Shown here: piece by piece, positions 1-64,000 of the stretch
How positions within the stretch are numbered: position 1 is the first letter of the stretch
How the letters are laid out: each line of letters starts with the position of its first letter
Assembly: GCF_001244995.1 (NCBI RefSeq)
Contig: NZ_LN869529.1
Location: 785,264 to 849,263 of the forward strand
Direction: 5' to 3'
Length of the DNA: 64,000 bases
From: Intestinimonas massiliensis (ex Afouda et al. 2020)
GTDB lineage: Bacteria > Bacillota > Clostridia > Oscillospirales > Oscillospiraceae
Translations under genes and position numbers: made by a program
Notes under the pieces: model-generated
What the model saw: only the letters and a program-made list of their open reading frames with translations
The model's database searches: none
Told to the model about the DNA's origin: nothing

Positions 1-120
1 TGCCTGCGGCGGCGCGGCGTTCCCGTCCCCGGTCAGGGCGCGGGCGATGGACATGATCTGGCCCATGGCCTCCGGGTTGCCGAGTACGGCATTGAGTTGT
101 TCCGTGAAGTCGTCGGCCAT
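1..120 (-). CDS. Small helical protein of unknown function (3' end outside window)
   Basis: Only the first 40 codons lie in the window; the rest runs off the left edge. The ATG is at base 120 on the minus strand, with a GGAGGG ribosome binding site 8 bases upstream (129-134). The visible residues begin MADDFTEQLNAVLGNPEAMG and look like one amphipathic helix followed by a Gly/Ala/Pro-rich stretch. I do not recognise a named family. It lies directly downstream of another small helical protein (171-452) on the same strand and is probably co-transcribed with it. That the two are related is an inference from similar asparagine/methionine-rich helices, not from an alignment. Confidence 0.6.
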   Translation of the reverse strand, partial: MADDFTEQLNAVLGNPEAMGQIMSIARALTGDGNAAPPQA

Positions 121-170
121 GGTTTGATCCCTCCAATCCAGTGCCGGGGAACTTCAGGCGGGGGTGCCCG

Positions 171-452
171 TCATTTTCCCTGAATGGTCTTGTTGAGCTG
201 TTCTACCACCTTGGCGCCGTTTGGGTCCTTCATCAGACGGTCCATCAGGCCCATAAGCTGGGAGGTGTCTCCCTTCATGGCGGCCTCCGCCGCAGATTTC
301 AGGCCGCCGCCCGCGCTCTGGTTGAGGAGATTCATCAGATGCTGGGTCTCGGGGGCCTTGGCCAGGTTTTCCACCGCCGTCCTGTTCTTCAGAAGCTGGG
401 CGGCTTGAGGGCTTTTCATAAGGTCGTTCATGTTGGGCTGACGATTTGCCAT
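171..452 (-). CDS. Small helical protein of unknown function (93 aa)
   Basis: The start is set at the ATG at base 452, not 11 codons upstream, because AAGGAGG (461-467) sits 8 bases before it. The protein begins MANRQPNMNDLMKSPQAAQL, is rich in Leu, Met, Asn and Lys, and contains several short predicted helices. One carries a GDTSQLMGLMDRLMKDPNG-type segment that resembles the helix of the neighbouring partial protein. There is no signal peptide, membrane span or metal motif, so a soluble cytoplasmic protein is likely. Function unknown. It precedes the partial gene at 1-120 by about 50 bases and probably shares its transcript. Confidence 0.7.
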   Translation of the reverse strand: MANRQPNMNDLMKSPQAAQLLKNRTAVENLAKAPETQHLMNLLNQSAGGGLKSAAEAAMKGDTSQLMGLMDRLMKDPNGAKVVEQLNKTIQGK

Positions 453-588
453 GGCAGTTTCCTCCTTCGAAGGCGGTACGGCCACGCCGGTCCGCCGGTT
501 GGGGTTCCTAAATTTGGGTTCAAACTATTATATGTGCCGCGGCAGGTAAGGTGACTGCGCAGCGGCAGGTTCGGAAGAGAGGCACGAG

Positions 589-1056
589 ATGAAAGCAGTG
601 GTTTTTTCCGACTCCCATGGGGACACGGCTGCCATGCGGGAGGCGGTGGAGCGGGAGGCTCCCGATCAAATCCTCCACCTGGGGGATCTGGCCGGAGACG
701 CCGAGCGGCTGGGCATCCGGTTCCCCCAAATCCCGCTGGAATATGTCTGCGGCAACTGTGACGGCTTTAGCCTGGCGCCGGCTGTGCGGCTTTTGGAGCT
801 GCGGGGGCGGCGGGTCCTGATGATGCACGGGCATACCCATGGGGTAAAGACAGGCTATGGAGGCGCCATCGCCGCCGCCCGGCAGGTGGGCGCGGATATC
901 CTGCTGTTCGGCCACACACACCAGGCGTATGCCGAGCGGCTGGAGGACGGGCTATGGGTGATGAATCCCGGTAGCTGCCAGAGCTGGGGTAGGTCCACTT
1001 ACGGCGTTATTTTACTGGAAAAAATGGACACGCTGTGTTACACTGTACCAGTATAA
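589..1056 (+). CDS. YfcE/MJ0936-type metallophosphoesterase
   Basis: A 155-residue single-domain calcineurin-like phosphoesterase. The family uses two metal ions to hydrolyse phosphodiesters; the natural substrate is not evident here. Metal-ligand motifs are visible in order: SDSHGD near residues 7-12, HLGD near 30, GNCD near 56, MHGHTHG near 82-88 and FGHTH near 106-110. The length is typical of the YfcE group. It is the first gene of a likely three-gene unit with coaX and a MATE exporter, with no terminator between them. The start has a moderate GAGAGG-like ribosome binding site. Confidence 0.88.
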   Translation: MKAVVFSDSHGDTAAMREAVEREAPDQILHLGDLAGDAERLGIRFPQIPLEYVCGNCDGFSLAPAVRLLELRGRRVLMMHGHTHGVKTGYGGAIAAARQVGADILLFGHTHQAYAERLEDGLWVMNPGSCQSWGRSTYGVILLEKMDTLCYTVPV

Positions 1057-1100
1057 ACAGTATGAGCCCGCACATGGGAACATGCGGAGGAGGAAGTGCA

Positions 1101-1877
1101 ATGCTGCTTGCCATTGATGTTGGAAATACCAATATGGTTTTTGGCCTGATCGAAGGGGACGCTCTGACGGGGAGCTTCCGGCTGATGACCGACGCGAACC
1201 GCACCTCGGATGAGATCGGGCTGGCGGCCTGGGACTACTTCCAGCGCTTCGGGCTGAAGACGGAGGATGTGGAGGACGTCATCATCGCCTCAGTGGTTCC
1301 CCAGGTCATGCACACGCTTTCCAACGCCATCATCAAATACTTCAACAAGACCCCCATCATTGTGGACGACGGAGTAGATCCCGGCCTGCCCTACGGTGTC
1401 AGCGGTGACGAACGGCTGGGCCCGGACCGGGCGGTGGCCTGTATCGGGGCCATGGCCAAGTACGGAGCGCCTCTGATCGTGTTGGACTTCGGGACAGCCA
1501 CGACGTTGGACGCAGTCAACCAGGCCGGGGAGTACATGGGCGGCTGCATCACCGCGGGAGTGCGCATCGCGGCCGACGCTCTGTTTACGCAGACCGCCAT
1601 GCTGCCTAAGGTGGAGCTGGTCAAACCGGACACGGTTCTGGGCTGCACTGCTGTGGGACAGATCCAGGCCGGAGCAGTGGTCGGCTATATCGGCGCCATG
1701 GAATACCTCATCCGGGAGGCAAAACGGGAGCTGGGCGGCGGCGATATCCGGGTGGTGGCTACCGGCGGACTGGCCCGGCTGATCGCGGACAACACCGGGC
1801 TCATCGATGATGTGGACCCGAGTCTCATCCTGGAGGGACTGCTCCTCATCTATAAGCGGTACAAGGAACAGGCGTAA
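1101..1877 (+). CDS. coaX: Type III pantothenate kinase
   Basis: Phosphorylates pantothenate with ATP, the first step of coenzyme A synthesis; type III enzymes are insensitive to CoA feedback. The start is the ATG at 1101, because GGAGGAAG lies just upstream and the protein then begins with the family hallmark LLAIDVGNTNMVFG (phosphate-binding DxGN loop). Later ASKHA-fold motifs are GPDRAVA near residue 108, DFGTATTLD near 130 and ATGGLA near 220. The length of 258 residues is normal. It lies 44 bases after the phosphoesterase and 41 before the MATE gene, so co-transcription is likely. Confidence 0.96.
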   Translation: MLLAIDVGNTNMVFGLIEGDALTGSFRLMTDANRTSDEIGLAAWDYFQRFGLKTEDVEDVIIASVVPQVMHTLSNAIIKYFNKTPIIVDDGVDPGLPYGVSGDERLGPDRAVACIGAMAKYGAPLIVLDFGTATTLDAVNQAGEYMGGCITAGVRIAADALFTQTAMLPKVELVKPDTVLGCTAVGQIQAGAVVGYIGAMEYLIREAKRELGGGDIRVVATGGLARLIADNTGLIDDVDPSLILEGLLLIYKRYKEQA

Positions 1878-1918
1878 GGGCGGCGTGCCGCCGATAAAAG
1901 AGGGAAGGGGGGGTACCC

Positions 1919-3292
1919 ATGCCGGAGCAGGAAATGGATATGACCCGCGGCAGCCCCATGCGGCTCATGGTGCGCTTTTCCCTGCCGCTGCTCTTTGGGA
2001 ATGCGCTGGAGCAGTTCTATAACATGGTGGATAGCTGGGTCGTGGGAAATTTTGTGGGGACCTCCGCCATGGCGGCGGTAGGCATTGCCTTTCCCATTAT
2101 CTTTTTACTCACCTCGCTGTTTATCGGAATGGCTGTGGGCACCAGCATCCTGATCGCGCAGTTTTTCGGCGCAGGGGACCGGGACGGGGTCCGCCGGTCG
2201 GTGGACACGGTGTACGGCGCGCTGATGGTGAGCATCTTGCCGCTGACCCTGCTGGCTCTGCTGGCCTCCGGCCCCATCCTGCGGCTTATCCAGGTGCCGG
2301 AGAGCGTATATGAGGAAGCCCATATCTATTTGATGGTGGTTTTTGCCGGAATCATCGGCAATCTGGGCTATAACGTCAATGCCGGTATCCTTCAGGGGTT
2401 AGGTGACAGCCGGACGCCGCTGCTTTTTCTGTCGGTGGCCTGCGGCATCAACATCGTGCTGGATCTCCTGTTCGTGCTGGTGTTCCATTGGGGCGTGTTC
2501 GGTGTGGCGTTGGCCACCATTCTGGCCCAGTGCTTTTCCTGGATATTTGGTGTTTTTCACATCAACCGGACCTATAAGAACTTCCGCATCTGCCTTTTCA
2601 GAAGCCCCATGGATCGGGGACTGCTGAAGCGGGTCCTGCGGCTGGGCATACCCTCTGGCATCCAGCAGTGCCAACTGGCGGTGGCGGTCTTGGTGATCCA
2701 GGCCCTGATCAACAGCTTTGGTGAGGCCTTCGCTGCCGGGTTTTCAGCGGCCAATAAAATTGATACTTTCGCCTTCATGCCGGTGGACAGCTTTTGCCTG
2801 GCAGTCACCACCTACGTGGGCCAGAACGTAGGGGCCGGTCGGCTGGATCGGGTGAAGGATGGGGTGCGGAAGTCGCTGCTCCTGTGCGTGGGGACCTGCC
2901 TGGTCATTTCAGTGCTGGTGGTACCCAATTCGGCGTGGCTCATCTCCATCTTCAATAAGGACCCGGCGGTTATTGCGGCGGGACAGGCCTATTTGGTGCG
3001 GGTGCTGTCCACTATGTGGCTACTGTCCATTATGTATCCGCTCAACAACGCCCTCCGGGGCGCGGGCGCATCGGTGGTGCCGATGGTGTCCAGTATTGTG
3101 GCCCTGTGGGGGGCGCGGGTGCCGGCGGCCTATGTACTGGCCCATTTCTTTGGCAAAGAGAACCTCTACTGGGCCTATCCCATCGGCTGGACGGTGGGGA
3201 TCGTCATCTCCGGGACCGTATACCTCCGGGGCAAGTGGAAGCTAAAATGCGCGGCTGGCCTGGAGTCTGTGCCAGATCCCGTGGAAGACTAA
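1919..3292 (+). CDS. MATE family multidrug/metabolite exporter
   Basis: A 457-residue integral membrane protein with about twelve hydrophobic helices in two similar halves, as expected for MATE exporters that expel cationic compounds using Na+ or H+ gradients. The N-terminus contains a GSPMRLMVRFSLPLLFGNAL-type segment, and the first helices carry NMVDSWVVGNFVG, the usual opening of the clostridial NorM/DinF-like group. A purine-rich AGGGAAGGGGGG tract precedes the ATG. The substrate cannot be predicted. The gene ends at a strong bidirectional terminator (3296-3333) shared with the convergent CAT-like gene. Confidence 0.92.
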   Translation: MPEQEMDMTRGSPMRLMVRFSLPLLFGNALEQFYNMVDSWVVGNFVGTSAMAAVGIAFPIIFLLTSLFIGMAVGTSILIAQFFGAGDRDGVRRSVDTVYGALMVSILPLTLLALLASGPILRLIQVPESVYEEAHIYLMVVFAGIIGNLGYNVNAGILQGLGDSRTPLLFLSVACGINIVLDLLFVLVFHWGVFGVALATILAQCFSWIFGVFHINRTYKNFRICLFRSPMDRGLLKRVLRLGIPSGIQQCQLAVAVLVIQALINSFGEAFAAGFSAANKIDTFAFMPVDSFCLAVTTYVGQNVGAGRLDRVKDGVRKSLLLCVGTCLVISVLVVPNSAWLISIFNKDPAVIAAGQAYLVRVLSTMWLLSIMYPLNNALRGAGASVVPMVSSIVALWGARVPAAYVLAHFFGKENLYWAYPIGWTVGIVISGTVYLRGKWKLKCAAGLESVPDPVED

Positions 3293-3295
3293 ACG

Positions 3296-3333
3296 AGCGC
3301 GCCGCGAAACAACTGTTTCGCGGCGCGCTTTTC
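3296..3333. terminator. Bidirectional intrinsic terminator
   Basis: Fifteen-base-pair perfect stem (3296-3310 with 3315-3329) with an AACT loop, followed by TTTTC on the plus strand. It separates the convergent MATE gene and the CAT-like gene. Confidence 0.85.
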
Positions 3334-3356
3334 GGTCGGAAGTAGTGTAAAGGACG

Positions 3357-3995
3357 TTACAGCCCCGGGGCAAGCTGGTCCAGAAGGCCCTGGACCGCCT
3401 GGAGAAGCTGGGCGACATGCCACCCATCCAGCAGCCGGTGATTGAGCTGAACGGCATAGGGGAGGATAAGCCGCCCATTTCGCTCTTCATATTTGCCCCA
3501 GGTGATGCGGGGGATGGAGTCGTCTGGGTCGCAGTCCATCTCGTTGGAGAGTGAAGTAAAGGAGAACCAGGGTGTGCAGGAGATGTAGACCAGATCATCC
3601 CGGTTCTCCTGCTGAGCGTCGGGAAAGGGTTCCTTCTGAGTTAAGACCTGTTCCTCCGCCCGGCGGCAGAAAGCCTCCATTGTTCCGTCCAGAGGAACGT
3701 TGACTATTTTGATCAAGTGGGTGTCTTCATCCAGCACCACAAAACTGGGGTGAAGCCTGTCGTGGCGGACGATCCGATCCCCGCGGATTTTATAGAGGAA
3801 ATCAGGCAGGCCGTTCATGGCTGTCAGGGTCGCATAGATAAGGGCGTAGTAGAAGGACAGTCCGTGTGCTTTGACATAAGACCGGAGGTTGGTCACGTCC
3901 AGGGATAGGGTCACGCCATAAAACGGGAAAGAGAGGCTGGAGAAAAAGCGAAAATGCTCTTTTCTCGGCCAGGAATGAAAGTCAATGTATTCCAA
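3357..3995 (-). CDS. Chloramphenicol acetyltransferase-like (CatA superfamily) acetyltransferase
   Basis: A 212-residue protein of the trimeric CAT fold, which moves an acetyl group from acetyl-CoA to a hydroxyl acceptor. The catalytic H-x3-D-G motif is present as NHRLLDGWH near the C-terminus, and the start DLEYIDFHSWPRKEHF resembles CatA N-termini. I chose a TTG start at 3995: AAGGAAGG lies 8 bases upstream, the family begins here, and the in-frame ATG 31 codons upstream lies deep inside nth. The reading frame begins just after the nth stop codon, so translation is probably coupled. Whether it acts on chloramphenicol cannot be told; many chromosomal members are uncharacterised. Confidence 0.82.
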   Translation of the reverse strand: MEYIDFHSWPRKEHFRFFSSLSFPFYGVTLSLDVTNLRSYVKAHGLSFYYALIYATLTAMNGLPDFLYKIRGDRIVRHDRLHPSFVVLDEDTHLIKIVNVPLDGTMEAFCRRAEEQVLTQKEPFPDAQQENRDDLVYISCTPWFSFTSLSNEMDCDPDDSIPRITWGKYEERNGRLILPYAVQLNHRLLDGWHVAQLLQAVQGLLDQLAPGL

Positions 3996-3996
3996 A

Positions 3997-4641
3997 TCAT
4001 GCGCCTTCCTTGCGGAAAAAGTCGCACCAGGGCCGCAGGGTGCAGTTGGGACAGTCAGGCTTCCGCGCCATGCAGACCGCCCGGCCATGGAGGACCAGCC
4101 GGTGGCAGAAGTCGTTGGATTCCTCCGGAGGCAGGATTGCCCGGAGCTGCTGCTCCACCTTGCCCGGGTCTTTGGTGCCGTCGGTGAGACCCAGCTTGCC
4201 GGAGATCCGGATACAGTGGGTGTCCGCCACCACTACCCCCGGCTTGTGGTAGATGTCCCCTAAAATGAGGTTGGCTGTCTTGCGGCCCACCCCGGGGAGG
4301 CGCAGCAGGTCCTCCATGGTGTCGGGGACTCTGCCGCCGTACTCCTCCAGAAGCATCCGGGAGGCGGCGACGATATCCCGAGCCTTGGCACGGAAGAAGC
4401 CGGTGGAGTGGATGTATTCCTCCACCTCGGTCACATCGGCGCTGGCCAGGGACTCCAGGGTGGGGAACCGGGCGAAGAGGGCGGGCGTGACTAGGTTCAC
4501 CCGCTCGTCGGTGCACTGGGCGGCCAGGCGGACGGAGAAGAGCAGTTCATAGTCTTTGGGGTAATCCAGTGAGCAGATGCCGTCGGGATAGCGTATTTTC
4601 AGCTCCTCAATGATATGCAGCACGTCAGCTTTTTTCTTCAT
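3997..4641 (-). CDS. nth: Endonuclease III (DNA glycosylase/AP lyase)
   Basis: Removes oxidised pyrimidines and cleaves abasic sites in base excision repair. The 214-residue protein has the helix-hairpin-helix LPGVGRKTAN with the catalytic Lys, the conserved Asp in VVADTHC, and the C-terminal iron-sulfur ligands with C-x6-C-x2-C-x5-C spacing (CMARKPDCPNCTLRPWC). AAAGGA precedes the ATG. A -10-like TATGAT/GATAAT cluster lies upstream near 4675-4685, but I see no convincing -35. The gene overlaps the start region of the CAT-like gene. Confidence 0.96.
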   Translation of the reverse strand: MKKKADVLHIIEELKIRYPDGICSLDYPKDYELLFSVRLAAQCTDERVNLVTPALFARFPTLESLASADVTEVEEYIHSTGFFRAKARDIVAASRMLLEEYGGRVPDTMEDLLRLPGVGRKTANLILGDIYHKPGVVVADTHCIRISGKLGLTDGTKDPGKVEQQLRAILPPEESNDFCHRLVLHGRAVCMARKPDCPNCTLRPWCDFFRKEGA

Positions 4642-4731
4642 ATGTGGGATTCCTTTCTTTTGTGTCGATTCATGGTATTATCATACCATAAACGGCGGTG
4701 AAATGCGACGGCCTTTTTCTGAGTATGACAG

Positions 4732-4760
4732 TTGTATTTCCTGGGAAGGTCCGGTATAAT
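4732..4760 (+). promoter_or_regulatory. Sigma-A promoter of glyA
   Basis: TTGTAT (4732-4737), 17-base spacer, TATAAT (4755-4760), about 50 bases before the glyA start. Confidence 0.75.
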
Positions 4761-4811
4761 ACCGATATATCGCTTTGACACATTACTTACTTAAGGAGAG
4801 GTGCGACGGCA

Positions 4812-6053
4812 ATGGTTCAAGAAATGATCGACTTTCTGACTGCCAGCGATCCCGAGATCGGGGCTTCCGTGGCGGCCGAGCTGGCCCGCCAGAGACGGAA
4901 CATCGAGCTTATCGCCTCCGAAAACATCGTCAGCGAGGCGGTGCTGGTGGCCATGGGGACAGTGCTGACCAACAAGTACGCCGAAGGCTACCCCGGCAAG
5001 CGGTACTACGGCGGCTGCCAGGAGGTGGACGTGGCGGAGAACATCGCCCGCGATCGGGCCTGCAAGCTCTTCGGCGCCGACCACGCCAATGTACAGCCCC
5101 ACTCCGGCGCCCAGGCCAACTTTGCCGTCTATCAGGCCCTGTGTGAGCACGGCGACACCGTGCTGGGCATGGATCTGGGCAACGGCGGACACCTGACCCA
5201 CGGCTCTCCCGTAAACTTCTCCGGCAAGAACTACCATATGGTGGCCTATGGCCTGGACGACAGGGGCTACATTGACTACGACCAGGTCCGCGATCTGGCC
5301 CGGCAGCACAAGCCCAAGATGATCATTGCCGGCGCCTCCGCCTACCCCCGTATCATCGACTTTAAGGCCTTTGCCGACATCGCCCACGAGGTGGGCGCTT
5401 ATCTCTTCGTGGACATGGCCCACATCGCCGGTTTGGTGGCCGCCGGGCTCCACCCCTCGCCCGTGCCCTATGCCGACGTGGTTACCACCACCACCCACAA
5501 GACCCTGCGGGGTCCCCGGGGCGGCATGATCCTCTGCAAGGAGGAATTGGCCAAGAAGATCGACTCCGCCATTTTCCCAGGCTCCCAGGGCGGCCCGCTG
5601 ATGCACATCATCGCCGCCAAGGCGGTGGCGCTGGGCGAGGCGCTCAAGCCGGAGTTCAAGGATTATCAGGGCCGTATCGTCAAAAACGCCCAGGCGCTGG
5701 CCGCCTCTCTGACCGCGTCCGGCTTTGATCTGGTCTCGGGCGGCACCGACAACCACCTGATGCTGGTGGACCTGCGCAAGGCGGGCATTACCGGCAAGGA
5801 GCTGGAGAAGCGTCTGGACGAGGTGCACATCACCGTCAACAAGAACGCCATCCCCAATGACCCGGAGAAGCCCTTTGTCACCAGCGGCATCCGTGTGGGC
5901 ACCCCTGCCGTCACGACCCGCGGCATGGGCGAGGCGGATATGAAAGTCATCGGCCAGTTGATCTGGGAGACGGCTACCGATTTTGACGCCAAGGCGGACG
6001 CCATTCGGGAGACCGTGGCGGGCCTGTGCGGAAAGTATCCCCTTTACGAGTAA
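4812..6053 (+). CDS. glyA: Serine hydroxymethyltransferase
   Basis: PLP enzyme that interconverts serine and glycine while charging tetrahydrofolate with a one-carbon unit, feeding purine, thymidylate and methionine synthesis. The 413-residue length is standard. Visible motifs are NIELIASEN near residue 33, the substrate/PLP region HSGAQAN near 97, and the Schiff-base lysine in [14 protein letters not shown] near residue 229. AAGGAGAGG precedes the ATG. It is monocistronic, with its own promoter (4732-4760) and terminator (6070-6104). Confidence 0.98.
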
Positions 6054-6069
6054 TCGAACGTATGTTAGA

Positions 6070-6104
6070 ATAGGGCAAACGGGGCGACCGTTTGCCCTAT
6101 TTTT
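6070..6104 (+). terminator. Intrinsic terminator after glyA
   Basis: Thirteen-base-pair stem (6070-6082 with 6088-6100), GGCGA loop, T5 tail. It ends only 13 bases before the rarA start codon. Confidence 0.88.
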
Positions 6105-6116
6105 GCAGAAGGAGGG

Positions 6117-7394
6117 ATGGCGATGGCATACCGGCCGTTGGCGGATGAAATTCGACCCACCAGCCTGGACGAGGTGGTGGGTCAAAGGCATATCCTGGGG
6201 GAGGGCGGCCTGCTCCGGCGCCTGATCGAGCGTGGGGACATCCCCAATATGGTATTTTACGGCCCGTCCGGTACCGGCAAGACCACAGTGGCCAATATCA
6301 TTGCCGCACGGACCAACCGGACCCTGCGGCGGATCAACGCCACCACCGGCTCGCTGTCTGACATCAAGGAAGTCATCGCAGACGTGGGCACCATGCTGGC
6401 GCCCAACGGCATCCTGCTCTATCTGGATGAGATCCAGTACTTTAACAAAAAACAGCAGCAGTCCCTGCTGGAGGTCATCGAACGAGGGGATGTGACCCTC
6501 ATCGCCTCCACAACGGAAAACCCGTACTTCTATGTCTATAACGCCGTCCTGAGCCGTTCCACTGTCTTTGAATTCAAGCCCATTGAGGCAGATGACGTGC
6601 TCCCGGCGGTGGACCGGGGCATGGCCCTGATGGGGGAGCGCCTGGGGGCGGAGGTAAGCTGTGAGGACGGGGTGCGGGAGCACATCGCCTCCTGCTGCGG
6701 CGGCGATGTGCGCAAAGCCATGAATGCCGTAGAGCTGCTGCTCAGCGCTGCCAAGCGCAGGGAAGGAAAACTCCTTGTCACAATGGAGGACACCAAAATG
6801 GCAGCCCAGCGCTCCGCCATGCGATATGACCGGGCGGGAGACGACCACTACGACATCCTCTCCGCCCTCCAGAAGTCCATCCGCGGTTCCGACCCGGACG
6901 CCGCCTGCCACTACCTGGCCCGTCTGCTGGAGGCGGGAGACCTGATTTCCGCCTGCCGCCGCCTGATGGTCATCGCCTGTGAGGATGTGGGCCTGGCTTA
7001 CCCACAGGTCATCCCCATCGTCAAGGCCTGTGTGGACGCGGCCAACATGCTGGGGCTGCCCGAGGCCCGTATCCCCCTGGGGGACGCGGCGGTCCTCATG
7101 GCGACCGCGCCGAAGTCCAACTCCGCGCACCTTGCGCTGGATGCGGCCATGGCGGATGTGCGGGCGGGCAGGACGGGGGATTATCCCCGTCACTTACAGA
7201 ACGTTCATGCGGATTCCACCGGCTTGGAGCGGGAACAGGGCTACCTGTATCCCCATAACTTCCCGCATCACTATGTGAAGCAGCAATACCTGCCGGACCA
7301 GTTGGCGGGGGTCCGGTACTACGAATACGGCGAGAACAAGACCGAGCAGGCGGCCAAGCAGTACTGGGACCGCATCAAAGGAGAGACGGATTAG
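6117..7394 (+). CDS. rarA: Replication-associated recombination protein A (MgsA/RarA AAA+ ATPase)
   Basis: A clamp-loader-related AAA+ ATPase acting at stalled replication forks. In its 425 residues the Walker A is GPSGTGKTT near residue 50, Walker B is LLYLDEIQYF near 100, and the arginine-finger region STTENPYF is near 128. The C-terminal half matches the RarA tetramerisation region (ACEDVGLAYPQ, PKSNSAHLALDAAM, HYVKQQYLPDQ). AAGGAGGG precedes ATGGCGATG, so the start could be 6117 or 6123. It converges on the S1-domain gene, and the two stop codons overlap in four bases (7391-7394). Confidence 0.95.
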   Translation: MAMAYRPLADEIRPTSLDEVVGQRHILGEGGLLRRLIERGDIPNMVFYGPSGTGKTTVANIIAARTNRTLRRINATTGSLSDIKEVIADVGTMLAPNGILLYLDEIQYFNKKQQQSLLEVIERGDVTLIASTTENPYFYVYNAVLSRSTVFEFKPIEADDVLPAVDRGMALMGERLGAEVSCEDGVREHIASCCGGDVRKAMNAVELLLSAAKRREGKLLVTMEDTKMAAQRSAMRYDRAGDDHYDILSALQKSIRGSDPDAACHYLARLLEAGDLISACRRLMVIACEDVGLAYPQVIPIVKACVDAANMLGLPEARIPLGDAAVLMATAPKSNSAHLALDAAMADVRAGRTGDYPRHLQNVHADSTGLEREQGYLYPHNFPHHYVKQQYLPDQLAGVRYYEYGENKTEQAAKQYWDRIKGETD

Positions 7395-8326
7395 CCACCG
7401 AACACCGTCTCCATCCCCGATTTGGCGCAGCTCTCGGGGGCATAGCGCCAGCGCGTCAGGGTGCCGCCGGTGATGTAATAGGTAAGCGGAGGCGGTGCAG
7501 GCTCGGCAGGCAGCCGGTCGATGACCAGCAGCTTGATTTTCATCCGCTCGGGCAGGACCGCCTTGAGGTAGACCGATACCCGGTCCCCTTCCTGTAGCGC
7601 GGCGCGGGGCTCGGCCAGGCCGGAGAGGTTGGGAAACAGCTCGATGAAGGCGCCGTAATCCTTAATGCCCCGGACATAGCCGGACACGGTCATGCCGGGG
7701 GAGAGGCGGGCGGCGTTCTCCTGCCAGGTGCCCAGCAGCTCCCGGTGGGTCAGCTTGACCCGGCCCAGCTCCGGCTCGGTGTCCAGAACGGCCGTGAGGA
7801 TCTCCTGCCCCACGGTGAAGCGGCAGCCCGGATGGGGGATGCGGGAGACGGAAATGCGCTCGATGCCGATCATCGACACCAGCCCGCAGCCGATGTCTAC
7901 GAAGGCGCCGAAGGGTTCCAGATGGGTGACGGTGGCGGGGATGACCATGCCGGGGCGCAGCCGCTCCATGAGGGCCTCCTGAGCCTGAAGCTGGGCCCTG
8001 CGCCGGGAGAGAACGATGCGGAGATCCGGCTCTTCTCCTTCCACGGACTCTACTGTGAAGCAGACAGGCTTTCCGACCCTGGAGAGGATGGCAATTTCCC
8101 GGGTGGTGCCTTCGGAAATGCCCAGGGCGGCCTGGTCCCGGGGGATCCGGCCGGTATAGGGCCCCAGTCGGACGATGAGGTCGTGGTTGGCGTCGCAGAG
8201 GAGGACGCGCCCTTCCAAAATGGCGCCCCGGTCCCGTGCGGCCAGCAGGCCGCCCTTGGAGGCGCAGGCGGCCAGGTTATCCGGGGCGGACAGGCGTCGG
8301 CCCTCGGGCAGATAGCGGTCCAACAT
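7391..8326 (-). CDS. S1 RNA-binding domain protein (RpsA-like)
   Basis: A 311-residue protein with three S1/OB-like segments: a divergent one near residues 35-75 (GAILEGRVLLCDANHDLIV), a clear one near 123-197 (LRPGMVIPATVTHLEPFGAF) and another near 207-268 (LSPGMTVSGYVRGIKDYGAF). It probably binds RNA in the cytoplasm. It is much shorter than Gram-negative ribosomal S1, and such clostridial proteins are often labelled S1-like without proof of ribosomal function. It overlaps the end of rarA by four bases, tail to tail. The upstream bases contain AAGAAAGGAATG, a usable ribosome binding site. Confidence 0.85.
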   Translation of the reverse strand: MLDRYLPEGRRLSAPDNLAACASKGGLLAARDRGAILEGRVLLCDANHDLIVRLGPYTGRIPRDQAALGISEGTTREIAILSRVGKPVCFTVESVEGEEPDLRIVLSRRRAQLQAQEALMERLRPGMVIPATVTHLEPFGAFVDIGCGLVSMIGIERISVSRIPHPGCRFTVGQEILTAVLDTEPELGRVKLTHRELLGTWQENAARLSPGMTVSGYVRGIKDYGAFIELFPNLSGLAEPRAALQEGDRVSVYLKAVLPERMKIKLLVIDRLPAEPAPPPLTYYITGGTLTRWRYAPESCAKSGMETVFGG

Positions 8327-8406
8327 GGCTCACATTCCTTTCTCTTGTCCACGCGCGGAGAGCGATGGAGGCTGATAGGCCACTATATGCGCTGGCGGAG
8401 AAGGAA

Positions 8407-8435
8407 TTGACAGGGGACAAGGTGAAACCTATAAT
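8407..8435 (+). promoter_or_regulatory. Perfect consensus sigma-A promoter before repeat element
   Basis: TTGACA (8407-8412), 17-base spacer, TATAAT (8430-8435): an exact match to consensus. The -35 lies in unique sequence, and the -10 is the first six bases of repeat copy 1. The expected transcript start, near 8442, is just before the first hairpin. Confidence 0.85.
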
Positions 8436-8700
8436 AATGTCTACGGCATAAACCGCCAAGCGGTTTATGCGTGCGGCCACTGCTGCATCATTTCATCAAA
8501 AAGGGCTATAGATAGCCCTTTTGATGAAGTTTAGACATTGCTACAATGCGTCTTTCCTCTGGAGCGCCGGATTGCTCCAGCGGAAGGTGCAAGGTTTTCT
8601 GGCTCATTTGCCACAAAACCTTGCACCTGGAACAAAGCCAATTGGCCTCGAAAGCATGGGGATTCAAGGCTTTCGGCTTTGTTCAGTACGCATTACAATA
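8430..8700 (+). repeat. Palindrome-rich dispersed repeat, copy 1 (long form)
   Basis: A 271-base non-coding element that shares both ends and two hairpins with 56031-56160. Its ends form an imperfect inverted repeat of the pattern TATnnTAATnnnTAC. Five consecutive dyads are visible: 8446-8470 (11 bp, CAA loop), 8492-8528 (17 bp with one bulged A), 8554-8585 (7 bp plus 4 bp), 8585-8628 (14 bp arms) and 8630-8684 (10 bp plus an inner 7 bp). Dyads 2-4 are absent from copy 2. I see no open reading frame of substance. It fills most of the 8327-8753 gap upstream of the DUF951 gene. It could be a MITE-like mobile repeat or a structured leader RNA. Confidence 0.85.
8492..8528 (+). terminator. Terminator-like hairpin inside repeat copy 1
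   Basis: The core GGGCTAT / ATAGCCC is followed by TTTTG, and flanking A and T runs extend the stem to 17 bp with one bulge. Because the arms are A- and T-bordered, it could stop transcription in either direction, including read-through from 8407. Confidence 0.5.
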
Positions 8701-8753
8701 GTAGAAATTGATTCGCGGCGTTGTGACTGAAAACGTGAAAGGGAGGGAGCGGC

Positions 8754-8948
8754 ATGGACGTCCGGGTCGGCGACGTGCTGGAATTGAAAAAGGAGCACCC
8801 CTGCGGCAGTAAGAGCTGGAAGGTCCTGCGGGTCGGCATGGATTTTCGTATGAAGTGCGAGGGCTGCGGCCATGAGCTCATGCTGCCCCGCAGCAAGGTG
8901 GAAAAGAGCATCAAAAAAATCAAACGCCCCGGGGAGGCGGGATCATGA
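8754..8948 (+). CDS. DUF951 family protein
   Basis: A 64-residue protein of the DUF951 family (YyzM-like in Bacillus). It begins MDVRVGDVLELKKEHPCGS and contains HPCGSKSWKVLRVG, then KCEGCGHELMLPRS, a pair of cysteines suggesting a small metal-binding or nucleic-acid-binding fold. Function is unknown; members are widespread in Firmicutes. AAAGGGAGGGA precedes the ATG. The stop codon overlaps the hisC ATG (ATGA arrangement), so the two are translationally coupled. The leader is the palindromic repeat element. Confidence 0.9.
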   Translation: MDVRVGDVLELKKEHPCGSKSWKVLRVGMDFRMKCEGCGHELMLPRSKVEKSIKKIKRPGEAGS

Positions 8949-10012
8949 AGAATTTTTGGAGCAAGCGGATTCGGGATATGGTCCCCTATGTGCCGGGAGA
9001 ACAGCCCAAGGATCGGAAATTTATCAAGCTGAACACCAACGAGAACCCGTATCCGCCGTCCCCGAAGGCGCTGGAGGCCATTCGGGCGGCTGTGGGGGAC
9101 GGCTTGCGCCTCTACCCGGACCCGGAGTGCGCCGAGCTGCGTGACGCCATCGCGGAGTATCACGGCCTCCCGTCCGATATGGTCTTTGCGGGCAACGGCT
9201 CTGACGAGATCCTGGCGTTCTGCTTCCAGGCCTTTTTTGACCCGGACCGCACCATTTTGTTCCCCGACATCACCTATAGTTTTTACCCGGTTTATGCGGC
9301 CTACTTTGGTTTGACCTTCCGGGAGGTGCCTCTGGACGGGGACTTTGGAATGCCGGTGGCCGAGCTGTGCCGCGGCGGCAGCGGAGGCGTGGTGGTGGCC
9401 AACCCCAACGCGCCCACCGGCCGGGCCATCGAGCTGCATGCGCTCCGGGCCATTTTGGAGTCCAACCGGGACTGTGTGGTGCTGGTGGACGAGGCCTATG
9501 TGGACTTTGGGGCCCAGTCGGCGGCCGGGCTGGTGCCGGAGTATGACAACCTGGTGGTGGTCCACACCCTGTCCAAGAGCCGATCCCTGGCGGGCCTGCG
9601 GGTGGGCTATGCGCTGGGCCAGCCCAACCTGACGGCGGCGCTGCGCTGTGTCCGGGACTCCATCAACTCGTATACCGTGGACCGGCTGGCCCAGGCGGGG
9701 GGAGCCGCCGCGATGCGGGACCGGGCCTACTTTGAGGCGACGGCGGCCAAGGTACAGGCCACCCGGGAGCGGACGGCGGCCCGCCTGCGGGAGCTGTGCT
9801 TTACGGTGTACCCCTCCGCCGCCAACTTCATTTTTATCTCCCACCCCGACCGGGCCGCCCGGGCGCTTTTGGCAGGCCTGCGGGAAAAGGGCGTATTGGT
9901 CCGCTGGTTTGACCGGCCCCGCATCGACAATTACCTGCGGGTCTCCATCGGTACCGACGAAGAGATGGATGCCTTCTGCGCCGCCGTGCAGGAGCTGCTG
10001 ACAAAAACCTGA
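8945..10012 (+). CDS. hisC: Histidinol-phosphate aminotransferase
   Basis: Fold-type I PLP aminotransferase that converts imidazole acetol phosphate to histidinol phosphate in histidine synthesis. In its 355 residues, KLNTNENPYPPSP is near residue 29, VVANPNAPTG near 150, VDEAYVDF near 180, and the PLP lysine is K211 in HTLSKSRSLAGLRVG. It is about 18 kb from the main his operon, which lacks a hisC, so this is probably the cell's histidine transaminase; related HisC-like enzymes can also act on aromatic substrates. It overlaps the DUF951 gene by 4 bases. Confidence 0.93.
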   Translation: MKNFWSKRIRDMVPYVPGEQPKDRKFIKLNTNENPYPPSPKALEAIRAAVGDGLRLYPDPECAELRDAIAEYHGLPSDMVFAGNGSDEILAFCFQAFFDPDRTILFPDITYSFYPVYAAYFGLTFREVPLDGDFGMPVAELCRGGSGGVVVANPNAPTGRAIELHALRAILESNRDCVVLVDEAYVDFGAQSAAGLVPEYDNLVVVHTLSKSRSLAGLRVGYALGQPNLTAALRCVRDSINSYTVDRLAQAGGAAAMRDRAYFEATAAKVQATRERTAARLRELCFTVYPSAANFIFISHPDRAARALLAGLREKGVLVRWFDRPRIDNYLRVSIGTDEEMDAFCAAVQELLTKT

Positions 10013-10037
10013 CCGCAGAAAGGAAGGATAAAACCCG

Positions 10038-10910
10038 ATGCGTTATGAAGGCGACATTTACCGGCCGCCCGGCGAGTGGAAAAGCTATTTGCTCCAGACC
10101 ACCATAGGCTGCTCCAACAATACCTGCACCTTCTGCGGGATGTACCTGGATAAAAAATTCCATATCCGGCCCATGGCGGACATCCTGGAGGATATCCGTA
10201 TGGCCAAGGCTTATTACGGCGACGTGGAGCGGGTGTTCCTCTGCGACGGCGATGCCATCATCATGCGGACGCAGGAGCTGCTGACCATTCTGGAGGCGCT
10301 GCATCGCGCCTTCCCCTCGCTCCAGCGGGTGACTACCTACGCCGGACCCCGCAGCACCCTGGCCAAAACGCCGGAGGAGCTGCGGACCCTGCGGGAGGCC
10401 GGGCTCACCCGGGCCTATTTGGGGGTGGAGACCGGCTGCGACGCACTGCTGAAGCAGGTGAAAAAGGGCGTAGACGCCGCACAGATGCTGGAAGCCGGCG
10501 TGCGGCTCCGGGAGGCCGGTATAGATCTGTGGGTGATGGTCATTCTAGGGCTGGCTGGGACGGGAGAGCCCTCCCGCCGCCATATGCTGGACACCGCCGC
10601 CATGATGAACGAGATGAAGCCCCGGCATCTGTCCGCGCTGACTCTGACTCTGGACCCGGGGACTGAGCTCTATCAGGATTACCGGGCGGGGCGGTTTCAC
10701 CCCATCACGCCCCGGGAAAGTCTGCTGGAGGCCAAGCTCCTGCTGGAAAATCTGACGGTGGACCCGCTGCACTTTACCTGCAACCACGCCTCCAATTACC
10801 TGCCGCTGAAGGGTGGACTGCCGGAGGACCGGGACCGATTTCTGGCCATGCTGGATCGGGCGCTGGCCGGGGAACAGGAGCTACGGCCCGAGTGGAGCCG
10901 TGGATTCTGA
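10038..10910 (+). CDS. Radical SAM protein with CX4CX2C cluster motif
   Basis: A 290-residue radical SAM enzyme whose cluster cysteines are spaced C-x4-C-x2-C (GCSNNTCTFCGMY) instead of the usual C-x3-C-x2-C. The TIM-barrel continues with VFLCDGDAI, VTTYAGPRS, AYLGVETGCD and VMVILGLAG. Relatives are often annotated loosely as coproporphyrinogen oxidase or B12-binding radical SAM proteins; no B12 domain is present here and the substrate is unknown. It follows hisC by 25 bases with an AAAGGAAGG ribosome binding site, and is the last gene before a strong terminator at 10941. Confidence 0.88.
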   Translation: MRYEGDIYRPPGEWKSYLLQTTIGCSNNTCTFCGMYLDKKFHIRPMADILEDIRMAKAYYGDVERVFLCDGDAIIMRTQELLTILEALHRAFPSLQRVTTYAGPRSTLAKTPEELRTLREAGLTRAYLGVETGCDALLKQVKKGVDAAQMLEAGVRLREAGIDLWVMVILGLAGTGEPSRRHMLDTAAMMNEMKPRHLSALTLTLDPGTELYQDYRAGRFHPITPRESLLEAKLLLENLTVDPLHFTCNHASNYLPLKGGLPEDRDRFLAMLDRALAGEQELRPEWSRGF

Positions 10911-10940
10911 GCGGGCGGGACTTTGCTGGAATACCCTGGA

Positions 10941-10977
10941 AAGCTGACAAGCACTTGTGCTTGTCAGCTTCTTTTTT
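10941..10977 (+). terminator. Intrinsic terminator after radical SAM gene
   Basis: Fourteen-base-pair perfect stem (10941-10954 with 10957-10970), two-base nominal loop, then CTTTTTTG. Confidence 0.92.
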
Positions 10978-10991
10978 GTACCGGCCCCGGT

Positions 10992-11024
10992 TTGACCTTT
11001 TTTGAGCGGTCGGGCCCGTATAAT
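10992..11024 (+). promoter_or_regulatory. Candidate spoIIG promoter with 21-base spacer
   Basis: TTGACC (10992-10997) and TATAAT (11019-11024) are separated by 21 bases, too far for ordinary sigma-A use. No -35 match lies at 17 bases. The Bacillus subtilis spoIIG promoter is known for a similarly long (22-base) spacer and needs Spo0A~P. I do not see a clear 0A box (TGTCGAA-like) here. Confidence 0.6.
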
Positions 11025-11077
11025 AATACCTGCGTATGATCCCCGGACCGGCTCCGGGTCACGGAGGAGGAGCGGCT

Positions 11078-11932
11078 TTGACCGTCGTATACATAGACGC
11101 GCTGTTTTTACTCAACTTAATCGTCAACTATCTGCTGCTTCTGGCGGCCGCAAAGCTGGCGGGGGAGCCGCTGCGGCGGCTCCGGCTGGCCGCCGGGGCG
11201 GCTCTGGGCGGCCTGTACGCCGCGGCGATCTTTTTCCCGGGCATGGGCTTTCTCACCCACCCCCTGTGCAAGCTGGGGGCGGCGGTGCTGATGCTGCTGA
11301 CCGGGTTCGGCGGCAGCCGCCGGCTGCTGCGGGTGACGCTGGTCTTTTTTGGGCTGTCCTGCGCCTTCGGCGGCGGTATCTTTGCCATCGGCCTGCTGGG
11401 CGGTCAGGGACTTACTCTGCGGAACGGCGTCCTTTACTCGGTGATGGATCTGCGCATTCTGCTGCTGTCCGCGGCGGTGTGCTACGCGGTACTGACCCTG
11501 GTGTTCCGGCGGACGGCCCGCCACGGGCGGCGGGAGGTCTTACCCGCTGTTCTGACTCTGGAGGGACGGCGGGTGGCGGTCAACGCCCTGGTGGATACGG
11601 GCAACACCCTGACCGACCCGGTGACGGGGCGGCCGGTGATGGTGGCCGAGGGGAGTCTCCTGAGCCCTCTGCTGCCCGGGGAGCGGGTTCTGGACGAGAA
11701 GGCCCTGCGGGACCCGGTGGGCACACTGGAGCGCTTGTCCAGAGGGGGGCGGGGCCGGCGGTTTCGCCTGCTGCCCTACCAGGCGGTGGGCGTGGAATGT
11801 GGCATGCTGCTGGCCCTGCGGCTGGACGACGCCAGAGTCGGAGCCGAGGACTACGGCGGCATCTTGGTGGCCTTATCGCCCAATCCGGTGTCGGACGGGG
11901 GCGGCTACAGCGCCCTGATCGGAGAAACCTGA
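11078..11932 (+). CDS. spoIIGA: Sigma-E processing peptidase
   Basis: Membrane aspartic protease that cleaves the pro-sequence from sigma-E in the mother cell after a signal from the forespore. The start is taken as TTG at 11078: GGAGGAGG lies 7 bases upstream and the protein then begins [20 protein letters not shown], the family N-terminus. Five or so hydrophobic helices fill the first 150 residues. The soluble half carries the catalytic motif LVDTGN, with Asp near residue 173. The length of 284 residues is usual. sigE follows after 20 bases. Confidence 0.93.
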
Positions 11933-11952
11933 CAGAAAGTAGAGGGAATGGA

Positions 11953-12675
11953 ATGAAGGGCTGGACGCTGCGCCTGTATGTGCGCGCGCATAGACTACTG
12001 GCCCGGCTGGGCCTGATGCTGCCGGGAAAGATCATGTATATCGGCGGGAGCGATACCCTGCCGCCCCCCCTGACCCGGGATGAGGAGTCGGAGCTCATCG
12101 CCCGGCTGGAGGAGGGGAGCGAGGAGGTCCGCTCCCAGCTCATCGAGCGGAACCTGCGGCTGGTGGTCTATATCGCCCGCCGCTTTGAAAACACCGGCGT
12201 TGGCATCGAGGACCTCATCTCCATCGGCACCATCGGACTCATCAAGGCGGTGGGGACCTACAAGCCGGCCAAGAACATCAAGCTGGCCACCTACGCCTCC
12301 CGCTGCATTGAAAATGAGATCCTCATGCACCTGCGCAAGACCGCCAACCTGAAAAGCGAGGTCTCCTTCGATGAGCCGCTCAACACCGACTGGGACGGCA
12401 ACGAGCTGCTGCTCTCCGATATCCTGGGCACCGAAAACGACCTGGTGATGCGCCCCATCGAGGAGGATGTGGACCGCAAGCTCCTGTCCGACGCACTGGA
12501 AAAGCTCAATGACCGGGAACGGCTCATCATCACCCTGCGTTTCGGGCTGGACGGCCGGCCGGAGCGGACGCAGAAGGAGGTAGCCGACCGGCTGGGGATC
12601 TCTCAGTCCTATATTTCCCGTCTGGAAAAGCGCATCATCTCCCGTCTCAAGCGTGAGATCCTGCGGATGCTGTAA
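11953..12675 (+). CDS. sigE: RNA polymerase sporulation sigma factor E precursor
   Basis: Mother-cell sigma factor of early sporulation. The 240-residue length matches pro-sigma-E. The first ~30 residues ([20 protein letters not shown] and on) form the membrane-associating pro-sequence removed by SpoIIGA. Region 2 is visible at [20 protein letters not shown] and [13 protein letters not shown], and region 4 at [13 protein letters not shown] and the helix-turn-helix [20 protein letters not shown] precedes the ATG. It ends at a bidirectional terminator that separates it from the minus-strand yjbR-type gene. Confidence 0.96.
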
Positions 12676-12713
12676 AAAACGGAAGGCGCCGAAAACCGGC
12701 GCCTTCCGTTTTT
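12675..12713. terminator. Bidirectional terminator after sigE
   Basis: Sixteen-base-pair stem (12675-12690 with 12698-12713) with A-run and T-run flanks. It serves sigE and the convergent yjbR-type gene. Confidence 0.92.
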
Positions 12714-12719
12714 GGCCGC

Positions 12720-13103
12720 TCAGGGGATCAGGCCCAGTTCCCGCCGGACGGTTTTGGTCAGCTTGGCCGTTACCAGCGCGTAGGACATGTCGCACATGTC
12801 CCGCAGGATCTGGTCAGGGACCTGTCCGTCCAGATAGACGGAGTTCCAGGTCTTCTTGTGGGAGTAAAAGCCGGGCACCACATCGGGGTACTGCGCCCGA
12901 AAGGCCTCGGCCAGACGGGGGTCACATTTCAGGATAATCATGGTGCGCCCCGCATGGAGCTTGTGCTCCGCGCCGGGGGTGCAGACCGCCGCAAACATCC
13001 TGCCCCGGACCAGATAGCGCTGCCACTGCCACTCCAGCTTATAGTCCTGCTCCGCGCCGGGCCGGTCCATCAGGTAGCCATCCAGCCATGGATAGCGATT
13101 CAT
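12720..13103 (-). CDS. MmcQ/YjbR family protein
   Basis: A 127-residue protein of the MmcQ/YjbR fold, a small double-wing-like domain often described as DNA-binding. Typical motifs are WLDGYLMDRPGAEQDYKLEW, FAAVCTP, LKCDPRLAEAFR, VVPGFYSHKKTWNSVYLDG and MCDMSYALV. The start is the ATG at 13103, preceded by GGGAGG; the GTG/ATG five codons upstream lies inside that site. It interrupts the sigE-sigG pair on the opposite strand and has its own promoter (13131-13159). Its role is unknown. Confidence 0.87.
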   Translation of the reverse strand: MNRYPWLDGYLMDRPGAEQDYKLEWQWQRYLVRGRMFAAVCTPGAEHKLHAGRTMIILKCDPRLAEAFRAQYPDVVPGFYSHKKTWNSVYLDGQVPDQILRDMCDMSYALVTAKLTKTVRRELGLIP

Positions 13104-13130
13104 TCCGCCACCTCCCATAATCGTACAAAC

Positions 13131-13159
13131 ATTCTATCACGGGGCATCAAGCTTGTCCA
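13131..13159 (-). promoter_or_regulatory. Sigma-A promoter of yjbR-type gene
   Basis: On the minus strand: TGGACA (13154-13159), 17-base spacer, TAGAAT (13131-13136). Confidence 0.7.
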
Positions 13160-13217
13160 GGGAAAGAAGTCCATCGAAAACCGTCCTACGATAAAAAATA
13201 TACCCGCCGCCCAGACC

Positions 13218-13246
13218 GTATGAATCGCACCTCTCAGGAAAAAATA
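13218..13246 (+). promoter_or_regulatory. Possible sigma-F/sigma-G promoter of sigG
   Basis: GTATG (13218-13222) and GGAAAAAATA (13237-13246) fit the Bacillus GYATA and GGnnAnAnTR elements, but the spacing is 14 rather than about 15-16 bases. Position and known sigG regulation support it; the sequence alone is weak. Confidence 0.35.
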
Positions 13247-13277
13247 CGGATATCAAAGCACGGGAGGGAGATCCAAA

Positions 13278-14048
13278 GTGCAGGGCAAGGTGGAGATTTG
13301 CGGCGTCAATACAGCCAAGCTGAAGGTGTTGAAAAATGAAGAGACGGCGGAGCTGCTGAAAAGGACCAAGCAGGGCGACATGAAGGCGCGGGAAGAGCTG
13401 ATCGCCGGGAACCTCCGGCTGGTGCTGTCGGTCATCCAGAAGTTCACCAACCGGGGGGAGAACGTGGACGACCTGTTCCAGGTGGGGTGCATCGGCCTCA
13501 TCAAGGCCATCGACAATTTTAATGTGGACCTGGATGTGCGCTTCTCCACCTACGGTGTGCCCATGATCATCGGGGAGATCCGGCGCTACCTGCGGGACAA
13601 CAGCTCGCTGCGGGTCTCCCGCTCCATGCGGGACACGGCCTATAAGGTCCTTCAGGCCAAGGAGAGGTATATCAGCGAGCACCAGAAGGAGCCCACCATC
13701 GAGGAGATCGCCCAGATGCTGGAGATCAAGCGGGAGGAGGTGGTCTTTGCCCTGGACGCCATCGTGGACCCGGTCTCCCTCTATGAGCCGGTCTACTCCG
13801 ACGGAGGCGACACCATCTGTGTCATGGACCAGGTGAGAGACAGCAAGAACACCGACGAGAGCTGGCTGGAGCAGATTGCGCTGAAGGAGGCCATTTCCCA
13901 CCTCTCAGAGCGGGAGCGCCACATTTTAAACCTCCGCTTTTTTGAGGGCAAGACTCAGATGGAGGTGTCGGCGGAGGTGGGGATCTCCCAGGCTCAGGTG
14001 TCCCGGTTGGAGAAAAACGCCATCAATCAGATCAAAAAGAACCTGTGA
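13278..14048 (+). CDS. sigG: RNA polymerase forespore sigma factor G
   Basis: Late forespore sigma factor. The 256-residue protein begins MQGKVEICGVNTAKLKVL, the sigma-G-specific N-terminus that distinguishes it from sigma-F. Region 2 (NLRLVLSVIQKFTNRGENVDDLFQVG), region 3 (RSMRDTAYKVLQAKE) and region 4 helix-turn-helix (VGISQAQVSRLEKNA) are intact. GGGAGGGAGA precedes the ATG. In many Firmicutes it lies directly after sigE; here a yjbR-type gene on the other strand intervenes. A short GC hairpin follows at 14053. Confidence 0.96.
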   Translation: MQGKVEICGVNTAKLKVLKNEETAELLKRTKQGDMKAREELIAGNLRLVLSVIQKFTNRGENVDDLFQVGCIGLIKAIDNFNVDLDVRFSTYGVPMIIGEIRRYLRDNSSLRVSRSMRDTAYKVLQAKERYISEHQKEPTIEEIAQMLEIKREEVVFALDAIVDPVSLYEPVYSDGGDTICVMDQVRDSKNTDESWLEQIALKEAISHLSERERHILNLRFFEGKTQMEVSAEVGISQAQVSRLEKNAINQIKKNL

Positions 14049-14052
14049 ATGC

Positions 14053-14074
14053 AGCCGCCCGCCGGGCGGCTTTA
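14053..14074 (+). terminator. Weak terminator after sigG
   Basis: Eight-base-pair GC stem (14053-14060 with 14064-14071), GCC loop, short TTT tail. Confidence 0.45.
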
Positions 14075-14099
14075 CATATTTGTGGGGAAATCGTATACT
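14071..14099 (+). promoter_or_regulatory. Sigma-A promoter before truncated flavodoxin-like gene
   Basis: TTTACA (14071-14076), 17-base spacer, TATACT (14094-14099). Confidence 0.65.
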
Positions 14100-14130
14100 G
14101 GGGAAAAAGCGGAGAAGAGGTGAGGGGGAC

Positions 14131-14454
14131 ATGCTGTGGTATTTTTCTCCTACCGGTACCGGCAGATGGGTGGCCAAGGGGCTGGAAAGGGCATTTCCCG
14201 GGCTGGAGACCGCCGATCTGACGCAGCCGGCGGCGCGGGCAGTGCCGCCGGAGATCCCTTCCGGGGAGCTGTTCACACTGCTCTTTCCGGTGCATGGACA
14301 CCGTCTGCCAGGACCGCTGCGGTGCTGGCTGGGGCGGCTGCCGGAGACCGTAATTCATCAGATATTGTCCCTCCAGCCGCCAGCGGGACTGCAAGACAGG
14401 AATCATAAGGGCGCCTCCTTTCAGTATATCCATTGCCGGGGGTCCAGACCATAG
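14131..14454 (+). pseudogene. Truncated flavodoxin-domain (EFR1-like) gene
   Basis: The first ~70 residues look like the flavodoxin domain of EFR1-type ferredoxin/flavodoxin proteins: MLWYFSPTGTGRWVAKGLER (phosphate loop SPTGTGRWVA) followed by FTLLFPVHGHRLPGPL. From about base 14345 (after GRLPE) the frame continues in unrelated sequence that is antisense to the 5' end of a second small gene, and stops at 107 codons. EFR1 proteins are usually about 250 residues with two ferredoxin motifs, both missing here. Promoter and GAGGTGAGGGGG ribosome binding site are intact, so a fragment may still be made. Confidence 0.65.
14345..14406 (-). pseudogene. 5' fragment of a small minus-strand gene
   Basis: An ATG at 14406 has a perfect AAAGGAGG 7 bases upstream, placed directly after the stop of the YiiX-like gene, which suggests a coupled downstream cistron. 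The first ~20 codons (MIPVLQSRWRLEGQYLMNYG) read like a real N-terminus. After about 14345 the frame runs antisense through the flavodoxin fragment as Arg/Pro-rich nonsense to a stop at 14032. The 3' part of the gene appears to be deleted. Confidence 0.45.
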
Positions 14455-15302
14455 AGCTGCACCACCTCGAACAGGGGAGAGCGGGCCAGGTCGTCCACCG
14501 TCACCAACCGTCCGCCGTCGGCGTCCACATCGTAGCTGAACTGCTGGAAGGCGTACCAGATCAAGTGGGCGCATTGCACCCCGAAGCCGGGAAGGCCGGG
14601 GTCGGGCGCCTTCGGCCCTAACAGACCGCTGAACAGGCGGTAGGGGACACCCTCCAGGTGCTCCAGCGCCCAGGTGGTCAGTTCAGACTGGAGTTCCGGC
14701 GACCTCTCCCGCAGGCGCAGGACCAGATAGTTGGAGTAGGACCGCCAGTGTCCGAGGTTGGTCACCGCGGCATCGCTGCCGATGACCACGGCCTCCAGCA
14801 CCTTCTGCCCGGCTGCATCGACGACCAGACCGGCGTGGCCATGGCGCCAGCCCATGGAGTGGGTGGCATAGGTCAAAAGCACGTCGCCGTCCTCCAGCGT
14901 GGGCATTGGAGGGCCCCAGACCGGCTGGCCGTTTTCGTCCGGGGCCAGACGGTCTTCACGGACGAGCAGGCCGAAGAGCTCGGCGCAGACGGTGGCCGGC
15001 GCGGCAAAGAACTGCCGCTGGATGGCCAGAACCTGCTCCCGGCCCTGAGCCCCCTGGGCCAGCAGGGCGTCGATGGCGGGCGTCCCCAGGCCGGTCTGTA
15101 AAAACAGTGTGTCGTAATCGGCGGCGGAGAGCTGTTCCTGTGCCAGAAGCGCCGTCAGGTCCTCCATGGGGTAATCGGGCGTGAATACGGGGTTCCGATG
15201 GGCAAACAGGGTCTGAGCGCCCCAGAGCAGCAGGAACAGAATCAGCAGGACCGCCGCGGTGATGCGAAACAGCCGGGCTCCGGTCCGGGAAAAATCTTTC
15301 AA
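14421..15302 (-). CDS. YiiX/YebB-like (NlpC/P60-related) cysteine hydrolase, membrane-anchored
   Basis: An N-terminal membrane helix (LFRITAAVLLILFLLLWGA) is followed by an outward-facing domain. The C-terminal domain fits the permuted papain-like YiiX/YebB family: GDVLLTYATHSMGWRHGHAG with the histidine, LEAVVIGSDAAV, and the nucleophile region QCAHLIWYAF, then DVDADGGRLVTVDDLARS. The start is taken as TTG at 15302: GAGGTG lies 6 bases upstream, and the longer frame's ATG at 15362 overlaps the -10 box. Substrate is unknown; relatives cut peptide or acyl bonds in the envelope. Confidence 0.75.
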   Translation of the reverse strand: MKDFSRTGARLFRITAAVLLILFLLLWGAQTLFAHRNPVFTPDYPMEDLTALLAQEQLSAADYDTLFLQTGLGTPAIDALLAQGAQGREQVLAIQRQFFAAPATVCAELFGLLVREDRLAPDENGQPVWGPPMPTLEDGDVLLTYATHSMGWRHGHAGLVVDAAGQKVLEAVVIGSDAAVTNLGHWRSYSNYLVLRLRERSPELQSELTTWALEHLEGVPYRLFSGLLGPKAPDPGLPGFGVQCAHLIWYAFQQFSYDVDADGGRLVTVDDLARSPLFEVVQLYGLDPRQWIY

Positions 15303-15342
15303 ACGGTACACCTCATAGTACAAGCGGAAGGGGTCATAGACT

Positions 15343-15360
15343 GTGTATATGATTATACAC
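15343..15360. promoter_or_regulatory. Palindrome in divergent promoter region
   Basis: Perfect 7-base inverted repeat GTGTATA-TGAT-TATACAC midway between the divergent YiiX-like and YmxH-like genes. It covers the minus-strand -10 box, so it could be an operator. Confidence 0.5.
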
Positions 15361-15380
15361 AAAACGAACCGCTTTGAAAA
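15352..15380 (-). promoter_or_regulatory. Promoter of YiiX-like gene
   Basis: On the minus strand: TTTTCA (15375-15380), 17-base spacer, TATAAT (15352-15357). Confidence 0.6.
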
Positions 15381-15392
15381 TGGGGTGTCAGT

Positions 15393-15677
15393 ATGGAGAG
15401 CCGGATGGCTGAGCTGCGGGACAAGGAAATCATCAACATCAGCGATGGGTGCCGCTTCGGATATGTGGGGGACGTGGAGCTGGATCTGGAGACCGGCAAG
15501 GTCAAAGCGCTGGTGGTGCCGGGACGGCTGCGCTTTTTCGGACTGCTGGGCCGGGAGGAGGATTACGTCTTTCCCTGGGAATGCGTGCGTCGCTTCGGGG
15601 AGGACATCATTCTGGTGGAGGCTGAGCAGACCGCCGGCCGGCCGGCGCTGGACGAGAAACGGGGTCTGCTGGGATAA
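15393..15677 (+). CDS. YlmC/YmxH family sporulation protein (PRC-barrel)
   Basis: A 94-residue protein with one PRC-barrel: LRDKEIINISDGCRFGYVGD followed by LDLETGKVKALVVPG and the FFGLLGREEDYVFPW segment typical of the YlmC/YmxH group. In Firmicutes these genes are linked to sporulation (ymxH is reported in the sigma-E regulon of Bacillus), but the molecular job is not known. It is divergent from the YiiX-like hydrolase, with a palindrome between them. An alternative start four codons in (MAELRD) is possible. Confidence 0.88.
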   Translation: MESRMAELRDKEIINISDGCRFGYVGDVELDLETGKVKALVVPGRLRFFGLLGREEDYVFPWECVRRFGEDIILVEAEQTAGRPALDEKRGLLG

Positions 15678-15713
15678 AGGCGGGAAAAAGTCTTCCGGTC
15701 AAGGAAAAAAGTG

Positions 15714-15742
15714 TTGCATTGCAGGGCATACTATGGTAAAAT
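15714..15742 (+). promoter_or_regulatory. Sigma-A promoter of rpsB-tsf
   Basis: TTGCAT (15714-15719), 17-base spacer, TAAAAT (15737-15742). Confidence 0.8.
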
Positions 15743-15748
15743 ATCACC

Positions 15749-15865
15749 GCTGTGCGTAAAAGCACAGTATGACTCACACCGCTGGACGAAGCGTCCTGTG
15801 CCCCATTGGGGTTGGCGTCTTCGGATGAACGGGTGGAGGAACAACTAAAAGGAGGAACTTTATCA
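15749..15865 (+). ncRNA. Candidate structured rpsB leader
   Basis: About 115 bases of untranslated leader between the promoter and rpsB contain three successive hairpins: CTGTGC/GCACAG (15750-15767), GGACG/CGTCC (15784-15796) and CCCC/GGGG (15801-15811). S2 is a known autoregulator of its own operon in bacteria, so an S2-responsive leader is plausible. I cannot match it to a described class by eye. Confidence 0.45.
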
Positions 15866-16609
<744 letters not shown>

Positions 16610-16620
16610 TTGAAACATTG

Positions 16621-16655
16621 ACAAGCGCCCGCCGCGCGCGGCGGGCGCTTGTTTA
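16621..16655 (+). terminator. GC-rich hairpin between rpsB and tsf
   Basis: Perfect 14-15 bp stem (16621-16635 with 16638-16652) followed by only TTTA. It may be a leaky terminator lowering tsf relative to rpsB, or a stability element. Confidence 0.55.
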
Positions 16656-16692
16656 CGAGTAGAAGTATAAAAAATGATGGAGGTTTTGTAAT

Positions 16693-17607
<915 letters not shown>

Positions 17608-17624
17608 ACCGCCCGTTTGTGGCA

Positions 17625-17657
17625 GGGCCCCGGGAGTCGTCTCCCGGGGCCCTTTTC
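17625..17657 (+). terminator. Intrinsic terminator after tsf
   Basis: Twelve-base-pair GC stem (17625-17636 with 17641-17652), TCGT loop, TTTTC tail. Confidence 0.85.
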
Positions 17658-17836
17658 TACGGCCCAGGAGAGGCAGGGACCATCAAACAGGTAAGAACAA
17701 TTTGTAAAAAATCTATTCTGGGCTCTATGCAAACGGGCAAACTTATATTAAAATAGAGAAAGCGTAATTCCGCGCGGAGGTGAAAACCGGCCGCGCGGCA
17801 AATGACGAGAACAGGTTAAAGATAGGGGCTGATGGA

Positions 17837-18559
17837 ATGGCTGAACCGCAGTATAAGCGGGTGCTGCTGAAGGTCAGCGGCGAAGCCCTGGCTGGCGATG
17901 CCAGCCGTGGGCTGGATTTTGACGTCATCGGCAAGGTCTGCGATGTCATTAAGAAGTGTACACAGGCCGGCGTCCAGGTAGGGATCGTCGTGGGCGGTGG
18001 CAATTTCTGGCGGGGGCTCAAGGATGGCGGCGACCGGATGGAGCGGACCCGGGCCGACCACATGGGGATGCTGGCCACCGCCATCAACTGCCTGGCCATT
18101 GCGGATGTGCTGGAGCAGAAGGGTGTGGATGTGCGCGTACAGACGGCCATTGAGATGCGCTCCGTGGCCGAGCCCTACATCCGCTCCAAGGCCATCCGGC
18201 ATATGGAAAAGGGGCGGGTGGTCATCTTTGGCTGCGGCACCGGCAACCCCTTCTTCTCCACCGATACCGCGGCGGTGCTGCGTGCGGCGGAGATCGACGC
18301 CGACGCCATCCTGCTGGCCAAAAATATCGACGGCGTCTACAGTGCCGACCCCAAGAAAGACCCCAACGCCGTGAAGTATGACTCCATCTCCTACGATGAC
18401 GTGCTGGCCCAGCACCTGCAGGTGATGGATTCCACCGCGACGTCCCTCTCCATGGACAACAAAATTCCTGTGATTCTGTTTGCCCTCAAGGACCCGGAGA
18501 ACATCTACCGGGTGGTCATGGGTGAAAAGATCGGTACCATTGTCAAGGAGGAACAGTGA
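17837..18559 (+). CDS. pyrH: UMP kinase
   Basis: Phosphorylates UMP to UDP in pyrimidine nucleotide synthesis; a hexameric amino-acid-kinase-fold enzyme. The start is ATG at 17837, giving [18 protein letters not shown]; a longer frame to 17780 lacks homology upstream. Motifs are [16 protein letters not shown] near residue 55, and [13 protein letters not shown] near 135. Its 240-residue length is standard. A TATATTAAAAT stretch near 17744-17755 may be a -10 region, but no good -35 is seen. frr follows after one base. Confidence 0.98.
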
Positions 18560-18560
18560 T

Positions 18561-19115
18561 ATGAAGGAAGAGCTGAAGGTTTACGACGTCAAAATGCAGA
18601 AGACTGTGGATGTGGTAGTCTCCGACTTTGCCAGTGTCCGGGCCGGACGCGCCAATGCTTCCGTGCTGGATAAGATCGCCGTGGACTATTATGGCAGCCC
18701 CACCCCCATCAATCAGGTGGCGGCCATCTCCTCGCCCGATCCCCGCAGCTTGATGATCCAGCCCTGGGACGCCACGCTGCTCAAGGCCATTGAAAAAGCG
18801 ATTCAGACCTCCGATTTGGGCATCAATCCCCAGAACGACGGCCGTGTTATACGCCTGGGCTTCCCCCAACTGACCGAGGAGCGCCGCAGGGACCTGACCA
18901 AGCAGGTAAAAAAGTATGGAGAGAACGGCAAGGTGGCGGTCCGCAATATCCGTCGGGACGCCATGGATAAGTTTAAGGCCATGCAGAAAAAGTCAGAGAT
19001 CACCGAGGACGAGCTCAAGGAGTTGGAAAAAGAGCTGCAGGATATGACGGATAAACGCTGCAAGCAGATCGACGAGCTGACAGCCAAGAAGGAGACGGAG
19101 CTGATGGCTGTGTAG
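18561..19115 (+). CDS. frr: Ribosome recycling factor
   Basis: Splits terminated 70S ribosomes together with EF-G. The 184-residue protein has the long three-helix bundle (VVSDFASVRAGRANASVLDK; RRDLTKQVKKYGENGKVAVR; KELEKELQDMTDKRCKQID) and the insert IQPWDATLLKAIEKAI. The ATG at 18561 follows the pyrH stop by one base, with AAGGAGGAA spanning the pyrH end, so the two are coupled. It is followed by a perfect GC hairpin before uppS. Confidence 0.98.
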   Translation: MKEELKVYDVKMQKTVDVVVSDFASVRAGRANASVLDKIAVDYYGSPTPINQVAAISSPDPRSLMIQPWDATLLKAIEKAIQTSDLGINPQNDGRVIRLGFPQLTEERRRDLTKQVKKYGENGKVAVRNIRRDAMDKFKAMQKKSEITEDELKELEKELQDMTDKRCKQIDELTAKKETELMAV

Positions 19116-19139
19116 GGGATTTCCTTCACACAGCTTGCG

Positions 19140-19165
19140 GTGCGGGGCGCCCCGGCGCCCCGCAC
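19140..19165 (+). other. GC-rich intergenic hairpin (frr-uppS)
   Basis: Perfect 11 bp stem (19140-19150 with 19155-19165), CCCG loop, no T-run after it. Unlikely to be an efficient terminator; it may mark an RNA processing or stability point. Confidence 0.55.
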
Positions 19166-19227
19166 GCTTCGTATTTGAGACAACTTGAGGTGGGACGGAA
19201 GCCGCCCTGCCCGACAGGAGCGAGGAC

Positions 19228-19974
19228 ATGCCGCTGTTCAGAAAAAAGGAAAATACGGCCGCGCCGGTAGACTTTGATCGTCTGCCGCGGCACATCGCCA
19301 TCATCATGGACGGCAATGGCCGGTGGGCCAAGAGGCGGGGCCTGCCACGCACCGCCGGACACGCCGCGGGCGCCGAGACCTTTCGTACCATTGCGACTTA
19401 CTGCAAGGACATTGGATTGGAGTATCTGACGGTCTACGCTTTTTCCACGGAGAACTGGAAGCGCCCGGCGGAGGAGGTCTCCGCCATCATGGGTCTGCTG
19501 AGGAAGTATCTGCTGGAGGCCATCGGGCGCATGGAGAAGGACCGGGTAAAAATGCGCTTCTTCGGGGATTTGTCTCCGCTGAATGAGGAGCTGCGGACCT
19601 TGTGCCGGGAGACCGAGGCGATCTCCGACCGCTATGAGGGGTGCCAGGTAAACATCTGCCTCAACTACGGAGGCCGGGACGAACTGCTCCGGGCGGCCCG
19701 GGCCTTTGCCGGGGATTGCGCGGCGGGCAGGGGAGACCCCAACCATCTGTCTGAGGCGGAATTTTCACGGTATCTGTTTTCCGCCGGCGTGCCGGACCCA
19801 GACCTTGTCATCCGGCCCAGCGGCGAGCTGCGCATTTCCAATTTTCTGCTGTGGCAGTCGGCCTACGCGGAGTTCTATTTTACCGACGTGCTTTGGCCGG
19901 ACTTCAGTAAAGACGAGCTGCACAAAGCGCTGGCGGCCTATCAGGGGCGGTCGCGCCGATTTGGAGGGATCTGA
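19228..19974 (+). CDS. uppS: Isoprenyl transferase (undecaprenyl diphosphate synthase)
   Basis: Condenses isopentenyl diphosphate onto a farnesyl primer to make the C55 carrier of cell-wall synthesis. The 248-residue protein shows the cis-prenyltransferase motifs HIAIIMDGNGRWAKRRGL, then YAFSTENWKRP, and the C-terminal DLVIRPSGELRISNFLLWQ. A short N-terminal extension rich in Lys/Glu precedes the core. CAGGAGCGAGG serves as ribosome binding site. cdsA starts three bases after its stop. Confidence 0.97.
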   Translation: MPLFRKKENTAAPVDFDRLPRHIAIIMDGNGRWAKRRGLPRTAGHAAGAETFRTIATYCKDIGLEYLTVYAFSTENWKRPAEEVSAIMGLLRKYLLEAIGRMEKDRVKMRFFGDLSPLNEELRTLCRETEAISDRYEGCQVNICLNYGGRDELLRAARAFAGDCAAGRGDPNHLSEAEFSRYLFSAGVPDPDLVIRPSGELRISNFLLWQSAYAEFYFTDVLWPDFSKDELHKALAAYQGRSRRFGGI

Positions 19975-19977
19975 TGC

Positions 19978-20805
19978 ATGGGTAAGCGGATCATGGTAGC
20001 GGTGATTTTTGTCCCGCTCATCATTTTGATGCTGTTTTTTGCGCCAAGCTGGGTATTGCCCGTTGTCGTGTCCGGCCTGGCCATGATCGCGCTGCACGAG
20101 GTGCTGTGGTCCACTGGATTTGTCAAAAATCCGAAGATCTCTGGCCTGGCCATCGTCCTGGCGGGCCTCATCCCCTTCTGGGTCTTTGTAGGAGAGCGAA
20201 TGCTGCCCGCACTGGTGACCCTTTTCCTCTATGTGGTACTGTTGTTTGCAGTGGCTATGAAAAGCCACTATACGGTGACTATGGAGAAGATGGGGGGCTC
20301 TTTCTTCCTCTCCATCGTCATCCCCTATTTCCTGTCCACCTTCATCCGCATCCGTGAGATGCCCGACTGGCGCTACTATATCCTGCTGCCCTTTGTGGTA
20401 GCCTGGCTCAGCGACGCTTTTGCGCTGTTTGCGGGCATGGCCTTCGGAAAGCATAAGCTGGCCCCGGAGCTCTCCCCCAAAAAGACGGTGGAGGGGGCGG
20501 TTGGCGGCGTGGCAGGCTCGGTCGCCGCTACGCTGATCTACGGCTTTGTGATGTCCGCCTGTTTTGGGGCTGCCGCAGTGCGCTATGGGCTGCTGATCCT
20601 CTACGCACTGCTGGGGGCAGTGGTGGCCCAGTTTGGCGATTTGGCCTTCTCCTACATCAAGCGGCAGTATGACATCAAGGATTACGGCACGATCTTCCCC
20701 GGTCACGGCGGAGTGCTGGACCGCTTTGACAGCGTCATCTTCTGCGCTCCGCTGCTGGAGATCCTCATCGTCTATTTCCCGGCTATCCAGGGGGCGGTGG
20801 GATGA
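19978..20805 (+). CDS. cdsA: Phosphatidate cytidylyltransferase
   Basis: Makes CDP-diacylglycerol, the branch-point of phospholipid synthesis, in the membrane. The 275-residue protein has about eight hydrophobic helices and the family signature in its C-terminal third: LSDAFALFAGMAFGKHKL, LSPKKTVEGAVGG, then GDLAFSYIKRQYDIKDYG and PGHGGVLDRFDS. It lies between uppS and dxr, overlapping the dxr ATG by 4 bases (ATGA), as in the classic Firmicutes cluster. Confidence 0.96.
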   Translation: MGKRIMVAVIFVPLIILMLFFAPSWVLPVVVSGLAMIALHEVLWSTGFVKNPKISGLAIVLAGLIPFWVFVGERMLPALVTLFLYVVLLFAVAMKSHYTVTMEKMGGSFFLSIVIPYFLSTFIRIREMPDWRYYILLPFVVAWLSDAFALFAGMAFGKHKLAPELSPKKTVEGAVGGVAGSVAATLIYGFVMSACFGAAAVRYGLLILYALLGAVVAQFGDLAFSYIKRQYDIKDYGTIFPGHGGVLDRFDSVIFCAPLLEILIVYFPAIQGAVG

Positions 20806-21947
20806 AAAGGACTCTTTCGGTGCTGGGGTCCACCGGCTCCATCGGGCGGCAGACCCTGGAGGTTGCGCAGGCCTGCGGCCTGACGGTGGCGGCGCTGACC
20901 GCCAACCGGAATTCTCTGCTGCTGGAAGAGCAGGCTCGGAAATTCCGGCCCAAGCTGGTGGCGGCGGTGGAGGAGTCGGCCGCCGCCGATTTGAAGGTGC
21001 GCCTGGCGGACACCCCCATCCGGGTGGCGGCCGGACCTCGGGGCGTTTTGGAGGCAGCCACCCTGGCGGAGGCCGACACCGTAGTCACCGCTGTGATGGG
21101 GGTGGCCGGGCTGGAGCCGACCCTGGCCGCCATCCGGAAGGGCAAACGCATCGCCTTGGCCAACAAAGAGACCATGGTCTGCGCCGGGAAGCTGGTCATG
21201 GACGAGGCAGACCGCTATGGGGCCGAGATTGTCCCGGTGGACTCGGAGCACTCGGCCATTTTCCAGTGCCTGCAGGGCTGCCGCGACCGGGGAGAGGTGC
21301 GCCGCCTGATCCTCACCGCCTCCGGCGGGCCCTTTTTCGGCTGGAGCCGGGAACAGCTCGCCCGGGTAACAAAGGCTCAGGCGCTGTGCCACCCCAACTG
21401 GGCCATGGGGGCCAAGATCACCATCGACTCCGCCACTCTGATGAACAAGGGCCTGGAGTTGATCGAGGCCATGGGCCTTTACCGAATGCCGCCGGAAAAG
21501 ATTTCGATCGTGATCCATCGGGAGAGTATAGTTCACTCCTTGGTGGAATACTGTGATAATGCCGTATTGGCGCAGTTGGGCGCGCCGGATATGCGCCTGC
21601 CCATCCAGTACGCCCTTACCTGGCCGGCGCGGGCGCCGGGCCCGGCGGCGTCACTGGACCTGTTGTCCTGCCCGCCGCTCACCTTTGCCGCCCCGGACTG
21701 CGAGACCTTCGAATGTCTGGCACTGGCCCTTCAGGCGGCCGCGCAGGGGGGTACGGCGCCGGCCGTGCTCAGCGGAGCCAACGAGGCGGCGGTGGACCTC
21801 TTCCTGCGGGAGGAGATCGGCTTTCTGGACATCCCCAGACGGGTGGGAGAGGCTCTGGAGCGGGTCAAACCCGTAGAGCGGCCCTCTCTGGAGGACATCC
21901 TTCTGGCCGACCATGCCGCCAGAGAGGCGGTCCGCTGCGCCCGGTAA
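20802..21947 (+). CDS. dxr: 1-deoxy-D-xylulose 5-phosphate reductoisomerase
   Basis: NADPH-dependent second enzyme of the MEP isoprenoid pathway. In its 381 residues the Rossmann motif LGSTGSIGRQTL is at the start, LANKETMVCAG near residue 125, the metal/substrate motif VDSEHSAIFQCL near 148, and SGGPFF plus HPNWAMGAKITIDSATLMNK near 175-215. Together with ispG 1.1 kb downstream it shows that the organism uses the MEP route. It overlaps cdsA by 4 bases. Confidence 0.98.
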   Translation: MKRTLSVLGSTGSIGRQTLEVAQACGLTVAALTANRNSLLLEEQARKFRPKLVAAVEESAAADLKVRLADTPIRVAAGPRGVLEAATLAEADTVVTAVMGVAGLEPTLAAIRKGKRIALANKETMVCAGKLVMDEADRYGAEIVPVDSEHSAIFQCLQGCRDRGEVRRLILTASGGPFFGWSREQLARVTKAQALCHPNWAMGAKITIDSATLMNKGLELIEAMGLYRMPPEKISIVIHRESIVHSLVEYCDNAVLAQLGAPDMRLPIQYALTWPARAPGPAASLDLLSCPPLTFAAPDCETFECLALALQAAAQGGTAPAVLSGANEAAVDLFLREEIGFLDIPRRVGEALERVKPVERPSLEDILLADHAAREAVRCAR

Positions 21948-21974
21948 TACCCGTCAAGGAGACTGAATACGCTT

Positions 21975-23033
21975 ATGCTCTATATCATCATCGCCATTCT
22001 CATGTTTGGTATCCTCATCGCCCTGCATGAGTTCGGACACTTCATCACCGCCAAGCTGCTGGGGGTGCGGGTGAACGAATTTGCCATCGGCATGGGGCCA
22101 CTGCTGTTCTCCACGCAAAAAGGGGAGACGCAGTATTCCCTGCGCGCCATCCCCATGGGCGGCTTTTGCGCCATGGAGGGGGAGGACGACGCCTCCGACG
22201 ACCCCAGGGCATTTTCCAATAAGCCGGCCTGGAGAAAGTTCATCATTCTGGTGGCGGGATCCTTTATGAACTTCCTCACCGGCTTTGTCTTGCTGGCGCT
22301 GCTCCTGGCCCAGAATACCTTCTTTGTGGTCCCGGTCATCGACACGCTTATGGAAGGCTTTCCCTATGAAAGTGCCCAGGGGCTGCTGCCGGGCGACCGG
22401 ATCGTCCGGGTCAACGGCGAACGGATCTATACCAAGAGTGATTTGGACCTGTTCTTTGGCCGTGACGAGGACGGCATCATGGATCTGGTCATTGAGCGGG
22501 ACGGCGTACGCCTGGAGCGGCCGGGCTTTGATCTCCGGCCCCGGGAATACACCTACGAGGGCGAGACTGTGCAGATGCGGGGGCTCATCTGCGTCCGGGA
22601 GCCCTTCCACGTGGGAAATTGGCTGCGTCAGAGCTGGTACAATACCATTGATATGGTGCGGATGGTGCGCCTGTCCCTGGTGGATCTTTTTTCCGGTCGA
22701 GCCGGTATCCAGGACATGTCCGGCCCGATCGGCATCGTAACCATGATGTCGGACGTGGGGGCCCAGTCTCCCAATATGGCGGCCGCACTGGCGAATATCC
22801 TGTGGTTCGTGGCCTTCATCGCCATCAACCTGGCGGTGATGAACCTGCTGCCCATTCCAGCCCTGGACGGCGGGCGCATTTTCTTCCTGGCGGTCAACGG
22901 ATTGTTCTCTCTGCTTACCCGGCGGAAGCTGGACCCCAAATACGAGGGCTATGTGAATATGGCGGGGTTTTGCTGCCTGATCCTGCTGATGGTGGTTGTG
23001 GCCTTCAATGATATTGTCAAGCTATTTGCGTAA
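21975..23033 (+). CDS. rseP: RseP/RasP-type site-2 zinc metalloprotease
   Basis: Membrane M50 protease that cuts proteins within the bilayer, for example anti-sigma factors and signal-peptide remnants. The 352-residue protein carries HEFGH at residues 18-22 in the first helix, one PDZ domain near 115-190 (QGLLPGDRIVRVNGERI) and the third zinc ligand in NLLPIPALDGGR near residue 290. GGAG precedes the ATG. Its place between dxr and the ispG-polC pair follows the rasP position in Bacillus. Confidence 0.95.
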   Translation: MLYIIIAILMFGILIALHEFGHFITAKLLGVRVNEFAIGMGPLLFSTQKGETQYSLRAIPMGGFCAMEGEDDASDDPRAFSNKPAWRKFIILVAGSFMNFLTGFVLLALLLAQNTFFVVPVIDTLMEGFPYESAQGLLPGDRIVRVNGERIYTKSDLDLFFGRDEDGIMDLVIERDGVRLERPGFDLRPREYTYEGETVQMRGLICVREPFHVGNWLRQSWYNTIDMVRMVRLSLVDLFSGRAGIQDMSGPIGIVTMMSDVGAQSPNMAAALANILWFVAFIAINLAVMNLLPIPALDGGRIFFLAVNGLFSLLTRRKLDPKYEGYVNMAGFCCLILLMVVVAFNDIVKLFA

Positions 23034-23072
23034 AGCGAAATTACTTTCCTATAAGGGATAAAAGGTGATTGT

Positions 23073-24110
23073 ATGACAAAGCAGATCAACATTGGGGGCG
23101 TTCCCGTGGGTGGGGGCGCTCCCATTCCCATCCAGTCCATGTGCAACACCCGTACCGACGATGTGGCGGCCACCGTGGCGCAGATCCACCGGCTGGAGGC
23201 GGCGGGCTGCGACATCATCCGGGTAGCCGTGCCCGACCAGGCGGCGGCCCGTGCTGTGGGCGCCATCAAAGAGCAGATTCACATTCCGCTGGTGGTGGAT
23301 ATCCACTTCGATTACCGTCTGGCTCTGGAATCCGTGGCAGCCGGATGCGACAAGGTGCGCATCAATCCCGGCAACATCGGGGACGCCGAACGGGTGAAGG
23401 CGGTGGCGCGGGCCTGCCGGGAGAAGGGCGTCCCCATCCGGATTGGGGTCAACGGCGGGTCTCTGGAAAAGCCGCTGCTGGCCAGGTACGGCGGGGTAAC
23501 GCCCGAGGCCCTGGTGGAGTCCGCCTTCGGACACATTGCGTTGCTGCATCGCTTCGATTTTGACGACATCTGCATCTCCCTCAAGTCCTCCGACGTGCGG
23601 ACCACCATGGCGGCCTACCGGCTCATGAGCGAGCGGTGCGATTATCCGCTTCACCTGGGCGTCACCGAGACGGGTACCATCCGCATGGGCACCCTCAAGT
23701 CTGCCATAGGCATCGGCGGTCTGCTGGGCTTCGGCATCGGGGACACCCTGCGGGTGTCTCTGTCCGCCGACCCGGTGGAGGAGGTCTACGCCGCCCGGGA
23801 TATCCTGAAGGCCCTGGGCATCCGACAGGAGGGTCCCGACCTGATCGCCTGTCCCACCTGCGGCCGCACCCGGATCGACCTCATCGGCCTGGTCGAGGAG
23901 GTGGAGTGCCGCCTCAAAGGAGTGGAGAAGCCCATCACCGTGGCGGTTATGGGCTGCGTGGTCAACGGCCCCGGAGAGGCATCGGCCGCCGACGTGGGCA
24001 TTGCAGGGGGAGACGGCGTGGGCCTGCTCTTCCGCAGGGGAGAGATCGTAAAGAAGGTGCCCCAGGCGGAGCTGGTGGACGAGCTGTTTGCCCTGATCGA
24101 GGAATTGTAA
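23073..24110 (+). CDS. ispG: 4-hydroxy-3-methylbut-2-en-1-yl diphosphate synthase
   Basis: 4Fe-4S enzyme of the MEP pathway. The 345-residue protein begins with the barrel motif PIPIQSMCNTRTDDVAAT and has the three cluster cysteines near residues 260, 263 (CPTCGRT) and 295 (GCVVNGPGE). This is the short bacterial form without the extra middle domain. Its place between rseP and polC is where Bacillus has proS, so two MEP genes (dxr, ispG) flank rseP here. AAAGGTG precedes the ATG. Confidence 0.97.
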   Translation: MTKQINIGGVPVGGGAPIPIQSMCNTRTDDVAATVAQIHRLEAAGCDIIRVAVPDQAAARAVGAIKEQIHIPLVVDIHFDYRLALESVAAGCDKVRINPGNIGDAERVKAVARACREKGVPIRIGVNGGSLEKPLLARYGGVTPEALVESAFGHIALLHRFDFDDICISLKSSDVRTTMAAYRLMSERCDYPLHLGVTETGTIRMGTLKSAIGIGGLLGFGIGDTLRVSLSADPVEEVYAARDILKALGIRQEGPDLIACPTCGRTRIDLIGLVEEVECRLKGVEKPITVAVMGCVVNGPGEASAADVGIAGGDGVGLLFRRGEIVKKVPQAELVDELFALIEEL

Positions 24111-24135
24111 AAAATCAGCGTAGGAGCGTATACAT

Positions 24136-27100
24136 ATGCCAGAGCAGAAGAAAATCCCCATTCTGGTTCTCTTTTCCGCGTGGAAGCCATCGGAGGACCT
24201 GCGGCCGCTTCTGACCGATATGCTGGTCACCGGTGCGGTCATCGACCGGCAGCAGCGCTGCATCCAGGCGGAGATCCAGTGTGCTCAATGCCCGGATGAT
24301 GTGCGCAGGGCGCTGCTGGAGCGGGAGCTGGCGGCGGCCTATGGGGTCCAGCGCGTAACGCTGCGGTTTCAGACGCCGGCGGCGGAGCCGCTTCCCCCGC
24401 CGGAGCCCCCAAAGCTGCCGGTTTCGGCGGAGCGGAAGCCCCTACCCACCGACGAGGCTGCCCCGCCGGAAGCGGTGCCCCCGGAATCGGAGGACCCGAT
24501 GGAGGTCTTTCGCCGGACGGAACGCATCCGGCAGGCGGCGCTGAAGAAGATCAAGCCGGCGGCACACACGGAGAAAAGGGGCGGCCGGGAAGGGCCCAAG
24601 GAGAAGCTGATTTACGGCCGTATGGTGAAAAAATTTCCCGCCATCGCCATGAACGACATCACCCTGGACTCCGAAATGGTGACCATTGAAGGAGATGTAT
24701 TCGCCACCGACCATCTGGAAATGAAGAAGCGAGGCGCGTGGATCGTCCGCTTTGACATCACGGATCAGACCAATTCCATCCGGGTGGCCAAATTTCTGGT
24801 CGGAGACGAAGGTAAGGAGCTGGCCGGGGCCATCCGGGAGGGGCAGCGCCTTGTGGTCCAGGGCCGGGTCAGCCCCTACCAGGGGGAGCTGCAGATCGAA
24901 CCCACCGGCATCGCGGAGGGGACGCGGACCGTCCGCCAGGACAAGGCGGAAGGGGAGAAGCGGGTGGAGCTCCACCTGCACACCCGCATGTCGGTGATGG
25001 ATGCCACCACCGACATCAAGGAGGTCATTAAGCGGGCGGCGGCCTGGGGGCATCCGGCCATCGCCATCACGGACCACGGCGTCTGCCATGATTTCCCCAC
25101 CGCCTATTCCGCCGCCAAAAAGGCTGGCATCAAGATGATTTTCGGGGTGGAGGCCTACTTCCAGAACGACGTGGACGACATGCCCACGGTGCGGGGGACG
25201 ATGGATGTTCCCTTTTCCGGGGAATACGTCTGCTTTGATTTAGAGACCACCGGCCTGGACGCCCAGCGGGACGTGATTACGGAGATCGGCGCGGTGGTGC
25301 TGAAGAACGGCCAGGTCACCGACGAGATCTTTTCCACCTTTGTGGACCCGGAACGGCCCATGAACCCCGAGATCATCCGTCTGACCGGCATTACCGACGA
25401 GATGGTCAAGGGCGCGCCCAAGCAGGCGGAGGCCATCCGGCAGTTTCTGGCCTTTGTCAACGGGCGACCTCTGGCGGCCCACAATGCCGGCTTTGACGTT
25501 GGGTTTCTTTCGGAGGGCTGCCGCCGCTGCGGTATCCCCTTCGAGGCGACGGCGGTGGACACCTTGCCGCTGGCCCAGGCCCTTCTGCCCCACCTGTCCA
25601 AGCACAAGCTGGACGTCGTGGCCGACCACCTGGGCCTGCCCGCCTTCCACCACCACAGAGCCACCGACGACGCCTCCACCGTGGCCTATATGCTGGTGCC
25701 CTTCTTCAAAAGGCTGGAGGAGGAACACGATATCCACTCCCTGGGGCCCATCAACCACTGGGTCGCCGGACAGAACCAGGCCCGGAAGGGCAAACGCCGG
25801 GCCCGGCATCTCATCGTCCTGGCCCGCAACCAGACCGGCCTGCGCAATCTCTATAAGCTGGTCTCCAAGGCTCATCTGGAGCACTTCCAGCGCAAGCAGT
25901 ATCCGGTGATGCCCAAAAGCCTCATTGATGAGAACCGGGAGGGGCTGCTGATGGGCTCGGCCTGTGAGGCGGGCGAGCTGTTCCAGGCAGTGGTGCGGCA
26001 CAGCTCCTGGGCGGAGCTCAAGCGCATCGCCTCCTGGTACGACTATCTGGAAATTCAGCCTCTGAGCAATAACGCCTATATGCTCCGGCCCGACAAGAAC
26101 GGCAAGACCATTGCACGTGATAGGGAGGAGCTGCGGAATTTCAACCGCACCGTCGTGGAGCTGGCCCATGAACTGGGCAAACCCGTGGTGGCCACCGGCG
26201 ACGTCCACTTCCTGGACCCGGAGGACGAGATCTACCGCCATGTGCTGCTGGCCACCAAGGGCTTTGAGGACGCCGACGCGCCCAATCCGCTTTACTTCCG
26301 CACCACCGACGAGATGCTGGAGGAATTCTCCTATCTGGGCGCTGAGACCGCCCGGGAGGTGGTCATCGACAATCCCCAACTCATCGCCGCCTGGTGCGGA
26401 GATCTGAGCCCGCTGCCCAACGGTCTGTTCGCCCCCAAGCTGGAGGATTCCGAGGGGGAGCTGAAGCGGCTGGTGTGGGGAAAGGCCAAGCGCCTTTACG
26501 GGGAGGAGCCGCCCCAGATCGTAGTGGATCGCATCAACGCCGAGCTGGGAGATATCCTGATGCGGCATTATGACGTGATTTACATGTCGGCCCAGAAGCT
26601 GGTGCAGGACTCCCTGGACCATGGCTATCTGGTGGGCTCCCGGGGCTCGGTGGGGTCCTCTATCGTGGCCTTTCTGTCGGGCATCACCGAGGTCAACGCC
26701 CTGCCGCCCCACTACCGCTGCCCCAACTGCAAGCATTCCGACTTCGAAGCGGCCAAGGAAGGGGGCTGGGGCTGTGGAGCCGATATGCCCGACGCGGTGT
26801 GCCCCGTGTGCGGGACTCCCTACGAAAAAGACGGCTTCAACATCCCCTTCGAGACCTTCCTGGGCTTCGGCGGCGACAAGGTGCCCGATATCGACCTGAA
26901 CTTCTCCGGCGAGTACCAGTCCAGCGCCCACCGCCATACCTTTGAGCTCTTTGGAGAGACCCACGTGTTCCGGGCGGGCACCATCGGCACGGTAGCGGAA
27001 AAGACCGCCTTTGGCTACGTAAAAAAGTACCTGGAGGAACGAGGCAAGACCGCCACCAAGGCGGAGATGCTGCGGCTGGCCAAGGGCTGTACCGGGGTCA

Positions 27101-28314
27101 AACGGACCACCGGACAGCACCCCGGCGGCATGGTGGTCATCCCTCAGGACAAGGAGATCTACGATTTCTGCCCGGTGCAGCACCCGGCCGATGACACGGA
27201 TACCGACATTATCACCACCCATTTCGAATATCACTCCATGGAGTCCAATCTGCTCAAGCTGGACATGCTGGGCCACGATGATCCCTCCATGATCCGCATG
27301 ATGGAGGACCTCAGCGGCATGGATGCCAAGACCATCCCTCTGGACGATCCGGATACCCGGAGTATCTTCATCACCTCCAGGGCACTGGGGTACGAGGACG
27401 ACCCGGTTCTCGGCCCGACCGGAGCCACCGCCATCCCGGAGTTCGGTACCTCCTTCGTCCGGGGCATGCTGGAGGAGACTAAGCCCACCGAATTTGACAT
27501 TCTGGTGCGGCTGTCCGGTTTCTCTCACGGCACCGATGTGTGGCTGGGCAACGCCCGGGACCTGATCTTGTCCGGCACTGCTACCGTCGGCCAGGCCATC
27601 GGCTGCCGGGACGATATCATGCTCTATCTCATCTCCTGCGGCATGAAGGAAAAGCGGGCTTTCAAGATCATGGAGGCGGTCCGAAAGGGCAGGGGGCTTC
27701 CGGAAGGGGCCGAGGACGAGATGAAGGAGCATGGCGTACCCGACTGGTACATCGGCTCCTGCAAAAAGATCGCCTATCTGTTCCCGAAGGCCCACGCCGT
27801 GGCCTATGTGATGATGGCCTTCCGCATCGCCTGGTTCAAGGTCCACGATCCACTTGTGTTCTATGCGGCTTACTTCTCCATCCGGGCCAAGGCCTTTGAC
27901 GCCACCGTCATGTGTCTGGGGATGGACCGGGTCAAGGCAAAGATGAACGAAATTCGGGCCAAGGACAAGGACGCCTCCGCCGTGGAACAGGACATGCTGA
28001 CCACCCTGGAGGTGGTCTATGAATTCTATCTGCGCGGCTACACCTTTGATCAGATGGACCTGTACCGCTCCGATGCAGTGCGGTTCCAGGTGGACCGGGA
28101 GCGGAAGGCGCTCATTCCTCCGTTCATGGCCATCCCCGGCCTGGGGGAGACAGCGGCGGTTTCCATTGTGGAGCAGCGCAAGGGGAAGCAGTACCTCTCG
28201 GTGGAGGAGTTCTCCGCCGACTGTCCCAAGGTGACCAAGGCCCACATTGAGCTGCTCCGGACCTGCGGCGCCCTGGGCAATCTGCCGGAGACCAGTCAGA
28301 TGACCCTGTTTTGA
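24136..28314 (+). CDS. polC: DNA polymerase III alpha subunit, PolC type
   Basis: The main replicative polymerase of low-GC-type Gram-positives, with built-in proofreading. The 1392-residue order is: N-terminal domain with a Pro-rich linker near 80-120; OB fold near 155-265; PHP part 1 with LHLHTRMSVMDA near 277; DEDD exonuclease with FDLETTG near 367, HNAGFDVGF near 450 and HRATDDAS near 510; PHP part 2; polymerase core with SRGSVGSS near 835 and PDIDLNFSGEYQ near 917; zinc-type CPNC/CPVC pairs between; HhH region and a final TLF. AGGAG precedes the ATG. Confidence 0.98.
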   Translation: MPEQKKIPILVLFSAWKPSEDLRPLLTDMLVTGAVIDRQQRCIQAEIQCAQCPDDVRRALLERELAAAYGVQRVTLRFQTPAAEPLPPPEPPKLPVSAERKPLPTDEAAPPEAVPPESEDPMEVFRRTERIRQAALKKIKPAAHTEKRGGREGPKEKLIYGRMVKKFPAIAMNDITLDSEMVTIEGDVFATDHLEMKKRGAWIVRFDITDQTNSIRVAKFLVGDEGKELAGAIREGQRLVVQGRVSPYQGELQIEPTGIAEGTRTVRQDKAEGEKRVELHLHTRMSVMDATTDIKEVIKRAAAWGHPAIAITDHGVCHDFPTAYSAAKKAGIKMIFGVEAYFQNDVDDMPTVRGTMDVPFSGEYVCFDLETTGLDAQRDVITEIGAVVLKNGQVTDEIFSTFVDPERPMNPEIIRLTGITDEMVKGAPKQAEAIRQFLAFVNGRPLAAHNAGFDVGFLSEGCRRCGIPFEATAVDTLPLAQALLPHLSKHKLDVVADHLGLPAFHHHRATDDASTVAYMLVPFFKRLEEEHDIHSLGPINHWVAGQNQARKGKRRARHLIVLARNQTGLRNLYKLVSKAHLEHFQRKQYPVMPKSLIDENREGLLMGSACEAGELFQAVVRHSSWAELKRIASWYDYLEIQPLSNNAYMLRPDKNGKTIARDREELRNFNRTVVELAHELGKPVVATGDVHFLDPEDEIYRHVLLATKGFEDADAPNPLYFRTTDEMLEEFSYLGAETAREVVIDNPQLIAAWCGDLSPLPNGLFAPKLEDSEGELKRLVWGKAKRLYGEEPPQIVVDRINAELGDILMRHYDVIYMSAQKLVQDSLDHGYLVGSRGSVGSSIVAFLSGITEVNALPPHYRCPNCKHSDFEAAKEGGWGCGADMPDAVCPVCGTPYEKDGFNIPFETFLGFGGDKVPDIDLNFSGEYQSSAHRHTFELFGETHVFRAGTIGTVAEKTAFGYVKKYLEERGKTATKAEMLRLAKGCTGVKRTTGQHPGGMVVIPQDKEIYDFCPVQHPADDTDTDIITTHFEYHSMESNLLKLDMLGHDDPSMIRMMEDLSGMDAKTIPLDDPDTRSIFITSRALGYEDDPVLGPTGATAIPEFGTSFVRGMLEETKPTEFDILVRLSGFSHGTDVWLGNARDLILSGTATVGQAIGCRDDIMLYLISCGMKEKRAFKIMEAVRKGRGLPEGAEDEMKEHGVPDWYIGSCKKIAYLFPKAHAVAYVMMAFRIAWFKVHDPLVFYAAYFSIRAKAFDATVMCLGMDRVKAKMNEIRAKDKDASAVEQDMLTTLEVVYEFYLRGYTFDQMDLYRSDAVRFQVDRERKALIPPFMAIPGLGETAAVSIVEQRKGKQYLSVEEFSADCPKVTKAHIELLRTCGALGNLPETSQMTLF

Positions 28315-28369
28315 ACCCTGTCTGTCTATTTTGAACAAGGTGGGGGCCATAAGTCAGGCCGGATTCCTC

Positions 28370-28398
28370 TTGACTTTAGCATAGTAGCGTGATAGTAT
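28370..28398 (+). promoter_or_regulatory. Sigma-A promoter of the his operon
   Basis: TTGACT (28370-28375), 17-base spacer, TAGTAT (28393-28398). The leader to hisZ is only about 30 bases, too short for a T-box or attenuator. Confidence 0.75.
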
Positions 28399-28433
28399 AT
28401 AAAAGCAAATTGGAGAAAGGTGGGGAATTCCCT

Positions 28434-29603
28434 TTGCGCTATACGATCCATACGCCCGAGGGGACCCGGGACCGGCTGTTTTCTGAGTGCCGGGAGCGGC
28501 GGCAGGTGCAGAGCGCCCTGACCAAGCTGTTTCAGTGCCGGGGTTATGCCGAGATTTCCACCCCGGAGGTGGAGTTTTACGACTTATTTCTTCAGTCAGG
28601 CAACCCCATGCCCCAGGAGAGCATGCTGAAGATCATCGACCGGTCGGGCAAGATCATGGTGATGCGCCCCGACTGCACAACCCCCATCGCCCGGGTGGCC
28701 GCCACCAAGCTGAAGGCGGTGCCGCTGCCCCAGCGGCTCTACTACGACCAGACGGTGTTTCGCTCCGGCCAGGAGCACAAGGGCGGCAGCAGTGAGATTG
28801 CACAGTGCGGGGTGGAACTCATCGGCGCGGCTGGACAAAAGGCCGACCTGGAGATGATCGCCATGGCGGTGGATGCCCTGCGGGCCTGCGGAGTGGAGAG
28901 ATTCCATATCGAGCTGGGACATGTGGGGTTTTTCCGGGACTTGGCGGGCCGGATGGATATGCCCTCTGAGACGGTGGAGCAGATGCGCGCCCTCATCGAG
29001 GGAAAGAATTTTGCCGCCCTCAACGACCTGCTGGAGCCCTATGCGGGACAGGGGGCCTGCGCCGCTTTGAAGCGCTTGTCCAGGCTGTTCGGCGGGGCCG
29101 AAGTGCTGGACGAGGCCGAGACCCTCGCCGGGGGCAGCAGCGCCTTGAACTATCTGCGGCGGCTGTATACCGAGCTTTCGGCGGCGGGCTATGGCGGTTA
29201 TCTCCGCTTTGACCTGGGCCTTGTCCATCAAATCGACTATTACACCGGCGTGGTTTTCCGGGGCTACGTGGAGGGAGCGGGGGACGCCGTCCTTTCGGGC
29301 GGGCGCTATGACAAGCTGGTGGAGGCTTTCGGCCGCACTGCTCCGGCCACCGGATTTGCGGTGGACGTGGACGCGGTGGCGGGCTGTCTGCCGCCCCGGG
29401 AGCTCCCGAAGGTGGGCCTGCTGGTCCATTTTGAGCGCGGGGAACTGGCCCGCGCCTGGAAGGCCGTGGACGACCGTGCGGCGGGGACTTGTGAGCTGTC
29501 TCCCTGCGAAACGCTGGAGCAGACGCTGGAGCTGGCCCGTGAAAAGGGCGCGGACCGTGTGCTGGTGCTGGATGGAGACGGGGAAAGGCTGGTGGAGGTA
29601 TGA
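28434..29603 (+). CDS. hisZ: ATP phosphoribosyltransferase regulatory subunit
   Basis: Histidyl-tRNA-synthetase paralogue that partners short HisG to form the first enzyme of histidine synthesis and confers feedback control. I place the start at TTG 28434: AGGTGGGG lies 9 bases upstream, and the frame's earlier start at 28389 falls between the -35 and -10 boxes. The 389 residues include MRPDCTTPIARVAATKL, LYYDQTVFRSGQ and YYTGVVFRGYVEGAG from the class II synthetase core; no anticodon-binding domain is evident. It overlaps hisG by 4 bases. Confidence 0.93.
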   Translation: MRYTIHTPEGTRDRLFSECRERRQVQSALTKLFQCRGYAEISTPEVEFYDLFLQSGNPMPQESMLKIIDRSGKIMVMRPDCTTPIARVAATKLKAVPLPQRLYYDQTVFRSGQEHKGGSSEIAQCGVELIGAAGQKADLEMIAMAVDALRACGVERFHIELGHVGFFRDLAGRMDMPSETVEQMRALIEGKNFAALNDLLEPYAGQGACAALKRLSRLFGGAEVLDEAETLAGGSSALNYLRRLYTELSAAGYGGYLRFDLGLVHQIDYYTGVVFRGYVEGAGDAVLSGGRYDKLVEAFGRTAPATGFAVDVDAVAGCLPPRELPKVGLLVHFERGELARAWKAVDDRAAGTCELSPCETLEQTLELAREKGADRVLVLDGDGERLVEV

Positions 29604-30241
29604 GCCAGAGACTGCGAATCGCCCTGACCAAGGGCCGGCTCCAGGAGAAATCGGTGGAGCTGTTTGAGGCCATGGGTCTGGATTGCTCACCCATCCAGTC
29701 GCCCGGCCGGCGGCTGGTCCACGCCATTCCCAACTATCCTCTGGATGCGGTGCTGGCCAAGGCCCCGGACGTAATCACCTACGTGGAGCACGGAGTCTGT
29801 GATTTGGGTATTGTGGGTAAGGATACCATTTTGGAGCAGGGCCGCTCCTTCTATGAGGTGCTGGACCTGGGCTTCGGTAAGTGCCGGTTTGCCCTGGCGG
29901 TAAAACAGGGGAGTGATTTTTACGGCACCTATAAGACCCGGCGCATCGCCACCAAATACCCCAACGTGGCCCGTACCTTCTTTGAGAAGAAGGGTATGGA
30001 CGTGGATATCATCAAGATCGAGGGCTCGGTGGAGCTGGCCCCCATCCTGGAGTTGGCCGACGCTATTGTGGACATCGTGGAGACCGGGGCGACTCTGCGG
30101 GAAAATGGTCTGGTGCCCATTGAGGACGTGGCGCAGGTTAGCGCCCGGCTGATTGTCAATCCAGCCAGTATGAAGCTCCATAAGACGGAGCTCACCGACT
30201 TTATAAACCGCTGTGAACGGGAATTGGAGTGTCGCGTATGA
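29600..30241 (+). CDS. hisG: ATP phosphoribosyltransferase, short form
   Basis: Catalyses ATP plus PRPP to phosphoribosyl-ATP. At 213 residues it is the short form that lacks the C-terminal histidine-binding domain and needs HisZ, the gene just upstream. Motifs are RIALTKGRLQEKSVELFEAM, VEHGVCDLGIVGKD, and DIVETGATLRENGL (the PRPP-binding ETG). Start and stop codons overlap hisZ and hisD by four bases each, giving tight translational coupling. Confidence 0.97.
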   Translation: MSQRLRIALTKGRLQEKSVELFEAMGLDCSPIQSPGRRLVHAIPNYPLDAVLAKAPDVITYVEHGVCDLGIVGKDTILEQGRSFYEVLDLGFGKCRFALAVKQGSDFYGTYKTRRIATKYPNVARTFFEKKGMDVDIIKIEGSVELAPILELADAIVDIVETGATLRENGLVPIEDVAQVSARLIVNPASMKLHKTELTDFINRCERELECRV

Positions 30242-31512
30242 TACAGATCATCCAGGCTGACGGGAGGGCAGAACAGGCCCGTATCGCGGCGATGCGAGCC
30301 CGGGCGGCAGAGGTGGGCGCGGATATCGAAGAAGCTGTCTCTGCTGTGATAAGAGCTGTAAAGGAAAAGGGCCTTTCGGCTGTAGAGGCGTATTCCCTCA
30401 AGTTTGACGGCAAAATTCCCTATGAGATTCCCCGTGAGGAGCTGGAGGCCGCCTATGACCGCTGTCCGGATGAGCTGATTGCCGCCATGGAGCGCGCGGC
30501 GGCCAACATCCGGGACTACAATGAAAAGCTGCTGGTCCAGAGCATGGAGTGGACCTCCCCGGACGGCGGGACGGTGGGCCGGGTAGTCCGGGGCCTGACT
30601 CGGGTGGGGCTCTATGTGCCCGGCGGCACGGCGGCCTACCCGTCCTCAGTCCTGATGAACGCGGTCCCCGCCAAGGTAGCGGGGGTCGAGGAATTGATCA
30701 TGGTGACCCCTCCCACTGAAAATCTGAACGACGCTGTGCTGGCCGCCGCCAAAATTGCCGGAGTGGATCGGGTCATCGCCGTGGGCGGAGCCCAGGCCAT
30801 TGCGGCCTTGACCTTTGGGGCCGGCTTCATTCCAAAGGTGGATAAGCTGGTGGGGCCGGGCAATGCTTTTGTGGCCACCGCCAAGCGGTTGGCCTATGGC
30901 AAGGTGGATATTGATATGGTGGCGGGGCCCTCCGAGGTGCTTGTGATAGCCGATGAGACCGCCAACCCCGCCTATGTGGCCGCCGACCTCCTGAGCCAGG
31001 CCGAGCATGACCGCCTGGCCTCTGCCGTCCTTCTGACCACCAGTATGGAGCTGGCTCGGGCGGTGGACGCTGAGATCGTCCGTCAGGCCGGCTATCTGAG
31101 CCGTTCGGACATTATGGAGGCTTCACTGCGGGACTTTGGCTGCGCCATTGTCTGCGACAGCCTGGAGCAAGCAATTTCCCTTGCCAATGAGATTGCTCCG
31201 GAGCATCTGGAGATCGTGACCGAGGACCCCAGGGCGGTGCTGCCTGAAATTCGAAACGCCGGCGCGGTCTTTCTGGGAGAATGGTCACCCGAGCCCCTGG
31301 GGGACTACCTGGCGGGCCCCAGTCACGTGCTCCCCACTTCCGGTACGGCCCGCTTCTTTTCTCCCCTGTCTGTGGATAGCTTCCTTAAGACCATGAGCAT
31401 CGTAGCGTACAGCCGCGATACCCTGGCCCCGATCCGGGAGCAGGTGGTGGCCATGGCGGAGGCGGAGCATCTGACCGCCCACGCCAATTCCATTCGTGTG
31501 CGGTTTGAATAG
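30238..31512 (+). CDS. hisD: Histidinol dehydrogenase
   Basis: Zinc enzyme that oxidises histidinol to histidine in two NAD-dependent steps. I take the ATG at 30238, which overlaps the hisG stop; a GTG three codons upstream lies inside hisG. The 424 residues show VGLYVPGGTAAYPSSVLMNA, VGGAQAIAALTFGAG, VDKLVGPGNAFV and DMVAGPSEVLVIAD, then AEHDRLASAVL and EIAPEHLEI. It is the third gene of the his operon. Confidence 0.97.
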   Translation: MIQIIQADGRAEQARIAAMRARAAEVGADIEEAVSAVIRAVKEKGLSAVEAYSLKFDGKIPYEIPREELEAAYDRCPDELIAAMERAAANIRDYNEKLLVQSMEWTSPDGGTVGRVVRGLTRVGLYVPGGTAAYPSSVLMNAVPAKVAGVEELIMVTPPTENLNDAVLAAAKIAGVDRVIAVGGAQAIAALTFGAGFIPKVDKLVGPGNAFVATAKRLAYGKVDIDMVAGPSEVLVIADETANPAYVAADLLSQAEHDRLASAVLLTTSMELARAVDAEIVRQAGYLSRSDIMEASLRDFGCAIVCDSLEQAISLANEIAPEHLEIVTEDPRAVLPEIRNAGAVFLGEWSPEPLGDYLAGPSHVLPTSGTARFFSPLSVDSFLKTMSIVAYSRDTLAPIREQVVAMAEAEHLTAHANSIRVRFE

Positions 31513-31522
31513 GAGGGAAGGC

Positions 31523-32101
31523 ATGGAGAGAATTTCCAATATTTCCCGGGAAACCAAGGAGACCCGGATTCAAGCGGCCCTGTGGCTGTCCGGCGGCCCG
31601 GTCAAGATCGACACGGGGATCGGTTTTTTTGACCACATGCTGCACGCCTGGGCTTTCTATGCAGGCTTCGGGCTGACTCTGACGGCGAAGGGCGATCTGG
31701 AGGTGGACGGCCACCATACCGTGGAGGACACCGGTATCGTACTGGGACAGGCCCTGCGGGAGGCGCTGGGAGACAAGGTGGGGATCCGCCGGTTTGGGAG
31801 CGCCTATGTACCTATGGACGAAGCGCTGGCCTTCACGACTTTGGACTTCTCTGGACGGCCTTTCCTGGTCTATGAGGCAGATATGCCACAGGCCCGGATG
31901 GGCGCGTATGACGCCTGCCTGACGGAGGAGTTTATGCGGGCCCTGGCAATGAACAGCGGGCTGACCCTGCATATGCGGGCCCAGTATGGCCGGAACGCCC
32001 ACCACATCACGGAGGCCCTTTTCAAATCTTTGGGGCTGGCCATGAAAGACGCCGTCAAGATGGAGGGGACCGGAGTCACCTCCACCAAAGGAGTTCTGTG
32101 A
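31523..32101 (+). CDS. hisB: Imidazoleglycerol-phosphate dehydratase
   Basis: Manganese-dependent dehydratase of histidine synthesis, monofunctional (192 residues, no phosphatase domain). The start is ATG 31523 after AGGAGGGAAGG. The two metal-binding repeats are visible as GFFDHMLHAW with DGHHTVEDTGI, and RAQYGRNAHHITEALFK. The histidinol-phosphatase step must be done by another protein not in this window. It ends at the hisH start region. Confidence 0.97.
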   Translation: MERISNISRETKETRIQAALWLSGGPVKIDTGIGFFDHMLHAWAFYAGFGLTLTAKGDLEVDGHHTVEDTGIVLGQALREALGDKVGIRRFGSAYVPMDEALAFTTLDFSGRPFLVYEADMPQARMGAYDACLTEEFMRALAMNSGLTLHMRAQYGRNAHHITEALFKSLGLAMKDAVKMEGTGVTSTKGVL

Positions 32102-32103
32102 GG

Positions 32104-32715
32104 ATGAATCACTTTACAGCCATTTTGGATTACGGCGTTGGAAATCTGAAAAGCGTCACCAATGCCATGCGCTATCTGGGATTTGATACCCGCATCACCA
32201 GTGATCCGGCAGAATTGGAGCGGGCGGATGCCATCATACTGCCCGGGGTGGGGGCCTTTCCCGATGCGGCGGAGAAACTTCGTGTTCCCGGCCTGGACAA
32301 GACGCTGCTGACCCAGGCGGAGAAAAAACCCATTCTGGGCATCTGTCTGGGGATGCAGCTCCTGTTCGACCGGGGAGAGGAGATCCGTCCCTGTGCGGGG
32401 CTTGGACTGGTCCACGGCAGTGTGAGGCGGCTCGAGACCGACCGAAAGCTGCCGCACATCGGCTGGAACAGCCTGGCCTTCCAGAACCATTCCCCTCTGT
32501 TCCGTGGATTGGACGACGGTGTATACGTCTATTTCGTACACACCTTCTGCGGCGTGGCCGACAGGGAATCCGACGTCATCGCCCGCACGGAGTACGGCCC
32601 TTCCGTGGTGGCGGCGGTGTCCTGCGGCAACGTCTACGGCTGCCAATTCCATCCGGAAAAAAGCGGTGAGACCGGCTTGGTCATCCTGAAAAACTTTGGG
32701 GAGCTGAACAAATGA
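32104..32715 (+). CDS. hisH: Imidazole glycerol phosphate synthase, glutaminase subunit
   Basis: Class I glutamine amidotransferase that feeds ammonia to HisF. The 203-residue protein has ILDYGVGNLKSV at the N-terminus, the oxyanion strand PGVGAFPDA, the nucleophile elbow GICLGMQLLFD and the catalytic His/Glu in CQFHPEKSG. Either the GTG at 32098 (overlapping the hisB stop) or the ATG at 32104 could be the start; AAAGGAG is 4 or 10 bases away, respectively. It overlaps hisA by four bases. Confidence 0.95.
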   Translation: MNHFTAILDYGVGNLKSVTNAMRYLGFDTRITSDPAELERADAIILPGVGAFPDAAEKLRVPGLDKTLLTQAEKKPILGICLGMQLLFDRGEEIRPCAGLGLVHGSVRRLETDRKLPHIGWNSLAFQNHSPLFRGLDDGVYVYFVHTFCGVADRESDVIARTEYGPSVVAAVSCGNVYGCQFHPEKSGETGLVILKNFGELNK

Positions 32716-33434
32716 TACTTTTGCCTGCCATTGATATGAAGGACGGGCGGTGTGTCCGCCTGAAAAAAGGGGAGTTCCACACAGTCCATCAGGTGGCCAA
32801 CAGTGCGCTGGAGACCGCCCGGCGGTTCGCTGAGGCGGGGGCTCAATGGGTCCACATGGTGGATCTGGACGGGGCCCGCGACGGTGTGCGGGCCAATTTT
32901 CCCCTGATCTATGAGGTCATCCAGCAGTCTGGTCTCCGCGTGGAGCTGGGGGGCGGCGTAAAGTCGATCCCCGATGTCATCACCATCGTGGAGGCGGGTG
33001 CCGCCCGGGCGGTCATCGGCTCTGCCGCCGTCACCGACCCGGCGGTCTTGGATTACGCCGTAAACTGGAAGCCGGAGCAGATCGCCGTGGGCATTGACTG
33101 CCTGAACGGCAAGGTCCGCACGGCGGGTTGGGAACAGGACTCCGGCCTGGATTATTTGGAGTTCGCCCGGCAGGTGGAGGCAAAGGGTGTAAAGACGATT
33201 ATCTTTACGGATATTGCAACAGATGGGATGCTGTCCGGTCCTTCCTTTCAGCAGTTGGAGGCTCTGCAGAAGACCGTGCCATGCAACATCGTGGCCTCCG
33301 GCGGAGTCGCCACCCTGGATGATGTGAAGCGGCTGCGAGACATGGGCCTGTATGGGGCCATCATCGGCAAGGCCTACTATGCTGGGACGCTGGACCTGCC
33401 CCAGGCCGTGAAGGAGGCGGGGCCCCAATGCTAG
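32712..33434 (+). CDS. hisA: Phosphoribosylformimino-5-aminoimidazole carboxamide ribotide isomerase
   Basis: TIM-barrel isomerase (ProFAR isomerase). The 240-residue protein has the N-terminal catalytic Asp in [24 protein letters not shown], the phosphate loops ELGGGVKS and AVIGSAAV, and the second acidic residue in [11 protein letters not shown]. The sequence ends in GPQC, running into the hisF ATG with a 7-base overlap. Confidence 0.97.
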
Positions 33435-34183
33435 CCAAGCGGATCATCCCCTGCCTGGATGTCCGGGACGGCCGGGTAGTCAAAGGGGTCAACTTCATTC
33501 ATATCTGGGACGCCGGCGATCCGGTGGAGCTGGCAAAATTTTATTCCGATCAGGGAGCGGATGAGATCGTCTTCCTGGACATCACGGCTACCAGCGATGA
33601 CCGGGATACCGTGGCGGACGTGGTGGAGCGGACGGCTGGTCAGGTCTTTGTGCCCCTCACCGTGGGAGGCGGCATCCGTACGCTGGAGGATTTCCAACGG
33701 CTGCTGCGGGCGGGGGCGGACAAGATCTCCGTCAACTCCGCGGCGGTGGCCGACCCCGGGCTGATCTCCAGGGCGGCGGAGCGGTTTGGTTCCCAGTGCG
33801 TGGTGCTGGCCATCGACGCCCGGAGCCGGGAGGACGGCAGCTATGAGGTAGTGGTGGCCGGCGGCCGAAAGCCCACCGGCATCGACGCGGTCTGGTGGGC
33901 GAAGGAGGGCGAGCGGCTGGGCGCGGGAGAGATCCTGCTGACCTCCATGGATGCCGACGGGACCAAGGGGGGCTTTGATCTGGCTATGACCGGGGCCGTG
34001 GCCCGGGCCGTCCATATCCCGGTCATCGCCTCCGGCGGCTGCGGCTCCCTGGCCCATTTTGCCCAGGTCTTTGAAGAGACGGACTGTGATGCGGCTTTGG
34101 CGGCCTCGCTGTTCCACTTCGGGGAGCTGACTGTGCCCCAGGTCAAAACCTATTTGAAAGGACGGGACATCCCGGTAAGGTGA
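33428..34183 (+). CDS. hisF: Imidazole glycerol phosphate synthase, cyclase subunit
   Basis: TIM-barrel cyclase that uses HisH-derived ammonia to form imidazole glycerol phosphate and AICAR. In its 251 residues the first catalytic Asp is in [18 protein letters not shown], followed by [30 protein letters not shown] and the second catalytic Asp in [15 protein letters not shown]. The segment after VKGVNF reads IHIWDAGDP where many bacteria have a shorter VNLRDAGDP-type loop; this is a minor variation. Confidence 0.97.
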
Positions 34184-34187
34184 GGTT

Positions 34188-34514
34188 ATGGAGCTGAATC
34201 AGCTATTTCAGAAATCGGACTTGATCCCGGTCATCATCCAGGATATAAACACCAGAGAGGTGCTGATGCTGGGCTTCACCAACCGGGAGGCGGTAGAGCG
34301 GACGCTCCAAACCAAGACCGCCTGGTTCTGGAGCCGCAGCCGTCAAAAGCTGTGGAACAAAGGGGAGACCTCGGGGCATTTTCTCCAGGTCAGAAAGGTG
34401 GTTGCCGACTGCGACACCGATACGCTGCTCTATCTCTGCACGCCGGACGGGCCCACCTGTCATACCGGAGCACAGAGCTGCTTTTTCAATGTGCTGATGG
34501 AGGAAAAAGAATGA
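34188..34514 (+). CDS. hisI: Phosphoribosyl-AMP cyclohydrolase
   Basis: Zinc-dependent hydrolase opening the adenine ring of phosphoribosyl-AMP. The 108-residue monofunctional form has VLMLGFTNREAVERTL, AWFWSRSRQKLWNKGETSG, and the metal ligands in VVADCDTDTLLYLC and GPTCHTG. GGTGAGG precedes the ATG. HisE is a separate gene starting at its stop codon, in contrast to the HisIE fusion of enteric bacteria. Confidence 0.97.
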   Translation: MELNQLFQKSDLIPVIIQDINTREVLMLGFTNREAVERTLQTKTAWFWSRSRQKLWNKGETSGHFLQVRKVVADCDTDTLLYLCTPDGPTCHTGAQSCFFNVLMEEKE

Positions 34515-34840
34515 AAGATACTGTATTACAGGACCTGTACGGCGTGATTCAGGGCCGGAAGGCCAATCCCCAGGAGGGCTCCTATACCTGCTATTTGTTT
34601 GAAGAGGGTCTGGATAAGATTCTGAAAAAAGTAGGAGAGGAGTGCGCAGAGACCATCATCGCCGCCAAGAACGGTGAGATGGGGGAGACTGTGGGGGAGA
34701 TCTCGGACCTCATCTATCATGTGCTGGTCATGATGGCGGATCAGAACATCCCGCTGAATGCGGTGCTGGAGGAACTGGACCGCCGCAGTCAGAAGATCGG
34801 CAACCTGAAGCAGTTCCACCAGACGGACCACGAGACCTGA
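34511..34840 (+). CDS. hisE: Phosphoribosyl-ATP pyrophosphohydrolase
   Basis: MazG-like all-alpha pyrophosphatase acting on phosphoribosyl-ATP. The 109-residue protein contains EGSYTCYLFEEGLDKILKKV, then GEECAETIIAAKN with the acidic metal-binding residues, and EISDLIYHVLVMM. The ATG overlaps the hisI stop by four bases. It is the last gene of the operon and is followed at once by a strong bidirectional terminator. Confidence 0.97.
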   Translation: MKDTVLQDLYGVIQGRKANPQEGSYTCYLFEEGLDKILKKVGEECAETIIAAKNGEMGETVGEISDLIYHVLVMMADQNIPLNAVLEELDRRSQKIGNLKQFHQTDHET

Positions 34841-34879
34841 AAAGGACCTCCGGAAGTGAAGCTTCCGGAGGTCCTTTTT
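34840..34879. terminator. Bidirectional terminator after hisE
   Basis: Seventeen-base-pair stem (34840-34856 with 34862-34878), TGAAG loop, T5 tail. Also placed to end the minus-strand YbaK-type gene. Confidence 0.93.
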
Positions 34880-34882
34880 GCA

Positions 34883-35368
34883 TCAGAACTCGGTCTCCTG
34901 CCAGCCCTTGCAGACGTCGATCCAGCCTGCGCTGCGAGCGAGCTGAGCCAACTCGCAGCAGGTCAGGCGCACAGCGGAGCTGGAGCTGCCGGCGGCGGGG
35001 TAGACGGTGTCAAACCGCTGGAGAGACACATCAAGGTAGGAGGTGACCCGATCCGGGTCCACGGCGAAGGGACAGACGCCGCCCACCGCATGCCCGGTGA
35101 AGTCCAGAGCCTGTTGCGGGGTCAGCATCTTGGCCTTGGTGTGGAACTGAGCCTTGTACTTCGAATTGTCGATTTTGGCGTCGCCGGCCGCCACGATAAG
35201 GACGCACCTGCCGTCCACCAGGAAGGAGAGGGTCTTGGCGATGCGGGCGGGCTCGCAGCCCACGGCCTGGGCGGCCAGATTCACGGTGGCGCTGGATACC
35301 CCAAACTCCCGGATGCGGTCCTCAAAGCCTGTTTCACGCAGGAACAGGCGTACCGTTTCAATGGACAT
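34883..35368 (-). CDS. YbaK/EbsC family aminoacyl-tRNA deacylase
   Basis: A 161-residue member of the YbaK/ProX/EbsC fold, which hydrolyses misacylated tRNAs (typically Cys-tRNA-Pro or Ala-tRNA-Pro). The start is ATG 35368, giving MSIETVRLFLRETGFEDRI, and overlaps the end of the hotdog gene by 11 bases. Motifs are ARIAKTLSFLVDGRCVLIVA with the conserved Lys, KMLTPQQALDFTGHAVGGVCPF and the C-terminal SSSAVRLTCCEL. The exact tRNA specificity cannot be read from the sequence. Confidence 0.9.
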   Translation of the reverse strand: MSIETVRLFLRETGFEDRIREFGVSSATVNLAAQAVGCEPARIAKTLSFLVDGRCVLIVAAGDAKIDNSKYKAQFHTKAKMLTPQQALDFTGHAVGGVCPFAVDPDRVTSYLDVSLQRFDTVYPAAGSSSSAVRLTCCELAQLARSAGWIDVCKGWQETEF

Positions 35369-35765
35369 CGGTTTCAGGGGCCTTCTTCTGCCCGACCTTG
35401 GCCAGGAACTTTTCGACGTTGATGACAGCGCGCTTATGGGTACCCTTGCCGATGACGCCGGCCTCGTCGTAGGCGGTGACGGTGAAGGTGAGGGCGCGGC
35501 CATTGACCTCGATAAGCTCGCACTCCGCCCAAACCTTCATGCCGATGGGGGTGGCGGCGTCGTGAGATACGTCCAGGTGGGTGCCTACGGAGCCCTCACC
35601 CTCGGCCAGGTGGGGTGTCAGAGCGTTGACGGCGGCGTTCTCCATCAGAGCCAGCATATAGGGGGTGGCAAAGACGGGGACCAGGCCGGAGCCCACGGCA
35701 GCGGCGGTGTTTTCATAGACGACCACGGTCTCGGCGCGGCCCTTAAGTCCAACAGTAAGCGACAT
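35358..35765 (-). CDS. Hotdog-fold thioesterase (FlK-like)
   Basis: A 135-residue single hotdog domain similar to the fluoroacetyl-CoA thioesterase (FlK) / YbgC-like group: ATPYMLALMENAAVNAL, SVGTHLDVSHDAATPIGM and GKGTHKRAVINVEKFLAKV. The start is the ATG at 35765 after AAGGGAG; the longer frame would need a TTG inside that site. A housekeeping acyl-CoA clean-up role is likely; fluoroacetate itself is not implied. It is coupled to the YbaK-type gene and has its own promoter. Confidence 0.85.
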   Translation of the reverse strand: MSLTVGLKGRAETVVVYENTAAAVGSGLVPVFATPYMLALMENAAVNALTPHLAEGEGSVGTHLDVSHDAATPIGMKVWAECELIEVNGRALTFTVTAYDEAGVIGKGTHKRAVINVEKFLAKVGQKKAPETDVH

Positions 35766-35801
35766 AATATCATTTGCTCCCTTCAAGGAAATTTATGCTT
35801 T

Positions 35802-35830
35802 ATTCTACACTATAATTTCGTATTAGGCAA
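35802..35830 (-). promoter_or_regulatory. Sigma-A promoter of thioesterase gene
   Basis: On the minus strand: TTGCCT (35825-35830), 17-base spacer, TAGAAT (35802-35807). The -35 box begins two bases after the potD terminator stem. Confidence 0.72.
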
Positions 35831-35832
35831 GA

Positions 35833-35860
35833 AAAAGAGCCTCCAGGCGGAGGCTCTTTT
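35833..35860 (-). terminator. Terminator after potD
   Basis: Twelve-base-pair stem (35833-35844 with 35849-35860) reading into a T-rich run on the minus strand. Confidence 0.88.
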
Positions 35861-35866
35861 GGCCGT

Positions 35867-36937
35867 TTAGTTATTCATCAGACGGACCCACTGATCGTTG
35901 TAGAGCGTGCGGATCTGCGCAGGGAGGCAGGCAAAGGTCTCGCACTGGTTATCCATGAAGTCCTGATCCGGGTAGGCGAAGGGATCGTCCACCACCTCGG
36001 CGTCCAACTCCTTCCGCACGGAGAGCAGGGGAGTGGAGTACCAGGTCTCCTCGCAGTTTTTCAGGCCCGCTTGGGTGGAGCACATGAAGTTGATGAAGGC
36101 CTCGGCGTTTTCCTGATTCTCGCAGCCCTTGGGAATGCACATGGCGTCCACGTAGCGGTTGGTGCCCTCCCGGGGCAGAGCGAAGGCCAGGTCCTCGTTG
36201 CTCTCATACATGGTGAGGAAGTCGCCGTAGTAGTACACGCCGATGGCGGCGTTGCCGCCCTCCAGCTTCTCAAAGATGTCGTCCATGACATAGGCCTGCA
36301 CCAGGGGCTTCTGCTCCATCAGCAGGTCCACCGCGGCAGTGATCTGAGCGGCGTCGGTAGTGTTATAGGAGTATCCCAGCTTCTTGAGCGCGATGCCGAT
36401 GGTATCGCGGGGATTGTCGAACATGAGGATATCCCCGGCGTACTTTTCGTTCCAAAGCACATCCCAGGTCTCCATATCCTCGCCGGGCTCCACCATGGTG
36501 GTGTTGTAAATGATGCCCAGCGTGCCAAACATATAGGGCACGGAGTAAAGATTTTCCGGGTCGTACTCCGGGTTTTTCAGGGATGGGTCCACATCGGAGA
36601 AGTTGGGAATGTTATCAAAGTTGAGGGGCTCCAGCATATCCTCCTCGATCATCTGGCCGATCATGTAGTCGGAGGGAATAATGACGTCGTAACCGCCGGA
36701 ACCGCCGGCCAGCTTGCCGTACATGGCCTCGTTGGAATCATAGGTCTGATAGTTAACCTTGATCCCGGTCTGGGCGGTAAAGTCGTCCAGTACGGACATG
36801 TCAATGTATTCGCCCCAGTTGTACACGTTGACCTCACCCTTGGACGGGTCGGCGGCGCTGCCGCCGCCGCAGGCCGTAAGCGCGAGGGTGAGGAGGCTGG
36901 CGGAGGCCAGCACGAGGGAGATCAGCTTCTTTTTCAA
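35867..36937 (-). CDS. potD: Spermidine/putrescine ABC transporter, substrate-binding lipoprotein
   Basis: Extracytoplasmic polyamine-binding protein anchored as a lipoprotein: the signal peptide ends in the lipobox LALTACGG. The mature domain starts GEVNVYNWGEYIDMSVLDDF, the PotD/PotF hallmark, and includes SGGYDVIIPSDYMIG and VPYMFGTLGIIYN. The 356-residue length is normal. It is the last gene of potABCD; the 68-base gap from potC includes a ribosome binding site (GGAGCAAAC). Specificity between spermidine and putrescine cannot be assigned. Confidence 0.94.
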   Translation of the reverse strand: MKKKLISLVLASASLLTLALTACGGGSAADPSKGEVNVYNWGEYIDMSVLDDFTAQTGIKVNYQTYDSNEAMYGKLAGGSGGYDVIIPSDYMIGQMIEEDMLEPLNFDNIPNFSDVDPSLKNPEYDPENLYSVPYMFGTLGIIYNTTMVEPGEDMETWDVLWNEKYAGDILMFDNPRDTIGIALKKLGYSYNTTDAAQITAAVDLLMEQKPLVQAYVMDDIFEKLEGGNAAIGVYYYGDFLTMYESNEDLAFALPREGTNRYVDAMCIPKGCENQENAEAFINFMCSTQAGLKNCEETWYSTPLLSVRKELDAEVVDDPFAYPDQDFMDNQCETFACLPAQIRTLYNDQWVRLMNN

Positions 36938-37005
36938 TTCTATTCAGTTTGCTCCTTTCGGGATAAAATAGGTTTGTTCAGGGCCGGGGGCCCAGAAACA
37001 CAGAG

Positions 37006-37860
37006 TTATTTGGCGGACAGAACCGCCCGGCGCCGCTTCTCCATGCGCTCCTGCCGAGCTTGACGGAGGTTGACCAGGACCATCAGGGCCACCACCACCA
37101 GGAACATCAAGGTGGACAGGGCGTTAATCTCCGGGCTGACCCGCTTTTTGGCCATGGAATAGATGACCATGGAGAGGGTCTGGGTGGTGCTCCCGGCCGT
37201 AAAATAGCTGATGACAAAGTCGTCGATGGAGAGGGTGAAGGCCATGATGAGCCCGTTGATGACCCCGGGCATGATCTCCGGCAGAATGACCTTGTAGAAG
37301 GCGTGGAAGCCGTGGTCGCCCAGGTCCTGAGCGGCCTCGTAGATATTGGGGTCCAACTGGGAGAGCTTCGGCATCACGCTGAGGATGACATAAGGCACGT
37401 CAAAGGCGATGTGGGAGATCAGCAGGGTGAGGAACCCCATGCTCCACTTCACGCCGGTAAGCTGGCCCAGGCTGCCGTTCCAGGCGCTGATGGCCAGCAG
37501 GAAGAGCAGCATCATGGACACGCCGGTAATGATATCCGCATTGGTCAGGGGGATGTTGTTGACGGTCAGGCAGATGCTCCGGAACCGGCGGCGGAGGTTG
37601 CGAAACCCGATGGCCGCCGCCGTGCCCATGACGGTGGAGATCACAGCCGCCAGGGCGGAGACCGCCAGTGTGACCGCCAGCGCATTGAGGATCATGTCGT
37701 TTTGGAAGAGCTGCCGGTACCAGTCCAGGGTAAAGCCGGCCCACACCGCCTTGCTCTTGGAGGCGTTGAAGGAAAAGACCACCAGGACCAGGATGGGGGC
37801 GTAGAGGAAAAGAAATACCAGGAGCATAAACAGGCGGCTGACAAGTCCGTTTTTCTTCAC
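37006..37860 (-). CDS. potC: Spermidine/putrescine ABC transporter permease
   Basis: Inner-membrane permease of the polyamine importer. The 284-residue protein has six hydrophobic helices and the cytoplasmic EAA loop IYEAAQDLGDHGFHAFYKVI that contacts PotA. It pairs with PotB. The ATG overlaps the potB stop by four bases. The C-terminus is basic (ARQERMEKRRRAV). Confidence 0.94.
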   Translation of the reverse strand: MKKNGLVSRLFMLLVFLFLYAPILVLVVFSFNASKSKAVWAGFTLDWYRQLFQNDMILNALAVTLAVSALAAVISTVMGTAAAIGFRNLRRRFRSICLTVNNIPLTNADIITGVSMMLLFLLAISAWNGSLGQLTGVKWSMGFLTLLISHIAFDVPYVILSVMPKLSQLDPNIYEAAQDLGDHGFHAFYKVILPEIMPGVINGLIMAFTLSIDDFVISYFTAGSTTQTLSMVIYSMAKKRVSPEINALSTLMFLVVVALMVLVNLRQARQERMEKRRRAVLSAK

Positions 37861-38669
37861 AGGACCGTCACCCCTTCCTCGCCCTCGCCAAAGCGGTTCA
37901 TCACGGCCATACAGACCAGAACGATGACCATCATCACCAGGGATATGGCAGAGCCCAGATGGGGATTATAAGCGCTGCCCAAAAACTGCATGTCGATGAG
38001 GTTGCCCAGCAGGAGGGTCTTGCTGCCGCCCAGCAGCCGGGAGATGGCGAAGGTGGACACCGATGGGATGAACACCATGGTGATGCCGCTGAGGACCCCC
38101 GGCAGGGACAGGGGAAAGACGATCCGGCGGAACACGGTGCGGTCATTGGCGCCCAGGTCCTGGGCGGCCTCGATGACCTTGGGATCAATCTTCTCGATGA
38201 CGGAGAAGATGGGCAGGACCATGTAGGGCAGAAAGTTGTAGACCATGCCCAGCACGATGGCCCCCTGGGTGTCGATCATTTGGAAGGGTCCCACGCCGAA
38301 CAGGCCAAAGAGGGTGTTGATCAGGCCGTTGCGCTCCAGCAGGAATTTCCAGGAGTAGGTCCGCAGAAGGAAGTTCATCCACATGGGAAGCATGATGAGC
38401 ATAGTAGCCATGCGGTGGACCCAACTGGTCTCCCGGGCCAGAAAGTAGGCCAGGGGGTAGCCGATCAGCACGCAGATGACGGTGGCGATGGCGGCCAGCA
38501 GGAAGGAGCGGCCGAATGCGGCGGTGTACTGGGCCATGTCCTGAAAATTGGCCAGCGTGAAGCCTCCGGCGTCCGAAGTGAAGGCGTAGACCGTGATGAT
38601 GACCAGGGGAGCCACCACAAACAGGGCCATCCACCCCACATAGGGAAAGGCAATGGCTTTACTCTTCAT
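37857..38669 (-). CDS. potB: Spermidine/putrescine ABC transporter permease
   Basis: Second permease of the polyamine importer, 270 residues with six helices and the EAA loop VIEAAQDLGANDRTVFRRIV. I place the start at ATG 38669 (MKSKAIAFPYVGWM), 6 bases after GGAGGCGG and overlapping the end of potA by 11 bases. The ten-residue longer frame would start inside potA without a ribosome binding site. Confidence 0.94.
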   Translation of the reverse strand: MKSKAIAFPYVGWMALFVVAPLVIITVYAFTSDAGGFTLANFQDMAQYTAAFGRSFLLAAIATVICVLIGYPLAYFLARETSWVHRMATMLIMLPMWMNFLLRTYSWKFLLERNGLINTLFGLFGVGPFQMIDTQGAIVLGMVYNFLPYMVLPIFSVIEKIDPKVIEAAQDLGANDRTVFRRIVFPLSLPGVLSGITMVFIPSVSTFAISRLLGGSKTLLLGNLIDMQFLGSAYNPHLGSAISLVMMVIVLVCMAVMNRFGEGEEGVTVL

Positions 38670-39783
38670 CGCCCGCCTCCGCATCCTCGCTGAGCTCATC
38701 GTACTCGTCGCTGTAGGAGCTGTAGTCTCCGAACTTGCCGGAATAGGCGCTCTTTTTCATGATGTGGAAGCCGTCGGGGTCGATCTTGACGCCGATTCTG
38801 GCTCCGACAGGGGAGAAATCCGTGGTCTGAATGAGCCACTTGAAGCCCCGGAAATCCACGATGATGTCGTAGTGCATTCCCTTGAAGGTGACCTCGGTGA
38901 CCGTGCCGGTGAGCTGGCCCTGTTCCTCGGAGACGATGTCGATGTCCTCGGGCCGGATGACCACGTCCACCGCCTCGTTGGGAGCAAACCCCCCGTCCAG
39001 ACAGGGAAATTTCTTTCCGTACATCCCAACCACACCGTCGGCGTGCATGATGCCGTCGATGATATTGGACTCCCCGATGAAGTCGGCCACAAAGGCGTTC
39101 TTGGGCTCGTTATAAATGTCAATGGGGGAGCCGATCTGCTGGATGTTGCCCTTATCCATGACGACGACCGTGTCGGACATGGTGAGGGCCTCCTCCTGAT
39201 CGTGGGTGACGTAGACGAAGGTGATGCCCACCTGCTGCTGAATCTTTTTCAGCTCGATCTGCATGTCCTTGCGCAGCTTCAAATCCAAGGCGCCCAAAGG
39301 CTCGTCAAGTAGAAGCACTTGCGGGCGGTTTACAATGGCCCGGGCGATGGCGATGCGCTGCTGCTGCCCACCGGAGAGGGAGTCCACGCTCCGCTTGCCG
39401 TAGCCGGGTAGGTTGACCAGTTCCAGGGCCTCGTTGACCCGGCGCTCAATCTCTTTTTCCGGCACCTTGGCAATGCGAAGGCCGAAGGCCACATTTTCAA
39501 AGAGGTTCATATGGGTGAACAGGGCGTATTTCTGAAACACGGTGTTCACCTGCCGCCGGTGCGGCGGAACATCATTAATCCTCACACCGTCGAAAAACAC
39601 ATCCCCGGAGGTAGGCTTCTGAAAACCACCGATGATACGCAGGGTGGTCGTCTTGCCGCAACCGCTGGGGCCGAGCAGTGTGAGGAATTCCTTGTCATTG
39701 ATATACAGGTTGATGGAGTTCAGGACGACCTCGTCGTCGAACACCATGCGGCAATCCGACAAGCGGATGAGTTCTTTGGACAT
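38659..39783 (-). CDS. potA: Spermidine/putrescine ABC transporter ATP-binding protein
   Basis: ATPase of the polyamine importer, first gene of the operon. The start is ATG 39783 after GGGGGAGG. In its 374 residues Walker A is GPSGCGKTT near residue 40, the ABC signature is LSGGQQQRIAIARA near 140 and Walker B is VLLLDEPLGALD; VTHDQEEAL is the switch region. A C-terminal TOBE domain covers roughly residues 270-345, and an acidic Ser/Asp/Glu tail ends the protein. Confidence 0.96.
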   Translation of the reverse strand: MSKELIRLSDCRMVFDDEVVLNSINLYINDKEFLTLLGPSGCGKTTTLRIIGGFQKPTSGDVFFDGVRINDVPPHRRQVNTVFQKYALFTHMNLFENVAFGLRIAKVPEKEIERRVNEALELVNLPGYGKRSVDSLSGGQQQRIAIARAIVNRPQVLLLDEPLGALDLKLRKDMQIELKKIQQQVGITFVYVTHDQEEALTMSDTVVVMDKGNIQQIGSPIDIYNEPKNAFVADFIGESNIIDGIMHADGVVGMYGKKFPCLDGGFAPNEAVDVVIRPEDIDIVSEEQGQLTGTVTEVTFKGMHYDIIVDFRGFKWLIQTTDFSPVGARIGVKIDPDGFHIMKKSAYSGKFGDYSSYSDEYDELSEDAEAGDEE

Positions 39784-39851
39784 TATCCTCCCCCGTTCCG
39801 TCAGAGGCCCCGCTTCCGCAGGACCCGAAATACGCAGATATAGCAAGCTAC

Positions 39852-39880
39852 AATATATATGGTATCGCAAAAAAAGTCAA
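39852..39880 (-). promoter_or_regulatory. Sigma-A promoter of potABCD
   Basis: On the minus strand: TTGACT (39875-39880), 17-base spacer, TATATT (39852-39857). Confidence 0.75.
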
Positions 39881-39893
39881 TGAGATTTCCGTA

Positions 39894-40865
39894 TTATTTT
39901 CGTGTATATTCGGGGAAATACTCTTCCGCGAAATCCACATGTTCCACCTGCCAGGACCGGCCGTTCAAATGATTCAGCACGCCGGCGTCAGTGGAGAAGG
40001 AAAAGGTCAGCTTGTACGAGTAAAGCGCCTGGAATTTTCGGTCAAATTTTTTATTCTCCCGGGCTTTTCCATACTTGCCGTCTCCCAGCAGAGGGTGCCC
40101 GGCGGCGGCAAACTGGGCACGAATCTGATGGGTCCGTCCCGTAATGAGCTCGCACTCCATCAGTGACAGGCCGTTCCGGACGGCCAGCGTGCGGTAGAGG
40201 GTGACGGCGGTCCGCCCCCCCGGCACCGGAGACCTGTGGACTGTGACCTGGTTTTTGGCCTCATCCTTGGAGAGAAAGTCCTCCAGCCTTCCGTCGGAAG
40301 GCGTCATTCTGCCGTGAACTACGCACAGATAATATTTTTCCAGCTCGCGGTCCTTGATCTTCTGGTTCATGATGCGCAGAGCCTCGGCGGTCTTGGCGGC
40401 GATGACGATGCCGCCGGTGTTCCGGTCGATACGGTTGCACAGGGCGGGGGTAAAGGCGTGCTCGGCCCTGGGGTCCCACTCCTTTTTCTGGTAGAGATAG
40501 GCCTGGATATGGGTAATGAGGGTATTGACGTACTCGTGTTCGTCGGGGTGGACCACCAGACCGGGCCGCTTGTCCACCAGCAGGATGTGCTCGTCCTCGT
40601 ATAGGATGTCCAGCTGCGGCTTGAAAACGGACAAAAAGGCATTTTCTGGCGCCGGGGCGTCAAAAAACTCGTCATTGATATAGAGCTGGAGCACATCGCC
40701 CACACACAGGCGGACATCCCGCTTGGCTCCCTTACCGTTGCGCTTGACCCGCTTGAGCCGGATATATTTCTGCGCCAGGGGAACGGGGAGAAGGGGAACG
40801 GTCTTGCCCAGCCAGCGGTCCAGCCGCTGCCCGGCGTCGTTTTTTCCGACAAGATACTCTTTCAT
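39894..40865 (-). CDS. RluA family pseudouridine synthase
   Basis: Converts uridines in rRNA (or tRNA) to pseudouridine. The 323-residue protein has an N-terminal S4-like RNA-binding domain (GQRLDRWLGKTVPLLP...KYIRLKRVKRNGK) and the catalytic core with CNRIDRNTGGIVIAAKT, where the Asp is the nucleophile, plus ECELITGRTHQIRAQFAAAGHPLLGD. RluC/RluD type; the exact target uridine cannot be assigned. It is monocistronic and divergent from the DUF177 gene. Confidence 0.93.
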   Translation of the reverse strand: MKEYLVGKNDAGQRLDRWLGKTVPLLPVPLAQKYIRLKRVKRNGKGAKRDVRLCVGDVLQLYINDEFFDAPAPENAFLSVFKPQLDILYEDEHILLVDKRPGLVVHPDEHEYVNTLITHIQAYLYQKKEWDPRAEHAFTPALCNRIDRNTGGIVIAAKTAEALRIMNQKIKDRELEKYYLCVVHGRMTPSDGRLEDFLSKDEAKNQVTVHRSPVPGGRTAVTLYRTLAVRNGLSLMECELITGRTHQIRAQFAAAGHPLLGDGKYGKARENKKFDRKFQALYSYKLTFSFSTDAGVLNHLNGRSWQVEHVDFAEEYFPEYTRK

Positions 40866-40895
40866 ATGGCGCCTCCCGCCGTAGAGATGCTCTAT

Positions 40896-40923
40896 ATTGT
40901 ATCATAAAATAAAAAAAAGTGAA
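40896..40923 (-). promoter_or_regulatory. Probable promoter of RluA-type gene
   Basis: On the minus strand: TTCACT (40918-40923), 16-base T-rich spacer, TACAAT (40896-40901). Confidence 0.5.
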
Positions 40924-40931
40924 GAAAGTAT

Positions 40932-40960
40932 TTGACATTGACAAAACACTTGACTATAAT
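40932..40960 (+). promoter_or_regulatory. Perfect consensus sigma-A promoter of DUF177-rpmF
   Basis: TTGACA (40932-40937), 17-base spacer, TATAAT (40955-40960), about 30 bases before the coding start. Expected to be very strong. Confidence 0.88.
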
Positions 40961-40989
40961 ATTTGTCGTGCCATTATGCGAGGTGTGCC

Positions 40990-41499
40990 ATGCGACTGAA
41001 CCTAAAAGACATCATCCATGTTCCCGGCGCGATGCGTCCGTTTTCCTTCCGGTTGGACCTGTCCGACCTGGAATTCGGCGGTGCGCGTCCCATTGGCCGT
41101 CCGGTCACTGTGGAGGGCCGGGTGAGGAATATGGCCGGTGCCCTGGTTTTGGAGGCGGAGGCCAAGACCGTACTGGACTTGACCTGCGACCGCTGCGCCC
41201 GGCCCTTTGCCCGGGAAAAGATCGTCCCTATCGAGACGCTGCTCGCCACGGAGCTGGCGGACGAGACCAATGAGGACGAAATTTATCTCCTGGACGGGGA
41301 CGAGGTGGACCTGGATGAGGTTGCAACCACAGCGTTTGTCCTCGCAATGGATTCCAAAAACCTCTGCTCAGAGGACTGCAAAGGCATCTGTGCCGGGTGC
41401 GGCGCCGACCGGAACGTCGAGCCATGCCGGTGCAAGCCCGAGGTAGACCCCCGGCTGGCATCTCTTGCCAAGCTATTGGAGGACAAAGAGAGCGAGTAA
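40990..41499 (+). CDS. YceD/DUF177 family protein
   Basis: A 169-residue member of the YceD (DUF177) family, almost always found just upstream of rpmF and linked to 23S rRNA/ribosome biogenesis. It has the zinc-type cysteines LTCDRCARPF near the middle and LCSEDCKGICAGCGADRN near the C-terminus. The start is ATG 40990 after GAGGTG. It forms an operon with rpmF, 41 bases downstream, under a perfect consensus promoter. Confidence 0.93.
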   Translation: MRLNLKDIIHVPGAMRPFSFRLDLSDLEFGGARPIGRPVTVEGRVRNMAGALVLEAEAKTVLDLTCDRCARPFAREKIVPIETLLATELADETNEDEIYLLDGDEVDLDEVATTAFVLAMDSKNLCSEDCKGICAGCGADRNVEPCRCKPEVDPRLASLAKLLEDKESE

Positions 41500-41540
41500 A
41501 CGAACCGTGCCCGTGCAGGGCATCCAAGGAGGTGTCACAG

Positions 41541-41741
41541 ATGGCAGTCCCTAAGTCGAAAGTATCCAAGCAGCGTCGGAATAAGCGCCGCAGCTCCGTG
41601 TGGAAGCTGGAGACCCCCGGCCTCAGCAAGTGCCCCAAGTGTGGTGCGTACCGCCTGCCCCATCGGCTCTGCAAGTCCTGCATGACTTACAATGGCCGCG
41701 AGTTCGGCAAGACCGAGGCCACTGAGGCCAAGGCCAACTAA
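41541..41741 (+). CDS. rpmF: 50S ribosomal protein L32
   Basis: Large-subunit protein, 66 residues: MAVPKSKVSKQRRNKRRSS, then the zinc ribbon CPKC...CKSC (residues about 31-49). This is the zinc-binding (C+) form. AAGGAGGTG precedes the ATG. The tail is Glu/Ala/Lys-rich. It is followed by an intrinsic terminator at 41756. Confidence 0.98.
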   Translation: MAVPKSKVSKQRRNKRRSSVWKLETPGLSKCPKCGAYRLPHRLCKSCMTYNGREFGKTEATEAKAN

Positions 41742-41755
41742 ATGCGCGAGAAAAG

Positions 41756-41783
41756 AAGAGGGGTTTATCCCCTCTTTCTTTTT
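41756..41783 (+). terminator. Intrinsic terminator after rpmF
   Basis: Eight-base-pair stem (41756-41763 with 41769-41776), TTTAT loop, TCTTTTT tail. Confidence 0.85.
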
Positions 41784-41826
41784 GCCCGGAAACGGGGTAC
41801 AATAAAACGGAAAAGGAGGCGCGCCC

Positions 41827-43197
41827 ATGAGTCTGACCAAAATCCGGTCGGTAGACCCAGACAGTCCGGCCAGGCGGGCGGGAGTACGGATCGGGGAGAC
41901 CTTGACCGAAGTCAACGGCCACCCCATCGTGGACGTGCTGGACTATAAATTTCATACCTATGACCCCAGGCTGATCTTGAAACTGAAAGAGGAAAACGGT
42001 CGGGAGCGCACCGTCCGGGTGCGGAAGGCGGAAGGGGAGGACCTGGGCCTCAATTTTGAGACCTATTTGATGGACCGGGCCCGTTCCTGTGCCAATCGCT
42101 GTATTTTCTGCTTTGTGGACCAGATGCCCCCCGGCATGCGGGAGACGCTCTATTTCAAGGACGACGACGCCCGGCTGTCCTTCCTGATGGGTAATTATAT
42201 CACATTGACCAATCTGTCCAGACGGGAGCTCCAGCGGATTATGGACTTGCACATCAGCCCCGTCAACATTTCCGTCCACGCCACGGACCCGGAGCTGCGG
42301 GCCAGTCTGCTGAAAAACCATCGGGCGGGGGAATGTTTGTCCATCATGGAGCAGTTTGCCCGGGCGGGGATCACGATGAACTGCCAGGTGGTCTCCTGCC
42401 CCGGCATCAACGACGGGCCCGCCCTGGACCGCACCCTGCGGGAGCTGGGCGGTCTCTATCCCGCGGTGAACAGTGTGGCCGTCGTTCCGGTGGGGGTGAC
42501 CCGCTTCCGGGAGGGCCTGTGCCCTATTGCGCCCTATACGCCGGCCCAGGCTGCCGAGGTGATCGGGCAGGTGGAGCGCTTCGCCGACGCCTTTCGAAGG
42601 GAACACGGCACAGCTCTGGCCTGGTGCTCGGACGAGTTTTACCTGATTGCCGGGCGGGACCTGCCGGAAAAGGGCTATTACGAGGACCTGGCCCAGCTCG
42701 AGAACGGTGTTGGGATGCTGCGCCTGCTCCAGGGTCAGGCGGCGCTGGCCCTGGAGGATCTGGAGCCGGATGTGGCGCCGTCGCCTTTTTCCATCGCCAC
42801 CGGAATGTCCGCGGCACCCTTTTTGCAGGAAATCGTTGACAGAATCCGGGAAAAATGTGGTAATATAAAAGGAATGGTCTATCCCATTCGCAACCGCTTT
42901 TTTGGGGAGACCATCACCGTATCGGGGCTGATTACCGGCCGGGACCTAATCGAGCAGCTCCGGGGGCGGGACTTGGGCGCGCGGCTGCTGCTGCCGGCCA
43001 ATATGCTGCGCACGGGGGAGCAGGTCTTTCTGGACGACGTGACGGTGGAGCAGGTGGAGGCGGCGCTGGGGGTGCCGGTGATCCCGGTGGAGGCCGACAG
43101 CGGCTTCGACCTGGTGGACGCCATTCTGGGACTGACGGTGGAGCTCCCAGCCTATCGTCTGCCGCCGGAGGCCGAGTATTACCGCTATAACCCGTGA
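41827..43197 (+). CDS. DUF512 / PDZ-radical SAM protein
   Basis: A 456-residue protein with an N-terminal PDZ-like domain (SPARRAGVRIGETLTEVNGH), a radical SAM-type cysteine cluster C-x3-C-x2-C (SCANRCIFCFVDQ near residue 90) and a C-terminal DUF512 domain. The family is found next to der in Clostridia and is usually called a putative Fe-S oxidoreductase; function is not known. AAAGGAGG precedes the ATG. It probably heads a unit with der, plsY and gpsA (22 bases to der). Confidence 0.88.
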   Translation: MSLTKIRSVDPDSPARRAGVRIGETLTEVNGHPIVDVLDYKFHTYDPRLILKLKEENGRERTVRVRKAEGEDLGLNFETYLMDRARSCANRCIFCFVDQMPPGMRETLYFKDDDARLSFLMGNYITLTNLSRRELQRIMDLHISPVNISVHATDPELRASLLKNHRAGECLSIMEQFARAGITMNCQVVSCPGINDGPALDRTLRELGGLYPAVNSVAVVPVGVTRFREGLCPIAPYTPAQAAEVIGQVERFADAFRREHGTALAWCSDEFYLIAGRDLPEKGYYEDLAQLENGVGMLRLLQGQAALALEDLEPDVAPSPFSIATGMSAAPFLQEIVDRIREKCGNIKGMVYPIRNRFFGETITVSGLITGRDLIEQLRGRDLGARLLLPANMLRTGEQVFLDDVTVEQVEAALGVPVIPVEADSGFDLVDAILGLTVELPAYRLPPEAEYYRYNP

Positions 43198-43219
43198 CAA
43201 CAGAAATGAGAGGGATAGA

Positions 43220-44545
43220 ATGAAGCCTTTGGTAGCTATCGTAGGCCGCCCCAACGTGGGCAAGTCCATGCTGTTCAATAAACTCTGCGGCCAGCGGCTG
43301 TCCATCGTAGAGGATACCCCCGGCGTTACCCGGGACCGGCTGTACGCCGAATGCGAGTGGTGCGGGCGCTCTTTCAACATCGTGGACACCGGCGGCATCG
43401 AGCCCTCGGCCGACACGGAGATTCTGAGCTTCATGCGCAGGCAGGCGGAGATTGCCATCCAGAACGCCACGGTCATCGTGTTCCTCTGCGACATCAAGAC
43501 GGGTCTGACCGCCTCCGACCAGGAGGTAGCCAATATGCTCCTGCGCTCCCGTAAGCCGGTGGTGCTGGCGGTGAACAAGATGGACCAGGTGGGCCCCACC
43601 AATCCGGATATCTACGAGTTCTATAATCTGGGCCTGGGGGACCCCATCCCGGTCTCAGCCGTCCACGGACACGGCACCGGCGACCTTCTGGACGCCTGCA
43701 TCCAATACTTTCCTCCGGAGGAGGAGGAGCGGGAAGAGGACGACGTCATCAAGGTGGCGGTCATCGGCAAGCCGAACGTGGGGAAGTCCTCTCTGGTCAA
43801 CCGCATCCTGGGGGAAGAGCGGGTCATCGTCAGCGATATGGCGGGCACCACCCGGGACGCGGTGGACAGCTTTTTTGAAAACAAACTGGGCAAGTATCTC
43901 TTTATCGACACCGCCGGGATGCGGAAGAAATCCAAGGTGGACGACCGGATCGAAAAGTTTTCGGTGCTCCGTGCCACCATGGCCATCGAACGGGCCGACG
44001 TGTGCCTCATCCTCATTGACGCCAACGAAGGCGTGACCGAGCAGGACACCAAGGTGGCGGGACTGGCCCATGAGGCGGGCAAAGCCTGTATCATCGTGGT
44101 GAACAAGTGGGATGCGGTGGAGAAGGATGACAAGACCATGGACCGCATGCGGGAGGACGTCCGCCGGGATCTGGCCTACATGACCTATGCCCCCATCGTG
44201 TTTATCTCGGCGTTGACCGGGCAGCGGGTGGGCCGCCTGTTCGAGCTCATCAACTATGTCAACGATCAGGCCTCCATGCGCATCACCACGGGGATGCTCA
44301 ACTCGGTGCTGGCCGACGCCACCGCACGGGTCCAGCCCCCCACCGATAAGGGCAAGCGGTTAAAGATTCTCTATATGACCCAGGTAGGCATCAAGCCACC
44401 CCATTTTGTCTGCTTCTGCAACGATGCCAAGCTCTTCCACTTCTCCTACCAGCGGTATCTGGAGAACCAGATCCGGAATACCTTCGGCCTGGAGGGGACG
44501 CCGGTGCGGCTGACCATCCGGCAGAAGGGTGACAAGGAGGGGTAG
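43220..44545 (+). CDS. der: Ribosome biogenesis GTPase Der (EngA)
   Basis: Tandem-GTPase factor for late 50S assembly. In its 441 residues G domain 1 has GRPNVGKSMLFN near residue 8 and DTGGIE; G domain 2 has GKPNVGKSSLVN near residue 182, DTAGMRKKSKVDDRIEKFS and NKWDAVEK. A C-terminal KH-like domain follows (TRVQPPTDKGKRLKILY). The usual length is about 440. plsY starts three bases after its stop. Confidence 0.98.
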   Translation: MKPLVAIVGRPNVGKSMLFNKLCGQRLSIVEDTPGVTRDRLYAECEWCGRSFNIVDTGGIEPSADTEILSFMRRQAEIAIQNATVIVFLCDIKTGLTASDQEVANMLLRSRKPVVLAVNKMDQVGPTNPDIYEFYNLGLGDPIPVSAVHGHGTGDLLDACIQYFPPEEEEREEDDVIKVAVIGKPNVGKSSLVNRILGEERVIVSDMAGTTRDAVDSFFENKLGKYLFIDTAGMRKKSKVDDRIEKFSVLRATMAIERADVCLILIDANEGVTEQDTKVAGLAHEAGKACIIVVNKWDAVEKDDKTMDRMREDVRRDLAYMTYAPIVFISALTGQRVGRLFELINYVNDQASMRITTGMLNSVLADATARVQPPTDKGKRLKILYMTQVGIKPPHFVCFCNDAKLFHFSYQRYLENQIRNTFGLEGTPVRLTIRQKGDKEG

Positions 44546-44547
44546 AG

Positions 44548-45213
44548 ATGCTGGAGTTCTGGTTGAGGCTGATTGCTATTGCAGTGATCGCCTATTTCTG
44601 CGGCTGCTTCAACGGGGCGGTCATTGTCTCCAAGTATATCCTGCGGGATGATATCCGCACCCATGGCAGCGGCAACGCGGGCCTGACCAATTTTTTCCGC
44701 ACCTTCGGCGGCCCATTGACCTTTGTGGTCATCCTGACCGATGTGCTTAAGGCTGTTGTGGCCGTCTGGGTGGGTGTGCTGACTGTCCAGTATTGGGGCG
44801 GAGGTACAATATGGGCCCAAGAGGAGATTGCCTTTGAGATTGTGAAATACTGGTCCGGCCTCTTCTGCCTGCTGGGCCACATGTTTCCCTGCATGTTTGG
44901 GTTCCGGGGCGGCAAAGGCATCCTCTCCGGCGGAACCGTTGCCTTCCTGCTGGACTGGCGGCTGGCTCTGCTGGCCTGGGGCGGCTTTTTGCTGCTGACT
45001 CTTCTGACCCGCTATGTCTCGCTGGGCTCCATCTATGCCGCCGCGTCGTTCCCGGTGGGGACCTGGCTGTTTGTCAGCCATGACCGGATGATTATGCTCC
45101 TGTCGCTCATCATCACGGCGCTGATCCTCTGGAAGCACCGGGCCAACTTTATGCGTCTAATCCACGGGAAAGAATCCAAGCTCACGTTTCACAAGAAAAA
45201 AGAGGGGGTATAA
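44548..45213 (+). CDS. plsY: Glycerol-3-phosphate acyltransferase
   Basis: Membrane enzyme that transfers the acyl group from acyl-phosphate to glycerol 3-phosphate, the first step of phospholipid synthesis. The 221-residue protein has five or more hydrophobic helices and the three PlsY motifs: GSGNAGLTNFFRTFG near residue 40, GHMFPCMFGFRGGKG near 110, and RYVSLGSI near 153. GGAGG precedes the ATG. gpsA, which makes its substrate, follows after three bases. Confidence 0.96.
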   Translation: MLEFWLRLIAIAVIAYFCGCFNGAVIVSKYILRDDIRTHGSGNAGLTNFFRTFGGPLTFVVILTDVLKAVVAVWVGVLTVQYWGGGTIWAQEEIAFEIVKYWSGLFCLLGHMFPCMFGFRGGKGILSGGTVAFLLDWRLALLAWGGFLLLTLLTRYVSLGSIYAAASFPVGTWLFVSHDRMIMLLSLIITALILWKHRANFMRLIHGKESKLTFHKKKEGV

Positions 45214-45216
45214 CCA

Positions 45217-46218
45217 ATGAAGGTATCGGTCATCGGCTCTGGCGGCTGGGGCACGGCGCTGGCGCTTCTGCTGCTGGAAAACGGCCATGACGTCACCCTG
45301 TGGTCCTACAGCGAGGCGGAGTCCCAGATCCTGCGGGAGAAGCGGGAAAATCCGGTGCTCAAGGGAGTGCCCCTGCCCGAGACGCTCCGCCTGACCACCG
45401 ACCTGGCCTGCGTCCGGGGCTGCAAGGTGGTGGTGATGGCTACGCCCTCCTTTGCCGTGCGGAGCACCGCCCATCAGTTGGCCCCCCACCTGGAGCCCGG
45501 CACCGTCCTGGTTTCGGTCTCCAAGGGCATTGAGAAGGATACCTCCCTGTGCCTGACTCAGGTGATTGCCCAGGAGGTGGGAGAGTGCTATCCGGTGGTA
45601 GCCCTGTCCGGGCCCTCTCATGCCGAGGAGGTGGGACGGCGGGTCCCCACCGCCGTGGTTTCCGCGTCGGAGGACCGGGCGGCGGCAGAGCTGGTTCAGG
45701 ACCTCTTCATGAACGAACGTTTCCGAGTCTATGCCTCCGACGACGTAATCGGCGTGGAGTTGGGCGCGGCGCTGAAAAACGTCATCGCTTTGTGCGCCGG
45801 CTGCTGCGACGGCATGGGCTGTGGCGACAACACCAAAGCCGCGCTGATGACCCGGGGGCTGACTGAAATTGCCCGGCTGGTCGTGGCCATGGGCGGCCGG
45901 AAGGAGACAGTAGCCGGCCTGGCTGGCGTGGGCGATCTGATCGTCACCTGCACCTCCATGCACTCCCGGAATCGGCGTGCGGGCATCCTCATCGGTCAGG
46001 GCACCCCGCCGGAGCAGGCCGTCAAGGAGATCGGCATGGTGGTAGAGGGCTACTATGCCGCCGTGACGGCCACGACACTGGCCAATAAGCTGGGGGTGGA
46101 GATGCCCATCGCCCAGGCCGCCTATGAAGTGTTGTACGAGGGCCGGGACGCCCATCTGGTGCTCACAGAACTGATGACCCGGGAAAAAAAGCACGAGCTG
46201 GAGGACAGTTGGGTGTAA
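45217..46218 (+). CDS. gpsA: Glycerol-3-phosphate dehydrogenase [NAD(P)+]
   Basis: Reduces dihydroxyacetone phosphate to glycerol 3-phosphate for phospholipids. The 333-residue protein has the Rossmann motif VIGSGGWGTALALLL, the catalytic-lysine stretch ELGAALKNVIALCAG near residue 188 and AGVGDLIVTCTS. It ends the DUF512-der-plsY-gpsA run. In Bacillus spoIVA follows gpsA; here an AT-richer stretch with a small membrane protein follows instead. Confidence 0.97.
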   Translation: MKVSVIGSGGWGTALALLLLENGHDVTLWSYSEAESQILREKRENPVLKGVPLPETLRLTTDLACVRGCKVVVMATPSFAVRSTAHQLAPHLEPGTVLVSVSKGIEKDTSLCLTQVIAQEVGECYPVVALSGPSHAEEVGRRVPTAVVSASEDRAAAELVQDLFMNERFRVYASDDVIGVELGAALKNVIALCAGCCDGMGCGDNTKAALMTRGLTEIARLVVAMGGRKETVAGLAGVGDLIVTCTSMHSRNRRAGILIGQGTPPEQAVKEIGMVVEGYYAAVTATTLANKLGVEMPIAQAAYEVLYEGRDAHLVLTELMTREKKHELEDSWV

Positions 46219-46328
46219 CGGGTATGGCCGGATAAGAAGATGATGCTCTACCGATCCGCAGGCGAAAACCGCCCATGCAAATATCATCCGTCTCACCCTA
46301 CGGAATTGTGTTGGCAAGGTGGTAGAGA

Positions 46329-46601
46329 ATGCTTGCAAAACGGAAAAAGAAACAAGTGATCGAGAGAGACTTCTTCTTGATCTGGGGTCCCGTATTTCAT
46401 TTTGCAGCTCTCGTGAGTTTTGGATGTGATTGGCTGAGGATAGGGTATAGCAGTATCAAGGACTCTATCATTCGTGCACTGTGCTTAGTGCCCGTATATT
46501 TAGGCGGCTGTTATGCCACCTATAAACTGATGAGGCGGGAGTACAGACATCGGGATATTCTGCATTCCATGGGTGGAATCACTACGGGTCTGGGGGAGTA
46601 A
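46329..46601 (+). CDS. Small two-helix membrane protein of unknown function
   Basis: A 90-residue protein with a basic start (MLAKRKKKQVIERD), two hydrophobic stretches (FFLIWGPVFHFAALVSFG and IIRALCLVPVYLGGCYATY) and a basic end. AAGGTGG lies 6 bases before the ATG. Its codons and the surrounding 650 bases are clearly more AT-rich than the rest of the window, hinting at later acquisition. I do not recognise a family. No promoter of quality is seen in the 110 bases after gpsA. Confidence 0.55.
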   Translation: MLAKRKKKQVIERDFFLIWGPVFHFAALVSFGCDWLRIGYSSIKDSIIRALCLVPVYLGGCYATYKLMRREYRHRDILHSMGGITTGLGE

Positions 46602-46602
46602 A

Positions 46603-46688
46603 GTGAAAAAATATGGTATATCTGGGGCTCTGTTTTGTCTTTTTCGGTTCTGTTTATGATAACAGGAATTCAGATCCTGACCATTTGA
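46603..46688 (+). pseudogene. Possible frameshifted small membrane protein
   Basis: A GTG directly after the 90-residue gene opens a frame reading VKKYGISGALFCLF, then stops after 18 codons. Shifting frame in the T-run near 46640 continues a hydrophobic stretch VLFMITGIQILTI to a stop at 46688. This suggests a decayed tiny membrane gene, but the evidence is thin. The rest of the gap to 46833 holds only an imperfect hairpin near 46725-46766. Confidence 0.2.
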
Positions 46689-46833
46689 GCAAATACAATA
46701 GCCTGGAACCAATCTGAAAGAGTAAGAGAAGAAGCGCGGGGAGTTTACCCGCCGCGTCTCTTCTCCTACGGCTATTCATCATCGGGTTGGGTTAGGCGGT
46801 ACTCGAGCCGGGGATTTTGGCTTAAGGCAAAAG

Positions 46834-46864
46834 AAAAGCCCTGCACCTTGGTGCAGGGCTTTTT
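46834..46864 (-). terminator. Terminator after rpmB
   Basis: Fourteen-base-pair stem (46834-46847 with 46850-46863), two-base nominal loop, A and T flanks; can work on both strands. Confidence 0.88.
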
Positions 46865-46875
46865 GGAAGTATCAC

Positions 46876-47064
46876 TCACACAGCGCGGGTGACCTTACCC
46901 GAACGGAGGCAGCGGGTGCAGACGTACACGTGCTTGGGCGTGCCGTTCACGATCGCCTTGACGCGCTTCACATTGGGCTTCCAGGGGCGGTTAGAGCGTC
47001 GGTGAGAGTGGGACACCTGAATACCGAACGTAACGCCCTTATCGCAAAACTCGCATTTGGCCAT
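46876..47064 (-). CDS. rpmB: 50S ribosomal protein L28
   Basis: Large-subunit protein, 62 residues: MAKCEFCDKGVTFGIQVSHS, RRSNRPWKPNVKRVKA, and CTRCLRSGKV. The C-x2-C pairs at each end mark the zinc-binding form. GAGGAGG precedes the ATG. It is monocistronic, with a strong terminator after it. A weak promoter-like TTGATT lies upstream near 47115, but the -10 partner is poor. Confidence 0.98.
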   Translation of the reverse strand: MAKCEFCDKGVTFGIQVSHSHRRSNRPWKPNVKRVKAIVNGTPKHVYVCTRCLRSGKVTRAV

Positions 47065-47209
47065 TTCCTTGAACCTCCTCGCTGGTCAAAGTATCAGCTT
47101 ATCCTGGACTCAAATCAAAGCATCGAATGATATATTACCAGATGGAGGCTGAAAATGCAAGTATTATTTTTCGCTTTTTCCGGATATTTGGCGGAAGGAG
47201 AAGATGGGA

Positions 47210-47238
47210 TTGCCAAATGAAGCAAACGCGGCTATACT
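47210..47238 (+). promoter_or_regulatory. Sigma-A promoter of hprK
   Basis: TTGCCA (47210-47215), 17-base spacer, TATACT (47233-47238), 31 bases before the start codon. Confidence 0.78.
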
Positions 47239-47269
47239 AAAGCGGTAAGGAAACGAATGGGGTGATCGT

Positions 47270-48220
47270 ATGGACAGCCACTATTCCGTCAAACTGGGGC
47301 AGCTCATCAAGGACTTCGAGCTGGAGGTCCTACGGGGGGCGCCGGGCTTTGAGGACATCCTGATCCAAAAAGAGGATGTAAACCGCCCGGCACTTCAGTT
47401 GGCGGGCTTTTTTGACTACTTCGACTATAAGCGCATCCAAATGATCGGCAGGGTGGAGGCCACCTATCTGGCCCAGCTCAGTGCAGAGGAGCGGCGCATC
47501 AGCTTTGACCAGCTCCTGGCCCGGGACATCCCCTGTCTCATCATCACCCGGGGCATGGACCCCTTCCCGGAGTGCATGGAGCTGGCAGAGCGCTACAACC
47601 GCACCATCCTGCGTACGCAAGAGACAACGTCGGCCTTTATGGGCGCCCTGATTGCCGCCCTGCGCAACTATCTGTCCCCCCGCATCACCCGGCACGGCGT
47701 GTTGGTGGAGGTCTACGGCGAGGGTGTGCTCCTGCTGGGCGAATCCGGCGTAGGCAAGAGCGAGACCGCTATTGAGCTGGTCAAGCGGGGACACCGGCTG
47801 GTGGCCGACGATGCGGTGGAGATCAAGCGGGTGGGCGTCAAGCGGCTGGTGGGCTCCGCGCCCGAACTGATCCGCCATTATATTGAGCTGCGGGGTATCG
47901 GCGTGGTGGATGTGCAGCAGCTCTTTGGCATGTCCGCCGTCCGCGAGGACCAGGACATCGACCTGGTGGTCAATCTGGAGCAGTGGAACGACAACACCAT
48001 GTACGACCGGCTGGGCCTGGAGGACCTCTATACGGTTATTCTGGACGTGAAGGTGCCCGCCCTCACGGTGCCGGTGAAACCGGGCCGCAACCTGGCCATC
48101 ATTGTGGAGGTGGCCGCCATGAACAACCGCCACAAAAAGATGGGCTATAACGCCGCCCAGGCTTTTACGCAGCAGATTAACGAGCACTTCGATCAGGCCC
48201 TCAGCGCCCAAAACAAATAG
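47270..48220 (+). CDS. hprK: HPr kinase/phosphorylase
   Basis: Bifunctional enzyme that phosphorylates and dephosphorylates Ser46 of HPr, the switch for carbon catabolite control in Firmicutes. The 316-residue protein has an N-terminal regulatory domain and a C-terminal kinase domain with Walker A GESGVGKSETAIELV near residues 156-163, the ADDAVEI motif and the HprK signature ELRGIGVVDVQQLFG. GGGGTGATC precedes the ATG. It has its own promoter. Confidence 0.97.
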   Translation: MDSHYSVKLGQLIKDFELEVLRGAPGFEDILIQKEDVNRPALQLAGFFDYFDYKRIQMIGRVEATYLAQLSAEERRISFDQLLARDIPCLIITRGMDPFPECMELAERYNRTILRTQETTSAFMGALIAALRNYLSPRITRHGVLVEVYGEGVLLLGESGVGKSETAIELVKRGHRLVADDAVEIKRVGVKRLVGSAPELIRHYIELRGIGVVDVQQLFGMSAVREDQDIDLVVNLEQWNDNTMYDRLGLEDLYTVILDVKVPALTVPVKPGRNLAIIVEVAAMNNRHKKMGYNAAQAFTQQINEHFDQALSAQNK

Positions 48221-48293
48221 TCAAGCCCGAAGCGGGGCGGCCTTACTGCGGGGCCGTCCCGTTCTGCTGTCCCCGTTCTGCTGCGGAAAGAAC

Positions 48294-48322
48294 TGGACGC
48301 TGACGGAGGAATATGATATAAT
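48294..48322 (+). promoter_or_regulatory. Sigma-A promoter of glmS
   Basis: TGGACG (48294-48299), 17-base spacer, TATAAT (48317-48322). Only about 65 bases of leader follow. Confidence 0.65.
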
Positions 48323-48395
48323 ATCCCATTAGATTTTGCGTAAAATCAGCCTCGCTTGTCAGAGCCGGGCTGTGGATCAATTGGAGGTAGCTGCT

Positions 48396-50231
48396 ATGTG
48401 CGGTATCGTCGGATTCATTGGAACGGAAGAGGCGGCCCCCATCCTGCTGGACGGCCTGGCCCGGCTGGAATACCGGGGCTATGACTCGGCCGGATTGGCC
48501 GTGTACGACCAGGTGGAGGGGCTGAAGGTGGTCAAGGCCAAGGGCCGGCTGCAGGTCCTGTCGGACATCGTGGAGGGCGGAAAGAACATTCATGGGACCG
48601 TGGGCCTGGGGCACACCCGCTGGGCCACGCACGGGGAGCCGTCGGACGTCAACTCTCACCCTCAGGTCAGCATGTCGGGGCGCATTGCGGTGGTCCACAA
48701 CGGGATCATTGAGAACTATGTTCAGATCAAGGAATTTCTGGAGTCCAAGGACGTTAAATTTGTCTCACAGACCGACACCGAGGTGGTGGCCCAGCTTCTG
48801 GAATACTACTACCGGGGCGACATCATGGAGGCCCTTACCAAGGTGCTCCACCGCATCGAGGGGGCGTATGCCCTCGGCATCATCTGCGCCGACTGCCCCG
48901 ACCGGCTCATCGCCGCCCGCAAGGACAGTCCGTTGATCCTGGGCTATGGCGAGGGCTGCCATTTCCTGGCCAGCGATGTGACCGCCGTTATCAAATACAC
49001 CCGGGAGGTATGCTATCTGGAGGATGGGGAAATCGCCGTCCTCACGGCGGACGGCATCACCGTCTACAATCACCCCTACCTCCAACCGGTGGAGAAGGAA
49101 AAGCACCATGTGGACTGGGAGATCTCCGCCGCCGAAAAAGGCGGGTACGAGCACTTTATGGCCAAGGAGATCATGGAGCAGCCCAAGGCCTTCCGAGACA
49201 CGGTATTTCCCCGCATCCAGGATGGCCGGGTGGTGCTGGATGACCTGAACCTCGACGGAGAGTACCTGAAAAATGCCGACAAGATTTACATCATCGCCTG
49301 CGGCTCCTCCTACCATGTGGGCATGGTGGCCAAATACGTCCTGGAAAAACTCCTGCGCAAGCCGGTGGAGGTGACGCTGGCCTCCGAATTCCGCTACTGC
49401 GATCCGCTGGTGAGTGAGCGGACGCTGTGCATCGTCATCAGCCAGTCCGGTGAGACCATCGACACCCTGGCCGCCATGCGCGAGGCCAAGCGGCTGGGCG
49501 CGCGCATTCTGTCCATCGTCAATGTGGTGGGCTCCTCCATCGCCCGTGAGTCCGACGACGTACTCTACACCTGGGCTGGGCCGGAGATCGCTGTGGCGAC
49601 CACCAAGGCCTACTCCACCCAGCTTGCGGTCATCTACCTGATCGCTCTGCGGTTTGCCGAGCTGCTGGGCACCATCGGGAAAGAGGAATACGAGGATATG
49701 GTGGCCGAGCTGCTCACCATCCCCACCAAGATGGAACGTATCCTGGAAAACCGAGAGGCCATCCAGTACTATGCCTCCATCTACTTCAACCACGAGTCCA
49801 TCTTCTTCATCGGCCGGAACATCGACTACGCCATCGGTCTGGAGGGCTCGCTCAAGCTGAAGGAGATCTCCTATATCCACTCCGAGGCGTATGCCGCCGG
49901 CGAACTTAAGCACGGTACCATCTCCCTCATCGAAAACGGCACCCTGGTGGTGGCGCTGGCGAGCTGTGTCCAGTTGTTTGACAAGCTGATGAGCAACGTG
50001 GTGGAGGTCAAATCCCGGGGTGCCGACGTGGTGGGCCTGACGGTGGAGTCCAAGGAGAGCGCGCTGAAAAAGACGGTGGACCACGCCATCCTGGTGCCGG
50101 ATACCCACCCCATGCTGCTGCCCAGCTTGGCTGTGATCCCCATGCAGCTATTTGCCTATTATGTGGCGCTGATGCGGGGCTGTGACATCGACAAGCCCCG
50201 GAATCTGGCCAAATCGGTGACGGTGGAGTGA
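48396..50231 (+). CDS. glmS: Glutamine-fructose-6-phosphate aminotransferase (isomerizing)
   Basis: Makes glucosamine 6-phosphate from fructose 6-phosphate and glutamine, entering peptidoglycan precursor synthesis. The start is ATG 48396 (after TTGGAGGTAG), which puts the glutaminase nucleophile Cys at residue 2: MCGIVGFIG. In its 611 residues the amidotransferase half shows GHTRWATHGEPSDVNSHP; two SIS domains follow (CGSSYHVGMVAKY; ISQSGETIDTLAAMREA), ending NLAKSVTVE. No glmS ribozyme fits in the short leader. Confidence 0.97.
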   Translation: MCGIVGFIGTEEAAPILLDGLARLEYRGYDSAGLAVYDQVEGLKVVKAKGRLQVLSDIVEGGKNIHGTVGLGHTRWATHGEPSDVNSHPQVSMSGRIAVVHNGIIENYVQIKEFLESKDVKFVSQTDTEVVAQLLEYYYRGDIMEALTKVLHRIEGAYALGIICADCPDRLIAARKDSPLILGYGEGCHFLASDVTAVIKYTREVCYLEDGEIAVLTADGITVYNHPYLQPVEKEKHHVDWEISAAEKGGYEHFMAKEIMEQPKAFRDTVFPRIQDGRVVLDDLNLDGEYLKNADKIYIIACGSSYHVGMVAKYVLEKLLRKPVEVTLASEFRYCDPLVSERTLCIVISQSGETIDTLAAMREAKRLGARILSIVNVVGSSIARESDDVLYTWAGPEIAVATTKAYSTQLAVIYLIALRFAELLGTIGKEEYEDMVAELLTIPTKMERILENREAIQYYASIYFNHESIFFIGRNIDYAIGLEGSLKLKEISYIHSEAYAAGELKHGTISLIENGTLVVALASCVQLFDKLMSNVVEVKSRGADVVGLTVESKESALKKTVDHAILVPDTHPMLLPSLAVIPMQLFAYYVALMRGCDIDKPRNLAKSVTVE

Positions 50232-50239
50232 AACGAAAT

Positions 50240-51850
50240 ATGAAGAAGAGACTGACGGTCCTCTGCGCGGCCCTGGCCCTGGCCCTGGCCGCCTGCGGCG
50301 GCACGGCGGGGGAGAGCGCCCCGCCGGCAGCATCCGCCACACCCTCGCCTGCGGTATTGCCGGTGACGGTGAAGTACGGCATCTCCAATTCCTGGGACGC
50401 CCTCATGCCCTACAACAGCGTATCGGGCAGCAACTACGCCCGTATGGTCTACGACAAGATCTATGACCGTCTGGCCTATGTGCATGCGGACGGGACCCTG
50501 TCCCCGCGGGCGGCCAAGAGCTGGGAGAGCGCCGACGGCGGCTATGCCATTGTGTTTCATCTGGATGAACGGTCGGCCTTTCACGACGGCACACCGGTGA
50601 CGGCGGAGCACTGGGCCCGGACCTTTTTCCTGATGACAGACCCTGCGTGTCCCACGCTGGGCCGGGGCAACTTTGCCGGGCTTGTGGGTACGGATGAAGA
50701 CGGCTGTCGACTGGAGGGGGAGCCCTTCGGAGCGGAAGCGGCGGACCCCTATACCTTCAAGCTCACCTTTAAGGACCCGGTGATCCCTGAGGACTTCCTG
50801 CTGGAAAAAAACCGGGAATTCTACGTTCTGCCCACCCACCGGCTGGAGGGGGTGGACCCGGCGGAGATCATGGAGCAGGCGCTTTGGCTGGACCCCATCG
50901 GCTCCGGCCCCTGTAAGTTTGTCTCCGAGCTGCCCGGCAGCCAGATCCAATTGGCCGCCAACCCCAAGTATCCGCTCGGCGCGCCCGGCTTCGACTATCT
51001 GGTCATCACCGTGATGGATAAGGCCAACCTGCTCACCGCGCTGATCGCCGGGGACCTGGACTACTACGCCATCGGCGGCAGCGTGTCCGCCGAGGATGCC
51101 GATGTGGCCCGTTCTCACGGCCTGGAGGTCCTCCCGGGCACCGTGCCCAATACCTTCTATGAGCTGATGCTCAACAACAAGACCCTGCCCGACGCCCAGC
51201 TCCGGCGGGCAGTGGAGCTGGCGCTGGACAAAGAGCTGCTCTGCCTGCAAAGCAGCCAGGGGTTGGGGCAAGTGACCGGTAGCTACGTGGTCCCCACCAG
51301 CGTCTACGCGCCGCAGGAAAAGACGGCGGCGATTCGGGATACGGAGGAAGCGGAGGCCCTGCTGGCAAAGGCCGGCTACGACGGGCGGACCTTCACCCTG
51401 GCCTGTACCTCCAGCCGGGCGGGACTGGCCGCGCTCATGCAGCAGAATCTGGCGGAGGCCGGCATCCGGGTGGAGATTGAGACTGTGGATTCCGCCACTC
51501 TGTTTGCCGGAATGTCCGACGGCATCTATGACATGGCCATCGCCAGTCATACCCCCAACGCCCTGCCCTTATGGTTCGTGGAAAGCCGGTTCACGGAGGG
51601 CAATAATCTGTTTCATGTGGCTGACCTGTCGCCTTATCAGGCCCTGATCTCCGCCGTCCGGACAGAGCGGGACCAGCCGGCCCGGCAGGCACTGGTGGAG
51701 GAGCTGGACAATCTGCTGGCCCAAGAGCGGCCCTTCATCCCGCTGTGGTTCTCCACGGCGCTGCACGTCCAGTCTCCCACGGTGACCGGTATCGACTATC
51801 CCTCTGCCAGCTTCTCCAACGAGAATGTGTGGGACTGGGTAAAACGCTGA
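50240..51850 (+). CDS. Peptide-type ABC transporter substrate-binding lipoprotein
   Basis: A family 5 solute-binding protein (OppA/DppA-like) of 536 residues. The signal peptide MKKRLTVLCAALALALAACG ends in a lipobox, followed by a Ser/Ala/Pro linker. The mature domain has SNSWDALMPYNSVSGS and RAAKSWESADGGYAIVFHLD. I take the ATG at 50240; a GTG at 50228 overlaps the glmS stop but sits on the GGAG site. It starts 8 bases after glmS. The ligand (peptide, nickel or other) cannot be told. Confidence 0.9.
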   Translation: MKKRLTVLCAALALALAACGGTAGESAPPAASATPSPAVLPVTVKYGISNSWDALMPYNSVSGSNYARMVYDKIYDRLAYVHADGTLSPRAAKSWESADGGYAIVFHLDERSAFHDGTPVTAEHWARTFFLMTDPACPTLGRGNFAGLVGTDEDGCRLEGEPFGAEAADPYTFKLTFKDPVIPEDFLLEKNREFYVLPTHRLEGVDPAEIMEQALWLDPIGSGPCKFVSELPGSQIQLAANPKYPLGAPGFDYLVITVMDKANLLTALIAGDLDYYAIGGSVSAEDADVARSHGLEVLPGTVPNTFYELMLNNKTLPDAQLRRAVELALDKELLCLQSSQGLGQVTGSYVVPTSVYAPQEKTAAIRDTEEAEALLAKAGYDGRTFTLACTSSRAGLAALMQQNLAEAGIRVEIETVDSATLFAGMSDGIYDMAIASHTPNALPLWFVESRFTEGNNLFHVADLSPYQALISAVRTERDQPARQALVEELDNLLAQERPFIPLWFSTALHVQSPTVTGIDYPSASFSNENVWDWVKR

Positions 51851-51937
51851 CAAAAGAAAGAAAACCTCCGTAAGGCCGAGCTTTATGGCGTGGCCTGTGC
51901 CCCCGGCTTGGGGGCCGGAAGTGCAGGAGGAACGAGC

Positions 51938-52894
51938 ATGGCGCACTATCTCTGGAAGCGGGTTCTCACCGCTGTCCCTGTTTTTTTCGGTATCACGGTA
52001 TTGGTATTCCTGCTGATGAACGCCGCCCCCGCCGATATCACCGACCTGGCCGGGAGCGAGGGCGGCGGCACCGCCGGAGACAAAGCGCTCCTGGCGGAGA
52101 CCCTGGGCCTGGACCAGCCCCTGCCGGTACGATATTTTACCTGGCTGGGCGGACTGGTCCGGGGCGAACTGGGCAGGTCGTACCGCTCCGGCCAGGCAGT
52201 CTCGGCGCTCATCGGCCAGCGCATCGGGCCATCCCTTCTCCTTACGGGGACGGGGGTGCTCCTTGCGGTGGCCGTCGCCCTGCTCTTGGGGGTCCTGTCG
52301 GCCTGGAAGCCGCGGTCCCGCTGGGACAACCTTGCCTCCAACCTTGCCATGACGGGCTCGGCCACGCCGGGCTTTTTCCTGGCCCTGCTGGCAATCTATT
52401 TCTTCTCCGTCCGGCTGCGCTGGCTGCCGGCGGCCTTTACCAGTGACTACGGCGGCGGGAGCCTGCGGGAGCTGCTGCGCCACCTGTTCCTGCCGGCGCT
52501 GGTCATCGCGGTCAGCAACGTGGGCGGCTTGCTGAAGCAGACCCGCAGCGCCTGCCTTGAGGTGCTGGGGGAGGACTATATCACCACTGCCCGGGCCAAA
52601 GGGCTGCGGGAGGGCGTAGTGGTCCTCCGCCACGGCCTGCGCTCCGCCCTCATCCCGGTGCTCACCGCCGTGCTGACCCACATTCCGCATATCATCGGCG
52701 GGTCGGTGGTGGTGGAGCGGGTGTTTGGCTGGCCAGGGATGGGCAGTCTCATGTTCTCTGCCATCAGCAGCCGAGACTACAACGTCATCATGGGGGTCAC
52801 GGTGGTCATCGCCCTGGCGGTGCTGGCCACCAGCCTTCTGCTGGACCTGGTCTATGGCCTGGTGGACCCGAGGGTGCGCTATGAGCGGATATAG
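51938..52894 (+). CDS. Peptide-type ABC transporter permease (DppB/OppB-like)
   Basis: A 318-residue permease with about six helices, beginning MAHYLWKRVLTAVPVFFGIT, the standard DppB start, and including TLGLDQPLPVRYFTWLGGLV and the EAA-type loop YITTARAKGLREGVVVLRHG. The start is ATG 51938 after CAGGAGG; a longer frame to 51890 has no homology. It overlaps the next permease by 14 bases. There is no ATPase gene in the cluster. Confidence 0.93.
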   Translation: MAHYLWKRVLTAVPVFFGITVLVFLLMNAAPADITDLAGSEGGGTAGDKALLAETLGLDQPLPVRYFTWLGGLVRGELGRSYRSGQAVSALIGQRIGPSLLLTGTGVLLAVAVALLLGVLSAWKPRSRWDNLASNLAMTGSATPGFFLALLAIYFFSVRLRWLPAAFTSDYGGGSLRELLRHLFLPALVIAVSNVGGLLKQTRSACLEVLGEDYITTARAKGLREGVVVLRHGLRSALIPVLTAVLTHIPHIIGGSVVVERVFGWPGMGSLMFSAISSRDYNVIMGVTVVIALAVLATSLLLDLVYGLVDPRVRYERI

Positions 52895-53756
52895 AGGCGC
52901 ATGGGCCCGTTTGCGGGAGGACCGGCGGGCTATGGCCGGATTGGGCCTCCTGGCGGCGGAGCTGCTGCTGGTCCTCCTGCTGCCGCCGCTGCTTGGGCTG
53001 GAGCCCAATGTCACCGACCGGGCAGCAGGCTTTTGGGCGGCGCCCTCCGGCGCCCACTGGCTGGGGACCGACGAGGTGGGGCGGGACGTATTGGCCCGTC
53101 TGATCTGCGGGGGGCGGGTATCCCTGCTGGTGGGCTTTGCGTCGGCGGCCCTGAGTCTGCTGATCGGCGTCCCTCTGGGCCTGCTGGCTGGCTACCGGCG
53201 GGGCAAATGGGAGTTCTGGATCATGCGCTGCGCCGATGTGTTCCAGTCCTTTCCCAGCATCGTGCTGATCCTGTGCCTGGTAACCCTGGTGGGTCCGTCC
53301 GTGGTCAATATCATTCTGGTCATCGGGCTGATGGGGTGGGTGAGCATCGCCCGGCTGGTCTACGGCAACACCCTGTCCATCCGGGAGAAGGAATACATTC
53401 TGGCCGTCCGAGCCCTGGGCGCTCCCACCAGAACCATTTTACGGCGCAACGTGCTGCCCAACGCCGTGGCTCCGGTATGGGCAGCCCTGGCCCAGCGGGT
53501 GGGGCGGGCCATCCTGTCCGAGTCCAGCCTCAGCTTTCTGGGGGTGGGCATCCGTACGCCTCAGGCATCCTGGGGCAACCTGATCCAATACGCCACCGGC
53601 CTGGCCACCTTCACCGGGCGGCCTTGGGTGTGGATTCCGCCCGGGGTATGCATCGTGCTGACGGTATTGGCCCTCCAATGGGTGGGGGATGGGCTGCGGG
53701 ATGCGCTGGACCCGCGCTGCCGCATCTGGAGTGAAAAATCATCCCGGCACACATAA
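52881..53756 (+). CDS. Peptide-type ABC transporter permease (DppC/OppC-like)
   Basis: A 291-residue permease whose N-terminal helix is followed by HWLGTDEVGRDVLARLICGG, the DppC/OppC hallmark, then the EAA loop EYILAVRALGAPTRTILRRN and LSFLGVGIRTPQASWGN. The start is ATG 52881 inside the end of the preceding permease gene. The cluster contains binding protein and both permeases but neither ATPase, so it must share ATPases encoded elsewhere or be incomplete. Confidence 0.93.
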   Translation: MSGYRGAWARLREDRRAMAGLGLLAAELLLVLLLPPLLGLEPNVTDRAAGFWAAPSGAHWLGTDEVGRDVLARLICGGRVSLLVGFASAALSLLIGVPLGLLAGYRRGKWEFWIMRCADVFQSFPSIVLILCLVTLVGPSVVNIILVIGLMGWVSIARLVYGNTLSIREKEYILAVRALGAPTRTILRRNVLPNAVAPVWAALAQRVGRAILSESSLSFLGVGIRTPQASWGNLIQYATGLATFTGRPWVWIPPGVCIVLTVLALQWVGDGLRDALDPRCRIWSEKSSRHT

Positions 53757-53815
53757 CCCAGGGCCCGTCCGAATATACTGGCTTATCCCGGAAACAAAAG
53801 AGGGGAGGCGCCGGT

Positions 53816-54811
53816 ATGGAATCAGCGTACAGCCGTACGGGTCGGGAGCGTCGGGGAAAGGTCCGGAGCCGCCGGACCGCAGGCGGGTATCATCCGAAAA
53901 GAAAGGTGGCGCTGGCCCCGCGGGAGCGGCGCAGACTGACCCAACTGGGGGTATGCTTGGCCCTGTTTTTGGTAATCTTTCTGGGGCGAGGCGTCTTCCC
54001 TGAGCGCATGGATACCCTGCGGGGGGAACTGCTCCAGCTCATCCAGACGGACACCGATTTCAAGGCGGCCTTTGCCAATCTGGGCCGCTCCATCCAGCGG
54101 GGCGAGCCGGTGCTGGATACGCTGGGAGATCTGTGGGTCGATGTATTTGCAGGGGGCGGGCGGGTGAGCAGCACATATGTGAACCCCAGGGACCACGCTC
54201 CGCTGTATCATGAGGAGCTGGCATTCCTCAACGCCAGACCTACGGCGGTGGAGCTGCTGGAGCGCCGGTTTGGCGGCCTGCCGGCCGGGGCAATGTCCCG
54301 GCGGGAGACCGTGGCGGAGGACGTGACCGTCCTGCCGTCGGCGCCGGAGCCGGTAGCTTACGACGGCCCCCCTCTGCCGGAGAACGCCACCATGGAGCGG
54401 CTGCCGCTGGGCTTGGACCAGACGGCGGCGCCGGTGATGGCGGTGGTCTCGTCCGGCTATGGCTGGCGGGAGCATCCCATTGAGGGCGGCGAGAAGTTCC
54501 ACGCTGGGGCGGACCTAGCCGCCCCTTATGGAGAAGCGGTGGGGGCCTTTGCCGACGGGGTGGTGGACTACATTGGGGAGAGCCCGGCCTACGGGCAGTA
54601 TTTGCAGATCCGCCACGCCGGCGGTGTGACCTCCTTTTATGCCCATTGTAGCAAGCTCTGTGTTCAGCAGGGGCAGCAGGTGAAGCTGGGGGAGAAGGTG
54701 GCTGAGGTGGGCGACACGGGGGAGACCACCGGGCCTCACCTCCATTTTGAGCTGCGGCTCAACGGGGAACTGCTGAATCCCGTCTACTATATCGAGACTT
54801 TGCGTGAGTAG
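53816..54811 (+). CDS. Membrane-anchored M23 (LytM) domain protein, SpoIVFA-like
   Basis: A 331-residue protein with a basic cytoplasmic N-terminus, one membrane helix near residues 44-60 (LGVCLALFLVIFLGRG), a variable middle, and a C-terminal LytM domain. The metal ligands appear intact: H229 and D233 in FHAGADLAAP, and H308/H310 in GPHLHFEL. The M50 protease gene starts three bases later. The same pairing in Bacillus is spoIVFA-spoIVFB, also beside a ribosomal protein gene, so a role in pro-sigma-K processing is likely but inferred from context. Confidence 0.75.
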   Translation: MESAYSRTGRERRGKVRSRRTAGGYHPKRKVALAPRERRRLTQLGVCLALFLVIFLGRGVFPERMDTLRGELLQLIQTDTDFKAAFANLGRSIQRGEPVLDTLGDLWVDVFAGGGRVSSTYVNPRDHAPLYHEELAFLNARPTAVELLERRFGGLPAGAMSRRETVAEDVTVLPSAPEPVAYDGPPLPENATMERLPLGLDQTAAPVMAVVSSGYGWREHPIEGGEKFHAGADLAAPYGEAVGAFADGVVDYIGESPAYGQYLQIRHAGGVTSFYAHCSKLCVQQGQQVKLGEKVAEVGDTGETTGPHLHFELRLNGELLNPVYYIETLRE

Positions 54812-54813
54812 GG

Positions 54814-55446
54814 ATGCTGCGGTGGGGAAGGCTGGAGGTGACCGGCGGCTTTTGTCTGGCTGCCGCGGCACTGTTTTACCTGGATACGGAAAATATCCTG
54901 CCATGGGCCCTGCTGGCCTGTGCCCTCCATGAGTCGGGCCACTATGCCGTTACCCGCCTGGCGGGGGGCGGGGTGGCCTATTTTCGCCTTACAGCGGTGG
55001 GGGGAGATCTTGGCCTGGATCCGGCCAGGCCCCTGGGCTACGCGGGCGAGATGGCCGCCATCCTGGCCGGACCGACCGTCAATCTGCTTTGCGCCTCGCT
55101 GTGCGCCCGGCTGGGCGGCGGGGGAGAGACGGGGCTTCTGTTCGCGGGCCTCAATCTGGCGCTGGGCTGCTTTAACCTGCTGCCCATCTGGCCGCTGGAC
55201 GGCGGTCGGCTGCTGCTGCTCATCCTGACGGGGCTGATCCCGATCCACTGGGCGGAGCGGACGGTGCGTGGCTGCTCCGCGCTGGCGGCGGGACTGCTGC
55301 TGACGGGTGGGCTGCGGCTGCTGGGAGACGGCGGTGGAAATTTTACGCTGCTGCTGGCGGCCCTCTGGCTGCTGGCCGGGATGCTCCAGAGGAGATTTCC
55401 AAAGAGAAAAGGGCAAAAGAGCGGGAGAAAGCGAGATTTCCTGTAA
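54814..55446 (+). CDS. SpoIVFB-like site-2 (M50) metalloprotease
   Basis: A 210-residue, mostly hydrophobic protein with zinc motif HESGH at residues 39-43 and third ligand D129 in NLLPIWPLDGGR. It is short, without a PDZ or clear CBS domain. The family cuts substrates inside membranes; in Bacillus SpoIVFB activates pro-sigma-K. The coupling to a LytM-domain gene three bases upstream supports the SpoIVFB assignment. Pro-sigma-K itself is not in this window. The end is very basic (RFPKRKGQKSGRKRDFL). Confidence 0.78.
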   Translation: MLRWGRLEVTGGFCLAAAALFYLDTENILPWALLACALHESGHYAVTRLAGGGVAYFRLTAVGGDLGLDPARPLGYAGEMAAILAGPTVNLLCASLCARLGGGGETGLLFAGLNLALGCFNLLPIWPLDGGRLLLLILTGLIPIHWAERTVRGCSALAAGLLLTGGLRLLGDGGGNFTLLLAALWLLAGMLQRRFPKRKGQKSGRKRDFL

Positions 55447-55453
55447 AATACGC

Positions 55454-55482
55454 TTGCATTTCCAGAAGTCCTGTGGTATCAT
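55454..55482 (+). promoter_or_regulatory. Sigma-A promoter of rplS
   Basis: TTGCAT (55454-55459), 17-base spacer, TATCAT (55477-55482). Confidence 0.72.
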
Positions 55483-55488
55483 ACTTTG

Positions 55489-55586
55489 GTCTCAATAAAG
55501 GGTGGTCCTCTGCGCTGCCGCTCCATCTCACTGGAGGAATGGCGCTCAAAGCGGCATGAACGCCTATAAACTAGGAGGAAAAAACC
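55489..55586 (+). ncRNA. Candidate L19 leader RNA
   Basis: About 98 bases of leader. A 7 bp long-range stem (TGCCGCT at 55516-55522 with AGCGGCA at 55550-55556) encloses a small hairpin, CTCCA/TGGAG, whose first two bases compete with it. L19 leaders are a known autoregulatory class in Firmicutes; membership is not shown here. Confidence 0.4.
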
Positions 55587-55928
55587 ATGGATCTGATGCA
55601 GACATTCTCTGAGAAGTACAAGAAGGCCGAGCCTCCCAAGGTGGAAGTGGGCGATACCGTCCGCGTGCACATTAAGGTCAAGGAAGGCAACCGTGAGCGT
55701 ATCCAGGTCTTCGAGGGCACCGTCATCGCTAAAAAGCACGGCGGCATCGAGGAGACCTTCACCGTCCGCCGCATCTCCTACGGCATCGGCGTGGAGAAGG
55801 TGTTCCCCCTGCACTCTCCCGTGATTGAGAAGATCGAGACCGTCCGCACGGGTAAGGTGCGCCGGGCCAAGCTGTATTACCTGCGTGACCGCGTGGGCAA
55901 GAGCGCCAAGATCAAGGAGAAGCTGTAA
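55587..55928 (+). CDS. rplS: 50S ribosomal protein L19
   Basis: Large-subunit protein at the 30S/50S interface. The 113-residue sequence contains [55 protein letters not shown] and the C-terminal [29 protein letters not shown] precedes the ATG. It has its own promoter and leader, and ends at a strong terminator (55943-55971). Confidence 0.98.
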
Positions 55929-55942
55929 GCAGTTACTGCCGG

Positions 55943-55971
55943 AAAAGGAGCGGGAAACCGCTCCTTTTTTG
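55943..55971 (+). terminator. Intrinsic terminator after rplS
   Basis: Eleven-base-pair stem (55943-55953 with 55958-55968), GAAA loop, T6 tail. Confidence 0.92.
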
Positions 55972-56030
55972 TATATTGTGGATAGAGCAGAAAATGGGTT
56001 GCGGACCTTTTCAAACCTCTAGATATTGTG

Positions 56031-56160
56031 TATAATAATATCTACGCCATAAACCGCCAAGCGGTTTATGCGTGCGGCCACTGCCGCATCATTGCACCTG
56101 AACAAAGCCAAAAGCCTTGGGATTCAGGGCTTTTGGCTTTGTTCAGTACGCATTATAATA
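56031..56160 (+). repeat. Palindrome-rich dispersed repeat, copy 2 (short form)
   Basis: A 130-base relative of 8430-8700. It starts TATAATAATATCTACG and ends GTACGCATTATAATA, forming the same imperfect terminal inverted repeat. It holds only the first dyad (56048-56070, 10 bp, CAA loop) and the last dyad, here a perfect 19 bp stem (56098-56116 with 56128-56146) with an 11-base loop. Dyads 2-4 of copy 1 are missing, with the junction at CATT/TTGCACCTG. A -35-like TTTTCA lies 17 bases before its TATAAT. It ends 44 bases before the rbgA start codon. Confidence 0.85.
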
Positions 56161-56204
56161 AAAAATGAGGATGAAGCGCGGAGTGGAAAGGAGCGGGAAA
56201 TACC

Positions 56205-57104
56205 ATGGACATCCACTGGTATCCGGGGCACATGACTAAGACCCGGCGCATAATTCAGGCCGATCTCAAGCTGGTAGACCTGGTGGCGGAGGTCATCGAT
56301 GCCCGTATCCCCATCTCCAGCCGGAATCCCGACATTGATGAGCTGGTGGGGGACAAGCCCCGGCTCATTATTCTGAACCGGGCTGACCAGGCCGATCCGG
56401 AACAGACCAGGGCCTGGACCCGCTGGTTTAAGACAAGAGGCTACGCCGTCCTGGAAACCGACAGCAAGACGGGGGGCGGGGTGAATCAGTTTTCCGCTGT
56501 CATCAAGGATGCGCTCAAGGAGCAGATTGCCCGCTGGCGGGAAAAGGGCCAGGTAGGCCGCCCGGTGCGGGTGATGGTGGTGGGGGTGCCGAACGTGGGC
56601 AAATCCACCTTTATCAATAAAGTGGCAAGGCGAAAATCGGCCAAGGCGGGAGACCGCCCTGGGGTCACCCGTGGAAAACAGTGGGTGGCGGTGGATGCGG
56701 GACTGGATCTGCTGGACACGCCCGGTATCCTGTGGCCCAAGTTCGAGGACCAGACGGTGGGCCGGAACCTGGCGTTTACCGGCGCCATCAAGGACGAGGT
56801 GATGGACGCTGAGACGCTGGCCTGTTATTTGATGGAGACGCTGGCGGAGCGCTATCCCCAGGCGCTGCTGGAGCGCTACAAGCTGGAGCTGCCCCCGCGG
56901 GCCCAGGATGAGGAGACGGGGGGGCTCTCCTATGGCTACGACCTGCTGGAGCGGGCTGCGCGAAAGCGCGGGTTCCTCATTTCCGGCGGCGAGCCGGATA
57001 CCGAGCGCATGGCCAAGGTGTTGCTGGATGAATTCCGGGCCGGCAGGCTGGGGCGCTTTACACTGGAGACACCGGAAGGGGCGGAAGCGTATGGCGACGG
57101 CTGA
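56205..57104 (+). CDS. rbgA: Ribosome biogenesis GTPase RbgA (YlqF)
   Basis: Circularly permuted GTPase needed for late 50S assembly. In its 299 residues the permuted order is visible: G4 (IILNRADQAD) near residue 51 comes before G1 (GVPNVGKSTFIN) near 127 and G3 (DTPGIL) near 172. The N-terminus IHWYPGHMTKTRR is the family mark. AAAGGAG precedes the ATG. rplS-rbgA-rnhB is a conserved order; here a palindromic repeat sits between rplS and rbgA. Confidence 0.97.
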   Translation: MDIHWYPGHMTKTRRIIQADLKLVDLVAEVIDARIPISSRNPDIDELVGDKPRLIILNRADQADPEQTRAWTRWFKTRGYAVLETDSKTGGGVNQFSAVIKDALKEQIARWREKGQVGRPVRVMVVGVPNVGKSTFINKVARRKSAKAGDRPGVTRGKQWVAVDAGLDLLDTPGILWPKFEDQTVGRNLAFTGAIKDEVMDAETLACYLMETLAERYPQALLERYKLELPPRAQDEETGGLSYGYDLLERAARKRGFLISGGEPDTERMAKVLLDEFRAGRLGRFTLETPEGAEAYGDG

Positions 57105-57693
57105 TCTCTGGACGGTGGAGCGGGAATGCCGGGCGCAGGGGCTGCGGCGGATCTGCGGAGCCGACGAAGCCGGCGCCGGCCCTTTGGCCGGAGACGTATA
57201 CGCCGCCGCGGTGATCCTGCCCTATGGATGCTTGCTGGAGGGCCTCAACGACTCCAAGCAGGTGAGTCCCAAGAAGCGGGACCGGCTTTTTGACGAAATC
57301 CGGGAGAAGGCGGTAGCCTGGGCGGTGACGTCGGTGGGCGCCGCCGTTATCGACGAGATCAACATCCTCAACGCCCGCCTTCTGGCCATGGAGCGGGCCA
57401 TCCAGGCCCTGGACCCCGCGCCGGATTTTGCCCTGATCGACGGCAACCGGGACGCGGGGATCACCTGCCCCCACCGGACGCTGGTCAAGGGGGACAGCCG
57501 CAGCGCCAACATCGCGGCGGCCTCCATCCTGGCCAAGGTCAGCCGGGACCGCTACATGGAGAAAATGGCGGCGCTCTACCCCCAATATGAGTTTGAGCGC
57601 CACAAGGGCTATCCCACCAAACGCCACTACGAGCTGCTGCGGCAGTATGGGCCCTGTCCCATCCACCGCAGGAGCTTTCTGAAAAAGCTGTGA
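57091..57693 (+). CDS. rnhB: Ribonuclease HII
   Basis: Removes ribonucleotides misincorporated in DNA and RNA-DNA hybrids. The ATG at 57091 lies inside the end of rbgA (14-base overlap). In its 200 residues the catalytic motifs are ICGADEAGAGPLAGD (Asp, Glu), LNDSKQVSPKKR, FALIDGN, and AAASILAKVSRDRYM with the last Asp. The length fits family members without the N-terminal extension. Confidence 0.97.
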   Translation: MATADLWTVERECRAQGLRRICGADEAGAGPLAGDVYAAAVILPYGCLLEGLNDSKQVSPKKRDRLFDEIREKAVAWAVTSVGAAVIDEINILNARLLAMERAIQALDPAPDFALIDGNRDAGITCPHRTLVKGDSRSANIAAASILAKVSRDRYMEKMAALYPQYEFERHKGYPTKRHYELLRQYGPCPIHRRSFLKKL

Positions 57694-58058
57694 GCGGGGA
57701 GAGCACCCGGCTGCTGGGCCGGTGGGGAGAGGCCTTGGTGGCCGAGTACCTACGGCGGCGAGGTTTCCGGCTCCTGGCGGCCGGCTGGCAATGTCGGTAC
57801 GGCGAGATTGACCTGATTGCAGAAGATGAACAGTATATCCTCTTTACAGAGGTGAAGCTGCGGAAAAGCGCCGCCTTTGCCCCGGCGCGGGCCTTTGTGG
57901 ACCGCCGGAAGCAGGCCAGACTGCGGACCACGGCGGAGCTCTATCTCGCGCAGTTCCCCACCGGAAGGCAGCCCAGATTCGACGTGGCCGAGGTCTACGC
58001 GCCGGAGGGGACCGCCACCCGGGACCCCGAAATCCATTACATAGAGGATGCGTTTTAA
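57690..58058 (+). CDS. YraN family (UPF0102) nuclease-fold protein
   Basis: A 122-residue protein with the PD-(D/E)xK-like fold: GRWGEALVAEYLRRRGFRLL, CRYGEIDLIAEDEQYILFTEVK, the last giving the E-I-D...E-V-K pattern. It is found beside rnhB in many bacteria, and its role is not settled. The start is GTG at 57690, overlapping the rnhB stop codon (GTGA). The next gene follows without a gap. Confidence 0.92.
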   Translation: MSGESTRLLGRWGEALVAEYLRRRGFRLLAAGWQCRYGEIDLIAEDEQYILFTEVKLRKSAAFAPARAFVDRRKQARLRTTAELYLAQFPTGRQPRFDVAEVYAPEGTATRDPEIHYIEDAF

Positions 58059-58994
58059 GTGGAAGTATTCGACGGGCACTGTGACACCATATTGCGCTGC
58101 TATCTGGAGGGCGGCGGCTTTCGGGAGCGTCCCGGCCATCTGGACCTGACCCGAACCCGGAAATTCAGCCGCTATGCTCAGTTCTTCGCCTGCTTTGGAG
58201 AGCCGGAGGACATGCCGGGCCGGCCTCTGTGGGAAGTTTTTCAGGAAGAGGTGGCCCTCTTCCGGCGGGAGATGGAGCAAAACGCCGACCGGGTGGTTTT
58301 CTGCCGCAGCGGAAGGGAGGCGGAGGCCGCCTTCGCCGGAGGCCGGGCGGCGGCTTTTCTGTCCGCGGAAGGGGCGGAGCTGCTGGACTGTGATCTGGAC
58401 AAGCTCCGTCAGGCCCATGCGTGGGGCGTGCGGGCGGTGAACCTGACCTGGAACCATCCCAATGCGCTGTCCGGCACCAACGCCGAGGAGCGGGAGCGGG
58501 GACTCAGCTCCAAGGGTCGGGCCTTTGTGCGGGAGATGCAGCGGCTGGGGATGCTGGTGGACGTCTCCCATCTGTCCGACCCGGGCTTCTGGGATGTGAT
58601 GGAAATCGCGGAAAAACCCATATTTGCCAGTCACTCCAACGCACGGGATGTATTTTTCGACACCAGAAACTTGACCGATGCGCAATTTACTGCCATAATA
58701 AAAAACAATGGTGTTGCTGGGCTGAATCTGTACGCCGGTTTTTTGGGCAAGGCGGCGGATCTGGATACCGTCACCAGACATCTGGAGCACTTCCTGGCGC
58801 TGGGCGGAGAACGAAACCTCTCCCTGGGCGGCGATTGGGACGGGTGTGCGGTTCTGCCGAGGGGGATGGAGGGCATCCAGGATCTGGACCGGCTTTATGA
58901 GCATTTGCTGCGCCGCAATTATCACGAAGAGCTGGTGCGGGGCATTTTTTATTCTAATTTGATGAGGGTAGTGAGTGAAGTATGCAATACGTAA
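58059..58994 (+). CDS. Membrane dipeptidase-type metallopeptidase (M19)
   Basis: A 311-residue amidohydrolase-fold peptidase of family M19, which hydrolyses dipeptides including some with D-residues. Zinc ligands are visible in FDGHCDTI at the N-terminus, the bridging Glu in AFLSAEGAELL near residue 110, and His in VDVSHLSD and FASHSNARD. GTG at 58059 directly follows the yraN stop. No signal peptide is present, so despite the family name it is probably cytoplasmic. It overlaps thrC by 13 bases. Confidence 0.92.
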   Translation: MEVFDGHCDTILRCYLEGGGFRERPGHLDLTRTRKFSRYAQFFACFGEPEDMPGRPLWEVFQEEVALFRREMEQNADRVVFCRSGREAEAAFAGGRAAAFLSAEGAELLDCDLDKLRQAHAWGVRAVNLTWNHPNALSGTNAEERERGLSSKGRAFVREMQRLGMLVDVSHLSDPGFWDVMEIAEKPIFASHSNARDVFFDTRNLTDAQFTAIIKNNGVAGLNLYAGFLGKAADLDTVTRHLEHFLALGGERNLSLGGDWDGCAVLPRGMEGIQDLDRLYEHLLRRNYHEELVRGIFYSNLMRVVSEVCNT

Positions 58995-60469
58995 GTACGA
59001 GAAACAAGCGGTGGCGCTGCTCGGCCTCCGAGGCCATCGCCCAGGGCTTGGCCCCCGACGGCGGCCTTCTGACGCCGGAGGTGCTGCCCAAGCTGTCCCC
59101 AAACGGCCTGACTACCATGACCGACATGTCCTATCAGCAGCGGGCGGTCTTCGTCATGAACTCTTTCCTGGAGGACTTCACCGCCTCCGAGCTGTCCAGC
59201 TACGCCAACCACGCCTATGGGCCGGACAAGTTCGACGCCAAGGAAGTTGCCCCCGTCCGTGCAGTGGACGACAGCACCTACTGCCTGGAGCTGTGGCACG
59301 GTCCTACCTGCGCCTTTAAGGATATGGCCCTGCAGATGCTGCCCCACCTCCTGTCCGCCTCGCTGGTAAAGAACGAGGAAAAAAAGACGGTCTGCATCCT
59401 GGTGGCTACCTCCGGCGATACCGGAAAGGCCGCCCTGGAGGGCTTCCGGGATGTGGACAAGACCCGCATCCTGGTGTTCTATCCGAAGGACGGCGTCTCC
59501 GACATCCAGCAGCTCCAGATGCGCACCCAGGAGGGCGGCAACGTTGGGGTCTGCGCCGTGGTGGGCAACTTCGACGATGCCCAGACCGGCGTGAAACGGC
59601 TGTTCTCCGACGAGAGCCTGCGGGAAACGCTGGCCGAGCGCGGCTATTTCTTCTCCTCGGCCAACTCCATTAACTGGGGCCGTATCCTTCCCCAGGTGGT
59701 GTATTACATCTCGGCCTACTGCGATCTGCTGCGGGAGGGCAAGGTGCAGAAGGGGGAAGCAGTCAACATCTGTGTGCCCACCGGCAACTTCGGCAACATT
59801 CTTTCGGCCTACTATGCCGGGCAGATGGGCGTGCCCATCCACAAGCTGATCTGCGCCTCCAACCGCAACAACGTCCTCACGGACTTTTTGCTGACCGGCG
59901 TGTACGACCGGAACCGTACGTTCTATAACACCATGTCCCCCTCCATGGATATCCTCATCTCCTCCAATTTGGAGCGGATGCTCTTCGAGTTTACCGAGCA
60001 CGACGACGAGGAGGTGCGGGGCTATATGGAGGCCCTGGCCCAGACCGGCCGGTATGAGGTGAGCGAACCGGTCAAGAAGAAGCTGGAGCGCCATTTTGCC
60101 GCCGGCTGCTGCGACGACGCCGCTACCCAGGCCATGATCGCCAAAATGTGGACTGAGCGCCGCTACCTCATTGACACCCACACCGCCGTGGCCTTTCATG
60201 TGCTGGAGCAGTACCGGGCCGGGACGGGGGATGCCACTCCCACCATTGTGGTCTCCACGGCCAGCCCCTTCAAGTTCTGTGACAATGTGCTGGGCGCGCT
60301 CGGGGTCCGCGAGCTGGCGGACGGTACGGCCATCCTGAACCAGCTTGCCGAGGTCACCGGCGTTCCGGCGCCCGCGCCCCTGGCCGCCCTGGCCGGCAAG
60401 GCTGTGCGGTTCGACCAAGTGGTGGAGAAGGACCGCATGGTGGACCAGGTGCTGGAGATGCTGAAATAA
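58982..60469 (+). CDS. thrC: Threonine synthase
   Basis: PLP enzyme converting O-phosphohomoserine to threonine. The 495-residue protein is the long type, beginning MQYVSTRNKRWRCSASEAIA. The PLP lysine is K113 in LWHGPTCAFKDMALQ. Other motifs are ATSGDTGKAALEGF, FSSANSINWGRILPQVVYY and VPTGNFGNILSAYYA. The ATG lies within the end of the dipeptidase gene. The stop codon overlaps the next ATG by one base (TAATG). Confidence 0.96.
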   Translation: MQYVSTRNKRWRCSASEAIAQGLAPDGGLLTPEVLPKLSPNGLTTMTDMSYQQRAVFVMNSFLEDFTASELSSYANHAYGPDKFDAKEVAPVRAVDDSTYCLELWHGPTCAFKDMALQMLPHLLSASLVKNEEKKTVCILVATSGDTGKAALEGFRDVDKTRILVFYPKDGVSDIQQLQMRTQEGGNVGVCAVVGNFDDAQTGVKRLFSDESLRETLAERGYFFSSANSINWGRILPQVVYYISAYCDLLREGKVQKGEAVNICVPTGNFGNILSAYYAGQMGVPIHKLICASNRNNVLTDFLLTGVYDRNRTFYNTMSPSMDILISSNLERMLFEFTEHDDEEVRGYMEALAQTGRYEVSEPVKKKLERHFAAGCCDDAATQAMIAKMWTERRYLIDTHTAVAFHVLEQYRAGTGDATPTIVVSTASPFKFCDNVLGALGVRELADGTAILNQLAEVTGVPAPAPLAALAGKAVRFDQVVEKDRMVDQVLEMLK

Positions 60470-61158
60470 TGGCGCTGTTCGCCATTGGAGATACCCACCT
60501 CTCTCTGAGCGCCAACAAGCCGATGGATGTGTTCGGAGGCGGCTGGACGGGCTATGTGGACAAGCTGTCCGCCGGGTTTCGCGCGCTGGTGGCGCCGGAG
60601 GATACGGTGGTCATCGCCGGGGACGTCTCTTGGGGGATGAGTCTGGAGGAGGCGGAGAAGGATTTCGCCTTCCTGGACGCGCTGCCCGGGAAGAAGCTGC
60701 TGCTCAAGGGCAACCATGACTACTGGTGGACCACGGTGTCCAAAATGACCCGCTTTTTTGCCGAGCACGGCTTTACGACCCTGGAAATTCTCCATAACAA
60801 TTGCCATTTTTATGGGGAGACCGCCCTGTGCGGAACCCGGGGCTGGTTTTACGAGGAGGACCAGAACGGCCATAACGAGAAGGTGTTCAACCGGGAACTC
60901 ATCCGGCTGGAGGCGTCGCTGAAGGCGGCGGGGGAGCGGCGGAAGCTGTGTTTTCTCCACTACCCGCCCTGTTACGAGGGTTACCGCTGTCCGGAGATCA
61001 TTGCCCTGATGGAGCGTTATGGCGTGGAGGACTGTTATTACGGCCACCTCCACGGCGGCAGCCACCGCCTGGCGGCACAGGGCAGGCAGGGAGGCCTGTC
61101 TTACCACCTGATTGCGGCAGATTTTCTGGGCTTTCGTCCGCTGAAAATCATGGATTGA
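60469..61158 (+). CDS. Metallophosphoesterase
   Basis: A 229-residue calcineurin-like phosphoesterase different from the YfcE type at 589. Metal motifs are AIGDTHLSL at the N-terminus, VVIAGDVSWG near residue 45, LLKGNHDYWW near 80, and CFLHYPP plus YYGHLHGGS near 165-190. Substrate is unknown. It is translationally coupled to thrC, with which it shares no obvious pathway. Confidence 0.9.
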   Translation: MALFAIGDTHLSLSANKPMDVFGGGWTGYVDKLSAGFRALVAPEDTVVIAGDVSWGMSLEEAEKDFAFLDALPGKKLLLKGNHDYWWTTVSKMTRFFAEHGFTTLEILHNNCHFYGETALCGTRGWFYEEDQNGHNEKVFNRELIRLEASLKAAGERRKLCFLHYPPCYEGYRCPEIIALMERYGVEDCYYGHLHGGSHRLAAQGRQGGLSYHLIAADFLGFRPLKIMD

Positions 61159-61276
61159 GGGCGGTTTCGTTTTTTTCTGAAAAAAGAGTGGAAAAATTCA
61201 CAATTATCTGATAGTATATGTAAGATTCTGATTAGGTGCCTGCGCAGGGCACGAAATAGCAGGAGGAAGTAAGCAG

Positions 61277-62677
61277 ATGAACGTCAAGAGTAAAGAGAAC
61301 GTAGAGAACAGCGCCGTAGAGCTGGTCATCGAGGTCGGGGCTCAGGAGTTTGAGGCCGCGCTGGACAAGGTCTACAAGAAGCAGCGGGGCAGCATCGCCG
61401 TCCCCGGTTTCCGGAAGGGCAAGGCCCCCCGGAAGATCATCGAGGGTATGTACGGCTCTGGCGTGTTCTATGAAGACGCCATCGAAGAGCTTTATCCCTC
61501 CGCTTACGCCGAAGCCGTGGAGCAGGAGAAGCTGGATGTGGTGGCCTACCCCAAGGTGGAAGTCCTGGAGGTGGGCAAGGACGGCTTTACCTTTAAGGCC
61601 GTGGTCACCGTCCGACCCGAGGCCAAGATCGGTACGTACAAGGGCCTGAGTGCGGAGAAGGAAGCTGTCGCCGTCACCGACGAGGACATCGAAAACGAGC
61701 TCAAGCCCTATGTCGAGCGCGCGACCCGCCTGGTAAACGTGGAGCGCGAGGCCAAGATGGGCGATACCGTTCTGCTGGACTTTGAGGGCTTTGACAACGG
61801 CGTGCCCTTCGAGGGCGGCAAGGCCGAGAACCACGCCCTGGAGCTGGGCTCCCACTCCTTTGTTCCCGGCTTTGAAGAGGGCGTCGTGGGTCTGAAGCCC
61901 GGCGATGAGAAGGACATTGACGTCACCTTCCCCGAGGACTATCACGCCGACCTGGCCGGTAAGCCCGTGGTGTTCAAGATCAAGGTTCACGAGGTGAAGG
62001 AGCCCCAGGCCCCCGTGGTGGACGACGAGTTTGCCAAAGACGTGTCCGAGTTCGACACGCTGGACGAGTTCAAGAAGGACCTGGGCGACAAGCTGAAGGA
62101 GCGCCGTCAGACCCAGGCCGACCGCGCCTATGAGGACGCCCTTATGGATCAGGTGGTGGAGGCCCTTGAGGTAGAGCTGCCCGACGCCATGGTGGACTAC
62201 CGCGCCGAGCAGATGGTGCAGGATTACGCCCAGCGCATCACCAGCCAGGGCATCCCCTTTGAAAAATATCTGGAAATGACCGGCCAGACGATGGATAGGA
62301 TGAAGGAGCAGGCCAAGGAGTCCGCCATTAAGCAAATCAAGTATGAGATGGCGATGGACGCCGTGGCTGCGGCCGAGGGAATCGTCATCTCCGACGAGGA
62401 GCTGGACGCTGAGTACCAGTCCCTGGCCGACCAGTACAAGATGGAGCTGGACCAGGTGAAGGCGCTGGCTTCCGCCGAGGATGTCAGGACCACGCTGTTG
62501 CGCCGGAAAGCCATCGACGTGGTCAAGGACAGCGCCAAGGTCGGCAAGGCCAAGAAGCCCGCCGCAAAGAAAGCCGCCAAGGAGACCGAGGACGAGACCG
62601 CCGAGGAAAAGCCGAAGAAGAAGGCTGCATCCAAGAAGAGGGCCGAGACGGAACAGGCGCCCAAGACCGAGGAATAA
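61277..62677 (+). CDS. tig: Trigger factor
   Basis: Ribosome-bound chaperone and prolyl isomerase. The 466-residue protein has the ribosome-docking signature GFRKGKAPR near residues 45-53, a PPIase domain near 160-250 (GDTVLLDFEGF...VPGFEEGVVGLKPGDEKDIDVTFPE) and the alpha-helical C-terminal arms. A highly charged Lys/Ala/Glu tail of about 40 residues follows (KKPAAKKAAKETEDETAEEK), longer than in Bacillus. AGGAGGAAG precedes the ATG. A weak TTCACA-18-TAAGAT lies upstream. Confidence 0.96.
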   Translation: MNVKSKENVENSAVELVIEVGAQEFEAALDKVYKKQRGSIAVPGFRKGKAPRKIIEGMYGSGVFYEDAIEELYPSAYAEAVEQEKLDVVAYPKVEVLEVGKDGFTFKAVVTVRPEAKIGTYKGLSAEKEAVAVTDEDIENELKPYVERATRLVNVEREAKMGDTVLLDFEGFDNGVPFEGGKAENHALELGSHSFVPGFEEGVVGLKPGDEKDIDVTFPEDYHADLAGKPVVFKIKVHEVKEPQAPVVDDEFAKDVSEFDTLDEFKKDLGDKLKERRQTQADRAYEDALMDQVVEALEVELPDAMVDYRAEQMVQDYAQRITSQGIPFEKYLEMTGQTMDRMKEQAKESAIKQIKYEMAMDAVAAAEGIVISDEELDAEYQSLADQYKMELDQVKALASAEDVRTTLLRRKAIDVVKDSAKVGKAKKPAAKKAAKETEDETAEEKPKKKAASKKRAETEQAPKTEE

Positions 62678-62794
62678 GCAGGCATTGTTTCAGCGGCGGC
62701 AGTCCGGAGATGGGTATGGAGTGAAACCAGGAATAATGTTCCAGCCTCCGGGTATACTTTCTTAGCGTGACTGCCGCAAAAAGGAGAGCATATT

Positions 62795-63379
62795 ATGAGC
62801 CTAGTACCTTATGTAGTAGAGCAGACCAACCGCGGAGAGCGGTCCTATGACATCTTCTCCCGTCTGCTCAACGACCGTATCATCTTTCTGGGTGAGGAAG
62901 TGAACGATACCACCGCCAGCCTGGTGGTGGCGCAGCTCCTCTATCTGGAGGCGCAGGACCCGGACAAGGACATTCAGTTCTACATCAATAGCCCAGGCGG
63001 GTCTGTCACGGCCGGCATGGCCATTTATGATACCATGCAGTACGTGAAGTGCGACGTATCCACCATCTGCATCGGTATGGCTGCCAGCATGGGCGCTTTT
63101 CTGCTGTCCTCCGGGACCAAGGGCAAGCGCTTTGCCCTACCCAATGCCGAGATCATGATCCATCAGCCCTCCGGCGGCACCAAGGGCCAGGCCAGCGACA
63201 TCAAGATCCAGGCCGAGTGGATGCTGCGTACCCGCGAGAAGCTGAACAAGATCCTGGCGGAGAACACCGGGAAGTCTGTGGAGCAGATCGCCGTGGATAC
63301 CGAGCGCGACCACTTCATGCCCGCGGATGAGGCCTGCGCCTACGGCCTCATCGACAAAGTCATCACATATAAGCGGTAA
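62795..63379 (+). CDS. clpP: ATP-dependent Clp protease proteolytic subunit
   Basis: Serine protease barrel that degrades proteins delivered by ClpX or ClpC. The 194-residue protein has the full triad: S98 in [10 protein letters not shown]123 in MIHQPSGG and D172 in [11 protein letters not shown]. Its N-terminus [20 protein letters not shown] is standard. AAAGGAGAGC precedes the ATG. A TATACT box lies upstream at about 62753, without a good -35. It is followed by a 17 bp hairpin and clpX. Confidence 0.98.
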
Positions 63380-63388
63380 TACGCGGTC

Positions 63389-63428
63389 AGCAGGAGTGGG
63401 GGCGTTTTGCGCTCCCGCTCCTGCTGGC
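63389..63428 (+). other. Long hairpin between clpP and clpX
   Basis: A 17 bp stem including two G-T pairs, closed by a TTTT loop and with no T-run after it, lies between the clpP stop and the clpX start. It probably affects mRNA stability or the clpP:clpX ratio rather than acting as a simple terminator. Confidence 0.6.
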
Positions 63429-63469
63429 AGAAACGCACGGCGGCTGCCGTGGATTCAAGAGGTTGAGTT

Positions 63470-64000
63470 ATGCCTAAAAATGACGAAAAGCGTCCGGTCC
63501 GCTGTTCCTTCTGCGGAAAGCACCAGGAGCAGGTCTCCCGCATCATTGCCGGACCCGGCGCTTATATCTGCAACGAATGCGTCCAGCTCTGTATGAGCAT
63601 TTTGGACGACGCGGGGACCGCACCCGAAGAGGCGCACGTGGATATCCCCGACGTGATCCCCACGCCCCGGGAGATCCGAGACGTGCTGGACCAGTATATC
63701 ATCGGCCAGGAGGATGCCAAAGTGGCCCTCTCGGTGGCGGTATACAACCACTATAAGCGCATCTACTTCGGCGGCGGAGACGACGTGGAGCTTCAGAAGA
63801 GCAATATCCTGCTCATGGGACCCACCGGCTGCGGCAAGACCCTCTTCGCCCAGACGCTGGCCCGTATCCTGAAGGTGCCCTTTGCCATCGCCGACGCCAC
63901 CACCCTGACGGAAGCCGGCTATGTGGGCGATGACGTGGAGAACATCCTGCTGCGCCTGGTCCAGGCCGCCGATTACGATATCGAGCTGGCCCAGCGTGGC
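63470..64000 (+). CDS. clpX: ATP-dependent Clp protease ATP-binding subunit ClpX (3' end outside window)
   Basis: AAA+ unfoldase feeding ClpP. The first 177 codons are present. The N-terminal zinc-binding domain has CSFCGK and CNECVQLC; then [21 protein letters not shown], Walker [16 protein letters not shown] near residue 115, and [20 protein letters not shown], the substrate-gripping loop. AAGAGG lies just before the ATG. The gene runs off the right edge with the frame open. Confidence 0.98.

Follow-up and report, generated by a model that had tools for sequence, protein, structure and literature searches.

Results

A repeat between promoter and gene at two loci

The window, by which we mean the whole 64,000-nucleotide stretch of DNA analyzed here, contains two copies of a short repeat, each lying between a promoter-like sequence and a protein-coding gene (Table 1). 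Copy 1 precedes a gene for a DUF951 protein, and copy 2 precedes a gene for a ribosome-binding GTPase, which we take to be YlqF/RbgA-like. The promoter at copy 2 consists of TTTTCA and TATAAT separated by 17 bp, with no extended -10, and no terminator-like site was found in or near copy 1. The initial annotation had placed repeats with shared ends at these positions, and we located them there. BLAST aligned bases 1–66 of copy 2 (56031-56160) to copy 1 at 94% identity (E 8e-23) and its right end (query 62–130) at 80% (E 1.7e-14), a similarity far beyond chance. The repeat had also been described as having no coding capacity. This holds in the sense that no ORF of at least 60 amino acids lies wholly within copy 1; four ORFs of 67–71 amino acids and one long antisense ORF overlap it.

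Table 1 Features of the two repeat-bearing loci (positions in the window)
Feature	Position	Strand	Remarks
Host sigma70-type promoter at copy 1	8407..8435	+	TTGACA 8407-8412, 17-bp spacer, TATAAT 8430-8435; 12/12 consensus match
Copy 1, left 7-bp target duplication TATAATA (= -10 box)	8430..8436	+	
Copy 1, element proper, 257 bp, full-length type, ATGTCTAC...GTACGCAT	8437..8693	+	Empty site in 6 sister-genome sequences
Hairpin H1, arms GCATAAACCG / CGGTTTATGC	8446..8470	+	Sequence; helix 2 of covariation analysis
Hairpin H2, TGCGGC / GCTGCA	8472..8487	+	Sequence; helix 3 of covariation analysis
Hairpin H3	8492..8528	+	Helices 4-5 of covariation analysis
Internal 7-mer TGCTACA between ...ACAT and ATGCG...	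8539..8545	+	Junction of two domains
Hairpin H5	8554..8585	+	Sequence; helix 7 of covariation analysis
Hairpin H6	8585..8628	+	Helix 8 of covariation analysis
Hairpin H7, outer arms GAACAAAGCC / GGCTTTGTTC	8630..8684	+	Sequence; helices 9-10 of covariation analysis
Copy 1, right 7-mer TACAATA	8694..8700	+	One difference from left 7-mer
DUF951 protein gene, downstream of copy 1	8754..8948	+	Pfam PF06107, E 4.6e-29
Copy 2, left 7-bp target duplication TATAATA	56031..56037	+	TTTTCA 17 bp upstream (4/6 to TTGACA)
Copy 2, element proper, 116 bp; H1, H2, H7 retained, middle deleted	56038..56153	+	Empty site in 7 sister-genome sequences
Copy 2, right target duplication TATAATA	56154..56160	+	Identical to left
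Ribosome-binding GTPase gene, downstream of copy 2	56205..57101	+	PF01926, E 7e-17 (on L031:1175-2071)

Copies in the genome, the genus and the family

The description of the repeat as a two-copy element proved to be an undercount. In the host's own genome (3.1 Mb, 7 contigs) we recognized it at 18 places, comprising 3 full-length copies, 7 two-ended copies with internal deletions, 5 left ends alone and 3 right ends alone. The search of relatives that the initial annotation had proposed was likewise positive: the element is present in 7 of 11 genomes of the same genus at E ≤ 0.001, with a consensus query adding G005 as a weak case, and in 63 of 400 genomes sampled from the bacterial family, representing 36 of 106 genera, at E ≤ 1e-4. 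The family-wide search scored two candidates per genome, so that copy counts there are lower bounds. A blastn search with copy 1 gave no match in phages or plasmids, and the two exact end patterns gave none in viral contigs.

For closer comparison, 116 loci were fetched, among which a script detected 76 two-ended copies. Removal of one artefact (L254, minus strand) left 75, and removal of L234, which represents the same site as L231, left 74 non-redundant ones. Forty of the loci came from other genera and are not a random sample, 35 having been chosen from near-full-length family matches, with 3 full copies and 2 mini copies added. The distance between the 7-mers that flank the element is about 255 bp in full-length copies and ranges from 44 to 257 bp. 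The two 44-bp mini copies share the element's ends; their 7-mers are identical at L265 and differ at L266. At L140 (in G010) and L173 (in G006) the upstream 45 bp are nearly identical, so that one promoter is occupied by left parts of the element in two species, either through an old common insertion or through a repeated hit.

The element is flanked by 7-bp target duplications

Alignment of the copies placed the boundary of the element further inside than first described. The element proper begins with ATGTCTRC and ends with GTACGCAT, and the inverted repeat ATGYSTRC.GAAYAAA is found at both ends of two-ended copies. These terminal inverted repeats are imperfect, about 16–18 bp long, and follow the pattern ATGYSTRCTGAAYAAA; the repeat proper starts at ATG (ATGTCTRCTGAATAAAC / ATGCGTACTGAACAAAG). 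Outside it lies a 7-mer on each side. The two 7-mers are identical in 45 of the 74 non-redundant copies and differ by at most one base in 61, against a mean of 11.8 (maximum 22) and 33.6 (maximum 44), respectively, when the right 7-mers were permuted 20,000 times; in the other 13 copies they differ at two or more positions. The sequence itself varies between sites (TATGATA, TACAATA, TAAAATA, TATTTTA, TAGTATA, TACTCCA and others), and where the left 7-mer is not TATAATA, the same 7-mer stands on the right in 23 of 42 copies. Since the 7-mers agree within a site and vary between sites, they belong to the target and not to the element. The TATAAT that had been read as part of the terminal inverted repeats is thus target sequence, seen at the ends because the element sits in doubled TATAATA-like DNA. 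That these TATAAT-containing ends are a duplicated host -10 box tells us more than any other feature.

Sister genomes carry empty sites

The comparison of occupied with empty sites, another check named in the initial annotation, gave clear results at both loci of the window. In sister genomes of the genus, the flanks joined without the element align straight through. The site of copy 1 is empty in 6 of 6 sister sequences fetched (in two of them as two adjacent pieces), all with TTGACA and TATAAT 17 bp apart, and that of copy 2 is empty in 7 of 7, all with TATAAT at the same place. Partial flank matches were also found in G003, G004, G008 and G009 for copy 1 and in G002 and G004 for copy 2. The empty-site query covered 11 of 25 joined sites, and the sequences of relatives were aligned for five sites. 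At a third such site, that of L120, a copy in G010, 3 of 3 sister sequences fetched are empty and all have TATAAT. The other two gave no clean empty -10: the relatives of L037 (3 sequences) carry another 7-mer, and the single relative of L034 is misaligned at the site. Given the empty sites at both window loci, the two copies are insertions and not ancestral sequence. Neither of the two outcomes that the initial annotation had named as refuting it was thus observed.

The duplicated target resembles a -10 box, with the element's left end mostly towards the -35

The left 7-mer has the composition T70 A66 T46 A49 A64 T69 A72 in 74 copies, which is TATAAT plus A. To count -35-like sequences within the genus, we reduced 94 left-like matches to 62 left ends by leaving out right ends read backwards, antisense hairpins, matches with more than 4 mismatches and those with short flanks. 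TTG stands exactly 17 bp upstream in 23 of these 62, while no other spacing between 10 and 29 accounts for more than 4; on the right side of same-genus copies it stands at 17 bp in 1 of 44. When either TTG at 16–18 bp or TGn upstream of the 7-mer was scored as a promoter signal, 44 of 75 left flanks had one (shuffled mean 9.7, maximum 19) and 31 showed neither sign. The right flanks were not enriched, with a signal in 12 of 75 (shuffled mean 8.3, maximum 20).

The signal accompanies 26 of 32 TATAATA targets, 15 of 26 other TANNATA targets and 3 of the remaining 16. These last, like the 13 copies whose 7-mers differ at two or more positions, show that the pattern does not hold throughout. Among the TANNATA sequences other than TATAATA, the 15 of 26 at targets compare with 16 of 64 in the window (p 0.006), a background taken from one window only. 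TATAATA is itself often promoter-like in the window, which has 61% G+C: 4 of its 8 occurrences are so, and the element itself accounts for 3 of the 8. Judged by these sequence signals, what most copies have duplicated is the -10 box of a sigma70-type promoter. Promoter targeting may nevertheless be just a sequence preference, and a plain liking for the word TATNATA may be enough. Five copies (L127, L125, L132, L139 and L162) have atypical targets such as TACTCCA and TACTTGA, seemingly against the promoter rule; they possibly lie inside coding regions.

Insertion is oriented. The promoter signal is found on the left only in 38 and on the right only in 6 of 74 copies (p 9e-7), and the 7-mer reads better as a -10 box in the forward direction in 48 and in the reverse direction in 14; apparently reversed copies exist, for example L130, L138 and L235. 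Either the unlike ends of the element, an explanation put forward for TnGBS (PMC3942029), or selection may have caused the bias. Past the right end, an ORF with a ribosome-binding site begins within 260 nt downstream in 66 of 75 copies, and 41 of 75 have one upstream on the opposite strand. In the host's own genome, the ten genes tested downstream of copies fall into unlike families (DUF951, GTPase, patatin, radical SAM, EAL, AAA, GreA and others).

Covarying hairpins and a body probably of two units

RNAalifold predicted 95 base pairs on 22 full-length copies of the genus. Pairing is possible in 96.1% of cells, two-sided changes occur at 39 of the 95 pairs, and none of 500 shuffles reached any of five covariation measures. 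The dyads pointed out in the initial annotation are therefore real, borne out by both sequence and covariation. Its further suggestion of a dispersed structured RNA is partly supported, in that the hairpins covary and the element lies downstream of promoters; as to a named RNA family, the copy 1 region (window 7900-9100) matched nothing in Rfam at the gathering score. Matches to mir-2, at 26 bits with a cutoff of 45.5, were taken for palindrome artefacts. The covariation could also be explained by upkeep of the palindromes at the DNA level. Perfect or near-perfect palindromes of 36–50 bp, made of two inverted ends only, occur at L275, L283 and L321, alone or in tandem with longer units.

The predicted fold consists of two closed domains. 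One forms by pairing between the left end and an internal AGACATT-like stretch, the other by pairing between an internal AATGCGT and the right end. Between the domains, 48 of 58 full-length copies have a 7-mer set in the layout CAT-N7-ATGC, and in 28 of these it reads TGTTACA or TGTTGCA. Tandem insertions at one -10 box were found at L128, L135 and L258, where the second left end begins exactly at the right 7-mer of the first copy; L239 also fits a loose tandem pattern and was excluded from this count. As the internal layout matches that of the tandem insertions, we infer that two tandem units fused to give the body. The internal TGCTACA of copy 1 is possibly a fossil target duplication left by a tandem double insertion.

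Related ends and the search for an autonomous partner

The genomes searched yielded no autonomous partner with a transposase that could be read. In 10 genomes, the terminal inverted repeat pattern returned end pairs about 240 bp apart, the two 44-bp minis and some unpaired ends; no pair made by eye was a long one. A pattern that excludes the bases of the short element matched 18 times, in 12 of 400 genomes, and these matches represent related miniature elements or remnants and multi-copy ends in G283.

Two groups of related ends deserve description. One genus (g3; genomes G012 and G117, loci L316-L335) carries related but different repeats with similar ends and more varied AT-rich targets. At no more than one mismatch, the ends matched 100 times in G012 and 72 times in G117 (3 and 4 for a reversed control pattern), and in the 20 regions examined they cap units of various lengths, the shortest a perfect palindrome of 36 bp and the longest 277 bp. 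Among the matches listed, which take in part of those in G117, four wider end pairs in G012 (3.0, 3.6, ~6 and ~6 kb) were examined: 15 of their 18 ORFs of at least 100 amino acids match Pfam (pyruvate kinase, dehydrogenases, cold shock, aconitase X and others), none of them as a transposase, and 3 match nothing.

In G283, two related ends are present, one (ATGCCTACTGAACAAATGCCC...) four times and the other (ATGTCAGCTGAACAAATGAGG...) twice (L279, L282, L284, L285, L304 and L310). They are identical over the 92–96 bp seen, and the contigs then end about 95 bp inside, a pattern that a multi-copy insertion sequence would cause; by this assembly pattern, the G283 ends probably mark one. Just inside the second end there is a possible gene start, MKEYR. 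At convincing scores, the ends were absent from 16 genomes of the genus (one end), 399 of the family (the other end) and 393 of the order (both ends), and these searches did not recover the interior that the ends enclose. At E ≤ 1, the other end had short weak matches in 251 of the 399 family genomes, which we took for chance or for the bare terminal repeat. The 18-bp terminal repeat of a G283 end matched 15 stretches of genome contigs, of which two have the G283 flank and one (L345) resembles the left end; the remaining 12 were taken for chance. A viral match to a G283-type end was rejected, as it sits within a phage gene. The first 43 specific bases had no exact match in plasmids for the first end or in viral contigs for the other.

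Discussion

We propose that the repeat is a MITE, about 255 bp long and in its shortest copies 44 bp, moved in trans by a putative transposase into TATNATA-like targets of the -10 type with a 7-bp duplication, a reading to which we assign a probability of about 0.87. The MITE-like, non-autonomous nature put forward in the initial annotation is upheld by the dispersed copies, target duplications, empty sites and lack of coding capacity. The transposase, probably one with DDE chemistry, would make a 7-bp staggered cut in DNA resembling TATNATA, in most cases at the -10 box of a sigma70-type promoter, and the element would insert mostly with its left end towards the -35. Promoters are ordinarily expected to break when DNA inserts into their core. 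Here, repair would double the whole -10 hexamer, and the left box would keep its spacing to the old -35, so that the promoter retains both boxes; from its sequence, it is left whole and probably still works. From its place immediately after host promoters, the element is expected to form a transcribed leader: transcription would start just inside it and continue through the hairpins into the gene, giving the gene a hairpin-rich 5′ leader with, presumably, a near-neutral effect on it. Copies would later decay by deletion, often leaving only the left 40–75 bp beside the promoter; left-end-only copies before genes are the expected outcome if only the promoter-side end is kept.

Several other readings deserve to be weighed against a transposed MITE. 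An immobile, ancestral structured leader RNA, that is, a regulatory 5′ UTR element belonging to these promoters, would account for the covarying hairpins, for the usual position directly between promoter and gene and for the persistence of left-end-only copies in leaders. As the primary explanation, it is refuted by the empty sites at both window loci, and the 7-bp duplications, the unrelated downstream genes and the reversed and tandem copies also speak against it; we regard it as highly improbable. Movement by a tyrosine recombinase, which would make this a site-specific element with a 7-bp crossover, is a better rival, though still an unlikely one. The 7-mers would then be the overlap, and in the joined ends the arms CAGTACGCAT / ATGTCTRCTG would serve as binding sites. 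Joined ends do place inverted repeats on either side of 7 bp, tandem arrays share one 7-mer, an internal site of equal layout is found in most full-length copies, and insertion is oriented. However, a recombinase tolerant of mismatches would usually leave unlike sequences at the two ends, and an intolerant one would keep a single 7-mer; the 7-mer seen here varies by site yet matches on both sides. Conserved arms, moreover, were not seen by eye in the target flanks. A Xer/dif-like reading of the joined ends was set aside, as the spacer is 7 and comparison by eye with dif gave no convincing match. Retrotransposition was rejected as well, since the 5′ end would lie upstream of the expected RNA start.

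The remaining alternative accepts a MITE and denies it any preference for promoters beyond AT-rich DNA: insertions that break genes would have been lost, and the pattern would reflect survival. TATAATA is often promoter sequence in a window of 61% G+C, and the related repeats of another genus use more varied AT-rich targets, as this reading would have it. On the other hand, the 7-mer consensus equals the -10 box base by base, and random intergenic insertion would give neither the exact spacing of 17 to TTG nor the orientation bias. TANNATA targets other than TATAATA also still carry promoter signals more often than the one-window background. Survival as the sole cause thus appears doubtful to us. 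Going beyond the preferred reading of a MITE with -10-type targets, the transposition complex might read the promoter itself, as DNA bound by RNA polymerase or sigma or as melted -10 DNA, and the element might be adapted as a portable 5′ leader that regenerates the promoter it hits, carries no terminator, has its hairpins held by RNA selection and records, in its tandem-unit body, repeated hits on the same -10 box. Promoter recognition by the complex would explain the orientation. We offer this extension tentatively, as clearly less likely than not.

Structured and non-autonomous repeats are familiar from other bacteria. The bcr1 repeat makes a TTTAT duplication, and BOX and RUP of pneumococcus are modular or short hairpin repeats that are non-autonomous; BOX and RUP belong to a different host, and the likeness drawn here to the present element is one of description. 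RUP is named among the abbreviations of a review of MITEs (PMC10969869). In the Bacillus cereus group, bcr1-bcr3 are MITE-like and often transcribed within UTRs, and bcr10 and bcr18 have conserved secondary structure (PMC3446304). They too are alike by description, with a different host, and the excerpt of that report describes no insertion into -10 boxes (PMC3446304). Correia elements share with the present one their shortness, lack of coding sequence, terminal inverted repeats and position next to genes (PMC10969869). While they and other bacterial MITEs bring promoter sequences of their own and affect promoters, the present element strikes a promoter of the host, whose -10 is duplicated, and targeting of -10 boxes goes unmentioned for those MITEs in the excerpted text (PMC10969869).

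Promoter-directed transposons are likewise known. The Mutator-like TnGBS/ISLre2 (p-MULT 3) and 13 elements of the ISKra4 group (p-MULT 4) target sigmaA promoters 15–17 bp upstream of the -35, make 8- or 9-bp duplications, have inverted repeats ending in C and encode a transposase; insertion of TnGBS/ISLre2 is oriented, which was credited to unlike inverted repeats, and targeting of promoter regions was proposed to limit the cost to the host (PMC3942029). The present element resembles TnGBS/ISLre2 as a promoter-aimed DNA transposon with oriented insertion, but it differs from both groups in lying within the -10, in duplicating 7 rather than 8–9 bp and in having ends A...T instead of a terminal C (PMC3942029). 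The combination of A...T ends and 7-bp repeats, compared with that published set only and as far as its excerpt goes, had no match there (PMC3942029). Among the open-access papers listed by our searches, judged by title and the start of the abstract, we found neither this family nor -10-box insertion with promoter duplication, which for an open-access set is weak evidence of absence. Promoter-directed transposons and structured MITE-like repeats are already known; the element is best explained as a new MITE family with an unusual, promoter-copying choice of target.

If so, a 7-bp cut and a -10 target together lead to a copying of the promoter sequence and would amount to a neat "safe landing" rule. 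The element is widespread in one bacterial family and would add a structured leader of 40–260 nt to unrelated genes. It offers a direct test of whether a bacterial transposase can read promoter complexes, and its 7-mer pairs could help to map -10 boxes in uncultured genomes.
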